A DNA stretch of 64,000 nucleotides from the NCBI GenBank assembly GCA_015178975.1, contig WHVD01000035.1, positions 679,153 through 743,152 of the forward strand, written 5' to 3'. Numbering within the stretch: position 1 is the first letter of the stretch; each line of letters begins with the position of its first letter. The translations under genes and the position numbers were made by a program. Shown in pieces: positions 1 through 64,000 of this stretch. The DNA is from Hysterangium stoloniferum. Taxonomy: Eukaryota > Basidiomycota > Agaricomycetes > Hysterangiales > Hysterangiaceae. A model generated the notes under the pieces. The model was not told the origin of the DNA. It ran no database searches and saw only the letters and a program-made list of their open reading frames with translations.

Positions 1-1018
1 TGTGGAAAGTTCTGTGGACGAGAGTGGATAGATGTGTCCTAGGGTGGCTGGGCGCCATCTTCGAGATCGATTTTTAAGTCATATTCTCTGTGAGGTGGAA
101 GCCGGTCAGCTTTTTGCTTGCTAAAAACATCCGTGAAGTCATGATATTTCTCCGGGATGCCTTCTAGGTCAGCGGCTTGCTCAGATTTGGATACCAGGAT
201 TGAAAAATGTCCAGTTGCTTCATCAATTTTAAGTTGATAGTGAACGCCTGGGATCCATCCATTTTTGAAGCCCTAATAAAAGCTGCAGCATTAATCAGAG
301 AAATAGATGCTGGTGCCGTGGGTTCTGGGGAAGCTATGGGTGTCGTAGGGATCACAGGAGTCCTCGAGACTGCAGGTGCCGGGAAGGCCATGGGTGCCGT
401 GGAGGCTGGGATGGGCGCAGTTTCCTTGGCTGCCATGGGAGTCCGGAATGTTATACTGTTAGCTATCCAGTCAATCAATGGATTGTAGCGGGTAAGCCAG
501 TTATGTCCTAGGACCACCGAACAACTTGAGTCTAACTGGGTCACATAGAAAGTGACCAATTGAGATGTTCCACATGGGAAACAGATGGGTAAATCACAAG
601 CTTGGGTAACAACTGAATTACTTGTGCCATCGAAGAGGTGGAGACCGACAGGATTTATCGAATAAGTTGACAAAGAATTTTTTTGCGTGAATTTTGTATC
701 TAAAAAACAATAAGTCGAGCCGGAATCTATGAGAGCTGAAAAAATGAATTTTGTAATCATATTAGACATAAGTTTAACGAAAAATGAATCAGAATGTGAA
801 AGAGCGGATGCATTGAGACGGGTAAACTCTTGAATGCACAGAGAGGCAACGCAACCCCCAACCCGTGCGGAGTCTGTGGGGTTGCTTACTCTTTTTTTGA
901 ATTGGAAGCCGGTTTGTCCTTCGACGGGGTTTCCATGGAAGCCTTGGCTGTTTGACCCTTTGAAGAGTTTGCTTTTGCCAGCGGACATTCTGGGACTCGA
1001 TGACTGGGTTTCCTGCAC
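1..1018 (-). pseudogene. Ty3/gypsy pol, protease to start of RT (gypsy-1, partial)
   Basis: This is the beginning of a gypsy pol whose remainder lies beyond the left edge. The frame is open from before 1018 down to 164 and contains the retropepsin active site ALIDSGSTYCFLD, followed by a DGTSN and GHNWLTRYNPLIDW region very like the pol at 59217-62828. Around positions 215-235 the reading frame changes by one base. From there to position 1 the continuation (EKYHDF..VFSKQKADRL..) matches the start of the gypsy-2 reverse transcriptase in another frame, so the copy carries at least one frameshift. Pol begins in the -1 frame relative to gag, just upstream of the gag stop. Most CpGs are retained, so decay is recent. 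Confidence 0.85.
892..898 (-). promoter_or_regulatory. -1 ribosomal frameshift heptamer between gag and pol
   Basis: On the minus strand the gag frame reads TCA AAA AAA GAG TAA, which contains the canonical slippery heptamer A_AAA_AAA two codons before the gag stop. The pol frame is the -1 frame and is open straight through the site. A downstream stimulatory structure was not assessed. Confidence 0.6.
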
Positions 1019-1980
1019 AAGAGACAGAGGTTGTTGTCCATACGACGTTGTCTTTCCTGTGGGGTCAATTTGCCATCGGGTCCGAGTTTGCCTGAGAGGT
1101 CGGGTTTTCCGGCTTGCTTGCTGGACTGTTGACCCTTGTTATTGTCCTTGTTGTTATTGTTGTTGTTTGAAGACTTTTTATCGTTCTTCTTGTCAGATTG
1201 CGTGGAGTTCTGGTTGCTAGTTGACGAATTATTGTTGTTGTTTTTATTGGCCGTGGACTTGTTCACCTTGTCCGCGGAGGTCTCATGGGCAACTTCTGTG
1301 TGATGTTCCCAATAATGTGCGTCCACGTTTTGAGCTTTGAGGTGCATACGGGACAGGGTTTTTGGCTTGCCATCTTCTCCTTTCGAGACTTCATCTTTCA
1401 GGTGGGATGGCAGACCGGCGTAAAATTGGTGGAGAGTGGGATTGCCCCACTGACAACGAGCTGCAAGATTATTGAATTGGACGATATAGTCCATGATGCA
1501 CTGCGTGTCCTTCATACGAAGATTTGTGAGACTATTCTCGGCTTCTCCTGTTGGGTCATATGGGCCGAAGTTAGTTTCAAGCTCCTCAACAAAAGCCTCC
1601 CAATTGTCGAGCCAGAGCGGCTCTTCCTCGGAAATCCCGCTAAAAGCCGGTTCGAACCATTTCAATGCAGATCCCAACAAATATGACAGTGCGTAGTTGA
1701 CTTTTCAGGAGTCCATGGAGAATGCAGCAGATCGATCGCGGAAATTGAAGCGACATTGCATGAGGAAAGTAGAGAGTTTGTTTGGGTTGGAACCTGTGAA
1801 GGGTTCCAGAGCATTGACTTTTGACTGTGGAGGTTCTTGTTTCTTTTTCTTTTGTTCTTCGAGCAGGTGCATCATGAATTTATCTATAGTACCTGCTAAA
1901 AATTTAGAAGTAGGATCCCCCAAGTGCGGTCGTTGACTAGGTGGAGGATTTTCGACACCTTTGCCCTTGTCGGGGGTCAC

Positions 1981-2421
1981 GGATTCATCCTCATGCTCGG
2001 ATTCGTCCTCGTGCTCGGATTCGTCCTCGTGCTCGGATTCGTCCTCGTGCTCGGATTCGTCCTCGTGCTCGGATTCGTCCTCGTGCTCGGATTCGTCCTC
2101 GTGCTCGGATTCGTCCTCGTGCTCGGATTCGTCCTCGTGCTCGGATTCGTCCTCGTGCTCGGATTCGTCCTCGTGCTCGGATTCGTCCTCATGCTCGGAT
2201 TCATCCTCGTGCTCGGATTCATCCTCGTGCTCGGATTCGTCCTCGTGCTCGGATTCGTCCTCGTGCTCGGATTCGTCCTCGTGCTCGGATTCGTCCTCGT
2301 GCTCGGATTCGTCCTCGTGCTCGGATTCGTCCTCGTGCTCGGATTCGTCCTCGTGCTCGGATTCGTCCTCGTGCTCGGATTCGTCCTCGTGCTCGGATTC
2401 GTCCTCATGCTCGGATTCGTC
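1981..2421 (-). repeat. 18-bp coding minisatellite, about 24.5 units
   Basis: On the plus strand the unit is ctcggattcgtcctcgtg. On the coding strand it encodes Asp-Glu-Ser-Glu-His-Glu. There are 24 full units plus a partial one, with only a few units carrying single C/T changes. Because 18 is a multiple of three and the unit contains no stop, several frames on both strands stay open across the array, which produces spurious long ORFs on the plus strand. Confidence 0.95.
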
Positions 2422-2484
2422 CTGGTTTTCCAGGACTTCTTCAATACGGGCTTCTTCCGTGGATTCCGACTGGTTCACAAGCAT

Positions 2485-3285
2485 CTGACTGGTATACAGA
2501 GTTAATGGGGAATGAAGAGTCGACGGTCCAGGTAATGATGCCTGTGCATGTGTATTTCTTCTTGGGAGGATATCTGAAAACTATTAAGTATACCAAATTC
2601 TAATATACTCTAAAGGTCATTTAAACATCTGGGATGTGATTCAAACATAATTTGGTTTTTAAAACTTTCAAAAAGTTTTAAACTCTCTCATACATTACAA
2701 ACTAAAGAATCTTTCTGGACACGAGTAGACAATAAAAAAAATTAGTAGTTTGAAACACTAATACTTTTAAAAAGTAGATACCTTTAGATAGTACATTCCA
2801 TGCATATGTATATCATTGGCACCTCTAAATACATATGTATTACTTCGGAATGGATCTGTCAATCTGAACAGATTTCTACTTGATTCAACATACCCAGAAT
2901 ATATAGGTAATTTCACTTAATAAAGAAGGCCATAGGATGAAAAATTTCCAATGACATCTCATATATTTTACTAGGAAATAACTACATTACAGCTTTTAAA
3001 AGACAAAGTACTAATAAAAGTATTAGTAGACATCTGTAAAAGGAAGGAAATTATATACAATAGAATTTGTTAAATAACTATGGGTTGTATAAGATGTAAT
3101 ATGGAGAACTATTTCTGATGGTTGTTTTTTGATGATATAATTGTTTCAGAATAGATATCACTATTTAAAGATGGAGTTTTGTAAAAATAAGACTTTTATT
3201 AGTAAATATTTGAGATTATAGTAATTATAAACACCCTCCTTGGTGGCATAATAAACACAATCTGCGAGTGTTAGTGAGAAAATAC
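2485..3285. other. AT-rich leader or intergenic stretch without a gene
   Basis: About 800 bases between the gypsy-1 gag start and the family B LTR. They are strongly AT-rich with no coding potential that I can support. If the LTR at 3286-4103 is the 5' LTR of gypsy-1, this would be its untranslated leader. However, no convincing primer-binding site is visible next to the LTR, and a repeat found elsewhere in the window sits at 3120-3232, so part of it may be inserted DNA. Confidence 0.5.
3120..3232 (+). repeat. Short dispersed repeat, inverted copy at 57123-57225
   Basis: This stretch contains agaatagat..cactatttaaag followed by atggagttttgtaa and cttttattagtaaa. It matches the reverse complement of 57123-57225 at most positions. 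I see no coding content. It could be the end of a small transposon or an LTR fragment. Confidence 0.5.
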
Positions 3286-4103
3286 TGTTAGGATACACAC
3301 ACAGGGTGGGTCTCCGGAGAAACCCGTGGGATATCCGGCAGGACTTGGCTTCAGCTTATAGGCTGCGCCCTTGCTAGATCGTGTTGTCCAATTTCAAACA
3401 GGTGGACGGGAATCCCGGGGAGTCCAGGCGGGGTTCATGGGTTGTAGGTTGTAGGTTGGAGGTCGTGGGTTGTAGGTCGTGATAGTTGAGAGAGGTAGAT
3501 GTGCTGGAGCCCGTGGGCTCTGACTAGTGAGAGCGATGTGAATCAAGCAAGGGTTTAGAGTGGAAAATGGATTAGATTACTGGGGGGAATCTAAGCTAAT
3601 TTTCTGACTGGATTGTATGTACAACATCTGCCAGTTTAAATAGACTGTGGAGTGAATGACATACCAAATCCAGTAATGATTAAACAAAAATTAACAAAAC
3701 ATAAAACAGGAACAGTAAACACCAAGTTTGGTGTTAGGAATGGGACGGAACGGAGCGGAGTCCAAATTGTGACAAAGCATAACCCATAATGGGAAACGGA
3801 GCAGGAGTGGAGTCCAAATCGTGACAGGTCATTTGACTAAAACGGGAATGGGGCTCAATTAGAGTGGTGACGGGATTCTGAGCGGGGTCCGGTGACTGAT
3901 GCGTGGGATGAAGACGGACATAGACAGAGATGGAGTCTGGGGGAAGTCCGGTGACTGATATGTGTCGTAATGAGGTCGAATGTAACAAGTCTTGACATAC
4001 AGAGTCCAGGCGGGAAATCCTATAAACAGACAATTGGTGCATGTAGGGCATGGTAGTGTACAGGTTAGTGCCTGGAGTCCAGCAGGATTGTCCAGTTGTA
4101 ACA
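3286..4103 (-). mobile_element. Family B gypsy-type LTR, probably the gypsy-1 5' LTR
   Basis: An 818-bp LTR starting TGTTAGG and ending TAACA on the plus strand, nearly collinear with the solo LTR at 16016-16834. The flanks (aatac and tgttg) do not form a target duplication, so it is not a simple solo LTR. Position and orientation fit the 5' LTR of gypsy-1. It carries the ggcttcagctta block shared with LTR families A and C. Confidence 0.7.
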
Positions 4104-4577
4104 TGTTGCCACCATTATATTTCCAGTTATCTCAGTTTACTAAATGTATCATAGTGTATTTGCTACAGGTAACAAATATAGTCAAACCACTTCTCCATAT
4201 CAACTGAGCATATTTGTTTTACAAGATTTGCTACAAAGCTGACTGAGGTACCCTGCAAGCTAGTCTTGGGATTTATATATCTGAGTGTGTAAGCTGTACC
4301 ACACGGTTATCAGAGTGATCTGAGATCCTCATTCATAGATGAGCTTGGTGTAGCGAGATCTCAGATACAGGTCATGGTTTGTCTGCATATCATCAGATTT
4401 TGTTATCACCTTCATCATAATGTGCCTCACCTTCCATAGAGAGTGGTCTCTGGTATTGGGGTCTCCTCTGCAGGCCACCCCGATTTCATTTAAGAGGCCT
4501 ATGGTTGTACCATATCAGGTGAAATGGTCGTGACGTATACTGGATGCGATATACATCCCTTCAGCACTCTCACAAAG
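4104..4577. other. Copia LTR-like remnants
   Basis: Bases 4104-4150 match, in inverted orientation, part of the copia LTR at 42727-42971 (gccaccattatatttccag and following). The stretch around 4160-4245 carries gtaacaaata and gactgagg motifs typical of the same LTR family. Exact ends, and whether this is the 3' LTR of copia-1, cannot be settled. Confidence 0.4.
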
Positions 4578-6440
4578 TCATAATGCAGGACACTGTTTTT
4601 TGAAGAGGACCTTGGCCAGTGGCTTTGTGAACATGCCGGCAAGATTATTGGTAGATGTGATTTGGCACACTTCTATGTCCCCTTCCTTGACCTGTTCTTG
4701 TATATAGTGATATTGTATGTCGATGTGTTTGATGCATGTGTTGTGCTTCGCATTTTTGGTTAAGAGTACAGCCCCAGAATTATTGTTAGACAATATGGCT
4801 GGCTTTGGCAGTGGAAAACTGACCTCATCCATGATGGCATACATCCATAATATTTGCTTCATACCCCTGGTGAGTGCCATGTATTCTGCCTCTATTGTGG
4901 ATAATGCTACTGTCAGTTGGTATTTGGAACCCCATACAGTGGGCCCCCCTGCTTGAATGAATACATGCCAGGAGCAAGATCATTGTGTATCAATATCCCC
5001 ATGTAATCTGTGTCAATGTACCCACCTGGGGCAAGATTCTTGTTTGAACCACTGTACATAATCCCACAGTCAAGTGTTTCCTTGACATAGTGCAATACAT
5101 GAGTGAGTGCATTCCAGTGCACTTTCCCCAGATTCAAAGCAAACTTGCTGAGTGTAATTATGGCATAGGAAAGATCTGGTCATGTAGCAATTTGTGCATA
5201 TATACATACATGATAGACCCCAACAGTTCATGATAAGGCTTATTCAAGATACAAATATGGTGCTTGACCATCTGTGGGGCTTATTCCTTTGTTAGTGTGA
5301 TCCCTGGTGGTAATGGTGTTACATGAGGGTTCAATTCTACCATTCAAAATGTTCGAGGTACGCACACTGTGATATCCTTATTGTACCATGCTCCCTATCT
5401 CTGTCAATTTGTATTCCCAAAATGAGGTTGGCATTCCCCAGGTCTTTCATCTCATAAGTCCAGCCTAGCTCATCCTTCACTCATTTGGCTTTTTCTTTGG
5501 AGGAAGATATCCCAGTTGTGTCATCAGTGTACATGCTTGTTATGGTTGTATTCCCATTCATGTGTCTAGAGTGTACTGATGGGTCAACCTTTTAGCGATA
5601 GTATCCCACTTGCCCATTTCTGTCAAAAGTACCCCACCAATTGTTGGCACCATCTACAGTATTGTGCCATAGAGTGTCCTTTCCAACTGCCCAACCTTTC
5701 CTGCTTCCTTTGCTCCATCAGGTAGTCCTATGTATGTTGTAGCTTGAGGAATGGAGTTAAGGTATGCTACAATGTAATCAATTTTCCAGGCTTCCATGTT
5801 GGTTGCTGCAGCAATTGTGAGGTTCATTTTCAGTGACTCATCACACAACTGAGGTGTACATTTTGAAGAAGTTGACACCAGGGATTTGGGTGAAGCCTTT
5901 AGCAATGAGGCATGCCTTACATGTGGTGAATTCACCATTACCATCATACTTGTTTGCAAAGGTCCATTGAGTCTTTATCAGTCTGGTGTCCTTGGAACAA
6001 TCCACTACTGTCCAAACCCCTTGTTTCCTCAATTCTTTGTTTATCCCATATACACATCAGGGTGTGTCATCACCTCACTGTATGTGTTTGGAAGCCAAAA
6101 GCTTGTTGGGTCTGGAATGGTTTTGGTGTCTATGTGGAAAGCTCTGACTTGGTTGTGGTCAATTGTATGTGTTTTGTTGTCTGCCCATGCCTCTCCAGTG
6201 GCCTTAGCATCTTGTATGTTGTTCTCTGAGGTTATTGAATCCTTAAGTGCCTGTGTTGGTACAGGGACACCCAGTGAGTGGCATGGCACAGGTTCCATGG
6301 CAGTTATTTCTGGGACAGACAGAGATATGTTAGTTGGAGATGTGTAGTCATGTGCTGGTGCTAATCCCCTGTGAGTCTTGTCTAGTCTCTTGCTGACCAG
6401 TGCATCAAGTGTAATGTTGTCAGTGTTGACCATCTCCCCC
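4578..6440 (-). pseudogene. Ty1/copia pol remains: RT and RNase H (copia-1)
   Basis: Read on the minus strand, the order is integrase-RT linker (6041-6430), RT start (WTVVDCSKDTRLIKTQWTFANKYDG at 5841-6032), RT core (AAATNMEAWKIDYIVAYLNSIPQA and LERTLYGTI at 5654-5820), then RNase H (LAPGGYIDTDYMG and MALTRGMKQILWMYA) ending with NTCIKHIDIQYHYIQEQV and AGMFTKPLA near 4600-4700. Many frameshifts and stops and strong CpG loss mark it as dead. It is the same family as copia-4 at 19-26 kb. Confidence 0.85.
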
Positions 6441-7070
6441 TGTGAGGGGTATACCTTTACCATGGTTTCACTGCAGTAAAATACTTCTTTCATTTCATTT
6501 ATATTTTACATATTTTATTCATATTTTCTTATCCTTTACATTCTTTGACTATTGCACCATTTCATTAGTTCAAAGTCCTGTGTATACTTGTGGGTGCACT
6601 TGGTGCCAAAGAAAGACAGACACTTTTTACCCTGTAACCACAACTTGCCCAGACACCCATTTAGTGTCCTGCAAGTTGTGATTGGGGTATCGTCTTGACT
6701 GTCACAGATGGGCTTTAACTATCAGCACAATCACTGTTCTGAACTATATTAGTTGAAACCCAAGCCATTATCCTAATCCACATGGACTACATCCATGCTA
6801 CTCTGCCCTTGCTCCACTCTCTTATTACTTCCTTAATCATTAGAGCAGTCACCCAGAATTGTACTGTAAGGTCAATTCTCCTTCCAGTTGTCTTAGCTAT
6901 CTATTTGGTACCTGAGACAACTAATCCTTTCAGTTGTATTGAACTTAGACAGTCAATACACATTTCAATCTGTATTAGACTTATGTAGATAGTCAATACA
7001 TTGTCGTGTTGTACCTAAACGGTTGATATTCTTCATATATAGAATGGTTAGAACTTCATGACTCTTCACA
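6441..7070. mobile_element. Solo LTR, family D (630 bp)
   Basis: Starts TGTGAGGGG and ends CTCTTCACA, with a 5-bp target duplication ccccc on both sides (6436-6440 and 7071-7075). It has the same length and outline as the LTR at 21189-21818 but has lost most CpGs, so it is the older copy. It interrupts copia-1 between integrase and RT. Confidence 0.85.
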
Positions 7071-7490
7071 CCCCCTCACTTGACAAATCATTCAGCATTT
7101 TGTGACTGCAGTTCTCCTCGAAGATTACATCATGGGAGTGAAAAATGTGGTGGGGTTCTGGGTCATAGATTCAGTAAGCATCATGTCTAAAATAACCTAT
7201 GTGAATCCCTTTGATTGAGCATGGGTCCAGTTTACTGAACCTGCCACCAGCTTTGACTGGGATCTTAGCATAGGTGATAGATACATCTGAGTGGTTGCAG
7301 ATACTGTAAGGAGTTTTCTTCCATACTACAACTCAAAGGGCATGACATTGGGGTGCCTAGCAGTGGGGATGAAATCCATCATGTATGTGATTGCAGCTGC
7401 TATTTCACACCATAGCAATGGTGGGAGGTTGTTTTCAGATAAGCAGATAGAGTGGTGTGTAGAAGGGCTCCAATGTGGGATGATAGGATG
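7071..7490 (-). pseudogene. Copia-1 integrase C-terminal remains
   Basis: The reverse strand encodes the end of the integrase core (ICLSENNLPPLLWCEIAAAITYMMDFIPTARHPN) and a following PFEL motif. It aligns with copia-4 on either side of its LTR C insertion (22906-22934 and 23677-23760). Similarity fades upstream of about 7490, so the 5' half of copia-1 is missing or too decayed to recognise. Confidence 0.7.
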
Positions 7491-7947
7491 AAGAGGGTAA
7501 GGATAGGGATGGGTAAGGGAAATTTTCCTTTTTAGTGGATATTGCAACAACCAGTGTTGGAAGGCCTCTCCCAGAAGCTTTGAGATTAATTTTCTTACCA
7601 CCAGACACTTGTTTCTTCTCAGTTCATAAATGATTCATGTTCTCTATGGCTATCTTCTTTTCTTCTAATGATTCTGCCAATTTGAATTCAATATTAGTGA
7701 CCTCCTTGCATATGTGATCAGCCCTGTCCACTCATTCAATACATAGAGAACTCTGATGATTATTTGAGATGAAATGGTGTGTTAGTGTGTTTTGATGATT
7801 TTTCAAGATGCAATTTTCTGACACTGATTGAAGTTCCCTTGCAATCTGTTTATCATATTCAAATGCACTGTAGTAATGAGATTAGATATTCATGATGATT
7901 ATACAGATTGTGTAACTTACCTGTCAATTGCCTCTGCAAGTGGGATG

Positions 7948-8689
7948 TGTTAAGAACTGAAAACTGACTAATGCCAGTAGGCCGATGGGGACCGATCGGA
8001 AGGACTTGGCTTCAGCTTATATGCTGTGCACTTGCAAATAACTGTCGGGTGTCCTTAAATTTCAGATGGGTGAAGACTAGTCCTAACGAGTACCTCTCGG
8101 TGAGTTACCAATTGGGACCGAAGGATAAGTCAAGTGTTGGGCAAGGGGTCAGGGACCAAGAATGGGCGAGTGCACATGAAGGTGGAGAGCGGGATACTTA
8201 GTGTAAGACTTCTAGAGATATATGTGGGTGTTCTGAGTTGATATTCTGATTGCCTAGTAACTACAACTACAGTGGGTTCATATACAAGTATTCAGTGTCT
8301 AGAAAATACTAACCAAGGGAAGAGTGGAAAACATTATTGACAAATAAACTTGACTAGGAACAGGAAGGTTATGATAAGTTCGGAGGCCATGATTAACCGA
8401 GAGCAGAATTACCAGAAAAGGAAATAGTCCAAGGGTTACAAGTATATATATAGGCATATGTGAAACATAGGGTAGAACAGATCATCATAATAAAAAGGGA
8501 TGTATCAGAGTATAACCAGATAGTACGAGTATATTTTGATAGGGGCATAAACGGGGTTTGATCACTGTGAAAGCATACATCAGTGTCAGGTGACCAACAG
8601 TTTCTGATGCGATGACTTGAGCGATAACTTGAAATGTCAATAGGTGGCGATATCCTCTGGGACCGTTGGGTTGCGACATGGTCATAACA
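7948..8689. mobile_element. Solo LTR, family C (742 bp)
   Basis: TGTTAAGAACTG to GTCATAACA with a perfect 5-bp target duplication ggatg (7943-7947 and 8690-8694). Same orientation and length as the copy at 22935-23676. Partial CpG loss suggests intermediate age. Confidence 0.85.
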
Positions 8690-10829
8690 GGATGTGGATA
8701 CCTGTGGCACGATTTGTTGCTCAATTTGACTGCTCATTAAGATTTGTGTTGGTTGGTCTGAGATCCCAGTCAGCTGATGGAACTTTTGAAAAATAGCAGC
8801 ACAGTACAGGGATATACCATGGATATGCAAGCTTGTTCTGCCATCAGTCTGCAGAACCAAAATAAATATAATGGTGTAAGTATTTCAGAAAAAGGAAATA
8901 CCTCGGATTTTCTGTTGTTCATGCTGCAAGCACCAAGCTGTAAATTCATCCATCTTCTCCTGTGTGGTTATATATTGAAAGTGAGTGATGTGGTTGTAAT
9001 CTTCATGCAAACCAACTGCCTTCAGAGGTTCAACCCCTCTAGAAAGCCAGTTAGACCAAAGTCACAAGAAAAGTACATAATGACATACCATTGGCAATGT
9101 ATCTTGCAAATATGACTACAATGCTGAACTATGATTTGTGGATCCTTTGTCACAATCCCACTGACCAAGGGATCATTTTGAGTTAACAAGAAGTCACCAA
9201 GGCCTTGCATTTCCAGAGAAGAACTGTCCACCATGAAGATAGCATATTTGCCTTCTTTGTGAAGGGCTTTGATTTTGTGGCCTTCACTAGTGACACACTT
9301 GGTTGGCCTTGAACCATTCTGTCCAAATTACATAAATGGTAGGCCTGTTGAGTTTTGCAATTGCAGTAGATGTGTCTGATTGCTACACCTGAGTAACCAT
9401 GAAGTTAAATAAAAATAGGGATTAAAGAACAAGTGGACTCACAGTGGCACAAACATGGATCCCAAATCACAATCTCCCACTCATTGAACTCCAAATACAT
9501 GCTAATATGTAGTATCAAGTATCATACTGAGTAGAGGTGACATTGTGGACAAGCTCTGCAAGATCAGGGTGATTGTTACAACAACTTCAATCTGATCATT
9601 ACCATCATTGCATAATTCACTATGCATGGATTGGATGTATTGCTCCCACACAGGCCATTTCAACTTAATGTTTTTGTACATGTGCTTTACACTTGGTATG
9701 TTAAATGTCAGAATGAGATGAGAACCAATTAAGAAAACTTGCACCTGCTATATCCTTTCCCTGGGGATATTGCTTTTGTTTCATCCCACTGAGAATGCAC
9801 TGTTTGACTCAGTGCTAGTCACCTTGCTGTCAGTGGCCTTTTGTGATGCAAGCAGAGCTTTTGTGGTCAGAGCTGCAGCATTAATAATGCTCAATAAAAA
9901 GGCAAGTAAATGGAAAGAACCACTGACCTCAATAAATCTGTCCCACTGTTGAACCAATAAGCCCAACAGCCTCAATTGCCTCTATGTAGAGTTCAATTGC
10001 CTCAAATGTTGGTTTTTGCAACACATAAAGGGGATGATTGTGGGGGAGTCCAGGTGTGGTCATGATGACAGCTTTTCAAATGGAATGATCAAGTGGAGAA
10101 TATATTATAATCTGAGTGGGGCATTGATGCTGGGTGATGAGGCCATTAATTAATTTTCCATTTTCAAAATGTATGTGGGCTAGATAGTAAATTAACAATA
10201 TATATGTGTATATAATAATATGCACTGAGACTTATGGCATTTCTCCTGTTTCAAACTAACAGTTGGTGGGATGATATAATAGCATGGACCTGTATACTTT
10301 TCAGTATTGCAAGATGTGGACCCTGGGTAGTGAAAATATCATTTAATGCAGACTGGGAGACATGGAGTGGAATTGAGAAATAAATGAGGGCATGTTGATC
10401 TTCAGCAAGTTGCCATGCTGAGCATCCAATGAATGGATCCTTGCCAAATGCTGTCATCTAAAGAACATCATTGTTGAAATGTATAAATAAATAAAAATCT
10501 TAAACTTACACTTTCAAAAGTCTAGATGATTGACCACCCCTTACATGTTCCATCATTGAATTTACAAGTTCAAAATGCAACACTATTATAAAAACTTAAA
10601 TTAAAGCTAATGAAGTGAATATAAAGGTAATAAGGACTTACACTGCAGCCACGCCAATAACCAAATCTGCTTCAGCAGCATTATTGGCTGTCTGTGCATT
10701 GTGGATCTCCTCAAAGGTCTTGAAATCATCACTGTATCACTCATACTTGAAGCATAAAAATGAATCTGCATGTGAGCACATAAAATGGCCATGGCAAACA
10801 TGAATGGCTCATTGAGTTTTGATCTTGCC
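8690..10829 (-). pseudogene. 3' part of a degraded multi-exon gene, unrecognised
   Basis: The minus strand holds coding-like islands separated by AT-rich, intron-like gaps: DDFKTFEEIHNAQTANNAAE (about 10650-10720), a stretch with FIGCSAWQLAEDQHALIYFS (10251-10457), INAAALTTKALLASQKATDS (9781-9900), and SSSLEMQGLGDFLLTQNDP..KDPQIIVQHCSHICK (9110-9234). Frames change and stops occur, so it is probably dead. The copia-2 insertion at 10835 separates it from the 5' part at 17114-18660. I do not recognise the family; it could be a host gene or the gene of an unidentified DNA transposon. Confidence 0.45.
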
Positions 10830-10834
10830 AAGAG

Positions 10835-11123
10835 TATTAGGTATAATGAGTATTAAAGAAGTAAGCACTTGTATGAAGAAGGTGAGACAGAATGTCTCGA
10901 AAAGATGCAATGCATTGTATTGTTCAATCTCCTCTTGAATGTACTATTATATACATGTAGTATAGCTAGTGAATCTCTCAGCAAATGTTTAACCACTGAG
11001 ATACTTAAATGTCTTTAGGTATTGTATAATATAGCAAACATTTAACTGCTGAGATACTTAAACATCTTTAGGTATTGTATAATATAGTGAACATTTAACC
11101 ACTGAGATACTTAAACAACTTTA
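10835..11123 (+). mobile_element. Copia-2 5' LTR (289 bp)
   Basis: Begins TATTAGGTATAAT and ends ACTTTA, directly followed by the primer-binding site. Matches the 3' LTR at 16878-17113. It contains three copies of a 53-bp tandem unit (starting near 10988, 11041 and 11094), whereas the 3' LTR has two. This accounts for the 53-bp length difference. Target duplication aagag here and aaggg at the far end (one mismatch). Confidence 0.85.
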
Positions 11124-11136
11124 GGTTATGGGCCCC
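11124..11136 (+). promoter_or_regulatory. Copia-type half-tRNA-iMet primer-binding site
   Basis: GGTTATGGGCCCC lies immediately after the LTR. It is complementary to the anticodon stem-loop of initiator tRNA-Met, as in Drosophila copia, which primes from a tRNA fragment. The same 13 bases follow the 5' LTRs at 19958 and 29584. Confidence 0.8.
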
Positions 11137-11190
11137 GGCTCTTTATATTAATAACATACAATAAACAAGCCATCCTAATTAATTGCTCAA

Positions 11191-14100
11191 ATGACTACCC
11201 TGAACAAAATTAAGAATTATGAAATAAGCACTGGGAGTGCTTACCAAGTCTTTTCGAAGTTACGCAAAGACAATTATTTTACTTGGAGTGCGAGCATGAA
11301 AACTGTGCTGGAGTCTTTGAACCAATGGAAGGTTGTAACTGGAGAACTGGTGGATCCAGTATGTGCAGATTCAAAAATTCCTATGAAGGAGGAGCTAGAG
11401 ATCAAAGAGGCCTGGGAGCTTCAAAAGAAGAGGGCCTACAGCGAAATAATGCTGCATGTTGAAAACGAGCCCAGGGTGGCTATAATGGTGGATAGTAATC
11501 CAGTCAGGGCATGGGAAACTTTGAAGATGACCTACAGGACACGATTGGCAAATAGTTGTGCGATGCTACTATCAGAGCTCATTTGTATGCGTTACGATGG
11601 GACAGGAATTATCGAATACAAATCTCAGATGGATTCTATAAGGCTTAAACTATTGGAGGCTGGTCATGCCATCACAAATGCCGACTACCTCAGCCTATTC
11701 ATGAGTACACTGCCCGAGGATTTCAATATAATGTCAACAACAATCGATTATGATGTTGATACTGTCAAAGAAGTAGTCAATAAACTGTTACAAGTCGAGA
11801 TTAGAAAAGAAATATGTCCAGGCTATGGCGAAGGTTCCGCATTTCATGCCCAGAGGTATTGAAGTTCCACATTTCGTCCTCAGAGGGGTATCAGTATGCA
11901 AAGAGGAGCGTATCGAAATAGGGGTTGTGGTTGTGCCGCCATTCTGCAAGGAATACAGATCAGGAGGAGTAATCTGCAATCTGGTTGTTTCAAATGTGGG
12001 GATTTGTCACATTGGGCAAGTGATTGTCCTAAGAGAAAGCAGAGATATGCTCAGCGATCTGAAAATTGGAAGAATCAAAATAGAAGTAATGACTCATCTG
12101 GAAATACACCATCTCCCTCAGTCGCAAGTAGGGGAATGTTTACCACCTTCAAATCCACATTCTTCCTGAGCAAGGAGAGTGTGCCACATAAGTATTTCCT
12201 GGATTCCACAGCATCAGGACATTATGTGCCGAGTATGTGTGACTTACATGATTTTATGGCATATAAAAATCCGAAGAAAATCCAAATGGCAAATGGTGCT
12301 TACTGTATATTCATGCCAGAGGTATTGGAACATTGCATTTCAAGGTTACGAAACATGGACTGGAGTTTATAGGCAAAATTCCCAACATTGAATGGACTCC
12401 AGAAGTTAAGGTGCAACTCCTTAATCCCACGCAGTTTTTCAAGGATGGATATCACATTATGTTGAGCAAAACTGGTTCTACAATTGTCAATTCATCAGGC
12501 CACACACTCATTGAGGCGAATGAGAGGAGTAATGTATACCCTTTCCAGCTGGATACAATCCCCGTGTCACCACCAGTATGCGAATATACGAATTTATCAG
12601 ATGATGAATTACAAAATAGGTTGGAAGACATACCTATAATATTTTCTGTGAGTTCAACATGCGATATTATGCGATGGCATCAGCATTTGGGGAATTTGAG
12701 TATGAATGCTATTAGGAATCTTGTGTGACATTTTGCAACCAGGATGGAAATCAAAGAAATTGAAAGTTTTGAAGCTGACTGCATTGCATGTATTGAGGGT
12801 AAACAGCGCAGAAACCCATTCAAAACTGGATGTACCAGAGCGACGAAGTTGGGAGAATTACTCCATATGGATCTTGCTGGACCTATGGAAATGATAAGTT
12901 TTGACAAAAAGTGTTATTTCATTATTGTTGTTGACGACTTCTCCCATGTTGTATAGGTTGAAACATTAGCAAGCAAGCTTGAAATGGTGTGCAAAATAAA
13001 GGAATATATAACTCAACTGGAGATGTTATTCAATATGAGGGTCCAGGGAGTTATGATGGATAATGGAACTGAGCTAATAAATTTGGAATTTAGAAGCTAT
13101 CTGTTATCGAAAGGTATACATAGCTTTATTTACTTCAGTGCCATATACGCTGCAGCAAAATAGTGTTGCAGAAAGAGGTATACGCACCATTATGGAAGGG
13201 GCAAGAACAATGTTATATGCAATGAAAATAGTGGAAGGTGCACGAAACTTACTATAGTAAAACTCCCCAAATTCTTGCAGTCAATCATGGTCAAAACGAT
13301 GGCATATTTGAGGAATCAGAGTCCATTGTGTGCAAACAATGGACATACACCTCTTGAATGAATAACTGGAGAAAAGCCGGATTTATCACATTTGCGGATA
13401 TTCGGAAGTCAGTTAGTGTGGCAGTTCCTAAGCAAAGATGTCAGAAGTGGGACTCACATTCAAAGATGGGTTATATGGTTGGGTATGAACCGTATTCATC
13501 TGGATATTTAGTGTGGTTCCCTGGAATGAGAAGGATCAAAAAAGTATGAGATGCAATATTCCATGAAGATGTGATGAATTTGCCATCACTGGTGCCTTAT
13601 GGAGATGAAGGTCAGTTTAGGGATATAAATACCATAACTCCTATCCAACCCGGGAGTGAGCCTCAACCTAGACTCACGATCCATATCCCACCTCATCCTC
13701 GACCTATTGAAGAAAAAGAGGAGACTACGATGAGGGAAGAGTCTCAATTAGTGTCAAATGTACCTGACTATCCTCATGGAGTAACAAGATCTGGTAAAGT
13801 ATGAGAAAGAATTCAGAGTTCATTGTCAGTCAAAGAAAAGGAATTATAAGATTCTAATGTACCAGTTGTTTTCTCGACTTTGGGCAATCTAACGATAGAG
13901 GAGGCATTGAATATGCTGGGAGACAAAGGATTAGCTTGGGAAGAAGCTAGACAGATGGAGTGGAAGAATATGGTAGAACATAATGTATTTGGCACACCTG
14001 AAGAACCACCACCAGGAACATGTGTTTTAAAAACCGGAATGGTGTGTCGTGGATCGTACAAGAATGGTGAACTAATAAAAAGGAAAGTACGAATCATCAT

Positions 14101-15233
14101 AAAACGATTTAATCAAATTCCTGGATTACATTTTAACGAAACGTATGCACCAGTCATGAAGTGGGAAACATTCCGAATTTTACTGGCCCTGGGAGCAATG
14201 ACAAATTCAGCTATACGTCAATTTGATGTCAAATCGGCATACTTACATGGGACGATGAAAGAAAAGGTTTGGGTTCAACAACTGGAGGGGTTTGAAGAAC
14301 CCGGCAAGGAGATTTAGCATTACTGTTATTGAAGGCTCTATATGGAACAAAACAGGGAGGCAATGAGTGGAGAAAAACACTATATGATTTTATGGTTAAA
14401 GAACTCACCTACCTGGTTCTGTTCCGATTTTGACAGCGCTACATTCTTCAAAATATGGGATGATGGAAGCTGGGCCATAGTTGCATTTTTGGGTGGATGA
14501 TGCAACTGCTGTAGGTGATGAAAAATGGCTTCTAGACCTTGAAAAGGAATTCCATGAACAATTTGGAATTTCAAGTGAAGGTGAGACCCATTGGATATTA
14601 GGAATGAGTATCTGTCGAGATGCTGAATTGAAATCAGCATTAATATCACAGAAGGAATATATTGAAAATATAGTGAAGAAGTTCAATGTACAAAATTCCA
14701 AACCAAACCAAACTCCCATATCACTTGGAATCAATTTCGCATCTATTATTCACCCAGATACTACAGAAGAACAAAATGAAATTGTGGAATTGCCTTATCG
14801 TGAACTCATTGGAAGTTTGATGCTTGTAGCTACAGTATCACATCCAGATATTGTGTATTCTGTTAACAAATTATCTCAATATTCATCAAATCCCACGAGA
14901 ATGCATTGGAACTTAGCTAAACATATCCTGCAATATTTATACACGACTTGCAATTTTGAGCTTCAATTGGGAGGACAAGCTCTTTGTTTGCATGGATATT
15001 CAGATGCCAATTTCACAGAGAATCAAGAGGATAGACATTCAACAAGAGGATATGCGATCTTTTTAGGTTTGGGAGTGGTATCTTGGTCTTCGAGGAAGCA
15101 ATCAACAGTCGCCCTTTTCATCCACAGAAGTGGAATATATTGCACTTTTGGAAGTGGCTCATGAAATTATGTGGATGCAACATTTCCTTGAAGAACTCAA
15201 TATAATATATGAAGAACCGATGGCAATTTTGGA
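11191..15233 (+). pseudogene. Ty1/copia Gag-Pol polyprotein, broken (copia-2)
   Basis: The order is gag, protease, integrase, RT, RNase H. Gag is open at 11191-11862 (YQVFSKLRKDNYFTWSASMK). A zinc knuckle CFKCGDLSHWASDC lies near 11990. The protease region FLDSTASGHYVPS has Thr where the catalytic triad normally has Gly. The integrase has a GKQRR linker, HMDLAGPME, and MDNGTELINLEF. RT has FNETYAPVMKWETFRILLAL, FDVKSAYLHG and WVDD (usually YVDD). RNase H runs to EYIALLEVAHEIMW in shifted frames. About eight stops and frameshifts interrupt it. CpG loss is moderate. Confidence 0.9.
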
Positions 15234-15817
15234 GGATAACCCAAAACTTTAAAAATTATTTATCCACTAAAGTATATATATTTATATTGTTTGTTGTAAA
15301 ATTAATATTTAATCAAATTCAATTGATTAGGTATCACTCTGAAGAATGCAAAAATATTAATATTTATCCTATATCTGACAAGATTTAGTCAAACAATCAT
15401 CTGTAGATTATTCTTTTGGAATAAATTGCACAATGGGGATTGGTACCCCAGATAGTTCTGGTTAACTCTCTAAACCAACTAAATTTAAATTATATGAAAT
15501 GTATTTGAAAGTTTGCTTGTATACAAGAGAATACATCATAACCCAGAGATTAAGTCATAATCCAAATAATCTTGTTTAACCCAAATAATCTAAGTTAACC
15601 CAAATAATCTAGGTTAACCCAAATAATTTTGTGTAACTATGTCATTTGTGTGTATTTTAAAAGGCCATACATATTTTAAACATGAAATTCCAGGTAATTA
15701 AATATAAACTCATAGAATAAGTTGTCATGGCCGGAAGGAATAGTCTCACTTGGAAAATATGAGGATTATTCAGTAAAATTTTGTATATTCAATAAAAGTG
15801 TGACCATCCTCCTTTCA
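15234..15817. mobile_element. AT-rich insertion inside the copia-2 RNase H, unrecognised
   Basis: The RNase H reading (..AILEDN) stops at about 15233 and resumes at about 15818 (DNQ followed by HIEVKYHF). This leaves some 585 bases of AT-rich DNA that do not belong to copia. It holds four or five imperfect tandem units of about 18-20 bp (aacccaaataatct) at 15540-15640. No TIR, LTR or coding region was recognised, and the exact ends are uncertain. Confidence 0.5.
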
Positions 15818-16010
15818 AAGACAATCAAGGTACAACCACATTTGCTCAAAACCAATGTGCTTTGTGAAGGATGAAACATATTGAAGTAAAATATCATTTC
15901 ATTTGTCATTTGATTGAAAATGGCGCTATCCAACTCATATATCGATCGACCAAACAAATGATTGCAAATATTTTAATGAAATCTCTTTCTTCACCAATTC
16001 ATTACCATCA
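15818..16010 (+). pseudogene. Copia-2 RNase H C-terminal tail
   Basis: MKHIEVKYHFICHLIENGAI followed by QLIYRSTKQMIANILMKSLS is the conserved tail of copia RNase H (HIDIRYHFIRE.. type). It was separated from the rest by the insertion at 15234-15817 and then cut by the LTR B at 16016. Confidence 0.8.
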
Positions 16011-16015
16011 CACAG

Positions 16016-16834
16016 TGTTAGGGTATGTACATGGCGGGTTTCCAGAGAAACCTGTGGGATATCTGGTAGGACTTGGCTTCAGCTTATAGGCGGTGCCCTC
16101 GTGAGATTATGTTATCCAATTTCAGACAGGTGGACAGGAATCCTGGGGAGTCTGGGTGGGGTTTGTGGGTCGAGGGGTCATAGGTTGGAGGTCGTGGGTC
16201 GAGAGGTTGGGGAGTCGAGATAAATAAGTGAGGTAGATGTGTCAGAGCCTGTGGGCTCCGACTAGCGAGAGTGGTGTAATTCGAGGAGGAGTTTAGAAGG
16301 GAAAATGTATTAGATTACTGGGGGGAATCTAAGCCAATTTTCTGACTGGATTGTATGTACAACATCTGCCAGACTATATAGACCGTGGAATGAATAACAT
16401 ACCAAATCCAGTAATGATGAAATGAAACTAGCAAAACATGAAATGAGAATAGTAAACACCAAATTTGGTGTTAGGAATGGGATGGAATGGAGCGGAGTCC
16501 AAATTGTGACAAATCATAAACCATAATGGGAAATGGAGCGGGAGTGGAGTCCAAATTGTGACAGGTCATTTGACTAAAATGGGAACAGGGCTCTGTTAGA
16601 GGGATGACAGGTTTTCCGAGTGGGGTCCGGTGACTGATGCATGGGATGAGGTCGGACATAGACAGGGATGCAGTCCAGTGGGTGTGACTGATACACGACA
16701 TAACAAAGTCAAACATGGACAAGTCTGATGTACAGAGTCCGGCAGGAATTCCAGTAAACTGACAATTGGTGCATATAGGGCATGGGTGCATATAAGTTAG
16801 TGCCCAGAGTCTGGCGGGAATTCCGGTCATAACA
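16016..16834 (-). mobile_element. Solo LTR, family B (819 bp)
   Basis: TGTTAGGGTATG to GTCATAACA on the plus strand with a perfect 5-bp target duplication cacag (16011-16015 and 16835-16839). By analogy with gypsy-2, the transcriptional orientation is probably minus. It sits between the copia-2 RNase H tail and its polypurine tract. Confidence 0.85.
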
Positions 16835-16877
16835 CACAGGACGTTTAGGACTTACTTCTTCAAAACTCGAGGAGGAG

Positions 16878-17113
16878 TATTAGGTATAACGAGTATTAAA
16901 GAAGTAAGTGCTTGTATGAAGAAGGTGAGACAGAATGTCTCGAAAAGACGCAATGTGTCATATTGTTCAATCTCCTCTTGAATGTACTATTATATACATG
17001 TAGTATAGCTAGTGAATCTCTCAGTGAACATTTAACCACTGAGATACTTAAACATCTTTAGGTATTGTATAATATAGCGAACGTTTAACCACTGATATAC
17101 TTAAACGTCTTTA
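16878..17113 (+). mobile_element. Copia-2 3' LTR (236 bp)
   Basis: TATTAGGTATAAC to CTTTA, preceded by the polypurine tract gaggaggag at 16869-16877. It holds two copies of the 53-bp unit against three in the 5' LTR. The 3' flank aagggg continues in frame with the interrupted minus-strand gene. Confidence 0.85.
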
Positions 17114-18660
17114 AAGGGGGAAGATGACAGGGCCAGCTTCTTTGGTTCCACCACTCCAACCATCAATGCACTCGTACATATATACATAAATAAGAATAAG
17201 AACATATTAAAATCAAGAATGAGAATGAACATACCTTGTTCTTAATAATAGCTGCCATGGAGAGTGGATTACCATTGGAATCAATCAGTTTGAAGGTGCT
17301 GTTGGTCAGATCAAGAATATATCCTATAGATTCACCTTCCATAGGAATCAGCCATGTAGGAATTTCTGTCAGTTCAACCAGTTGCTTAACCCAATGTTGG
17401 CATGTGATCTGTATCCAGCCAGCATCAGTCATCGCTTGATGTTTGGAACACTGGGCAGACTTTTTGGCTGATGTTCCAGTAGATTTGTCTAACAAATATT
17501 AGTACAAATAGAGCTCATTGAGGGGAATATAAAGCTTACTTGGGGTCACCAGAGGATATTCAGAAGATTTAGATGATCTCTGCAGTCATTTATCTCATGA
17601 AAATTAGCAAAGAAGAACATCCAGAGAGAATATGAAGCTTATTGTCTATCACCTGGCTGGTTGAAGAGCTCTAGTGAATGCTCAGAAGATGTTGATGATC
17701 CCCACTGTCATTTATGCTGTCTCAATGGAAGCACACTTGCAGGTGTTGAAGAGACAATCTGTGGAGTACACTGTGTGGGAACCTGGAGTCATTCAACTAG
17801 GAAATTCTTGCAATTTTCTGCATTCACCCAATTTATAGCATTCTTGATGGAAAGAAAGTTGCCAGATGCATCAATAATACCAGTTGAGAAGTTCAGTTGA
17901 TTAGGTCATAATGCATAAGGTAATAATACATAAATCTAATAATGCATCAGGTTGTATTGGGAACAATGTTGGTATGCAGGGAAAGTGAATGCATAATGCA
18001 TAGGCCAAGAAGTGCAATAGGTGTTACTACAGGGGAGAGAAATTAAGGTTTGCAAATTGTAATTATGTACCATAATGGGGCAGATCAGGACACAGCTTTC
18101 ACTGGCTGGTTAGGTTTGAATTGAACAGATTGTATTATTCATACATTGTGCTAAGGCTGGGGTGTCAGGCATGTCAGGACACTGGAAGAAAATCAATTTT
18201 TCATAAGCTAGAAGACTACCTTCATCATTCTTCAACTGCATCTTTGTGGAATATGCATTCATTATCAATGGTTTCCAATCTAGAGAAAAATATAGTAGAC
18301 AATCTATTACCCTCTTGAAACTAAATCACTGTTAAAATTGTCTTTTTGCAAAAAATAATATTCTAATAAAATATTATTTACATTACTGTAAAGATTGGCC
18401 TCATACATGTCACACATTGTCACATATGTGTGATACTTCTGGTGTTGCATAAATCTCATAATGCATTGGCTGAGGGTGGGGACAAGTGTTATGCACTATG
18501 ACCTAATCAACTGTACTGAAAAAATTAACAGTCAATTTAGCTGTTGTCTGTACTCCAAGGCATAAATATTTATACACTCACTTTTGTCCAATAGCTCTGA
18601 TAATGTCATCTCCCACCACTTTGAGAAGGCTTGACAGGTTGATTGAGCTGGAGGACATAA
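17114..18660 (-). pseudogene. 5' part of the degraded multi-exon gene split by copia-2, unrecognised
   Basis: A likely start MSSSSINLSSLLKVVGDDII reads from about 18660 and ends at a GTGAGT-like donor. Later islands are GIIDASGNFLSIKNAINWVN (about 17800-17890) and a long stretch at 17230-17495 including QITCQHWVKQLVELTEIPTW and DSNGNPLSMAAIIKNK. Near 17120-17165 the reading CIDGWSGGTKEAGPVIFP runs up to the copia-2 junction. If copia-2 and one target duplication are removed, it continues into 10829 and below. The function is unknown to me. Intervening stops suggest a decayed gene. Confidence 0.45.
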
Positions 18661-19010
18661 TGGAAGTAGGAAGAAGTATGAACCCAGGGGTGTGTGACAT
18701 GCCCTGACTGTGATCGGATATGATATTGACAGGTTGTGTCACATGGATCACACATTTTGTTGTGATTTGTTTATTTGTATTTTTACCATATCCACAATCA
18801 TCCACACCATGAAGTGCTCACTCATGGGGGTTAACAGATTGGGTGGGGGTATCCATGTGGGTGAATGTGGGTGGTCAAAAAAAATTTTTTTAATACATTT
18901 GTATATCACATTGCATAATGTAGATACATAGTAGTTGGGAGGAGGTACCCTAATGGTAGATGGATAGGTATGTAGGTGTTAGATTAAGTAATGCTAGCAG
19001 TGTTTCCCAG

Positions 19011-19052
19011 AGTCAGGTGGTGTAATGGTTAACATCCCTGCTATATATGCAG
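19011..19052 (+). tRNA. tRNA-like sequence, 5' half (split by copia-4)
   Basis: Together with 26041-26075 this forms a cloverleaf. The acceptor AGTCAGG pairs with TCTGGCC (six of seven with wobbles), the D arm is GTGT-AATGGTTA-ACAT, and the anticodon stem is CCTGC/GCAGA (four of five). The loop TATATAT lacks the invariant U33, so this is probably a tRNA pseudogene or SINE head. The nominal anticodon would be TAT. Confidence 0.5.
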
Positions 19053-19166
19053 TGTTGAAATAGGCTCAAGTGCCTGAGTCTGTGTCAACCTTACAACTCA
19101 ACGTCAAGCCTACATGGCCATACCAATTGGAATGGTACCTTAGACACATATATGAATGTGACATGG

Positions 19167-19750
19167 TGTTAAGTGCCGTGTCGGGAACTTATTCCGGAAC
19201 TATCGGGAAGTCACCGGGAAGTCGGAAACTCGTGGATAGGGTCAGGACGTCGGCTTCAGCTTATGTGCTGCGCCTCTACGCAAACGCTCAGTGTCCTTAA
19301 TTTCGGAAGTGAACTAACGACGGAAGATATGGATATTCAGAGTTCCGAAGAGTTCCGAATATCGAGCGTACAGAAAGACGGGAGGAGGAATAAGAAACTA
19401 AGTCGATATCAGATCTAAAGTAAAGTACAAATTCGCGGAAACTAATATAAGTCTACTCGTTATTGTACTACAAACTGAGACCATAATAAGATGGAAACGG
19501 AAGTGTTCTTAAAACGGAAATACAATAAGACATATTAGGAAGACAATATTCCAAGACGGGAGTACAACAACAAACGAGTGAATACTTGTCAACAGACAAA
19601 TTACCAAATGCGGAACAAACGAAGAACGCGGATGATACGGTAACTATGATGTTCCGTAGTCGGAGGTCAAAGTCGGAAGTCGGGGATCGGAAGTCGGGAA
19701 TGGAGAGACCGGAAGTCGGATATTGAAACATCCGGGAACGGGTCGTAACA
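19167..19750 (-). mobile_element. Solo LTR, family A (584 bp), in the copia-4 5' LTR
   Basis: TGTTAAGTGCCG to GGTCGTAACA, with perfect target duplication catgg (19162-19166 and 19751-19755). Nearly identical to the gypsy-2 3' LTR at 57226-57788 and CpG-rich, so it is a recent insertion that later lost its internal region by LTR-LTR recombination. Confidence 0.9.
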
Positions 19751-19957
19751 CATGGTCACATTGACAGTAGTATATTTAAGTACAATATTCGTAGCTTCAT
19801 ACCTCAGTTGAGTATACTATCATATCGACTGAGGTATGTCATAATCATCTTGTTTCTCCTTTCTCTTAGCTCACAAAATGTACCATAGCATATTTCATTA
19901 CAGGTAACAAATAGAATTGAAGTATACTCTCATATTGACTGAGTGTATTTCATTACA

Positions 19958-19970
19958 GGTTATGGGCCCC
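19958..19970 (+). promoter_or_regulatory. Copia-4 primer-binding site
   Basis: GGTTATGGGCCCC directly after the LTR end TTACA, identical to the copia-2 site. It is complementary to the anticodon arm of initiator tRNA-Met. Confidence 0.8.
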
Positions 19971-21188
19971 CAAAAAAGCTGCTAAACACTATAACCATAT
20001 CAGAAATTGACTAATGAGAACTGACAGAACCCAATCCGGAAAACCCTACCCAATCCTGACTGACCATAAAAGAACTGCTCCACATATACTGAAGAAACAA
20101 ACATGTCCACTCAACCAGCCCTGTTCATGCTACAATCAGAAGACTGTTTCAACAGACATAAATGGCTCACCTGGCACAACACTATCTGGTCTGCTGCAGG
20201 TGCATGAGGTGTCCAAGGATACCTGGATGGAACCATCAAGAACCCTTCCCCCATCACACCTAATACCACACCCACAAGCTACTGGGGATCAAAGAACTCC
20301 TCACCTAAGGAGTGGGAACAATGCAATGTGTACACAAAGGTGATGATTGACTTGAACATTAAAAATCCCATCAGCCACAGTATCCAACTAACAGACACTG
20401 CACATGAAGCCTGGTCAACACTCAAAGAAGTGCATAGCATGCCATCTGATATAGGTTTGCTAAATGCCGATAACAAGCTTTGTGGGTTAAAACATACAGA
20501 TGGCGTGGATATCATAACCCATTTTGCAAGGTTGAGGGAGGGATGGACAAAGGTTAATGCACAAGGAGGAAAAATGAGTGACTCAACTTTCCATACAATC
20601 ACGATCACATCAATGCCCAAGGAGTGGGACCTAGTCATCGGCACATTATTCTCCCTAAAAACATTGCAGGAAGTGATAGTAAATCTTACCTTACAGTATA
20701 TGACACGATGCTCACCCAGCACAGAAAACAAACTCCCCAATCATCACAAGTCCTTGCAACAACCAGACCCAACTGATCCACTGATATCTGCACTAACCCA
20801 AACTGCAAGCGTGTAGGCATACCATCGACAAATGCTTCAAACTTGGAGGAGGGATGGAAGGCCAGTATCCAGACTGGTGGAGGAAGAAAGGGGTTGTAAC
20901 TGGCAGAAACAAAGCCCACAACAAGAGAAACTGCCAAACAACACACCTCCAAAGCCAACAGTGAATGTGGCAGTAGTGCCTTCTACTCCTTCACCCCTGG
21001 GTCTGGGGAGTTCCATGCACTCATGACACAGATGGCCCCGCTAACATTGACAATCATCACTTATGCAGACTTGGCAGTGAGCGACCACTTCTTCGTAAAT
21101 ATAAATGATTTTGTATCATATGAGCCATACATGGGGAAGGGCAGGTCCCCAGTGAACAGTGGTAGTACTTTCCCAATACTTGGAAAGG

Positions 21189-21818
21189 TGTGAGAGGTAT
21201 GGCGAAATACACTCAGGAAATATAGTCGGATGAGCTCTTACTATATTTCCTTTATTATTTCTATTTTCTCTCTTTTATCATATCTATAATTAGTTCGACG
21301 ACCTATGTATGCGGTACATCGACTCTTGTGGGCGCACACACGTGAGACTTATGTATTCTAGCGCCCGTAGTTTAGAACTCAGACACTTTTTACACCGCAA
21401 CCACGACTTACCCAGACACCCATTAGTGTCCTGTAAGTTGTGATTGGTGTATCGTCTCGACCGTCACAGATGGGCTTTAGCTATCTACTCTATCAGAGTT
21501 TCGAACTGTACCAGTCGAAACTCAATCCTCATCGCTACTTGCGTGGACCACATCCATGCTATTCTATTATTCGACTCTCTAGTACTCTACTTTACTCTCG
21601 AGCAGTCATTCAGAATCGCACTAGACAGTCGATTCTACTTATTCGTTTTAGCTCTCTACCTTATTCTAGATAGCTACTTCATTCTACCATATTGAACTGA
21701 GTAGTCAATACGTGTTCGTTCTGTATTAGACTTTGACAGTCAATACATCTTGGTGTCGTACCTAAACGGTCGATATTCTTCATATATAGAACGGTTAGAA
21801 CTTCCACCACTCTTCACA
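21189..21818. mobile_element. Solo LTR, family D (630 bp)
   Basis: TGTGAGAGGTATGG to ACTCTTCACA with perfect target duplication aaagg (21184-21188 and 21819-21823). CpG-rich and therefore younger than the other family D copy at 6441-7070. Confidence 0.9.
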
Positions 21819-21960
21819 AAAGGGGACAGTCAATAAATGCTATATGTATGATGGACGTATCATCAACCTCACCTTTAGAGATGCACTCCACTGCCCAATG
21901 CTATCACACAACCTCATGTCCATCAGGAAGCTTGACAGTAACAGATGCTACACCCTTTTT

Positions 21961-22136
21961 GTTAGAATTTGCAGGTTCGTAATACGCTTGACTCGGTTTG
22001 GGTACAAAGAACATGTTGCAAACGTATGAAGTGTAGAGTACAAGTACCTAGTTTAAGTACCTACTACCAGTAATACTATACCCGGTTACCCATCAATCAC
22101 ATGCTACATTGTTCACAAACCCAAAAAATCTAATAA
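21961..22136. mobile_element. 176-bp insertion with ttttt duplication, MITE-like
   Basis: Comparison with copia-3 shows foreign DNA starting gttagaattt and ending atctaataa, flanked by ttttt on both sides. The ends form a weak imperfect inverted repeat (TTAGAATTT against TTAGATTTT). It is CpG-rich relative to the host copia. The family is not recognised. Confidence 0.5.
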
Positions 22137-22934
22137 TTTTTGGAGGAGGAGGAGTCACCTTTACTAGCCCAGACAGTTGACCATTTATGTATGGGAAGGG
22201 AGAAGGATCAATGTATAGGATTGAGGTTTTCCCACCAACTGGCTCTCTCCCTAATACCACCTTGCCCCACAACATGACCATGCACCCAACAACTGTGGCC
22301 AGCACAAACATGAGTGCCCTCACTGCCAAGTCCCATGACCAACCCACTGATATTGACACCTGGCACTGATGCCTTGGCCACGTTAGCTATGACACTGTTC
22401 AATGCATGTCCACATGTGATGTTGTCTGCAGGATGCAAATTACCACCCTAACCACTCGACCAGAAACATGCAAAGGCTGCATCATGGGGAAACATGCCCA
22501 CCGCCCTTTCTACATTAATGATGAATGAGAGACAGAAATCGGGGAACATACCTACATCAATCTGTGGGGACCATCCCAAGTACAATCCACTGGTGGTAGG
22601 AGCTACATGATGCCCTGTGTTGATGAATATAGCAATCATCATGAGGTATTCTTCCTGTCAACTAAGGAAGCCGAAGCAACTTTGTCTGCATTTAAACATT
22701 ACACAGCATTAACTGAGCATCAAACAGGAAATAATGTGCGCACCATACATATGGATGAAGGAACTGAATTCTCCAACTCCTCATGGAACAAACAGTTCAG
22801 TGAACAAGGCACAGTACATGAGCTCATGACCACTTACACCTCATCATCCAACAGTGTTGTCAAATCGTGTCACCACACCATCATCAAAAGAGTACACATC
22901 TGCTTATATGAGAATAACCTCCCACCATTGTTAT

Positions 22935-23676
22935 TGTTAAGAACTAAAAACTGACTGATGTCAGTTGGCCGACAGGGGGACCGATTGGAAGGACTTGGCT
23001 TCAGCTTATGTGCTGCGCCCTCGCAAATGTCCATTGAGTGTCCTTAAATTTTAGGTGGGTGAAGACTAATCCTAACGAGTTCCTTTCGGTGAGATACCGA
23101 TCGGGACTGAAGGTTAAGTCGAGTGTCGGGCCAAGGGTTGGTGACTGAGAGTGGACGAGTGCACACGAAGGCGGATGAGGGGATTCTTAGTACAAGACTG
23201 CTAGAGGTGTAAGAGGGTATTCTGAGTCGATATTCTGATTGCCTAGTAACTACAACTACAGCGGGTTCATATACAAGTATCAGGCATCTAGAAAATACTA
23301 ACAGGGAGAAGGGCAGAAAATGGTATTAACAATAAGCTTGACTAGGAACGGGAAGTTTATGATTAGTTCGGAGGCTGATGATAACCAAGAGTGGAATTAC
23401 GGTAAAAGGAAATAGTTCAAGGGTTACAACTATATATAGACATATGTGAAACATAGGATAGAATGGATCATCATAATAAAAGGGACATATCAAAAGTTTA
23501 ACCAGATAGTACGAGTATATTTTGACGTGGGCGTAAACAGAGTTTGATCACCGCAAAAACATACATCAGTGTCGGGAGGCCGATGGTTTCCGAAGTGGTG
23601 ACTTGAACTGTAACCTGAATCGTCAATGTGTGGCGATAACCTCGGGGACCGATAGGGTTGCAACATGGTCGTAACA
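22935..23676. mobile_element. Solo LTR, family C (742 bp)
   Basis: TGTTAAGAACTA to GGTCGTAACA with perfect target duplication gttat (22930-22934 and 23677-23681). It interrupts the copia-4 integrase inside the NLPPLL..RSWQQSHT region. Confidence 0.9.
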
Positions 23677-23681
23677 GTTAT

Positions 23682-25800
23682 GGTGTGAGATCGTGGCAGC
23701 AATCACATACATGATGGACTTCATCCCCACCACCAGACACCCTGACATGTCACCTTTTGAGCTATGGCATGGTAAAAAACTCGATATCTCTCATTTGTGA
23801 CCCCTTGGGTGTATCACCTATGCCAAAATACCAGTTGAGGCTGGAGGTGGGCTCAGTAAACTGGATCCACACTCAATAAAAGGCATCCACATAGGATATT
23901 TCGGACATGACACCTACTGAATTTATGACCCAGAAACCTGCCACATTTTTCATTCTCGTGATGTGATCTTTGAGGAAACATGAAGTCATAAAACACTGAG
24001 TGATGTATCGAGTGAGGGGCAGATGAATCACATTACACTCAAGACACCAATTAGTGAGAAACTAGATGAGACTCACAGGGGATTAGCACCAGGGCATGAT
24101 CACATACCACCAACCAACACACCTCTGCACATCCCAGAAACAACTGTGATGGAAATCATACCACACCACTCATTGTGTGTCCCCATGCCAACACAGGCAC
24201 TCAAAGACTCAATCACCTCAGAGAACAATATATGGGCTGCTAAAGCAGCAGGAGAAGCATGGGTGGATGACAGGATGCACACAACTGACAGTGACCAGAT
24301 TAGAGCCTTCCACACAGACACAACAGTTCCAGACCCAGGAAAATTTTGGCTCCCCAATACATATAGTGAGGTGATGACAGGTCCTGACATATGGGAGGGC
24401 CAATAAACAAAGAGTTGGCCATAATGAGGAAACATGGAGTGTGGACAGTAGTGGATTGCCCCAAGGATGCTAGATTAATAAAGACCCAGTGGACCTTCAC
24501 AAACAAGTATGATGGAAATGGTGAACTCACCACATGCAAAGCACAACTTGTCACTAAAGACTTCACTCAAATCCCTGGTGTCAATTTTTTCAAAACATAC
24601 ACCTTGGTAGTATGAAAGCCTGGCAAACTGACTATGTTGCAGCATACCTAAACTCCATTCCCCAGGCCACAATGTATATTGAACTACCTGATGGAGCAAA
24701 GGAAGCAGGAAAGGTCGGACAACTGGAAAGAACACTCTATGGCACAATGGATGGTGCCAACAACTGGTGGGGTACTCTGGACAGAGAAATGGGTGAGCTG
24801 GGATATTATTGCTGAAAGGCAGACCTGTCAGTCTGCTCCAGACATGCAAATGGAAACACAACCATAACAAGTACTTACACTGATGATACAACCAGGATAT
24901 CCTCCTCTCCTGAAGAAGCCAAACAAGCAAAGGAGGAACTAGGGGGATGCCAGCCTTGTCCTAGGGATATGAATCGATAGAGATAGGGAGCGTGGGACAA
25001 TAAGGATATCGCAATGTGCATACCTTGAATGTGTCCTTGAACATTTTGGAATGGTAGAATCGAACCCTTGTGAAACACCCTTACCCCCAGGCATTGTACT
25101 GACAAGGGAACAGGCCCTGCAGACAGTCAAGGATTGTGTCTTTATCTCAAACAAGCCATATTGTGAGCTGTTAGGGTCAATCATGTATGCACAGATCACT
25201 ATGTGACCAGACCTTTCCTATGCAGTAATCACACTCAGCAAGTTTGCCTCGAACTCAGGGAGAGCACACTGGAATGCACTCACCCATGTACTGTGTTATA
25301 TCAGGAGAACACTCAACTATGGGATCACATACGGTGGCTCAAACAAGGAACTTGCCCCAATTGGGTACATCAATGTGGATTATGCTGGTGATATCGATAC
25401 ATGGTGATCTTGCTCTGGGCATGTCTTCATCCAAGCTGGGGGACCTACCACATGGGGCTCCAAGTACCAACCAACAGTAGCACTATCCACAACAGAGGCA
25501 GAGTACATGGCACTTACCAGAGGGATAAAGCAGATCCTATGGATGTACGCAGCTATGGATGAAGTCGACTTCCCACAGCCCAAGCCAGCAAGGCTATAAC
25601 AATAACTCAGGGGCCATACTCCTAACCAGAAACATGAAGCACAATGCATGTGTAAAGTATATCGACATATGTTATCATTACATATGAGAAGAGGGAAGAA
25701 GGGGATATTGAGGTACAACAAATTGTGTCTGCTGACAATCTTGCGGACATGTTCACAAAGCCATTGGTAAGAACTGTCTTTAACAAACAGTGCATCACAT
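23682..25800 (+). pseudogene. Copia-4 integrase end, RT and RNase H
   Basis: Integrase resumes at 23682 (AITYMMDFIPTTRHPDMSPF), followed by a linker at 24023-24406. RT starts at 24391 (MRKHGVWTVVDCPKDARLIK, WTFTNKYDGNGELTTCKAQL, FTQIPGVNFFKTYT) and continues with VAAYLNSIPQATMYIELPDG and LERTLYGTMDGANNWW. RNase H occupies about 25200-25800 (NSGRAHWNALTHVLCYI, TEAEYMALTRGIKQILWMYA, DMFTKPLVRTVFNKQC). Several stops and frameshifts occur, and part of RT is missing or decayed around 24830-25060. Confidence 0.85.
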
Positions 25801-25822
25801 TGCGACTATGTGAGAGGGGGAG

Positions 25823-26040
25823 TGTTGAAATATGCTCAAGTGCCTGAGTCTGTGTCAACCTTACACCTAGCACACAAGTCAATGTCAAGCCTACATGGCC
25901 ATACCAAGTGGAATGGTACCTTAGACATGTATACCAATGTGACACATTCACATTGACAGTAGTATATTTAAGTACAACATTTGTAGCTTCATACCTCAGT
26001 TGAAGTATACTATTGTACTGACTGAGCGTATTTCATTACA
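25823..26040 (+). mobile_element. Copia-4 3' LTR (218 bp)
   Basis: TGTTGAAATATGC to TTTCATTACA, preceded by the purine tract gagagggggag. It is shorter than the interrupted 5' LTR, which has an internal duplication ending twice in ttcattacag. Confidence 0.9.
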
Positions 26041-26075
26041 TGCAGAAGCCCTGGGTTCAATCCCCAGTCTGGCCA
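26041..26075 (+). tRNA. tRNA-like sequence, 3' half
   Basis: Starts with the duplicated tgcag of the anticodon stem, then aagcc, a perfect T arm CTGGG-TTCAATC-CCCAG (B-box GGTTCAATCCC), acceptor strand TCTGGCC and discriminator A. A short T run follows at 26079-26084. See the 5' half at 19011-19052. Confidence 0.5.
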
Positions 26076-26848
26076 TTCATTTTCTACACTTTTAACAGTA
26101 GGTACTAGGGCGAGTAGGTGTGGGTATGTGGGTCAATTGTAGAGTGGGGGAGGGTGAGAGGGCAAATCACATGCATGTACATAACTCGGCTCTTACAGAT
26201 TATATACTCTGATCTTCCCACTTTCCTGATGTATGGTGATAGATCATTCATTAAGGGCAATTACTGCAATTGAATAATTGAGCTAGTAAGTAATATCATA
26301 CGCTAATCTCGTTCAGAAACACTGCTGATAGTTCTATCTTAGCCTTTGGAACTTGAAGCTTGACTACCAAACATAGCGCCCACCACGGCGACAGTAGTCA
26401 TCAATATCGATACCAACGAACGAGCTATCTCTGGTATCATCAATGATACACATTGCCGACTTTTTGACAAAGATGAAACTAAAGACCCTTGTGGCTTCCG
26501 TTCTCTACCTCAAATAATTTTTACTACTTTATCACCTTAAAATAAACGCATTATCCGTGTGATCTATCATTTATTGATCATTAAGTAGTATTGGGCGATT
26601 GACAATCGCAAACTATGAGCTGATGAATGGTTTCTGTTCGGGCCTAAATAGCTCAACTACAGTTTTAGAATTAGCGTTACTCTGAGTATCCTTACGGCCC
26701 GAGCATTCAAGCAATTGCAACTCTCTGGCCAGCGAACATGTGGATCTTGCGCTAAATATTCGCGATGTTCGAGGTCATATACACGATACAAATAGGAGAA
26801 AACCAACAAAGGTGACTAGAAAAGACCGCGCTAGGCAGATTGAATCCT

Positions 26849-29056
26849 TCAATCATTGAAATGTTTCAGCAAACTCTCGGCCTCCTCCGAGCGTGGCAGT
26901 ATTGAACATTGGAAAGGATCCGGACGCCTTTTGAATGGTCCAAGTGATAAATGACATATAAACATGAAATATGTGGCACTCACGAGACAGCCCCAGATGT
27001 GAAGGTAATGTTGAGTAAGATCTCCTTCCCGCCTGCGCCTTTCGCACAGGAGAAGTTGAATACTTTAAGAAGAGAGGCAACCGCAATGAAAATCGTCTTC
27101 TCAGCTATATAACGACCCGGACATATCCTAGCGTTTTGCCGTAAGTAAGTGGCCGAGCTGTTGTGAAACAGTCATACCGTCTTCCAAAGCCGAAGGCCGG
27201 AGAAATATCTGGCTTTACGTCGGGTAGGAAGAAGCGTTCGGGATTGAATTCGTCGACTTTGGGCCCATAGACCTTCTCGTCGTGTAGCATAGCCCTGATG
27301 GAGTATTTTCGCTACAACCCACGGCTACAAAGATGTAAGACTGACGTACCATGAATTACCAACAACAATAGTGCCTTTCCGAATGAACATATTATTGTAT
27401 ACATCATCTTCCATCAATGCGTGAGCAACACCCAAGGGAAGGACTGGGCGCCATCTGCAGTAGACGGATGCTTAATAGTTACCTGATATAAAGGAGGGCC
27501 ATGAGGCCTTGAGTGAATGTCTCACCGCTGAATTTCCAGGCAGATAGCATTGATATACGGCAACGATGGCCGATCCTCAAATGTGGGAAGACGATCAATT
27601 CCAAGCACATTGTCAAGTTCTGCCTGTGCCTTCTTCTGGACCTCGGGATACTTTATCATAGCTATTATAAACCATTGCAGAGCGACAGTCGTCTGAGGCG
27701 GATGTAATGGGAGGAAGATCAAAGCAGCCTCGGAATTCACGTACAGTGTCCGTACCAGCAGCATAGCCCGTGGCAGCTGTGCCTCGGATGACCTCCTCTT
27801 CTTCAGCGACACCTTCGTCCGTTCTCCGTGCTAGACGTTCTAGTGCCGAGGCAGTGTATGATACTGTAGCGTTTCCTGCTGCCTATCATGATAATGTGAG
27901 CTATCAGCATACAAATGACGCAGGTGAGAAGTACCATGGTCCTTTTACATTCCTCATGGGGCATCACAGGCATTTTACTGCAGAGTTCTTCTTTCCAAAT
28001 GCGAGCTTTCACTTTGAACCCGGCTCCGGGCATCCATTCTGGAACGTACTTGACTGATTTACATGTCAGCTCCAGTTAAACGTCTATCAGAATCACTGAC
28101 GTATTGGGAATGTGTCCACAATATATGTTCCAGGATTTGCAGCAACTGCAACAACTTTGACGGCTTCTTCTGCCAGCTTCAAGTAAGGATCTTCAGATGG
28201 CTTAACTTTGATGCCATATAAGATCTACAACCAGCCCAAGCCCATTACTTGCTTTGTCTGCCAAAATCCCTGAGGGGTTCTTACATCCATAGTAATGGCA
28301 CCAGAAAGTTGTCGAGTGTGGTCCATGAAATCATGCGGGGTCTCTTGTAATCGTTTAAGAAGATCACTAATGGCAATGTGAGCTTCATTGGGATATGCGA
28401 GGTTCAGACGTACCGCGCGTGCTTTATCTGCAAGGGTTCATATGCTTTGATAGCTCCGGGGTAGAAATGTTGGTGGAACATTCTACGATTGCGCCGCCAA
28501 CGATCACCATAATGCATAAGGACGAAACTCCAGTCAAATCCCATCCTGTGAGAGAAGTTGTAGCATAGGTTCTGAACTCTTTACAACAGACCATCCGACT
28601 TACAGGTAGTTAAGCATGGGAAAATCAAAACGATCGGAATAAATCGAAGATCTATTCTCGAACAGCTCTTTTGCCGCAGATACCGAATTGACGAAAATCA
28701 TATGCTGTTGCAACGCTTTGACATAGACAACATCACCTACATTTGGGAAGTCAAATGGGGTTTTAAGCTCATAGTTTTGAGCGCACGTGTTGACTTGACG
28801 CACCGTACTGTTTAGCCCAACTAGTGTATGTTTCCCATTGATGAGTCTTCGGTAAATCATAGAGGTTCCCGACAATGGGACGCCTAGGAGGGCCAGGAGG
28901 GAGGGTTATATCTGAACGGAACGTGTAATGAGTAATTTGCTATGCTGTCCATGAAGATATTCACTTACTTTTCGGGAGTCGCGATCGGTTCCATAGCATA
29001 TATACGAAAAAACAGGTAAGTCCCACCAGCAAGGCATCCAACCTATAATAGGGCAT
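26849..29056 (-). CDS. Cytochrome P450 monooxygenase, copy A
   Basis: A membrane-anchored, heme-thiolate monooxygenase, expected at the ER. Thirteen exons can be placed: 29056-28969, 28911-28804, 28736-28604, 28545-28414, 28366-28285, 28224-28101, 28053-27935, 27882-27745, 27692-27526, 27454-27350, 27294-27178, 27127-26984 and 26927-26849. They sum to 1536 nt, giving 511 residues, a normal family length, with GT-AG introns of about 46-67 bp. Motifs: N-terminal anchor YRLDALLVGLTCFFVYMLW, Pro hinge LPPGPPRRPIVGN, C helix WRRNRRMFHQ, I helix AAGTDTT, ExxR (EIQR), RWRPVLPLG, NPERF, and heme loop FGFGRRICPGR with the axial Cys. It resembles the basidiomycete P450s often annotated as O-methylsterigmatocystin oxidoreductase-like. 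The substrate cannot be inferred. No cluster partners are nearby except its own duplicate. Confidence 0.9.
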
Positions 29057-29538
29057 GGGTTTCACTGGTGTGGTTGACGGAGCGGAGTGAGATGCAAGCA
29101 CAAAGTGGTAGGGAAGCAGGTTAATATAATTGTGCACCATACCGTGGCTGATAATCCCTAACTTCCTATTAGTAGCTAAATTGGACACTTTTCCAAATAT
29201 ATCCCTTGTTTCCGGAATTCTACTGACGGCCAAATTACGGTGATCGATCGCAAAGCCTAGTACATAAACAGATCCTAGCATATCTTAATTATATCTCGAG
29301 GAAAGAAGTTGGCGCAGAAATAATGAAGAAAATATACTCACGGTGGCGTGAACAAGGACCTTACCGGTCGCTGCAAGTTGCTTCTCCCTAAACAGGCTTC
29401 TCACGTATAATATCGAGGTCGGAGACGTACAGGGGGGGGGGGGGGAATGTTAGAAGTCCTAATGTTGCACATCGTCGACGCTCGGCTAATTGTGTACTAT
29501 ACAGTAACTTAGTCATCAGATGTATTTAGGTAGGGACT

Positions 29539-29904
29539 TTGTCATCCCCTCACCCACATGAAATCCCATTGCATATCCTTACAGGTTATGGGCCCCGCCA
29601 GTTGCCTCTAATTTGCTTATCTACTGCTGCTATATCTAAACTACACCCCTTTGTCATTGTCAACATTGCTGCTCCTATTTCGAAAATTTTTGTTGGTGCA
29701 ATGAGAGGTGAACTTACAAAGTGTGGTATTGGGACTAAAGATACTGTGGAGTGGCAGTGGTATATGGAGCATGGTTTATTGGGAATGGACTCACAGATTG
29801 TTGTACCTGTTCCTGGGTTTGATGAAGACAACAACATTCGACTTCGAGTTCTGCGAACTGACCTTTGCAAAGTAGGCCTGTTGTCCCACGAGTGGCCAGG
29901 CTGA
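29539..29904 (+). CDS. ORF inside the miniature LTR element, unrecognised (possibly captured)
   Basis: A 121-residue ORF that begins in the LTR and runs through the primer-binding site. The credible part starts after it (LPLICLSTAAISKLHPFVIV) and continues with GAMRGELTKCGIGTKDTVEW and VPVPGFDEDNNIRLRVLRTD, ending SHEWPG-stop. Composition is balanced and free of low complexity, which suggests a captured exon rather than a chance ORF. I do not recognise a family, and no Gag, protease or RT motif is present. The real start may be an internal Met near 29701. Confidence 0.4.
   Translation: MSSPHPHEIPLHILTGYGPRQLPLICLSTAAISKLHPFVIVNIAAPISKIFVGAMRGELTKCGIGTKDTVEWQWYMEHGLLGMDSQIVVPVPGFDEDNNIRLRVLRTDLCKVGLLSHEWPG
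29584..29596 (+). promoter_or_regulatory. Primer-binding site of the miniature LTR element
   Basis: GGTTATGGGCCCC, identical to those of copia-2 and copia-4, immediately after the LTR end TTACA. Confidence 0.8.
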
Positions 29905-31549
29905 AGTATTCTGTTATTTGTGGGGACTAGGAGTTGTGAGCAGGGCTCTGCAGTCTAGCATGTGAAATCCGGGAGGTTAGGAGGATGTGTACTAGGAATT
30001 GTGAGCCAAAGGTACCATTCGACGCTAACATAGTGGAGGTGTGGTCTGGGAGGTTGGGGGAATGCATTCTAGGAGCAAGGGTCATTCCAAGGTTCAATTC
30101 GATGCCAAAAGTATCAGATGGATTGCTTCTAGTGGGCGCAGGCACATTTTTCAATTTCGGATGGATTTTCGGACATATTTTCGGACAGGTTTTTGGATGG
30201 TTTTTGCATCAAATCAGCACAGGCATACGTGTGAATTTCAGACAGATTTTTTGGACGGATTTTGCGCCAAGTGGGCGCATTTTTCTTTGTATTAAAAGGA
30301 TGTTTAATTTTTGGCTGGTATGTATGGATTTACTATGGGCTCTCAACGACATGCAAAGTGGGCATGTTAGAAGTCCTAATGTTGCACATCGTCGATGCTC
30401 AGCTAATTGTGTACTATACAGTAGCTTAGTCATCAGATGTATTTAGGTAGGGACTTTGCCATCCCCTCACCCACATGAAATCCCATTGCATATCCTTACA
30501 GGGAAGGGGTTCATGACATGAGAAAAACACATTGTGTTACAATTTGACATAGGGCCTACTTCGTCCTCTCCTTCCTGCGACTTCGCATCTGAATTAGGCA
30601 TGTTCTCATGCTAAGATATGACGTTTGTCACCACGCTTGTATAATATATGTTTCTATTATTAGATAACGAAAACAATCTCTGGTAGTGGGGCTAAACAGC
30701 TGAGGTGTACTAACTACGAGCTGTAAAATTTAAAGTACTAATGTTTTATCTATTACAGCTGTTTGTATTACGTAAGACGCACGCTTGTATTAGAATGTGT
30801 CCAATATCTCCACAAATATGCCACCAAATCACACAAAGACTGGATAGTTTGTCTTGTAATTAAATATACTAGTGCCTTCCAATACTACCTTCAAATAATT
30901 CTCTTCACATAAAATTTGTCTCTATGCTAGTGTACATACAGCTCACAAACTCATTTGTGGGCTGTAAAATGGACTGTAGAACCTGAGCTTGTAATATAGT
31001 GTTTATATAGTATATATCAAGTGTTACCAACCTTCCCCCCCTTTTTTATTGTCCCATGGCATGTGTAAAGTTAAGTTGACCATGTTTTGGCACCTCCTCC
31101 TTGTGAACTCATTTGTACAGGAACCACTGAGCCGATCTACCTCTCCTGAGTATGGTGTAGCTAATATGTGTATTTAGTGCCTAATATACATTTCTTGAAA
31201 CAGATGTGATCCTTGCACACTCAGCAATGTGTTGGCCCCCTGGGAAGTGGATCACTCAAAAGTAAGCTGAGACCTGTAAATATATCAGAAGAAAATGATA
31301 TAAAACAGTCATTAAATGTAAATACCATGTGAGAGAACATTCATGATATCATAATGAGATGCCAAAGTCTCCCACTGTGCTTCTGTGGGCACCAGTCATC
31401 CATCCATTCCTGCACAACTCTCACACTCTCAAAGTGCATCAAAAGTGTGTCTTGACAATACATATAATATTTCTGCATGCATTTTAGTTGGATATCAAGC
31501 ACTGTATGATGTTATTGTCAGCACACTTCATGAGAGGTGATGTAGGAAA

Positions 31550-32300
31550 GTAGTCATATTTTTGAGATGTTAGAAGTCACATTGACAGCAGTGGCTGATG
31601 TGTGGGTGTGGGTAATTCCTCTGTGAGAAAAGTGTGGAGGGGCAAGGGCAACACACTGAATAACATCAATGCTTTGCATGCTGGCCCTGTGCCACCTCCT
31701 GATGATTAAAAATGGATCAATGGCATGTGCAATAGTGGGGCACAGCACCTGGCAGGAGCCATTATGGAGGTTGGAAGGCTAGATGCTTATCACTATAAAG
31801 CACACTGCGACTCTTGGTGATGATCACCAAGCCAGACAGTAGTGTGATGTAATCATACTACCTCAATAATGCCCTGTGTCCCACCCAACTGTCCATTCTC
31901 TGACAAACTGTGAAGAGATTCTTGGTGATACTGTTCACAGGCTCTTTCTTTGCTCCCCTGCTGTGTTAGACTGAGTAATGGCAGTCACAAAAAGTGTTTC
32001 CAGGCCAGCCTTGCAGTCATTTTCAGAAAGAGTTGGATTCAACATGAAAGATATGACAGGCACGCTCCCTTTTATGCCATCTGTGATAGATGTTAGCTCA
32101 GATTGGACCTTGGTGTCTGGTGTGGTTTGAAAAGTGTGGCAGAGTAAGCTGCATTAGAGTATTTGGCAGTGATGGATGAGGTGGTGTGGTGTGTGAAGGC
32201 TGGCAAAGCTTTGACAGCCATTGTGGTAAGTGGCATTCCAGGGCATTTCAAGATAGTTTTAAGATCCAAAGTCCTTGCTGCAAGCCAGGTCAACCTTACC
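31550..32300 (-). pseudogene. Degraded coding stretch in unit A, unrecognised
   Basis: Minus-strand protein-like segments: FTHHTTSSITAKYSNAAYSA (about 32130-32200), then in a shifted frame SITDGIKGSVPVISFMLNPT and SENDCKAGLETLFVTAITQS (about 31970-32080), and PFLIIRRWHRASMQSIDVIQ (about 31660-31720). The parallel stretch in unit B keeps the same segments, with different frameshifts. The family is not recognised. It may be a transposon-derived gene. Confidence 0.45.
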
Positions 32301-33016
32301 AAAATTTTCTTTAATTCTACTTAAACATTTTTCAAGTGCATTTAAGGTATATAAGGACAGAAAACATTTTCCTGATGCAGTGTATACTCTGATCTTCCCA
32401 CTTTCCTGATGTATGGTGATAGATCGTTCATTCAGGTCAATTATTGCAATTGAATTATTGAGCTAGTAAGTAATATAATACACTAATCTTGTTCAGAAAC
32501 ACTCCTGATAGTTCTATCTTAGCCCTTGGAACTTGAAGCTTGACTACCAAACATAACGCCCACCATGGCGACAGTAGTCATCAATATCGAGACCAACGAA
32601 CTAGCTCTGGTATCATCAATGATACAAATTGCCGGTTTTTTGACAAACATGAAACTGAAGACTCTTGTGGCTTCCGTTCTCTACCTCAAATAATTTTTAC
32701 TACTTTATCACCTTAAAATAAACGCATTATCCGTGTGATCTATCATTTATTGATCATTAAGTAGTATTGGGCGATTGACAATCGCAAACTATGAGCTGAT
32801 GAATGGTTTCTGTTCAGGCCTAAATAGCTCAACTACAGTTTTAGAATTAGTTGAGTATCCTTACGGCCCGAGCATTCAAGCAATTGCAACTCTCTGGCCA
32901 GCGAACATGTGGATCTTGCGCTAAATATTCGCGAATTTCGAGGTCATATACACGATACAAATAGGAGAAACCCAACAAATGTGACTAGAAAAGACCGTGC
33001 TAGGCAGATTGAATTT

Positions 33017-35224
33017 TTAATCATTAAAATGTTTCAGCAAACTCTTGGCCTCCTCCGAGCGTGGCAGTATTGAACATTGGAAAGGATCCGGACGCCTTTT
33101 GAATGGTCCAAGTGATAAATGACATATAAACATGAAATATGTGGCACTCACGAGACAGCCCCAGATGTGAAGGTAATGTTGAGTAAGATCTCCTTCCCGC
33201 CTGCGCCTTTCGCACAGGAGAAGTTGAATACTTTAAGAAGAGAGGCAACCGCAATGAAAATCGTCTTCTCAGCTATATAACGACCCGGACATATCCTAGC
33301 GTTTTGCCGTAAGTAAGTGGCCGAGCTGTTGTGAAACAGTCATACCGTCTTCCAAAGCCGAAGGCCGGAGAAATATCTGGCTTTACGTCGGGTAGGAAGA
33401 AGCGTTCGGGATTGAATTCGTCGACTTTGGGCCCATAGACCTTCTCGTCGTGTAGCATAGCCCTGATGGAGTATTTTCGCTACAACCCACGGCTACAAAG
33501 ATGTAAGACTGACGTACCATGAATTACCAACAACAATAGTGCCTTTCCGAATGAACATATTATTGTATACATCATCTTCCATCAATGCGTGAGCAACACC
33601 CAAGGGAAGGACTGGGCGCCATCTGCAGTAGACGGATGCTTAATAGTTACCTGATATAAAAGAGGACCATGAGCCCTTAAGTGAATGTCTCACCGCTGAA
33701 TTTCCAGGCAGATAGCATTGATATACGGCAACGATGGCTGATCCTCAAATGTGGGGAGACGATCAATTCCAAGCACGTTGTCAAGTTCTGCCTGTGCCTT
33801 CTTCTGGACCTCGGGATACTTTATCATAGCTATTATAAACCATTGCAGAGCCACAGTCGTCTGAGGCAGATGTAATGGGTGGAAGATCAAAGTAGCCTTG
33901 GAATTCACGTACAGTGTCCGCACCAGCAGCAAAGCCCGTGGCAGCTGTGCCTCGGATGATCTCCTCTTCTTCAGCAACACCTTCGTCCGCTCTACGTGCT
34001 AGACGTTCTAGTGCCGAGGCAGTGTATGACACTGTAGCGTTTCCTGCTGCCTATCATGATAATGTGAGCTATCAGCATACAAATGACGCAGGTGAGAAGT
34101 ACCATGGTCCTTTTACATTCCTCATGTGGCATCACAGGCATTTTACTGCCGAGTTCTTCTTTCCAAATGCGAGCTTTCACTTTGAACCCGGCTCCGGGCA
34201 TCCATTCTGGAACGTACTTGACTGATTTACATGTCAGCTCCAGTTAAACGTCTATCAGAATCACTGACGTATTGGGAATGTGTCCACAATATAGGTTCCA
34301 GGATTTGCAGCAGCTCCAGCAACTTTGAGAGCTTCTTCTGCCAGCTTCAAGTAAGGATCTTCAGATGGCTTAACTTTGATGCCATATAAAATCTACAACC
34401 AGCCCAAGCCCATTACTTGCTTTGTCTGTCAAAATCCCTGAGGGGTTCTTACATCCATAGTAATGGCACCAGAAAGTTGTCGAGTGTGGTCCATGAAATC
34501 ATGCGGGGTCTCTTGTAATCGTTTAAGAAGATCACTAATGGCAATGTGAGCTTCATTGGGATATGTGAGCTTCAGACCTACCGCGCGTGCTTTATTTGCA
34601 AGGGTTGATATGCCTTGATAGCTCCGGGGTAGAAATGTTGATGGAACATTCTACGATTGCGCCGCCAACGATCACCATAACGCATAACAACGAAACTCCA
34701 GTCAAATCCCATCCTGTGAGAGAAATGGTAGCATAAGTTCTTAACTCATTACAAAGACCATCTGACTTACAAGTCATTAACCATGGGAAAATCAAAACGG
34801 TCGGAATAAATCGAAGATCTATTCTCGAACAGCTCTTTTGCCGCAGATACCGAATTGACGAAAATCATATGCTGTTGCAACACTTTGACATAGACAACAT
34901 CACCTACATTTGGGAAATGAAATGGTGTTTCAAGCTCATGGTTTTGAGCCGCACTTGTTGACTTGACGCACCGTACTGTTTAGCCCAACTAGTGTATGTT
35001 TCCCATTGATGAGTCTTCGGTAGATCATAGAGGTTCCCGACAATGGGACGCCTAGGAGGGCCAGGAGGGAGGGTTATATCTGAACGGAACGTGTAATGAG
35101 TAATTTGCTATGCTGTCCATGAAGATATTCACTTACTTTTCGGGAGTCGCGATCGGTTCCATAGCATATATACGAAAAAACAGGTAAGTCCCGCCAGCAG
35201 GGCATCTAACCTATAATAGGGCAT
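33017..35224 (-). CDS. Cytochrome P450 monooxygenase, copy B
   Basis: Duplicate of the gene at 26849-29056 with the same 2208-bp genomic span and exon-intron layout. Two single-base indels compensate each other and fall in introns. Motifs are retained: YRLDALLAGLTCFFVYMLW anchor, LPPGPPRRPIVGN, WRRNRRMFHQ, I helix AAGADTT (Thr to Ala at the variable position of the oxygen-binding motif), EIQR, RWRPVLPLG, FGFGRRICPGR. The stop is TAA instead of TGA after the same LLKHFND end. Conservative replacements occur elsewhere (for example MLNYL to MVNDL). No stop or frameshift was seen, so both copies look functional. The substrate is unknown. Confidence 0.88.
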
Positions 35225-35760
35225 GGGTTTCACTGATGTGGTTGATGGAGCGGAGTGAGATGCAGGCACAAAGTGGTAGGGAGGCAGGTTAATATAATTG
35301 TGCACCATACCGTGGCTGATGATCCCTAACTTCCTATTAGTAGCTGAATTGGACACTTTTTTAAATATATCCTTTGTTTTCCGGACTTCTACTGATGGCC
35401 AAATTACGGTGATCGATCGCAAAGCTGAGTACATAAGCAGATCCCAGCATATCTTAATTATATCTCGAGGAAGGAAGTTGGCGCAGAAATAATGAAGAAA
35501 ACATACTCACTGTGGCGTGAACAAGGACCTCACCGGTCGCTGCAAGTTGCTTCTCCCTAAACAGGCTTCTCCGATATAATATCGGAGTCAGAGACGTACA
35601 AGAGGGGGGAGGGGTTCGCGACATGAGAACGACACATCGCGTTACAATTTGACATAGGGCCTACTTCGGCCTCTCCTTCTTGCGACTTCGCGTCCGAATT
35701 AGGCATATTCTCATGCTAAGATATGACGTCTGTCACCACGCTTGTATAATATAAATTTCT

Positions 35761-35974
35761 TGTAACAAATACGCTCAGTCGACACAAGTAGTGACTCGAC
35801 TGAGGTATGAGTCTTGAGTATTAGGGACTAAATAGTAAACGACTATATTACGTGGAGACGATGGTAGTAAGACGTGTTATATTGGGCAGGAACGATGCGG
35901 CTTGGTGTAGCCGTGTACGGTGTGGTGTAGCCGTCTAGGCTTGGTATGCGGAGTGCGTGAGCCTAAATTCAACA
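35761..35974 (-). mobile_element. Solo copia LTR (214 bp) in unit B
   Basis: On the plus strand it runs TGTAACAAATACG to AATTCAACA. The reverse complement starts TGTTGAATTTAGGCTC and ends TTTGTTACA, matching the copia-4 LTR ends. Target duplication tttct is perfect (35756-35760 and 35975-35979). CpG-rich and young. Absent from unit A. Confidence 0.9.
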
Positions 35975-36030
35975 TTTCTATTATTCAATAGGCACTACTT
36001 AGGTGAGAATAATAACTAGATAACGAAACC

Positions 36031-36274
36031 GTATTAAAAATACTATGAGTTGGCTTATTGTAATACATAATCTACAAGTGGGTAATAGACTTGTAATAAT
36101 AGTACTTGTTTGTCAATCAATGTGTCAGTTAGTGAATCACTTTCTGGCATGATGAGTAGGATGCTAGTTTAGGTGTACACTGGTTCTGGCATGCATTAAC
36201 CTCAGAAAAAATCGTCCACAATTAGCATCCTATGAAAAAGTGAGGAAAAGGGTGGTTTCATCACCAACTCCAAC
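36031..36274. repeat. Family E repeat (244 bp) inserted in unit B
   Basis: Absent from unit A. Flanked by aaacc on both sides (36026-36030 and 36275-36279). Begins gtattaaaaatac and ends tccaac. A related copy lies at 38935-39205. No coding content. Probably a short LTR or MITE. Confidence 0.55.
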
Positions 36275-37095
36275 AAACCAATCTCTGGTAAGGGGGCTAA
36301 ACAGCTGAGGTGTACTAACTACGAGCTGTAAATTTTAAAGTACTAACTTTATCTATTACAGCTGTTTGCATTATGTAAGGTGTGCACTTGTATTAGAATG
36401 CATCCCAAAATATGCCACCAAATCACACAAAGACTGGATAGTTTGTCTTGTAATTAAATATACTAGTGCTTTCCAATACTACCTTCAAAAAATTCTCCTC
36501 ACATAAAATTTGTCTCTCTGGTAGTGTACATGCAGCTCACAAACTTATTTGCAGGCTGTAAAATGGACTGTAGAACCTGAGCTTGTAATATAGTGTTTAT
36601 ATAGTATATATCAAGTGTCACCAACCTTCCCTCTTTTTTTGACTGTCCCATGGCATGTGTAAAGTTAAGTTGACCATGTTTTGGCACCTCCTTGTGAACT
36701 CATTTGTACAGGAACCACTGAGCCAATCTACCTCTCCTGTGGAGTATGGTGTAGCTAATCTGTGTATTTAGTGCCTAATATACATTTCTTGTAATGGATG
36801 TGATCCCTGCACACTCAGCAATGTGTTGGCCCTCCCTGGGAAATGGATCACTCAAAATTAAGCTGAGATCTGTAAATATATCAGAAGAAAATGATATAAA
36901 ACAGTCATTAATTGTAAATACCATGTGAGAAAACATTCACGATATGATAATGAGATGCCAAAGTCTCTCACAGTGCTTCTGTGGGAACCAGTCATCCATC
37001 CATTCTTGCACAACTCCCACACTCTCAAAGTGCATCAAAAATGTGTCTTGACAATACATATAATATTTCTGAATGCATTTTAGTTGGATATCAAG

Positions 37096-37955
37096 CACTG
37101 TATGATGTTATTGTCAGCGAAGTTCATGAGAGGTGATGTAGGAAATTAGTCATATTTTTGAGATGTTAGAAGTCACATTGACAGCAGTGGCTGATATGTG
37201 GGTGTGGATTCCTCTGTGAGCAAAGTGTGGAGGGGCAAGAGCAACACACTGAATAACATCAATGCTTTGCATGCTGGACTGCACTTGTCCTTGCCAAATT
37301 CAATTGCATTGATGGCTTGCATGCTGGCCCTGTGCCAACTCCTGATGATTCAAAATGGATCAATGGCTTGTGCAATAGTGGGGGCACAGCACCTGGTAGG
37401 AGCCATTGTTTAGGTTGGGGGGGCTAGATGCTCATCACTATAAACCACACTGTGACTCTTGGTGATGATCACAGAGCCAGACAGTAGTGTGATGTAATCA
37501 TACTACTTCAATAATGCCCTGTGTCCCACCCAACCATCCATTCTCTGACAAACTGTGAAGGGATTCTTGGTGATATTGTTCACAGGCTCTTTCTTTGCTC
37601 CCCTGGTGTGTTAGACTGAGTAATGGCAGTTGCAAAAGTGTTTCCAGGCCAGCCTTGCAGTTATTTGCAGAAAAAGTTGGCTTCAACATGAAAGATGTGA
37701 CAGGCAGGCTTCCCTTTATGCCATCTGTGATAGATGTTAGCTCAGATTGGACCTTGGTGAGTGTCTAGTGTGGTTTGACAAGTGTGGCAGAGTAAGATGC
37801 ATTAGAGTATTTGGCATTGATGGATGAAGTGGCATGGTGTGTGAAGGCTGGCAAAGCTTTGACAACCATTGTGTGGGTGGCATGGAGGAGTGTCATTGTG
37901 ATGACTGCTATTGATGATAATTTGGACTGCTGCAGCAAGTGTCCTGGATCCAAAA
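37096..37955 (-). pseudogene. Degraded coding stretch in unit B, unrecognised
   Basis: Parallel to 31550-32300, with FTHHATSSINAKYSNASYSA near 37790-37850, the KAGLETL segment near 37650, and a further upstream piece DPGHLLQQSKLSSIAVITMT that lies beyond the end of similarity with unit A. Frame breaks throughout. Confidence 0.45.
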
Positions 37956-38934
37956 AGGAAGTCCACTCCTGACTACCTATTTTTGGTTTATTAATTGACC
38001 AGGAATAAGGGGGAAGTGGTCAAATATGGTATGGTGAAACTAGGGAAGTGTTAAGGCTAGGATATCATGTGTGTAGCATAAAAGTAAGATGTTGGATTCA
38101 AAGGTCACATGCATGCAGTCAATCACAAGATACTTGTGTAGAAATAAATGGAATAAAATCTATAATATATATGCCTTAGTTGGGACCACTAGGTGAGCAA
38201 CTACTATTAATTACATACCTACATATCATATATACATAACTATGTGTAGGTTAGTATAGGTATATCATGATGAGTATGGTATGGTATCACTACTTACACC
38301 TTAGTTGGGACCATTAGGTGGGCAACTAAGGTGATGAAAACTCCATGCTAAGATATATATACTACTTTGGCAACACATTGCCAAGTTGGCATTCTCCCCC
38401 TGTTTTCTAAGTAGTTGACACTGTTATTCCAACACTTTGTTTGTTGACTGTCTGTTCTTATGCCTTCCCCTAATCCAAATGCTAATTCTCAGCAGCAGTA
38501 CTCGAAGCACCTGAAGGAATGAGTCATATACCAGCATTATACACTAGAACACACCTCCACCCAGATTGCCAATAACCTCAACATGTCACTTTGTGTGGTG
38601 CAGACCCTTTCAATGATGGTGCAATGACACCATTGGATGAGGAGGAGTAGGTGGTGGTGGACTCATGTACAATGCCTTCATCCATACATATAGTACACAC
38701 TGTCAGGGCAATATAATAATATATGGTTGCCATTTATTTTATTTTATTTTATTATATTTTTCTATATTTTTCTATATTTTATAACGTGCATATATGCACC
38801 TACACACAGATATGGGCACAAGTGTGATTATGTAATCATACCACCATTGCGGCCACTGCCACCATCATCACCACTATTGCAAGGCTGCCGTCACTGTCAC
38901 AAGGCCGCCACTGCCCACAGCCTGGTCGACACAA
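37956..38934. other. AT-rich intergenic DNA, no gene seen
   Basis: No coding region that I can support. It contains two direct copies of a roughly 30-bp segment (cttagttgggaccactaggt-like, near 38174 and 38302), a T/A-rich tract (38738-38775) and a CpG-richer patch near 38850-38935. Confidence 0.5.
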
Positions 38935-39205
38935 GTATTAAAAATAGTATGAGTTGACTCTATTGCAATACACAATCTACAAGGGTTTAATAAGCTTGTA
39001 ATGAAAGTACTTTGTCTCAATATCTTGTGTCAGTTAGTGTAGCACCTCCTGAGAATATAGGTTTGGTGCTCTGGGAGGTGTATAGTGGTTCTGACACACA
39101 TTAACCTCCAAATGCATGGTCCACAATTAGCATCTTCATATGAAAAGTTGCAATAATTGGTGGACTCCCCCTATAAAAAGGTGTGTTTCATCATCAAATT
39201 TAACA
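38935..39205. repeat. Family E repeat, second copy
   Basis: Starts gtattaaaaatagtatgag and contains cacaattagcatc, as in the copy at 36031-36274. A TATA-like ctataaaaagg lies near its right end. The ends are less certain than for the first copy. Confidence 0.5.
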
Positions 39206-39930
39206 ACAAGTGCAAAGCACTGTGTGTCTAAAGCTGTCCCTGTGCACAGATGTGTGCCCTGCTGCTGCAGACAAAGTTGGCACCGGTTTGCTCAATAGCA
39301 GTGCATATGTATATGCACTTTCCTTTGATTTCTCATAAATAATAAATAAATAGTATAAATAGGGGGCATGTACATAGCTAGTCTTTAGTTTCATCTCTTA
39401 GGAATCCCACTAAAACAAGTGTGATCTCCCCTGTCATTGAGCTGTCCCCTCTTCACTTCAAATTTCTATGTTCTATCTTGTGTTTGGTAGCCTTGTTAGT
39501 GTTGTCCTAACACATCCCTTCATTCCTGTCTGACACTCAGTTAGTGCTGTGTACTGCCTTAAAGTGAACAAAGTCACCTTGGCCTCCTTAGTTGACAAAA
39601 ATAAACCTCATGGTGGTTGCTATACCCATTGATGCAAGGCATCATGTATCTTCTGTCACCAGTGGATTGCACTTGGGACAGCACCCACAGGTCAACATAG
39701 GTATGCTCCCCAATCATTGTCTCTCACTCATCATTAATATAAAATGAATCACAAGTGTGTTTCCTCATTATACAGCCTTCAGACATCCCTGGTTGAGTAG
39801 TCAGTAGTCAGGGTGGTTATTTGCATCCCCCAAGCAATGTTGCATTTGGACATGTGTTGAATGGTATCATAACTGACATGGCCAAGTTGTCAGTGCCAGG
39901 TGTCAATGTCTGTGGGCCAGTCATGAGAGG

Positions 39931-40877
39931 TTGACACGAATTGGATTTTACTCAATAAAGTTGAATAAACAATTGAAGAATATTCAACAATATCAAATAC
40001 AGATGCCTCATTCGACAAAGTATTAATTCATCCTGTTGATAAAGCATGAGGCAAATATAGGACATAGAGGCTCACAAATAATTAAGCCAAATAAAAGCTC
40101 AGAAAAGTTTGATGATTATGTAATACAGTACATAATTATTATACAGGTTTTCTGACTGACTTCCTTTGTTCCTATCATTGCCCTTTTATACTATATATCA
40201 TTCACCTATGATGATAATATGATATCACAGTGAAATCATCAATGATGTCAAACTGAGACAAGTCAAAGATATTTGAGATTGTCAAAGGATAGTTGAGTCA
40301 GAAGTCAAGTCAGAAGTCAAGTCAGAAGTCAAGTCAGAAATTGAGTTGGAAAGTCAAAGGAATGTCGAAGGAATGTTGAAGAAAGTTAAACTGAATATTA
40401 TTGGAATTTGAGCTTGTACATTCGTGACAGAGGTAGTGGTGAGGACACTCACATGTTTGTCAATTGCAGTTGCTAGGTGCATGGTTGTCACAACCCTCAC
40501 AAGTCACAACATTGTCACAAATATTCAAAGGTAATATTCAACAACATTGAATCTCTTTTGACATGCCTCATTTCAACATCACAAATGATTTCATCATTAG
40601 ATCATAATATAGTCATAATGATATGAAGAACAGCATAAAAGGGCCATGAAAGGAGCAAGGAAAGTCAGTCGAAATATCTGTAAATTAGTCATATTAATAA
40701 TCTAACTTGTCGTAACTTCTTTGACAACACTTCCATGAGTCCTCACGACTGGTAATAGCCTCTTACTTCATCGACAGGGAAAATATATACTTCGTCAAAT
40801 GAGGCTTTCAAGTTCGATGAATAGAATATTATTAGAATATTATTCAACTTTATTGAAGAATAATCAATTTGTGACAA
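39931..40877. mobile_element. Nonautonomous TIR element (947 bp)
   Basis: The left end TTGACACGAATTGGATT and the reverse complement of the right end TTGTCACAAATTGATTA form imperfect terminal inverted repeats. Both continue into a shared tcaataaagttgaata block, so the TIR is about 40 bp. It is inserted in the copia-3 coding region. No transposase ORF. A 12-13-bp tandem repeat (agtcagaagtca) lies at 40299-40345. I could not define a clean target duplication. Confidence 0.6.
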
Positions 40878-41402
40878 TGGTCATGTTGGAGGGTAAGGTG
40901 GTATTTTGGAGAGGGCCAGTTGGCAAGAAGATTCCAATCCTGTACATTGTCCCTTCTCCCCTCCCATACATGAGTGGCCGACTGGCTGGGTTGGTGAAGG
41001 TAACTCCTCCCCCCCCCGAAAATTGCATAGCAGCCATTATTGTCAAGCTTCCTGATGGACATGAGGTTATGGGAGAATGTTGGGCAGTAAAGGGCATTTC
41101 TGAAGGTGAGGTTGATGATGCATGCATCATACATGTAGCATTTGTTGACTGTCCCCTTTCCGAGTATTGGGAAGATACTACCATTGTTTGCTGTGGACCC
41201 ATTCTTCCCTGTGTATAGCTCATATGATGCAAAATCATCTATGTTAATGAAGAAGTGGTCACTTGTTGCTGAATTAGCATAGGTGACAACTGTTGATGTT
41301 ACCAGTTCTACCTGCATCATAAGCACATAGAATTCCCCAGATGCAGAGGTGAAGGGGGTAGATGGCACTACTGCCACATTTGCCATTGGCTTTGGAGGTG
41401 TG

Positions 41403-42124
41403 TGTTACGACCGTGTCGCAACCCTATCGGTCCCGAGGTTATCGCCACTTGTCAACATTTCAAGTCATCCTATCGGAAACCATCAGCCCCGAAGCTGATG
41501 AATGTTTTCGGGAAGATCAAACTCCATTTACGCCCACGTCAAAATAACTTGTATTGTCTGGTCAAACTTTGATACGTCCCCTTTATTATGTTGATCCGTC
41601 CAATCTTATGTTTCGCATATGTCTATCTCTATTTGTAGTCCTTGAACTATTTCCTTTTATCATAATCCCGCTCTCGGTTATCATCGGCCTCCGAACTAAT
41701 CATAAACTTCCCGTTCCTAGTCAAGCTTATTGTTAATACCGTGTTCCACCCTTCTCCCCATTAGTATTTTCCAGACGCCTGTTACTTGTATATGAACCCG
41801 CTGTAGTTGTAGTCACTAGGCAATCAGAATATCGACTCAGAATACCCTCATACGCCTGTATCAGTCTCATACTAAGAATCCCCCCATCCGCCTTCGCGTG
41901 CGCTCGCCCACTCCCAGCCCCGACCCCTTGGCCTGACGCTCGACTTGTCCTTCGATTCCGATCGGTATCACGCCAAAAGGTACTCATTAGGATTAGTCTT
42001 CGCCTGCCTGAAATTTAAGGACATCCTACGGATATTTGCGAGGGCGCAGCACATAAGCTGAAGCCAAGTCCTTCCGATCGGTCCCTGTCGGCCACCGACA
42101 TTAGTCAGTTTTCAGTTCTTAACA
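41403..42124. mobile_element. Solo LTR, family C (722 bp), inverted
   Basis: TGTTACGACCGTG to GTTCTTAACA, target duplication gtgtg (41398-41402 and 42125-42129). Reverse orientation relative to 7948-8689 and 22935-23676. Nearly identical to 53233-53954 and CpG-rich. Confidence 0.9.
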
Positions 42125-42726
42125 GTGTGCTACTTAGTGGTTTCTGTTATTGTGAGCCTTGATTTCTGCTGGTTGCAACCCCCTTTTCCTCCACCAATCT
42201 GGGTACTGACCTTCCATGCCCTCTGGGTTTGAAACACTTGTTGATGGTATGCCCCACGCACTTGTAGTTTGGGTTGGAGCAGACATCAGTGGATCAATTG
42301 GGTCTGGTCATCACAAGGGCTTGTGTCAATTGAGGGGTGTGTTTTCTGTGTCAGGAAAGCATTGTGTCATATAAGGTAAGATTTGCAATCACTTCTTGTG
42401 AGGTTTTTAGTAAATAAAGTGTACTGATGACTAGGTCCCACTCCTTGTGTTAAAGGTATAACAAAGAATTGACCCAGCCTGGGATTGAACCAAGGACCTC
42501 TAGCTTTATAAATTTCCTCTTTCTTTTGCATGTGGGTTTTTTTTTCTTTTAGTCAGGATTGAGCAAGGGTTCAGGTTCAGGGTTCAGTGTCAGTCAGGTC
42601 TTGTCAGTTGATCAGAGTTTGGGGTTGGTTGATATGTATGCAGTTCAGGTTTGGGGTTTGGGGTCAGTCAGGTCTTATCAGTGACTTTTCTGGTATGTCA
42701 ATAGTTTAGCAGCTTTGTATGGGGCC

Positions 42727-42971
42727 TGTAACAAATATGCTACCATACATTAGTAAACTGAGATAACTGGAAATATAATGGTGGCAGCATACCTCAGTCA
42801 ATATGGATAAATGGTTCGACTGAGGTATGGAGCTGTGACTACAGTAGTTAAATATGTTATGGCTAATGTGAAGGTGAGACAATGGTATATGTGTTTAAGG
42901 TACCCTATGACTTGGTACATATGGCCATGTAAGCTTGATATAGACTTAGGGTGTTAGAGCCTATTTGAACA
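42727..42971 (-). mobile_element. Copia-3 5' LTR (245 bp)
   Basis: The reverse complement begins TGTTCAAATAGGCTC and ends TTTGTTACA. The following ggccccatacaaagctgct resembles the copia-4 leader with the first part of the primer-binding site lost. Confidence 0.75.
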
Positions 42972-44135
42972 TCTCAGGCAACAACTGAGGTAAGTTCCTG
43001 TTTACTGAATGGGTTGTTATAACTTAGGTAGCTAATGTATTTTAGTCTGCCCCTGTTATAGGTAAATATAGTCATCTTTGTAGCCACTTTCGGGAAATGA
43101 CTGGATCTGCCCTTATTATAGTTTCTATCAGATGAGCCAATGAAGCGGGGTGTGGGAGGATTAAATATGAGGTAATCCACTCGCCTGGAGGGTTTAGCAC
43201 TGCTGGATAGTGCAGAGGGTGGGTGATACAATAACAGGGATGGACTACCATCAAGAGGGGAAGCATGTGGGGAGTGAGAGAGGGAGAGGGGGAAGCATGT
43301 GACTTCCGAGTTGCTAGTCATTTTCTCACTGTTATACCTCCAGACTCATATCAAGGGGTAATTCATCACTTACTTTACTTATAAGCGAAGTTTCTGCAGT
43401 ATAGGAGCTAGTCTCTTTCGCAATATGAGTACTGAAATCACTTTAATAAAGTATCCACCTCGCTATAAGACTCGTTTTGAACGACTATACTACCCTGCGC
43501 TAGTAGAACCTGTCTCATCCTTAAATACCTAGTAATACGCATATCAATCCTGTTAAACATATCCGGGGTCCTTGGAGATATACTGAATCCACGAAACTAA
43601 GCAAATATCTCCTTGAATTTAAATCAAACGGGTGTTCAAGAAGTACTGTGACTCGATATATGTGCGCTGCCCCTTGGGGCCCGGCCACATCCCCGTTCGG
43701 CGACATAAGCCCAGACAAGCGCTAAAGGCTCAAGAAGAGCTATCGCATATTTGTTGCTAGCTTTTGTATGTAAATGATTTATCTTGTACCACAATTAGCT
43801 CAGGAAAGCCTTAGGAATAATGTGTCATCGCAAAGAAACCAGAAAAGGACACCAAAAACGAAGGCAGAGAATACTTATGTCGCAGCATATTCTTCTTACG
43901 CTCCTTTATAGCTTGGTTCGTGGAGGATCTTCTCGATATTGTATCACGGTCATCTATAGGGGCCGGGTTGCCTTACCTTACGCGCGAGAATAAGTTTAGA
44001 CTTCATAGAGAATAGCTGACGGCAAAGCCTGTCGGGTAAATTATTATAAATCAACAAAGCAGCTCTAACTTACAAAATACAACATGATTGACAACTAGTA
44101 TAAAGAAGGAACAGAGGGAATATTATCTACACAAG
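42972..44135. other. Intergenic DNA left of the gene island
   Basis: A minus-strand ORF at 42974-43321 (115 codons, SRRVDYLIFNPPTPRFIGSS) and a CpG-rich ORF at 43521-43718 are present, but neither shows a recognisable domain or splice context. From about 43350 rightward the CpG content rises to single-copy levels. I see no convincing gene; the right part is probably the 3' flank of the deubiquitinase gene. Confidence 0.4.
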
Positions 44136-46609
44136 TCACGCACGCAATCCCACAATTCTGACCGGTATATTGACCGCATGTGTATGCGAATGCGACCTCG
44201 GCCGACTCGGCGGTTTCGACTGCTGGATCATCAACGATGGCTGCGATTGCGACATCGCTGCCTCCCCATTACTAGAGGTCTGCGGCGTTGGTGCCTCGTC
44301 GATTGAAATATCGGAGGTGGTGAAAGCGGGGGATAGGTCGCGACCGCGCAAAGACGGCGTAGGCGTTCGTGACCGGCCAGCATAGACGCTGTGCACGATA
44401 CGCGCCTCAAGACTGCGTGGGCTTCGCGCTCTACTGCTCCGTTCGGGCCTGGACTCGGACTCTTTGTCCGGTTGCGGCTCCGGGCTCCGTGACTCCTTCG
44501 CCGGTTTTATTGTCTCCTCCGAGCTCCTGGGAGAAGTCGAGCTCCATAGTGCTATTGGTGTATTGGAATTGATTATCGATGCCGATGCCAGCCATGTATT
44601 AACCTCTTCTTCTGCTCCAAACTGCCGTGTTTCAAGATCCACCTGCAAGACTTTCTCATAATAAAGCATGAATGTCCCCGCATACTCTCCTAGCACTCTT
44701 TCAATACCCACTTCCTCCACGCTTTCGTCGCTGATTCGCAACCATCTTGATGCGGCGTAGGCAGGCATCTCAGTTTTTATTGTCCCGTCTTTCTCTGCTG
44801 TCTCCTCATCCCGTATCGGACCGAACACCGCGCATTTCTCACAATCACAATCTAGCGGACAGTACAGTGTAGGCGGATCGTATCGATGTATTCCTGTTTG
44901 TGGCGGACGAGGCTTCCGCCGGTATGCAACGTAATGTCCGAAGGAGTGTGTCCCATAATGACACACAACCGCAGAAAGGCGATAAAGCGTCCGAGGGGTG
45001 GTCGATCGGGAGTTCTGGTCAGATTGCGTGGGTGTGCTGGGCCTTAGGGTAGCGGGAGGGGAGGAGATGGGAGCGGACGGTGAAATGGATAGTTGGCCGG
45101 AAGTGGTGTATGGAGTGAGATCGAGGAGTTCGGGGAAAAGAACGCGACATGTATTTTTCACGCCTGAGTGGCCGTAGTGTATTGAACGGTTTAGATGGAG
45201 GGCGAGGACTGGTGGCGGCTGTTATAGTGTCAGGAAATGATTGAAAGAATAAGCTTGGTCACGTACCCGTGCAATCATGGCCTGTTTCGTCGAACAACGG
45301 CTGAATATTTTTTCCATCTTCACACCTTTGATATCTTCCTCTATCCGGCCTTCATGCAACGCTGCTTTCACCTTTGCTTCAAGCCGCCGCGCCTCCCTTG
45401 CGCGTTTCTTCTTCGACGAGCTGGTCGATCCCTCCCCAGCAGTTACAGCATCCGTTGCTTTCTCAGCCTCCGCCAATAGCCGCTTATGTGTAGCCAACAT
45501 CGAACATTTTCGACAAATACAGTCACTTAATAGTTCAAGTCGTGTATAATCCGCTAGACAATCCTCCAAGTGACAATTTGCCTTCGATTTGATTAGGTAA
45601 AGTTACACCACACGATACACGACGCACCATTCGCGGCACTGCTAACTGCCAATTATCGAAAGCAAAGTGCATCACAGCCTCTGTGTAGCCACATTCGACG
45701 CAACTTCGGCGATTGGCCGTTAGACCATCAAACACACTGCCTCTCCCTACTAGATAATTGGGACTCGACTCCCTGCTGAGTGCACCAAGTCCCCGATCAC
45801 GACTTGCTTCTTCCTCTACAGCCTTTGCCTCGTTCTTAATTGTCTCCGAGAGCAGCTGAAATAGCTCCTGGGCATCTTGATGTTCCCGAGAGGAGAATAG
45901 AGCGCTTCTCGATTTAGAGGAACCTGTCGGTGATGAAAGCGCGTTGATTAACGCATGCGGACGGAGAGAACGAGGCTTGGAGGTGGGAGAGTTGAGTTCT
46001 GAATGGGATGTTGTGGCGTGAGCATGGTAGAGTGGTATTTTATGCGCGTACCGATGAGGATGTCTCTGAATGCATCGACAACTGGCGTGGGGACGTCGAA
46101 CTGCTCAGCACGAGCGTGTATGGCTTCGATGTGTGGTTGAAGGTAAGTGAGTGACGCCATGGCCTGATTAATTGTAAGGTCGGTGCTTTAGCCGATATAA
46201 TGGAAAAGGCAAACCTGTAACGTTGAGTTCATAAAACAATAAGTCCCAGATATGTTCACGAGGCCGGGGTAGTACCGTCCATCGCTGCTGCCACTGAGTG
46301 GCCCTGATACACATAGCTTAGGATCGACGTTTCGAAATCAATATACAATTTACCTTCTGCATCATGCTTGTTGTCTACCCTCCTCATAGGCTTTTTCCTC
46401 ACTGCTTTGCTTGGGCCTTCGCCACCAGAACCATTGATCCATCCCCAGGCAAATCCTAGACCCAGATTCTCAAACATCATCGCAGCGAGCCAGCGCGTCC
46501 TGGTTCGGTTGTAGACAGTCAGAAATCGAACAAATATAAAGACAAATAAGAGAGGAAAGATCTGATCCCAAGGAGCGTTGGCGAGGACGTCGCTGAGGAC
46601 AAGGAGCAT
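44136..46609 (-). CDS. Ubiquitin carboxyl-terminal hydrolase, USP30/Ubp16-like, membrane-anchored
   Basis: A cysteine protease of the USP family that removes ubiquitin. Six exons: 46609-46354, 46303-46215, 46163-46052, 45998-45628, 45581-45267 and 45218-44136. Total 2226 nt, 741 residues, with introns of 46-53 bp. Residues about 15-32 (WDQIFPLLFVFIFVRFLTVY) form an N-terminal membrane anchor followed by basic residues, the arrangement of yeast Ubp16 and human USP30 in the mitochondrial outer membrane. The Cys box GLVNISGTYCFMNSTLQ spans the second exon (Cys108; one residue longer than the usual GNTC form). REHQDAQELFQLL follows. Two CxxC pairs of the fingers domain are visible (CVEC and CRKC). 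The KN..FPELLDL segment precedes the His box GTHSFGHYVAY (His476) and WLRISDESV. The last 200 residues are Ser/Pro/Arg-rich and probably disordered. Start chosen as the first Met before the anchor. Confidence 0.92.
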
Positions 46610-47123
46610 GAAAGTTGGTGAATATGCCGGTTAGGTAAGGAGGATTGGTAATCATACTTTGCTAGCCGGGGAAACATACAAAAGCCCATTATTTTTCAGA
46701 ATAACTCGTCGTCGTGTAATTAAAAAAGAAAATTAGATGAATCGGCGTGTGGTGAGTGTATTGGGACTTGTTGAGGTTGGGATCCGCTTTTGTCAGGTGC
46801 ATTGCCTTGCCATAAACAAATTTCTCACGGACTTTGGTTGACAAAAGATTATTTAGATCGATGAACAAAGGACACTTCAATGATCAACTTTAATAGTATC
46901 GTGAAATCATTTACATTGAACCCAGGTAAGTAAAGAACATTGCCCTTTACAAAGAAAGGAGGGCAACGATATGTAACAATATACAAGTAATGAATGATAA
47001 GGCTGAAAATGATTGTGCGTTGTGCGGCGAAGGTGTACAGGCCCTGCCCGGTTCTATTCACAAAAGGCTCGGTGTCGTACAGCAGATTTGATTTGAGGAA
47101 TATATCGCAGTGACTATACTGAT
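46610..47123. other. Intergenic, no gene seen
   Basis: About 510 bases between the deubiquitinase start and the end of the small gene at 47124-47529, both on the minus strand. Short ORFs only. It probably holds the promoter of the deubiquitinase gene and the 3' UTR of its neighbour. Confidence 0.5.
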
Positions 47124-47529
47124 TTACCAGTATATCCGTCGCTCCACGGTTGTCGTCCTCTGTACAGGGGGGAGATAGTATGTTGTCCGACGGACACGCG
47201 TCACAGTGGGATACCTGTAAAAGCTCAGCGTTGGAATCGGGAAGGCTGAAATTGACACGGACCAGGCATTGTAGCAATCGCCCTGATCGAATCGAACTTC
47301 AACATAATGACGCCCCTAAAGCAGGCAGTATATCAGTATTGTAATCAACGTTGGATGAGGGACTGTACATACGATGGGGTCAAAGTGCGATCCGAGAACT
47401 ATGCCTTCACGACGGCCATATGCCTGAACGGATACGGCAACGAGCTCTCCTGGCTAAACACACACGAGTGTACATCAGTACATGCTCCACAGCAAGAGCT
47501 ACGATACATACGTAAAACTCGTCATACAT
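47124..47529 (-). CDS. Small hypothetical protein, three exons
   Basis: Exons 47529-47512, 47453-47373 and 47315-47124 join to 291 nt (96 residues), with GT-AG introns of 58 and 57 bp. The product starts MYDEFYPGELVAVSVQAYGR and continues with REGIVLGSHFDPIGRHYVEV, then DQGDCYNAWSVSISAFPIPT, ending in an Arg/Thr-rich tail before TAA. The first half resembles a compact beta-rich (SH3-like) fold by pattern only; I do not recognise a family. Open joined frames, CpG content like the neighbouring genes and clean splice sites support a real gene. The start could lie further upstream in an unplaced exon. Confidence 0.5.
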
Positions 47530-47940
47530 GTTAATGATACTTGAGGGGATGAGAGGATATCGACTGAGGGAGTGCGGACTAGAAGGTGACAAGCAGAGGA
47601 GTAGCCTAGAATGCTTTATAACGCACAACACGTTGTCTATGCGAGGCTTCGATAATATACTTATATCGGAATCGCATCAAGAAGCGAGCCTCGTTGTACG
47701 CCTCGTGGTTCCCGGCATTAATGAAATAAAAATTAATAAGCTTGCAATGTTCGCCAGTTTGTGATTCAGAACAATAACAAAATCCTTTTGTAAAGCATTG
47801 CGACTAGGACTGTAAAGTAGCTGGAAACAAAATTGCCAAGGCGAACTGAAGTCCGTGAAGGGGAGAGGTAAAAGAAGGGCATGAAGCGCTCTGAGCAAAG
47901 CACGTGACCCATGCCCCGCCCTCAAGGAAATTCTACACAA
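47530..47940. other. Intergenic, no gene seen
   Basis: About 410 bases between the minus-strand small gene and a plus-strand ORF, so it may be a divergent promoter region. No TATA box stands out. Confidence 0.4.
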
Positions 47941-48213
47941 ATGTCAAAGAAGAAAGGAGGAACTAGAGGTGGTAGCCTCACGGATTCCGAGAAGCCCAAG
48001 GTAATGAATGGCATTCGAACCAGTTTTTCCGCCACTTGTCAGCTGAGACTTTCCGCCGGCGAGGGCCGCGGCAGCCCACTCGGAGACGACCATTTCATCT
48101 ACCTGCTTTCGCTTGCATGGGAGCACCTCTACTATAATAAACACATCAGAAAGATAATAATCCGAAGATATATGAAGTGTGATCAACTTCATATATATTG
48201 GATCCGTGCTTGA
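47941..48213 (+). CDS. Possible small basic protein, unrecognised
   Basis: An ORF of 90 residues from ATG 47941 beginning MSKKKGGTRGGSLTDSEKPK. The stretch to about 48130 is GC- and CpG-rich compared with its surroundings, which suggests coding. A GTAATG donor and TTGTCAG acceptor (48001-48042) would remove an in-frame 42 nt, so the spliced form is uncertain. The C-terminal third (WEHLYYNKHIRKIIIRRYMK) looks less protein-like, and a further intron is possible. An overlapping minus-strand ORF is the alternative. Confidence 0.3.
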   Translation: MSKKKGGTRGGSLTDSEKPKVMNGIRTSFSATCQLRLSAGEGRGSPLGDDHFIYLLSLAWEHLYYNKHIRKIIIRRYMKCDQLHIYWIRA

Positions 48214-48784
48214 AGGGGAGCATAAGGGTGCCAAGGCTAGGAAACATACTAGCTGATCAAATCAATATTCTATAACGTCGCCTGTTGGTCCGCCCTTGAA
48301 TCTTTCCTGGTCCTTTCGTTAAATCTACCCAAAGACGTTAATATAGTATGATGAAACCGGTATGCGGTATCGTTAATTAACTTGATCGAGAGGTAGTAGA
48401 AGCTGCAGCTTAGTAGTGTGATTAAACTTTTAACTTTTATGCGCGGGATGCTCGATAAAGTGAATGGAAATATCCTGTGCACTCACTCGTTAAGTTGAAA
48501 GGAAAAGATGTGAAAGTCTGGCGCAGCAATTCCCTGTGAAGATCTTAATCAAGGTGTTACGAGCCACGCGGTTTGGATTCTGAATATATAACACAGCCGT
48601 ACTAAGATCCCAAGACGATTGCATCTCTTGTCTAATCCTTTGATGGAAATCCACAGTGCAATTTTGTAAAGGGTATTCCAAGTATTGAAAACAGAATCAC
48701 ATCCATATTTTGTCGATCACAGCACGAAATCTACGCTGGCGTACAGTAGACGGGAAAGTTTTTATTATATTTCTTTCGCGGACA
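48214..48784. other. Intergenic, no gene seen
   Basis: AT-rich with short ORFs on the minus strand only (for example 48490-48681). Probably the 3' flank of EMC6. Confidence 0.45.
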
Positions 48785-49200
48785 CTAATCATAAACTGGA
48801 AAAGCGGCGTTAGCATCTATTGATAGAGATATAAATGCATATTCATACCATGCACAATCCCATCTATTTCATATTAAGTATCGAAAATTAACATGAAAAC
48901 AGTGTTCAGCTCACAAAATAATGTCCAAATAAGCACGAACGACGCTGTATCAGGCATTACAAGTTCAGCCCAACCGCCTTTCATATATTTTTCTGGTTTC
49001 CCGCCGCACTTCAGACCAGCAATGAGGAGTGAAGTGCCTAGTGATGAAGCTGCGAAGAATACGAAGCCTTGCCAATGTTCCAGTCCTAGGATGCCAGCTG
49101 CAGCACCAACGACACAGGATACGAGGAATTTGGTGGTGTCGATGCTGGAATTGTGAAGGATATTTGGTGCATAGATGAGTTGAGATGATGGATCGTCCAT
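48785..49200 (-). CDS. EMC6: ER membrane protein complex subunit 6
   Basis: A small subunit of the ER membrane complex, which inserts transmembrane proteins. Exons 49200-48915, a 15-nt microexon 48863-48849, and 48795-48785 give 312 nt (103 residues), with introns of 51 and 53 bp. The family core is clear: GAAAGILGLEHWQGFVFF, a second hydrophobic segment (SSLGTSLLIAGL), KYMKGGW, then a third segment ending WTLFYGIVHVYD-stop. That C-terminus appears only after splicing in the microexon (AT GGG ATT GTG CAT G); without it the frame runs into unrelated sequence. Start chosen at the Met of MDDPSSQLIYAPN, which fits the family length (about 100-115); an upstream Met at 49263 is also in frame. Three predicted membrane helices. 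Confidence 0.9.
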
Positions 49201-50079
49201 GACCTTCACTGTTGTGCTTCGGCAAACCGGCATCAAGTTCAAGGCCGTGTTTGCATTACGCAAGGCGCGCGCGCTAGAATATATTGCATAAAAATTTATG
49301 AATCTCCTTCAAATGGTGACTGATCACCTTGTAGTTTGTATATATTTTTTACCACTACATATCTAGTTAATTATCATGTAACAACTCCAAAATTTGTTGG
49401 AAATGGTGGTGAACCACCTCTCTGTTGAAGTTTAAATGGTACTGTTCCTAGACCATATAACTTTCCGTTTGTCTGAGTAGATGAGAGTTAACTTGTTGTA
49501 AATGAATGAGTACTACAATACACAACTCATCCCTATATAGCCTGGTAACTGCTTACTAATATCCATTGTATGGTTCAATTTCCTTGCAGCTCACATACTG
49601 AATTCCCGAATTCAATACATTCCCTCAAGCAAAAAGAAATAACACTAACCAGAGCACTCCCTGAAACCCGAGTACTCCCACACAGTTTTCCATCATTTCG
49701 GCACCCACTCCCAACCCAATCACAACTCCTATCCCAGGTCTCACAGGTGATGCAAGTGGTGATGTTTGACAGTGATCCAGGACAAACTTGCTGGCTAGTA
49801 AAAAATGGCAGTTCAGGCCTTCCCAAGGGCAGCAATGACAAATACAGATTATAAGACTTGTCATTGTGTGAGTGTTGACATAAACAAGTATTGTAGTACA
49901 AATACAGTATGTGATGTGTGATAAACAATAAGTGGTATGTGATGTCAGGAAGGGGAAAACTACCCAAGTTCTTGATACATGGTGGTTACATGGCAGTCTC
50001 TAATCATTGCAACTCAAGCCCTAATGCTTGCAATCCCTTGCTATGCCAAATACAATGCACTCCCTCAAGCATGAGGGAC
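49201..50079. other. Intergenic, no gene seen
   Basis: The EMC6 upstream region, then AT-rich repeat-like DNA. Overlapping short ORFs on both strands at 49570-49967 show no recognisable protein. Confidence 0.45.
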
Positions 50080-50600
50080 TGTTGAGTACCATGTCAGGAA
50101 CTTATTCTGGAACTATTGGAAAGTGGCTGGGAACTCAGGAACTTCCAGATAGGGTCAGGACATTTGCTTCAGCTTATGTGCTGTGCGCCTACACAAACAC
50201 TCAGAATGTCCTTAATTTCAGAGATGGGATTTACACTGGAAGATTATGGATATTCAGAGTTCCAAAGAGTTCTGAATATCAAGCATACAGAAAGAAGGAA
50301 GGAATAAGAAACTAAGTTGATATCAGATCTAAGGTAAAGTAAAAATTTGCAGAAACTAATATAAGTTCTTTTGTTATTGTACTAAAAACTAGGATCATAA
50401 TAAGATGGTTAGGGTAAGTATTCAGAAATGGGAATACAACAAACAAATGAATGAGTACTTGTTGACTGACAAGTTACCAAATGTGGAACAAGGATGGGGT
50501 TCAAAAGTATGGGAACTATAAATGTTCCATAGTCAGAAGTTGGGTCAGAAAGTTATGGATAATTACAGAAGATTGAAGTATCTGGGAATGGGTCATAACA
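50080..50600 (-). mobile_element. Solo LTR, family A (521 bp), CpG-depleted
   Basis: TGTTGAGTACCATG to GGTCATAACA with perfect target duplication gggac (50075-50079 and 50601-50605). Matches 57226-57788 with nearly all CpGs converted and some deletions. An old copy. Confidence 0.85.
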
Positions 50601-51038
50601 GGGACTTGCAGTGACTATTCCCACCCCTCAAATGAAAATCCATACCATCCAGTGCTCCCCACAGTCTGATTTCCCTACAGTAACTCCATCCTGACAATGG
50701 CAGTTCTCCAAGACACAAGACTCATAGCATTCCCTCTGGCAAAGACACCCTGTCTTTCCAGCTCACAATTGACCTGTTGGGTTGCCATCCTCAGGTTTAA
50801 TGGCTCTGGGATCTTTGACACCTCAGTCAGCCAGATCACTGTAGCATTATTGGAAGCATATTTGAGATGCAAGATATTGCAGTAGTAATTGAAAGGTCTT
50901 GTATGGTGTGTGAGAATGACAATAGAATTCAGTGGTGGTATGTGAAGAGTAAAGTCTGTGCAGTGAATGACAACATGAGAATAGTAATTTGTAGCAACAA
51001 GGTTAGAGGTGGTCTGCAACCACACCTAGCTTTGGTGA
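50601..51038. other. No gene recognised
   Basis: Low-complexity, CpG-poor DNA. Overlapping ORFs (minus 50675-51025) show no domain. It may be decayed transposon leader sequence belonging to the copia gag fragment to its right. Confidence 0.35.
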
Positions 51039-51540
51039 ATGGTAGCTAACTGCTTGATAGCAGCAGGTGAACTGGCTATATGTGCAGTCCATTTTGAAGA
51101 TGCTGTTGAAGAAAAAGGTTTCTGGGGTCAATTTAAAGGTACTACCCTGTTGCCAACAACTGCAACATCAAAACCTAGTGAAGAAGAGTCAGCCACAATT
51201 GCATTGTGGGACGAAAATGAGAAATCATTGCTCACCCAGAAAATTCCTGACTTGACCCTTAGGAGGGTGCATTCCAAGAAAACTGTAAAGGAATGCTGGG
51301 ACTCCATTGTTTCTAAATATTCAGAAAAGGGTGCTTATGCACAGATGGAGTTGAAAACATAATTCCTTAAGATGTAGTATGCAGAGATAGCTAATGTTCA
51401 GGAGTTTCTTGATGCTCTGAGTCAAATAGGAAGAGTTAGCTTCTGTGGGAATTGACATACATAGATGAAAAAGATTACCAATCCACCATTTCCCAATAGC
51501 ATTATCTAACTTTGCTTCAAGTCAGGTAGCAGCACTATGG
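51039..51540 (+). pseudogene. Copia gag fragment
   Basis: Open from 51039 to 51362 (KGFWGQFKGTTLLPTTATSK, then TIALWDENEKSLLTQKIPDL, KTVKECWDSIVSKYSEKGAY). It continues past a stop as FLKM.YAEIANVQEFLDAL. This is the UBN2-type Gag of copia elements. Truncated by the LTR at 51555 and CpG-free. Confidence 0.65.
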
Positions 51541-51554
51541 ATGTGGGGCCCTAC

Positions 51555-52163
51555 TGTTAAGTGCCATGTCAGGAACTCCTGAATTCTGGAACTATTGGGA
51601 AATGTCCAGGAACTCAGAAACCTCAGGATAGGTTCAGGACATCAGCTTCAGCTTATGTGCTGCACCTCTATGCAAACACCCAGAGTGTCCTTAATTTCAG
51701 AATGGAAGTTACACTAGAAGAGTATGGATATTCAGAGTTCTGAAGAGTTCCAAATATCTAGCATATAGAAAGAAAGTAGGAATAAGAAACTAAGTTGATA
51801 TCAGATCTAAAGTAAAGTACAAATTTGCAGAAACTAATATAAGTTTTCTTGTTATTGTACTACAAACTAAGACCACAATAAGACAGAAATGGGAGTATTC
51901 CAAAACAGGAATACAATAAGATGGACTAAGGAAGGTTATTCTGAAATGGAAATACAATAAGACAAATGAGTGAATACTTGTCAACAGATAAGTTGCCAAA
52001 TGTGAAACAAGGGGAAGATGCAGAAGTATGGGAACTATAATGTTCCATAGTCAGAAGTCAGGGTTGGATGATGAGGCAGGAAGTTGGATCAGAGACTTGG
52101 GGTGGAAAGTTGGATGTGATGGATAATATCAGATATTGAAGTATCTGGAAATGGGTCATAACA
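51555..52163 (-). mobile_element. Family A LTR, 3' LTR of an old gypsy copy
   Basis: TGTTAAGTGCCATG to GGTCATAACA (609 bp), followed by gtacccccctgttaggcc exactly as beside the gypsy-2 3' LTR, so it is the 3' LTR plus polypurine tract of a minus-strand gypsy. Almost all CpGs are lost. Confidence 0.85.
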
Positions 52164-52341
52164 GTACCCCCCTGTTAGGCCAAAGTCCTAGAGGTGATTA
52201 GGTACAAGGTGTTGAACATCAGTTACATATTATGTGTTGTGAAATTATGCAAATTTGGAAGTGGAGAGTTTTGGCTGCTGGTCTGAGTATAAAAACTTCC
52301 AAATATTCAAATTAATGATTTTTTTCTTAACCATGACTTGC

Positions 52342-54256
52342 ATGCCAATTCATTATCCGCTATTTGCCACCACACCAGAAGATTCAGACACTGAAATTGC
52401 CATACTCACAAAAATGTTGAAAGTTGAAGAACTTCAATGAAAACAACAGAGGACGGAGGAGTTGAAGCAACAACAAGAGGAGGAGGAGTGTGTGTTGATG
52501 TGGGAATTGAAGGAGGCAGAAGAAGTGGAAAAATGCAAGTTGGAGTGGGTGAAGGCAGAGAATGAAGTGGAGGAAAAAAGGAAGAAATGGTTGTGGAAGG
52601 TTACAGAAGATCAGAGGTTGCGGGAAGAGGCAGAGAAGAAATGGCAGATGCTGTGGCAGAAGAGCAGTGGTTGAAAGAGAAACAGAATGGAAAGGTAAGT
52701 GAACCTGTAAATGTCTGTGTGTCACTATTAAATGGTAAACAACAGCAAAAACCCAATGAAGTGGAGGAAGGGGAAGAGGCTGCTGGGCCTGTGAGTCCAA
52801 AGGTAAGTGATTTTGTAAGAGTTTCAGAATATGACTAATTTCTGAAACAGAAACAAAAAACCAGGGCTCTGGAAAGAATGGATACTGTGCATGAAGTTCC
52901 ATGCCAGTGATGTGCAAGCCAGGTTCTTACTTGTTGGAGACAGAAGGTCAAATGGGGTGGAACTTGCTTTCCCTGTGCAGTGAACAAAATTTTGTGCTGT
53001 CTTGCCATTAAACAGACTCCAAAATGTGAAAAGGCTCCAAAGGTTGAAAAGGCAGGGACAATGGAGAGGGCAGAAAAAATGGCAATTGTGGAACCCTTGG
53101 AAATGGACAAGCCTATGGAAGCTGGGGTGCTGAACATCGGTGATGATACCAGTATCAGGCTCCTCAGAGATACTGTTAATGGAATGATTTTTATTGGGAC
53201 AGAATTGATGAAGGTTCAGGAAACAATAGAGTTGTTACGACCATGTCGCAACCCTATCGGTCCCGAGGTTATCGCCACTTGTCAACGTTTCAAGTCATCC
53301 TCTCGGAAACCATCGGCCCCGAAGCTGACGAATGTTTTCGTGAAGATCAAACTCCGTTTACGCCCACGTCAAAACAACTCGTATTGTCTGGTCAAACTTT
53401 GATACGTCCCCTTTATTATGTTGATCCGTTCAATCTTATGTTTCGCATATGTCTATCTATATTTGTAGTCCTTGAACTATTTCCTTTTATTGTAATCCCA
53501 CTCTCGGTTATCATCGGCCTCCGAACTAATCATAAACTTCCCGTTCCTAGTCAAGCTTATTGTTAATACCGTGTTCCGCCCTTCTCCCCATTAGTAATTT
53601 CCAGATGCCTGTTACTTGTATATGAACCCACTGTAGTTGTAGTTACTAGGCAATCAGAATATTGACTCAGAATACCCTCATACGCCTGTATCAGTCTCAT
53701 ACTAAGAATCCCCCCATCTGCCTTCGCGTGCGCTCGCCCACTCCCGGCCCCGACCCCTTGGCCCGACGCTCGACTTGTCCTTCGATCCCGATCGGTATCA
53801 CGCCGAAAGGTACTCACTAGGATTAGTCTTCGCCCGCCCGAAATTTAAGGACATCCTACGGATATTTGCGAGGGCGCAGCACATAAGCTGAAGCCAAGTC
53901 CTTCCGATCGGTCCCTGTCGGCCACCGACATTAGTCAGTTTTCAGTTCTTAACAAGAGTGTCATAGTGAAATCCAAGAGAAAGGTTTCCGGATATTGAAT
54001 CAGAACTTCCAGAGACATATGTAATAAGCTCCTGGACAAGGTGATGGTCAGCATCAGTGTTATTGCAGTTTCTGAAAGGTATGCCAATAAGGAAAAAGGT
54101 GAGCCAAATGATCCATTGGCAGATTTAGTTGAGAACAGATGGGTGTTGGGAGAAAAGTTGGAAAGTGAAGATGAGGATGTACAGGAAATGGTAGAGAGTG
54201 TAGAGATTGCAAATGGAATGGAGGAAGGATTTGGAATGCTGGAAACTTTACAATAA
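52342..54256 (+). pseudogene. Decayed copy of the antisense Zn-cluster gene of the gypsy element
   Basis: Homologous along its whole length to 57973-59127. It has a TATA box tataaaaac upstream (about 52288), ATG at 52342 (MPIHYPLF, then TPEDSDTEIA), the Lys/Glu-rich coiled coil, GT-AG splice sites at corresponding places (gtaagtg and ctgaaacag), and the cysteine cluster at about 52910-53000 with all six Cys and the same spacing. There are several TGA/TAG stops, many at former CGA or CAG codons. LTR C is inserted at 53233. The C-terminal part (DKVMVSISVIAVSERYANKE, then DPLADLVENRW) follows at 54040-54256. Confidence 0.8.
53233..53954. mobile_element. Solo LTR, family C (722 bp), inverted
   Basis: TGTTACGACCATG to GTTCTTAACA with perfect target duplication agagt (53228-53232 and 53955-53959). 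Close to identical to 41403-42124. CpG-rich inside a CpG-depleted host element, so much younger than its surroundings. Confidence 0.92.
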
Positions 54257-54344
54257 TTGTATCTTTATTTTTTCAACTTGCAAATTATTTTTTGTGTGAA
54301 AGAGTGTTGGATTGGAAGTGTTGGTAAATAGAATTGGAAAGACA

Positions 54345-54636
54345 GAAGAATCAGAGTGATGATAACGGTCTGGGTTTGCTAGGATAAGCAGTGTGGAAGT
54401 CAGTAACAATTCCATAGCATGTCCAAGTTCTATGGCCAATATCCATGATGTTTCCTCATTGGTACCTTCATAACCTGCCCATTTGACCAAACAAAGCAAT
54501 TTACAAGTATGTTGGCATTTGTTGATTTTTGAATCCAAAATCTCGGAAACTTTGAATTCAGGTTCTCCATCAATAATGATTGGAGGGGGCAGGGTTGATT
54601 ACATTTTGGGATATTGTTAGGAACACAAGGTTCTAA
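54345..54636 (-). pseudogene. Old gypsy copy: pol C-terminus with chromodomain
   Basis: The minus strand reads the integrase tail (EPCVPNNIPK..PPPIIIDGEPEFKVSEILD-like) and the chromodomain (CKLLCLVKWAGYEGTNEETS, then WILAIELGHAMEL). It is collinear with the end of the gypsy-2 pol at 59217-59500. Everything upstream in pol is deleted at the junction with LTR B (54632-54637). Confidence 0.8.
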
Positions 54637-56454
54637 GCTGATTTTCTGACTGGATTGTATGTACAACATCTGCCAGACTATATAGACTGTGGAATGAATA
54701 ACATACCAAATCCAGTAATAATGAAAACGAAACTAGCAAAACATAAAACGAGATAAGTAAACACCAAATTTGGTGTTAGGAATGGAATGGGACGGAGCGG
54801 AGTCCGAATTGTGACAGGTCATAAACCATAACGGGAAATGGAGCAGGAACGGAGTCCGAATTGTGACAGGTCATAAACCATAATGGGAAATGGAGCAAGA
54901 GTGGAGTCCGAATTGTGACAGGTCATAAACCATAACGGGAAACAGAGTGGGAGCAGAGTCTGAATCATGACAGGTCATTTGACTAAAATGGGAACAGGGC
55001 TCAGTTAGAGGGATGATGGGTTTTCTGAGCAGGGTCCAGTGGGAATTCTGGTGACTGATACATGATGTAATGAAGTTGAATGTGGACAAGTCTGACGTAT
55101 GGAGTCTGGCAGGAATTCTGGTAAACTGACAATTGGTGCGTATAAGTTAGTGTAATGTATTCAGGGGATTCTCTTAGATAGCTCAATATATGCTATAGTG
55201 TCACAGAGCTTCAACAATAAAACAAGCAAAGGTCCAGTAATTTAAATACTGATAGATTAATGAGCTGCGCTATGAAGCTTAAACAACTCAAATCAATGCT
55301 TATTTTGATTATTGAAAGGTTCAATAGAACTGTGTATGACTCTTTTAGCAAATACAAGAACTATTCCTTGAGAATAGGGGCTGGAAGCTGAATATATGTG
55401 CAGTAACTTAGCAGAGACTTGATATAAGAGCTTCAGATTCTTGTATGCTTATTTTTAACTATTAATAGTTATTTAACAAGGTGTTAAATAATTTATTAAT
55501 AGAGAAAATAAATTTTATTGGATTATCTGAGTGCTTGTACTTGATTAATTCAATAAACTTAGGGCTGGGCCTTGAGTAATCTAGTATTGGCAGGGATTTC
55601 AGTAAGGATACTTAGATACGTATTAGGTTTATTATCTAATTAATAAGCCTAAAGGGTAGCTGTGAGGCTGGGGAACTTAGATGATTAGCTAAGTCCAAGA
55701 GTTGCTGACAAAGATTCAAGATGCTGCAAGTGTAGGTGCTTGCAGTGAGTGTATCAGACTAAGGCTATTATTGTCCTTAGGATGATTAGATAAGCTTCTG
55801 AGCTGTGCACTAAAATGTGTGAGAGATAGATTGGTTTTATTGGAAACTTGGCCCTCCTTATATACATTTTGACAACTCAATGATTAGCTAACTATTTAGT
55901 TTATGAGGTCATTAGTGAGATCATAATGACCTCATATTCTACTCAATATTTACCCTTTGTCTATCATGTGATTCTCTTCTCTGAGACAAGGGTTGTAACC
56001 TCTTGCTTGAACATGAAGGTTCAAGGCCGCGGCCCCGGGACGGAAGCAAACGATGAGTCGGCGGAACCTAATAATGACTCGGGTAGTCACATTCGTGACA
56101 TTTGTGACATCCCGACACTGAAGGCTTATGTAATAGGTCACATGACTCCAAAAATGCGCAAACTAGGCTGAACAAGGTGCCGAAAGGTAATAACTAAGTA
56201 AATAAAATATAAATAATTAGTTAAAAATTATAATAAATTAACTAAGATATAATAGCATAATATGAGTTCATATATGCTATTATTATGCGAAGTTAAAAGG
56301 AATAGAGCCTATATTTCACAATAAAAATATAATAAAAATACAATAAATTCGAGAAAATATTAATAAATTTAAAGAAAATTAAGAGAAAATTATGAGATAA
56401 AGCTGATACCTCACAGTTAGTGCCCGGAGTCCAGTGGGAATTCCGGTCATAACA
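54637..56454 (-). mobile_element. Family B LTR, 5'-truncated and split by an insertion
   Basis: 54637-55152 and 56423-56454 together match the family B LTR from about its position 325 to its end (ataaca). The left part is missing; the junction with gypsy pol shares tctaag, which suggests a deletion through microhomology. The right part is separated by the element at 55153-56414. It lies inside the old gypsy copy, between pol and gag remnants. Confidence 0.75.
55153..56414. mobile_element. 1.26-kb insertion with 8-bp flanking duplication, unrecognised
   Basis: Flanked by agttagtg on both sides (55145-55152 and 56415-56422) inside LTR B. It has no evident terminal inverted repeats or LTRs. Most is AT-rich, but 56025-56170 is abruptly CpG-rich (ggccgcggccccgggacgg) and overlaps a small plus ORF with the segment NNDSGSHIRDICDIPTLKAY. 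An 8-bp duplication would fit a hAT-type element; class not established. Confidence 0.5.
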
Positions 56455-57122
56455 CACTCCTTCAGAGTGAGTTTACCATTGGTACCCAACAAATGGGAAA
56501 TGCTGGGTTTATCAGAAGTTGACTGTTTTTCCTTGTTGGATTTTTTGTCTTTCTTCCAATCAGAATTCAATTTGCCAGTATTAGTGCCAGAGTTGCTAGT
56601 GTTATTTCCAGAATTGTTGCCAGAAGACTTGCTAGTCGACACCTTATTGCCTTGAGAATGTTCCAAATTTTCTTGGGAAATTTCCACTTTTCATTCCCAA
56701 TAGTGGGCATTGGATGTCTGAGCTTTCATCTGCATGAGTTGGAGAGTTTTTGGCTTTCCATCTTTGCAGATTTTGTCTTTTAGGTGTGACAGAAGGCCCA
56801 TATAGAAATGGTGCCTGAGAGTGGAATCATCCCATCCACAGTGTGCAGTGAGGGTATTGAACTTGATGAGATAATTGGAAACTCATTGATTGTCCTTTAT
56901 TTGAAGCATCATTAGTTCATTTTCTGCTTCCCTGGATTGATTGTAAGGTCTGAAATTAGTTTCCAGTTCTTTGACAAATTTGTCCCAGTCATTGAGCCAG
57001 TGTCTCATCAGATAGTCCGGGTTCAAACCAATCCTGAGCAGTATCCTTAAGATATGAGAGCACAAAGTTGACTTTTCGACTGTCAGACTTGAATGCAGAG
57101 GGTCAATCATGGAGGTTGTCCG
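56455..57122 (-). pseudogene. Old gypsy copy: gag fragment
   Basis: The minus strand encodes capsid and linker pieces matching the gypsy-2 gag: TVEKSTLCSHILRILLRIG, then a region equivalent to WDKFVKELETNFRPYNQSRE, and the Ser/Asn/Lys-rich linker STSKSSGNNSGNNTSNSGTN ahead of the zinc-knuckle region. Frames are broken and CpGs lost. Truncated at 57122 and by the LTR B at 56454. Confidence 0.8.
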
Positions 57123-57225
57123 TAATCATTATAATATCAAATGTTTACTAATAAAAGCAAAATTGCTACAAAACTCCATCTTTAAATAGCAGTATCTATT
57201 CTGAGACTATTATATTGTTAGCCAC
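57123..57225 (-). repeat. Short dispersed repeat, inverted copy of 3120-3232
   Basis: The reverse complement reads agaatagatactgctattt, then aaagatggagttttgtag and cttttattagtaaac, closely like 3120-3232. It lies between the gag fragment and the gypsy-2 LTR. Confidence 0.5.
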
Positions 57226-57788
57226 TGTTAAGTGCCGTGTCGGGAACTTATTCCGGAACTATCAGGAAGTCACCGGGAAGTCGGAAACTCGTGGATAGGG
57301 TCAGGACGTCGGCTTCAGCTTATGTGCTGCGCCTCTACGCAAACGCTCAATGTCCTTAATTTCGGAAATGAACTAACGACGGAAGATATGGATATTCAGA
57401 GTTCCGAAGAGTTCCGAATATCGAGCGTACAGAAAGACGGGAGGAGGAATAAGAAACTAAGTCGATATCAGATCTAAAGTAAAGTACAAATTCGCGGAAA
57501 CTAATATAAGTCTACTCGTTATTGTACTACAAACTGAGACCATAATAAGACGGAAACGGAAGTGTTCTTAAAATGGAAATACAATAAGACATATTAGGAA
57601 GACAATATTCCGAGACGGGAATACAACAACAAACGAGTGAATACTTGTCAACGGACAAATTACCAAATGCGGAACAAACGAAGAACGCGGATGATACGGT
57701 AACTATGATGTTCCGTAGTCGGATATCGGATATCGAAAGTGGGAGATCGGAAGTCGGATATTGAAACATCCGGGAACGGGTCGTAACA
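57226..57788 (-). mobile_element. Gypsy-2 3' LTR (family A, 563 bp)
   Basis: TGTTAAGTGCCG to GGTCGTAACA on the plus strand. CpG-rich and nearly identical to the solo LTR at 19167-19750. Left flank gccac would be the target duplication; its partner is beyond the right edge of the window. Confidence 0.92.
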
Positions 57789-57799
57789 GTACCCCCCTG
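57789..57799 (-). promoter_or_regulatory. Polypurine tract of gypsy-2
   Basis: On the minus strand AACAGGGGGGTAC directly abuts the LTR start TGTTACGACC, the normal position for the plus-strand primer of reverse transcription. It is preserved beside the old LTR at 52164. Confidence 0.75.
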
Positions 57800-57916
57800 T
57801 TAGGCCGAAATCCCATAGAGGCGATTAGGTACTGAGTGTTTGAAGCGACAGCTGACTGTTATGTGTCGTGAAATTTACGCAATTATGGAGGTGAGAGTTT
57901 CGGTTATTATTCTGAG

Positions 57917-57924
57917 TATAAAAA
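57917..57924 (+). promoter_or_regulatory. TATA box of the antisense gene
   Basis: tataaaaa in the context gagtataaaaacctccaaatattc lies about 50 bp upstream of the ATG at 57973. The old copy keeps gagtataaaaacttccaaat about 55 bp before its ATG although its surroundings are diverged. Confidence 0.6.
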
Positions 57925-57972
57925 CCTCCAAATATTCGAATTAACGTTTTTGTTTCTTTATCCACGACTTGT

Positions 57973-59127
57973 ATGTCGATTCGTCGGCCGTTATTCATCA
58001 CTACCCCGGAAGACTCAGATACCGAAATATCCGTACTTCAAAAGATGTCGAAGGTCGCAGAACTTCAACAAAAACGCCAGAAAATGGAGGAGTTGAAGCG
58101 ACGACAGGAGGAGAAGGAAAGACCATTGATGCAGGAGTTGAAAGATGTGGAGGAGGCGGAGAAGCGGGAATTGGAGCGGGTGAAGGCGGAAAAAGAAAAA
58201 GAGTTGGCGAGGTTGCGGAAAATGATGGAGGATCGGAGGTTGAAGGAAGAAGAAGTGAAGAAACAGCAAGAAGCTGAGGCGGCGGAAAAACGTAAGGAGG
58301 TAAGGGAAGGAAAGGTGAGTCCAATTTCATAGATTTCCGTGGTTCCAACCGATAACTGTTACGTACAGCGAAAAGCCGTGGAGGTGGAAGTAGAGGGAGA
58401 AGCTGGGCCTTCGAGTCCTAAAGTGAGTGTATCTGTAACGGGAACGGTAGTCGTTTAACTTTCGAAACAGAAACCAAAGGTCAAAGCTCCGGAACGGATG
58501 GAAATCGTCCATGAAACTCCGTGTTATCGATGTTCCATACGGAACATGACGTGTTGGAAACAGAAGGTAAAATGGGGCGGAACTTGCTATCCCTGCGCGG
58601 TTCTCAAACTTCCGTGCACCCTTGCCTCAAAAAGGGTTCCGAAAGGTGAGAAGACTCCGAAACCTAACGACGCGGGAAGTTCAGGAGCGGCCAAAGCTGC
58701 GGAAACTGAAACGTCGAAAACGGATAGTACAGGCATTGAGCTTCTCAAGGACACCGTCGACGCGTTGGTTTTTATCGGGATGGAAGTCATGAAAATGTGG
58801 GATACAATGGATCGTCATAATGATATCCAGGAGAAAGGTTTCCGTTCGTTGGTCCGGAATTTCCGGAGGCAAAACGATTTCCTGGAGAAGATGATGGTTA
58901 GTATCGGTGTAATCGTGGTATCTGATCGATTTGCCGATAAGGCGAAAAACCAGCCGAACGATCCATTGGCGGAGTGTGTGGAGCAGAGATGGGGGTTGGG
59001 AAAAGAGCCGGAAGAATCAGAGAGTGAAGATGAAGAGGTACAGGATATGGTGGAAAGTGCGGAAATTGCTGAAGAGCCGGAGGTTGGGACGGAAGGTGGA
59101 TTTGGGGTGTCAGAGACTTTGAGATAG
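57973..59127 (+). CDS. Spliced antisense gene of gypsy-2: coiled-coil protein with Zn2Cys6-spaced cysteines
   Basis: Lies between pol and the 3' LTR on the strand opposite to gag-pol and converges with pol (stops about 90 bp apart). Exons 57973-58314, 58369-58422 and 58471-59127; introns of 54 and 48 bp with GTGAGT donors and TACAG/AACAG acceptors. The product is 350 residues. Residues about 20-114 form a Glu/Lys/Arg-rich coiled coil. After a short linker a cluster CYRCSIRNMTC, then WKQKVKWGGT, then CYPCAVLKLPC (about residues 147-178) has the spacing C-x2-C-x6-C-x10-C-x2-C-x6-C of fungal Zn2Cys6 DNA-binding domains. Then come a Lys/Thr/Ser-rich stretch, a helical region (DTVDALVFIGMEVMKMWDTM) and an acidic C-terminus. 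No retroviral domain. The role is unknown; DNA binding is an inference from cysteine spacing only. Confidence 0.75.
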
Positions 59128-59216
59128 ATTTAATAATATATTTTTTTTGACTTGCAAAACCTAAAACGAGTGTGAAAACGGAAGTGTCGGAAGTTGATCA
59201 GAAAGGAACAGAAAGA

Positions 59217-62200
59217 TTAGAGTGATGATAAAGGTCCGGGTTTGCCTGGATAAGCCGTGTGGAAGTCAGTAACAATTTCCATAGCATGTCCAAGTTCCGT
59301 GGCCAATATCCATGACGTTTCCTCGTCGGTACCTTCATAACCTGCCCATTTAACTAAATAGAGCAATTTACAAGTACGTCGGCGATTGTCGATTTTAGAA
59401 TCCAATATTTCGGAAACTTCGAATTCGGGTTCTCCATCAATGATGACCGGAGGGGACGGAGGTTGAGTACGTTCCGGGAATGAGTTAGGAACACAAGGTT
59501 CTAACATGGAAACGTGGAAAATGGGGTGGACTGCTCGCATACTGTCGGGAAGACGGAGAGTCCATGAAAGTGAACCGGCTTGTGCTATAATTTCAAAAGG
59601 TCCTAAGAATTTCTCAGCGAGTTTTTTAGAAGGTCGGGTAGTACGGAAGAATTGAGCTTTTACAAAAACCTGATCACCAACTTTAAATTTAGGAGGCGGG
59701 ATCCTGTTTTTGTCCGCGGAACGTTGATAATGTTCCTGTGCGGAAGAAATAGCTTTCCGAAGTTCTTGATGTAATTCGTCGAGATCGGTAATAAATTCTT
59801 GAGCACGGACCGAAGCCAAATCTCGTTCGGAATGTACTGTGAGATTCGGATTATAGCCTTTATTGGCGAAGAAGGGAGATATGCCGGTGGTTGCATTTGG
59901 AGAGTTATTGTAGGCGAATTCCACGATCGGAAGAAGGGATTTCCAGTTGTCCTGTTGATAATTACAATAGATGTGGAGATATTGTTCCAATGTTTGATTA
60001 ACACGTTCCGTTTGTCCATCACCTTCTGGGTGATATCCTGAGGTGAAGTGTAGTTTCATGTTGAGGGCTTTTCCGAGGGCCTGGAAGAAATGGGAGACGA
60101 ACTTGGAGCCTCGATCGGAAGTTACGTGAGATGGAACTCCGTGTTTGGAAAATACGTGAATAATGAAAAGTTCCGCTAATTGTAAGGACGTGATTGTATC
60201 ATGAGTGGGTATGAAAATGCCTTGTTTCGAGAATTGGTCCACAACGACTAGAATGGATGTAAAGCCTTCGGAAGTCGGGAGTTGTTCGATAAAATCCATG
60301 GAAATTGAATTCCAAGGTTTTTCTGGTATCGGGAGTTGCTTGAGAAGGCCGTACGGCTTATGCCTCTGGGTTTTGGAGCGTAAGCAGGTGGTGCATGACT
60401 TACAGAACTGAGTTACGAAATCTCGGAGGTTGGGCCAAGTATATTCTCTACGGATTAAACCAAGAGTATTGTTGATGCCGTAATGTCCAGAGATTGGATG
60501 ATCGTGTTTATACTGAAGTACGCGGAGTCGAAGATTGTCGGAATCTGGAACGTAGATACATCCATCGAGACGGATAAAACCTTGAGAGTCTTGTGACCAT
60601 CGGGGTTGGTTGGGATTGTCGGGAATGTCTAAATGTGGCTTGAGGGCCGGGTCGGAAGTGAGTGCGGAAAGGATATCTTGATGTAATTGCTCAATGTCCA
60701 TAATCATGACGCTACGCATAATTGGATAGTAAAGGGAAGTTGCTCGGATAGATGCGGAAAGTTGTTGCGTTGTAAAAACCGGTTTCAGGTTATGTGGATT
60801 AACAACAGCATAGTTACTTTCCCCCTCTTTAGGATAGACGTCCCATCGTCGAGTCATGGCATCTGGTTTTCCACCAAGACGTCCGGGTCGGAAACGGATT
60901 ATCATGTTGAAAGCGGAAAGAAATTCAGACCAACGGGCCTGCCGGCAGGTTAAAAGTTTAGTGGTAGAAAAATATTCGAGATTTTTGTGATCGGTAACGA
61001 CGTCAACGGGAGTTGCGGAACCTTCGAGATAATGGCGCCAATGTTTGAAAGCTTCAAAAATTGCCAAAAGTTCCTTATCATGAACGTCGTAATTGAGTTC
61101 GGATACTGAAAGTGTCCGAGAAAGAAATGCGACCGGATGAATTTCACCGTCGGACTCTTGAATGGAAAGAATCGCGGCAATTGCATAATCGGAAGCATCG
61201 GTTTCCACAATAATCGGAAAATCAGGTTTCCAATGGGAAAGAATCGGGGCCGAAGTGAAAGCATTTTTCAAAGTCTGGAAAGCGGAGCGGCATTTATCGT
61301 CAAAAACCCATGGTTGAGTTTTACGGGTAAGACGAGTGAGCGGTACTGTAATATCCGAGTAGTTCCGAATAAAACGACGGTAAAAGTTGGCGAAACCTAA
61401 AAATGATTGAATGTCCTTGACCTTCCGTGGTTCGGGCCAGTCACGGACAACTTGAACCTTGGTTTCATCCATACGGAGACCATCAGGGCCGATGATGAAA
61501 CCTAAGTATTCAATAGAATCCATGTCAAAATAACATTTTTTACCGTTGGCGAAAAGACCGTTTTTACGGAGTCTTCGGAAGACTTCACGGACCTGTTCAT
61601 CGTGAAGAGCGGGATCCTCGGAAAATACCAAAATGTCGTCCAAATAGACTATAACACATACGTCAAGCATGTCGGAAAATATATCATTTACAAAACGTTG
61701 AAAAGCGGAAGGGGTGTTGGTCAGGCCGAATGGCATAACCAACCATTCAAAGGATCCATAGCGAGTCCGAAAAGCAGTTTTCCATTCGTCACCCTCGGCA
61801 ATTCGGACCAAATGATAGGCGTGTTTGAGGTCTATTTTGGTGTAAATTCGAGCTTTCCGTGGGGCGTCGAGTAAGTCGGTAACGAGTGGGAGTGGATACT
61901 TATCTTTCCGTGTGATGGAATTTAATCCTCTGAAATCGACACAGAGTCGAAGGGAACCATCCTTTTTACGGACGAAAAGGACGGGTGCTCCATACGGAGA
62001 CTTTGAGGGACGGATAAAACCTATTGACAAATGTTCATCCAGGAACTCCCGAATAGACGAAAGTTCCGATTGGGATAATGGGTAAATAGGTCCTAATGGA
62101 GGGTTTGAACCGGGCTCAATATCGATTTTTAAGTCGTAGGGCCTATGTGGTGCAAGCCTGTCAGCTTTTTGCTTACTGAAAATGTCCACGAAATCATGGT

Positions 62201-62828
62201 ATTTTTCGGGAACTCCTTCCAGATCGGCTTTTAGCTCGGATAATTCTGGAGTCGCAAAATGTCCAGATGCTTCATCAACTTTTAAGCTGATCGAAAAACA
62301 TTGCGAACCATCCAGTTTACTCGCCCTAACAAATGCCGAAGCATTGATGAGAGAGATTTTTGGGGGCTCGGAAGTTTCGATAGAAGCCGGAGATGCCGTT
62401 GATGCTGAAAAGGCGTTGGCCGGAATAGACGCTGCAGGAGGAACGGAAGTGTCGGGAGTCCGGAAAGTAATACTGCCCAATACCCAGTCAATCAACGGAT
62501 TATATCGGGTGAGCCAGTTGTATCCAAGAACTGCCGAACAGCTAGAGTCCAACTGTGTTACGAAAAATGTAACCGTCTGGGATGTTCCACAAGGGAACTG
62601 AATAGACATGTCGCAGGCTTGAGTAATTGCCGTATTGCTAGTGCCGTCAAACAAACGCAAGGGAATTGCGGGAACAGAATGGAGTTTCAGATTATGTTTC
62701 GTGGCAAAGGTGGTATCTACAAAACAGTGTGTGGAGCCGGAATCTATTAGAGCTCGGAACACTAAATTTCCAGGAAAGTCAGAGACGAGTTTTACAAATA
62801 ATGAATCGGGATTAGAGAGAGCGGACAC
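59217..62828 (-). CDS. pol: Ty3/gypsy chromovirus Pol polyprotein, intact (gypsy-2)
   Basis: A single open frame of 1203 codons from the first Met; the frame is also open upstream to the frameshift site, so the natural product is probably Gag-Pol. Domains in order: retropepsin (ALIDSGSTHCFVD, Asp29), reverse transcriptase (LCVDFRGLNSITRKDKYPLP, WLVMPFGLTNTPSAFQRF, VYLDDILVFSE), RNase H (IVETDASDYAIAAIL, ELNYDVHDKELLAIFEAF), integrase zinc-binding region (HDHPISGHYGINNTLGLI.. CKSCTTC), integrase core (SMDFIEQLPTS, TSDRGSKFV, GYHPEGDGQTERVNQTLE), and a C-terminal chromodomain (CKLLYLVKWAGYEGTDEETS). No stop or frameshift, CpG preserved, so this is a young and possibly active element. Confidence 0.95.
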   Translation of the reverse strand: MSALSNPDSLFVKLVSDFPGNLVFRALIDSGSTHCFVDTTFATKHNLKLHSVPAIPLRLFDGTSNTAITQACDMSIQFPCGTSQTVTFFVTQLDSSCSAVLGYNWLTRYNPLIDWVLGSITFRTPDTSVPPAASIPANAFSASTASPASIETSEPPKISLINASAFVRASKLDGSQCFSISLKVDEASGHFATPELSELKADLEGVPEKYHDFVDIFSKQKADRLAPHRPYDLKIDIEPGSNPPLGPIYPLSQSELSSIREFLDEHLSIGFIRPSKSPYGAPVLFVRKKDGSLRLCVDFRGLNSITRKDKYPLPLVTDLLDAPRKARIYTKIDLKHAYHLVRIAEGDEWKTAFRTRYGSFEWLVMPFGLTNTPSAFQRFVNDIFSDMLDVCVIVYLDDILVFSEDPALHDEQVREVFRRLRKNGLFANGKKCYFDMDSIEYLGFIIGPDGLRMDETKVQVVRDWPEPRKVKDIQSFLGFANFYRRFIRNYSDITVPLTRLTRKTQPWVFDDKCRSAFQTLKNAFTSAPILSHWKPDFPIIVETDASDYAIAAILSIQESDGEIHPVAFLSRTLSVSELNYDVHDKELLAIFEAFKHWRHYLEGSATPVDVVTDHKNLEYFSTTKLLTCRQARWSEFLSAFNMIIRFRPGRLGGKPDAMTRRWDVYPKEGESNYAVVNPHNLKPVFTTQQLSASIRATSLYYPIMRSVMIMDIEQLHQDILSALTSDPALKPHLDIPDNPNQPRWSQDSQGFIRLDGCIYVPDSDNLRLRVLQYKHDHPISGHYGINNTLGLIRREYTWPNLRDFVTQFCKSCTTCLRSKTQRHKPYGLLKQLPIPEKPWNSISMDFIEQLPTSEGFTSILVVVDQFSKQGIFIPTHDTITSLQLAELFIIHVFSKHGVPSHVTSDRGSKFVSHFFQALGKALNMKLHFTSGYHPEGDGQTERVNQTLEQYLHIYCNYQQDNWKSLLPIVEFAYNNSPNATTGISPFFANKGYNPNLTVHSERDLASVRAQEFITDLDELHQELRKAISSAQEHYQRSADKNRIPPPKFKVGDQVFVKAQFFRTTRPSKKLAEKFLGPFEIIAQAGSLSWTLRLPDSMRAVHPIFHVSMLEPCVPNSFPERTQPPSPPVIIDGEPEFEVSEILDSKIDNRRRTCKLLYLVKWAGYEGTDEETSWILATELGHAMEIVTDFHTAYPGKPGPLSSL

Positions 62829-62902
62829 GTTGAGACGGACAACCTCGGAAACACGGAGAGAGTCAACGCAACCCTCTGTCCGTGCAGATTCCGGAGGGTT
62901 GC

Positions 62903-63896
62903 TTACTCTTTTTTCGACTCCGTGGCGGGTTTATCCTTAGACGTTGTAGTCGTAGTGGAAGTTGCCGCACGAGCCTTGGAAGAGCTAGATTTAACGGTAC
63001 AGTCGGAAACCTTGTGTCCACCTTTCCTGCAGAAAAGGCAGAGGTCGTTGTCCATACATTGTTGTTTCTCCCTTCGGGGTGAGTTTACCGTCGGTACCCA
63101 ACAAATGGGAAATGTCGGGTTTGTCGGAAGTTGACTGTTTTTCCTTGTTGGATTTCTTGTCTTTCTTCCGGTCGGAATTTGATTTGCCAGTATTAGTGCC
63201 AGAGCCGGTATTATTGCCTGAGTTGTTGCCGGAAGACTTGCTAGTCGACGCCTTGTTCTTCTGAGAACGTTCCGTCGGGTTCTCTCGAGAAACCTTGGCT
63301 TTTCATTCCAATAACGGGCATCAGATGTTTGAGCTTTCATCCGCATGAGTTGGAGAGTTTTTGGCTTTCCATCTTTGCAGATTTCGTCTTTAAGGCGTGA
63401 CGGAAGTCCCATATAGAAATGGTGCCTGAGGGCGGAATCGTCCCATCCACATCGTTGCGGCGAGGGTATTGAACTTGACGAGATAATCGGAAACTCGTTG
63501 ATTGTCCTTCATCTTGAGCGTCATTAGTTCGTTTTCTGCTTCGCCGGATTGATCGTAAGGTCCGAAATTAGTTTCCAGTTCTTCCACGAAAGCATCCCAG
63601 TCGTCGAGCCATACGGGTGTCTCGTCGGATATTCCGGATAGTCCGGGTTTGAACCAATCCTGAGCAGTATCCTTGAGATATGAGAGCGCAAAATTGACTT
63701 TTCGACTGTCGGATTTAAAAGCATTGGGTCGATCACGGAAACTGAAACGACATTGAAGAAGGAAATTCTTCAATTTTTTCGGATCCTTGCCGGTAAATGG
63801 TTCGGGTTCTTTGACTCCGGTGCGGGATGATTCTTTACTATCCTCAGCGGATTTCAAGTAATCAGCGAATTTGGAAATGGAGTTAAAAAGCAACAT
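62903..63896 (-). pseudogene. gag: Gypsy-2 gag, frameshifted
   Basis: The capsid domain is open at 63390-63896 (EPFTGKDPKKLKNFLLQCRF, then WFKPGLSGISDETPVWLDDW). At about 63458 one extra base relative to the old copy (cacatcgttgcgg) throws the frame into TMWMGRF-stop. The true continuation, HHFYMGLPSRLKDEICKDGK, lies in the frame of 62903-63412. Within that ORF the linker is read in a second wrong frame between about 63295 and 63070. The old copy shows the intended Ser/Asn/Lys-rich linker, so two compensating single-base shifts are present. The zinc knuckle CLFCRKGGHKVSDC and the ESKKE-stop end are intact. The gag N-terminus extends towards or beyond the right edge. Three such shifts beside a perfect pol could also be assembly errors. 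Confidence 0.8.
62909..62914 (-). promoter_or_regulatory. Gag-pol frameshift site of gypsy-2
   Basis: The minus strand reads TCG AAA AAA GAG TAA in the gag frame. Pol is open in the -1 frame through this point, the same relation as in gypsy-1, but the heptamer is G_AAA_AAA rather than A_AAA_AAA. Confidence 0.45.
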
Positions 63897-64000
63897 TCCA
63901 GTTTGATCATCGGAGGGTTTTGTCGATGTATCCGGTTGATCTTCTGCTTCGTTGTCGGTAGTGTGGGGAACATTGGTGTCCTTCGTTACCTCGGTAACCT
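63897..64000 (-). other. Gag N-terminal coding or leader, cut by the window edge
   Basis: The frame of the gag ORF continues to the edge without an obvious stop. The minus strand reads an acidic segment (TDNEAEDQPDTSTKPSDDQT). The start codon and the 5' LTR are not in the window. Confidence 0.5.

Follow-up and report, generated by a model that had tools for sequence, protein, structure and literature searches.

In Hysterangium stoloniferum, a truffle-like basidiomycete, a Ty3/gypsy element with a chromodomain carries an antisense gene of three exons between its pol and its 3′ LTR (positions 57973-59127, plus strand, of the 64,000-nucleotide stretch analyzed here, referred to as the window). 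It is a real, old and selected gene of basidiomycete gypsy elements, with two introns. As the initial annotation had proposed, the gene is carried by the element; it is protein-coding and almost certainly spliced, occurs in many copies and in three element families, and is under purifying selection, so that we hold the existence of a real, selected, spliced protein gene with high confidence. New here is an antisense accessory gene that is both spliced and endowed with a Zn2Cys6-like cysteine cluster. The fuller reading, in which the encoded protein enters the nucleus, binds DNA and regulates the element that carries it, would have about an even chance of being correct.

Gene structure and persistence of the introns

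A protein search of the genome with exon 3 scored the best 150 of 673 candidate places (72-100% amino-acid identity), ~115 of which lack a stop by our own count, and a DNA search scored 40 copies of 347 candidates. Sixty of these best 150 exon-3 places, together with the window copy and one further copy (L002), were aligned over 2.9 kb; choosing copies by exon-3 similarity favors an open exon 3, while exon 1 and the splice sites lay outside that query. Eight distant places with shorter sequence stand outside the 62, and five of them are included in a separate 21-row alignment (A1). The window ends where its contig ends, so that this element copy is covered without its 5′ LTR. The features of the region are listed below; copy counts refer to the 62-copy alignment, and families 2 and 3 are related elements of the same genome, the window element being assigned to family 1.

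57226-57788, minus strand: 3′ LTR of the chromovirus, with TG...CA ends in the sequence; the sense strand of the element is the minus strand
57789-57800, minus strand: putative polypurine tract, assigned from its position, with GGGGGG on the sense strand and adjoining the 3′ LTR
57917-57924, plus strand: TATA box TATAAAAA of the antisense gene, ~50 bases upstream of the ATG, in 60 of 62 copies
57973-58314, plus strand: exon 1, ATG at 57973, encoding an N-terminal part that is rich in charged residues and probably forms a coiled coil; dN/dS among the deepest pairs 0.22
58315-58368, plus strand: intron 1, GT-AG, phase 0, 54 bases, in 62 of 62 copies, its position common to families 2 and 3
58369-58422, plus strand: exon 2, 54 bases, of the same length in 62 of 62 copies
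58423-58470, plus strand: intron 2, GT-AG, phase 0, 48 bases, in 61 of 62 copies, between SPK and KPKVK of a basic stretch, its position common to families 2 and 3
58471-59127, plus strand: exon 3, encoding by sequence and alignment the Zn2Cys6-like cluster, a linker, a C-terminal helical part and an acidic tail, followed by the stop
58522-58617, plus strand: six-cysteine cluster (residues 150-181), cysteines invariant in 62 of 62 copies; dN/dS 0.105 over residues 148-183
59217-62828, minus strand: pol, with protease, RT, RNase H, integrase and chromodomain, oriented toward the antisense gene, with ~90 bases between the two stop codons

Both introns have the form GTGAGT...CAG, reading through either of them reaches an in-frame stop, and the spliced frame extends over 350 residues before its stop. 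The layout put forward in the initial annotation, an antisense gene with a TATA box, an ATG, three exons joined by two frame-keeping GT-AG introns and a product of 350 residues, was therefore confirmed in the sequence. Across the alignment, GT...AG is intact in 62 of 62 copies for intron 1 and in 61 of 62 for intron 2 (which is partly deleted in the remaining one), the ATG is present in 61 and the stop in all 62. Exon length is divisible by three in 58 (exon 1), 62 (exon 2) and 59 (exon 3) of the 62 copies, and the length of the far shorter introns in 52 and 53. Mean difference among the copies is highest in intron 2 (23%), followed by intron 1 (14%), exon 1 (12%) and exon 3 (9%). By a strict test the frame is unbroken in 33 of the 62 copies and carries a stop, frameshift or truncation in the other 29. 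The LTR match starts within two bases of the same edge in most of the 60 copies that have one.

Presence in most copies of the element, as expected of an antisense accessory gene (aORF-3R), was found in two families: at least 89 of 109 family-1 pol places have an antisense gene place within 400 bases, and 18 of 21 family-2 pol places are accompanied by the gene (two match lists compared by eye), these pol places together making up 130 of 132 pol matches. It had been predicted that introns on this strand persist through retrotransposition, and this fits their presence in all 62 copies (one of them with the partial deletion) and by the failure to find a spliced copy: exon-exon junction patterns with up to three mismatches at either junction had 0 matches in the genome, while the unspliced exon 2-intron 2 junction had 261. 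The sense genomic RNA of the element carries the introns in reverse, so that they would not be removed; as proof of splicing, the lack of spliced retrocopies is neutral. The antisense gene is predicted from its sequence to be transcribed and spliced.

Other mobile elements are present in the window. A Retrotrans_gag match at 889-1704 on the minus strand (40.8 bits) is the gag of another Ty3-type element, and matches on the plus strand at 11179-11859 (copia-type gag, 67.1 bits) and 14481-15161 (a piece of copia-type RT, 28.3 bits, below the cut-off of 31.6) are assigned to the remains of a Ty1/copia element. Upstream, positions 52165-54400 hold the end of an older copy of the element described here, 69% identical and, as judged by eye, with its CpG largely decayed. 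The antisense gene of this copy is interrupted between 53233 and 53955 by sequence that matches the family-2 LTR at 95% identity over 723 bases and seems to be a solo LTR of that family.

Homologous genes and selection on the protein

The initial annotation had asked whether a homologous antisense reading frame occurs in related elements, and two further gypsy families of the same genome carry one with the same intron positions. The places read were ten of family 2 and one each of family 3 and of a fourth element, a sample and not a census; counted by exon-3 search, the gene has at least 150 scored places in each of three families (the best 150 of 493 candidates in family 2 and of 1376 in family 3). 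The family-2 pol is 83-84% identical to that of family 1 over the last 300 residues, and it is followed by an antisense gene that agrees in location and direction with that of family 1, with a TATA box, a charged exon 1, CNRCTKRGRTCHPRTNGRGRTCQECADQKLGC and introns between EGK and RKA and between PGPSSPK and KQK. Two rearranged family-2 copies were encountered, one (L078) in which a gag-like open frame, recognized by eye, runs into the end of exon 1, and one (L079) missing the segment that starts at exon 2 and ends close to the stop. Family 3 is a gypsy element by its RT match, with an open frame of 1304 residues; a TATA-like box again precedes its antisense gene, the introns lie between AGK and RKAT and between SPQK and KARK, and CSGCNDRNTECNRKAGRGPGCYQCAHLKARC is present. 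This family looks very young, at least 19 places having an identical exon 3 protein.

Similarity over exons 2 and 3 between families 1 and 2, 1 and 3, and 2 and 3 was reached by 0 of 1000 shuffles in which the cysteines were held fixed. Outside this genome, a 227-residue metagenomic protein from two contigs (P0002) is ~41% identical over exon 3 and keeps all six cysteines, their spacing and the core CWKQ...WGG.CYPC, which it has in common with most family-1 copies; its similarity was reached by 0 of 1000 such shuffles for families 1 and 3 and by 64 of 1000 for family 2. The P0002 frame appears to run in from an intron 2 (following ...FSQ and preceding KQR). P0002 was one of three proteins matched by an exon-3 profile, and a second profile gave the same three; the other two (P0001 and P0003) are the H. 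stoloniferum NCBI models BU17DRAFT_62310 and BU17DRAFT_85753, termed hypothetical proteins, which contain fragments of these element genes. With the full 350-residue query, no protein of the collection was matched at E 0.001 and hence no identically spliced gene model, a result that means little because the collection probably holds few spliced fungal proteins. A search of viral contigs for homologues of the antisense protein found none.

The distribution of the gene over elements bears on the idea that its protein helps the integrase and chromodomain to choose or tolerate target chromatin. The gene occurs in one family whose pol has a Chromo match of 25.7 bits and in another at 25.0 bits, slightly above and slightly below the cut-off of 25.1, but the fourth element (L090, one copy), which has a clear chromodomain of 30.6 bits, has no such gene over the ~2.1 kb that follow pol. 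We consider a role in chromatin targeting rather improbable.

The dN/dS of the spliced frame falls from 0.44 in the 21 closest pairs to 0.20 in the deepest (codon bootstrap 0.16-0.26), as expected if copies decay after insertion. Pairs are mutually dependent except for 31 disjoint ones, related through a common tree all the same, which give 0.25 (0.20-0.31). Over the cluster the ratio is 0.105, with an interval of 0.04-0.23. In the two deepest bins the wrong frames gave 1.34-1.48 (+1), 0.98-1.05 (+2), 1.06-1.15 (antisense a) and 1.34-1.37 (antisense c), and antisense frame b gave 0.27-0.28, a low value that is expected because this frame shares third positions; the closest pairs separate the frames poorly (0.44 vs 0.49-0.86 for wrong frames). 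In the deepest bin the ratio for pol is 0.17, and the gene is thus conserved like other proteins of the element, the second property expected of an aORF-3R. Seven family-2 copies, a set chosen apart from L088 (distant, with an unalignable exon 1), the incomplete copy L082 and the two rearranged copies described above, L078 and L079, gave 0.20 (0.14-0.28). Selection was measured in families 1 and 2, and in place of the neutral pattern that the initial annotation had regarded as damaging to its proposal, the ratios indicate purifying selection similar to that on pol. Selection keeps the antisense gene in several families, and the element very probably uses it.

These data weigh heavily on two alternatives. 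LTR elements are known to capture genes, according to the review PMC7264820, and the gene could be a captured host transcription-factor gene or a chance open frame useless to the element; its many copies, the three families, the common introns and purifying selection speak against this, and both variants were rejected on the conserved cysteines, the splice sites and dN/dS, leaving an explanation that we find barely credible. Alternatively, the antisense RNA and not the protein could matter, through dsRNA, silencing or its avoidance, since transcripts of convergent genes could pair and antisense non-coding RNAs are described for other elements in the same review. A dN/dS of 0.20 and invariant cysteines show selection on the protein, and RNA as the sole role is strongly disfavored by the former and in our estimation very improbable.

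The cysteine cluster and a candidate target site

The cysteines at residues 150, 153, 160, 171, 174 and 181 follow the spacing C-x2-C-x6-C-x10-C-x2-C-x6-C that had been noted from the sequence, a pattern unique to the antisense gene among the six frames of the window. The middle spacer is x10 in family 2 as well and x9 in family 3, so that the Zn2Cys6 arrangement (C-x2-C-x6-C-x5-12-C-x2-C-x6-8-C) is found in all 62 copies and in both other families. The profile search suggested in the initial annotation did not, however, place the protein within Zn_clus (PF00172): the family-1 match reaches 8.7 bits against a curated cut-off of 21, and membership was rejected on that ground. This match spans 35 of 39 model positions, a sub-cut-off match was obtained at all for 7 of 21 family-1 copies, family 3 has a partial match of 10.1 bits, and neither family 2 nor P0002 matched the profile. 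No antisense gene place was noticed when the 83 PF00172 places found in the genome were inspected by eye. The protein thus resembles Gal4-class factors in its cysteine spacing and in this weak alignment, and differs from them in its score, in the missing family-2 match, in its CWKQ...WGG.CYPC core and in being carried by a retrotransposon. We therefore speak of a Zn2Cys6-like cluster, without assigning it to PF00172; it may bind zinc.

Residues 20-112 are 59% charged, with one proline and no glycine, and the N-terminal part is, by composition alone, probably helical or a coiled coil. A basic stretch ahead of the cluster spans intron 2. AlphaFold models (mean pLDDT 43 and 48) are too poor for use of the fold, and these weak models hint that the C-terminal region may consist of helices followed by the acidic tail. 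A profile search of solved structures gave no match, the cluster alone gave three at E 1.5-1.7, among them PPR1 at 1.7, and a family-2 query gave nine weak matches with unrelated names.

A cluster below the Zn_clus cut-off could instead bind RNA or protein, which would suit an RNA- or particle-associated accessory protein acting in RNA export, packaging or the pre-integration complex, and retroviral accessory proteins of such a kind are discussed in PMC7264820. The cysteine spacing is nonetheless that of the DNA-binding class, and this analysis gave no sign of RNA or particle association; we assign such a role a low probability.

Gal4-class proteins bind CGG triplets, and a CGG-type word stands out in the element. 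In the pol of the window element CGGAA occurs 38 times against 16.3 expected after synonymous-codon shuffling and is the most over-represented among 389 5-mers with four or more occurrences, with an excess on both strands (11 vs 4.9 and 27 vs 11.3); TCGGAA is first of 272 6-mers (19 vs 5.4 expected). CGGAA is also first of 94 5-mers in the antisense gene (16 vs 8.0 after codon shuffling) and, more weakly, fourth of 36 in the LTR (14 vs 8.6, trinucleotide shuffle), and all of nine related representatives, the window element included, have an excess over the final 1.5 kb of pol (z 3.5-5.1). In pol, 19 of 27 TTCCG fall in one codon phase, so that a codon-pair habit could explain the excess. Thirteen other open frames of the window have 0-3 sites each, mostly without excess and too few for a good control, one overlapping repeat frame reaching z 4.0 on two sites. 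In family 2, CGGAA is at most mildly raised in pol (8 vs ~5), and no motif agrees between the LTR, the gene and the pol part. Among the copies, ~8-14% of CpG sites, by class, read TG and 8-11% read CA, a decay that would fit host methylation; CpG inside CGGAA is retained no better than other CpG in the LTR (p 0.61) or pol (p 0.78), and for the antisense gene the comparison gave p 0.03. Many words were examined, and CGGAA as a target site is an exploratory lead.

The gene is also a mosaic. In pair profiles (13 pairs), 120-base gene blocks differing by 20-30% alternate with blocks differing by 2-5%, and in 53 of the 62 copies each of the ten blocks of 58030-59229 has between 3 and 9 types, variously combined, while 9 of 12 pol blocks have one type and 3 have two, and four LTR blocks have two or three types each. 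Mean differences are 0.106 in the antisense gene, 0.066 in the LTR and 0.046 in the end of pol, and dS in the deepest bin is 0.44 for the gene vs 0.19 for pol. Over the aligned region 57790-60700 of the 62 copies, segment types appear to have passed between elements that resemble each other in pol and LTR. The simplest reading of this patchy divergence is that template switching moves old divergent pieces of the gene between similar elements.

Proposed function and known antisense genes

In the regulator reading, antisense transcription would start at a TATA promoter that belongs to the gene itself and lies immediately internal to the 3′ LTR, and the transcript would be spliced twice. The long charged helical N-terminus of the product could then mediate self-assembly, the basic stretch nuclear import, the Zn2Cys6-like cluster nucleic acid binding, most likely of DNA, and the helical C-terminus contact with a dimer or other partner. 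The protein would re-enter the nucleus and bind CGG-type sites of its own element, and, once bound, would raise transcription or counter silencing. Nuclear entry, DNA binding and an effect on the element are what we infer from these features. That the effect is activation or anti-silencing rather than repression is a tentative refinement, held at well below even likelihood.

Antisense accessory genes between pol and the LTR are already known, Grande, Retand and Boty brtn being examples given in PMC7264820, where their functions are described as unknown and where study of antisense and spliced transcripts is called for. GENE23 of Grande, which occupies the corresponding position in a plant element, is described as nuclear and as having its own promoter (PMC7264820, PMC11963269). 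Grande gene23 and the Retand TRP28 frames differ from the gene described here in belonging to the non-chromovirus Retand lineage and, as they are described, in having TRP28 (PF04195) or other domains and no six-cysteine cluster; Pfam profiles of the plant antisense frames (TRP28 and others) had no match in the antisense protein. Closest is brtn of Boty (Zhao et al. 2011, as cited in PMC7264820, PMC8365987 and PMC4227169), likewise an additional antisense gene, situated after pol and before the 3′ LTR in a fungal gypsy element with a chromodomain (PMC4227169). Boty is, in contrast, an element of ascomycetes (Botrytis cinerea, Sclerotinia), and the passages that cite brtn name neither a zinc cluster nor introns. 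The novelty suggested in the initial annotation thus does not extend to an antisense gene in a fungal gypsy element as such, and holds for its spliced, zinc-cluster version: in literature searched by title and the start of the abstract, with most subscription papers outside its coverage, no spliced antisense zinc-cluster gene of a fungal LTR element was found.

HBZ of HTLV-1, a spliced bZIP protein with a role in copy-number control or latency, offers a model for the opposite effect, in which the antisense protein represses its own element for such ends. The HTLV layout is similar, with an antisense promoter in the 3′ LTR, and HBZ is likewise antisense, expressed from the 3′ end and nuclear (PMC7264820), although it has a bZIP in place of a cysteine cluster and stems from an infectious retrovirus. 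Selection would keep a self-limiting protein too, but selection within elements favors amplification, and the gene-bearing families are numerous, with which restraint would still be compatible. We regard repression as unlikely.

For the activating or anti-silencing variant of the regulator reading, VANC proteins of Arabidopsis VANDAL elements provide a precedent, as they bind short motifs dense in their own element and remove methylation (PMC5735166). The likeness lies in a protein encoded by the element that recognizes a motif of that element, which for the antisense protein is a proposal, while VANC is unrelated in sequence, belongs to a DNA transposon and has a mainly non-coding motif, with recognition demonstrated by ChIP and EMSA. 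TET enzymes occur in DNA transposons of fungi (PMC12730594), and the two precedents together make a counter-silencing role plausible. Carried furthest, this suggests a speculative scheme to which we give a fairly low probability: the protein would know its own chromovirus by CGGAA built up throughout the element, even at synonymous positions of pol, and would block silencing, and its alleles, redistributed among sub-families through template switching, would give a VANC-like turnover of self-recognition types.

Although antisense genes have been recognized in LTR elements for a long time, no function has been attached to them. The conserved six-cysteine cluster offers a handle, together with the many copies, the candidate site CGGAA and the presence in a single genome of three homologous families whose genes agree in their introns. 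The gene also shows how introns can be maintained within an element that transposes via RNA, namely by lying on the strand opposite to the genomic RNA. Should the protein counter silencing, retrotransposons of basidiomycetes could be added to VANDAL and the TET-bearing fungal transposons as elements armed against host methylation.
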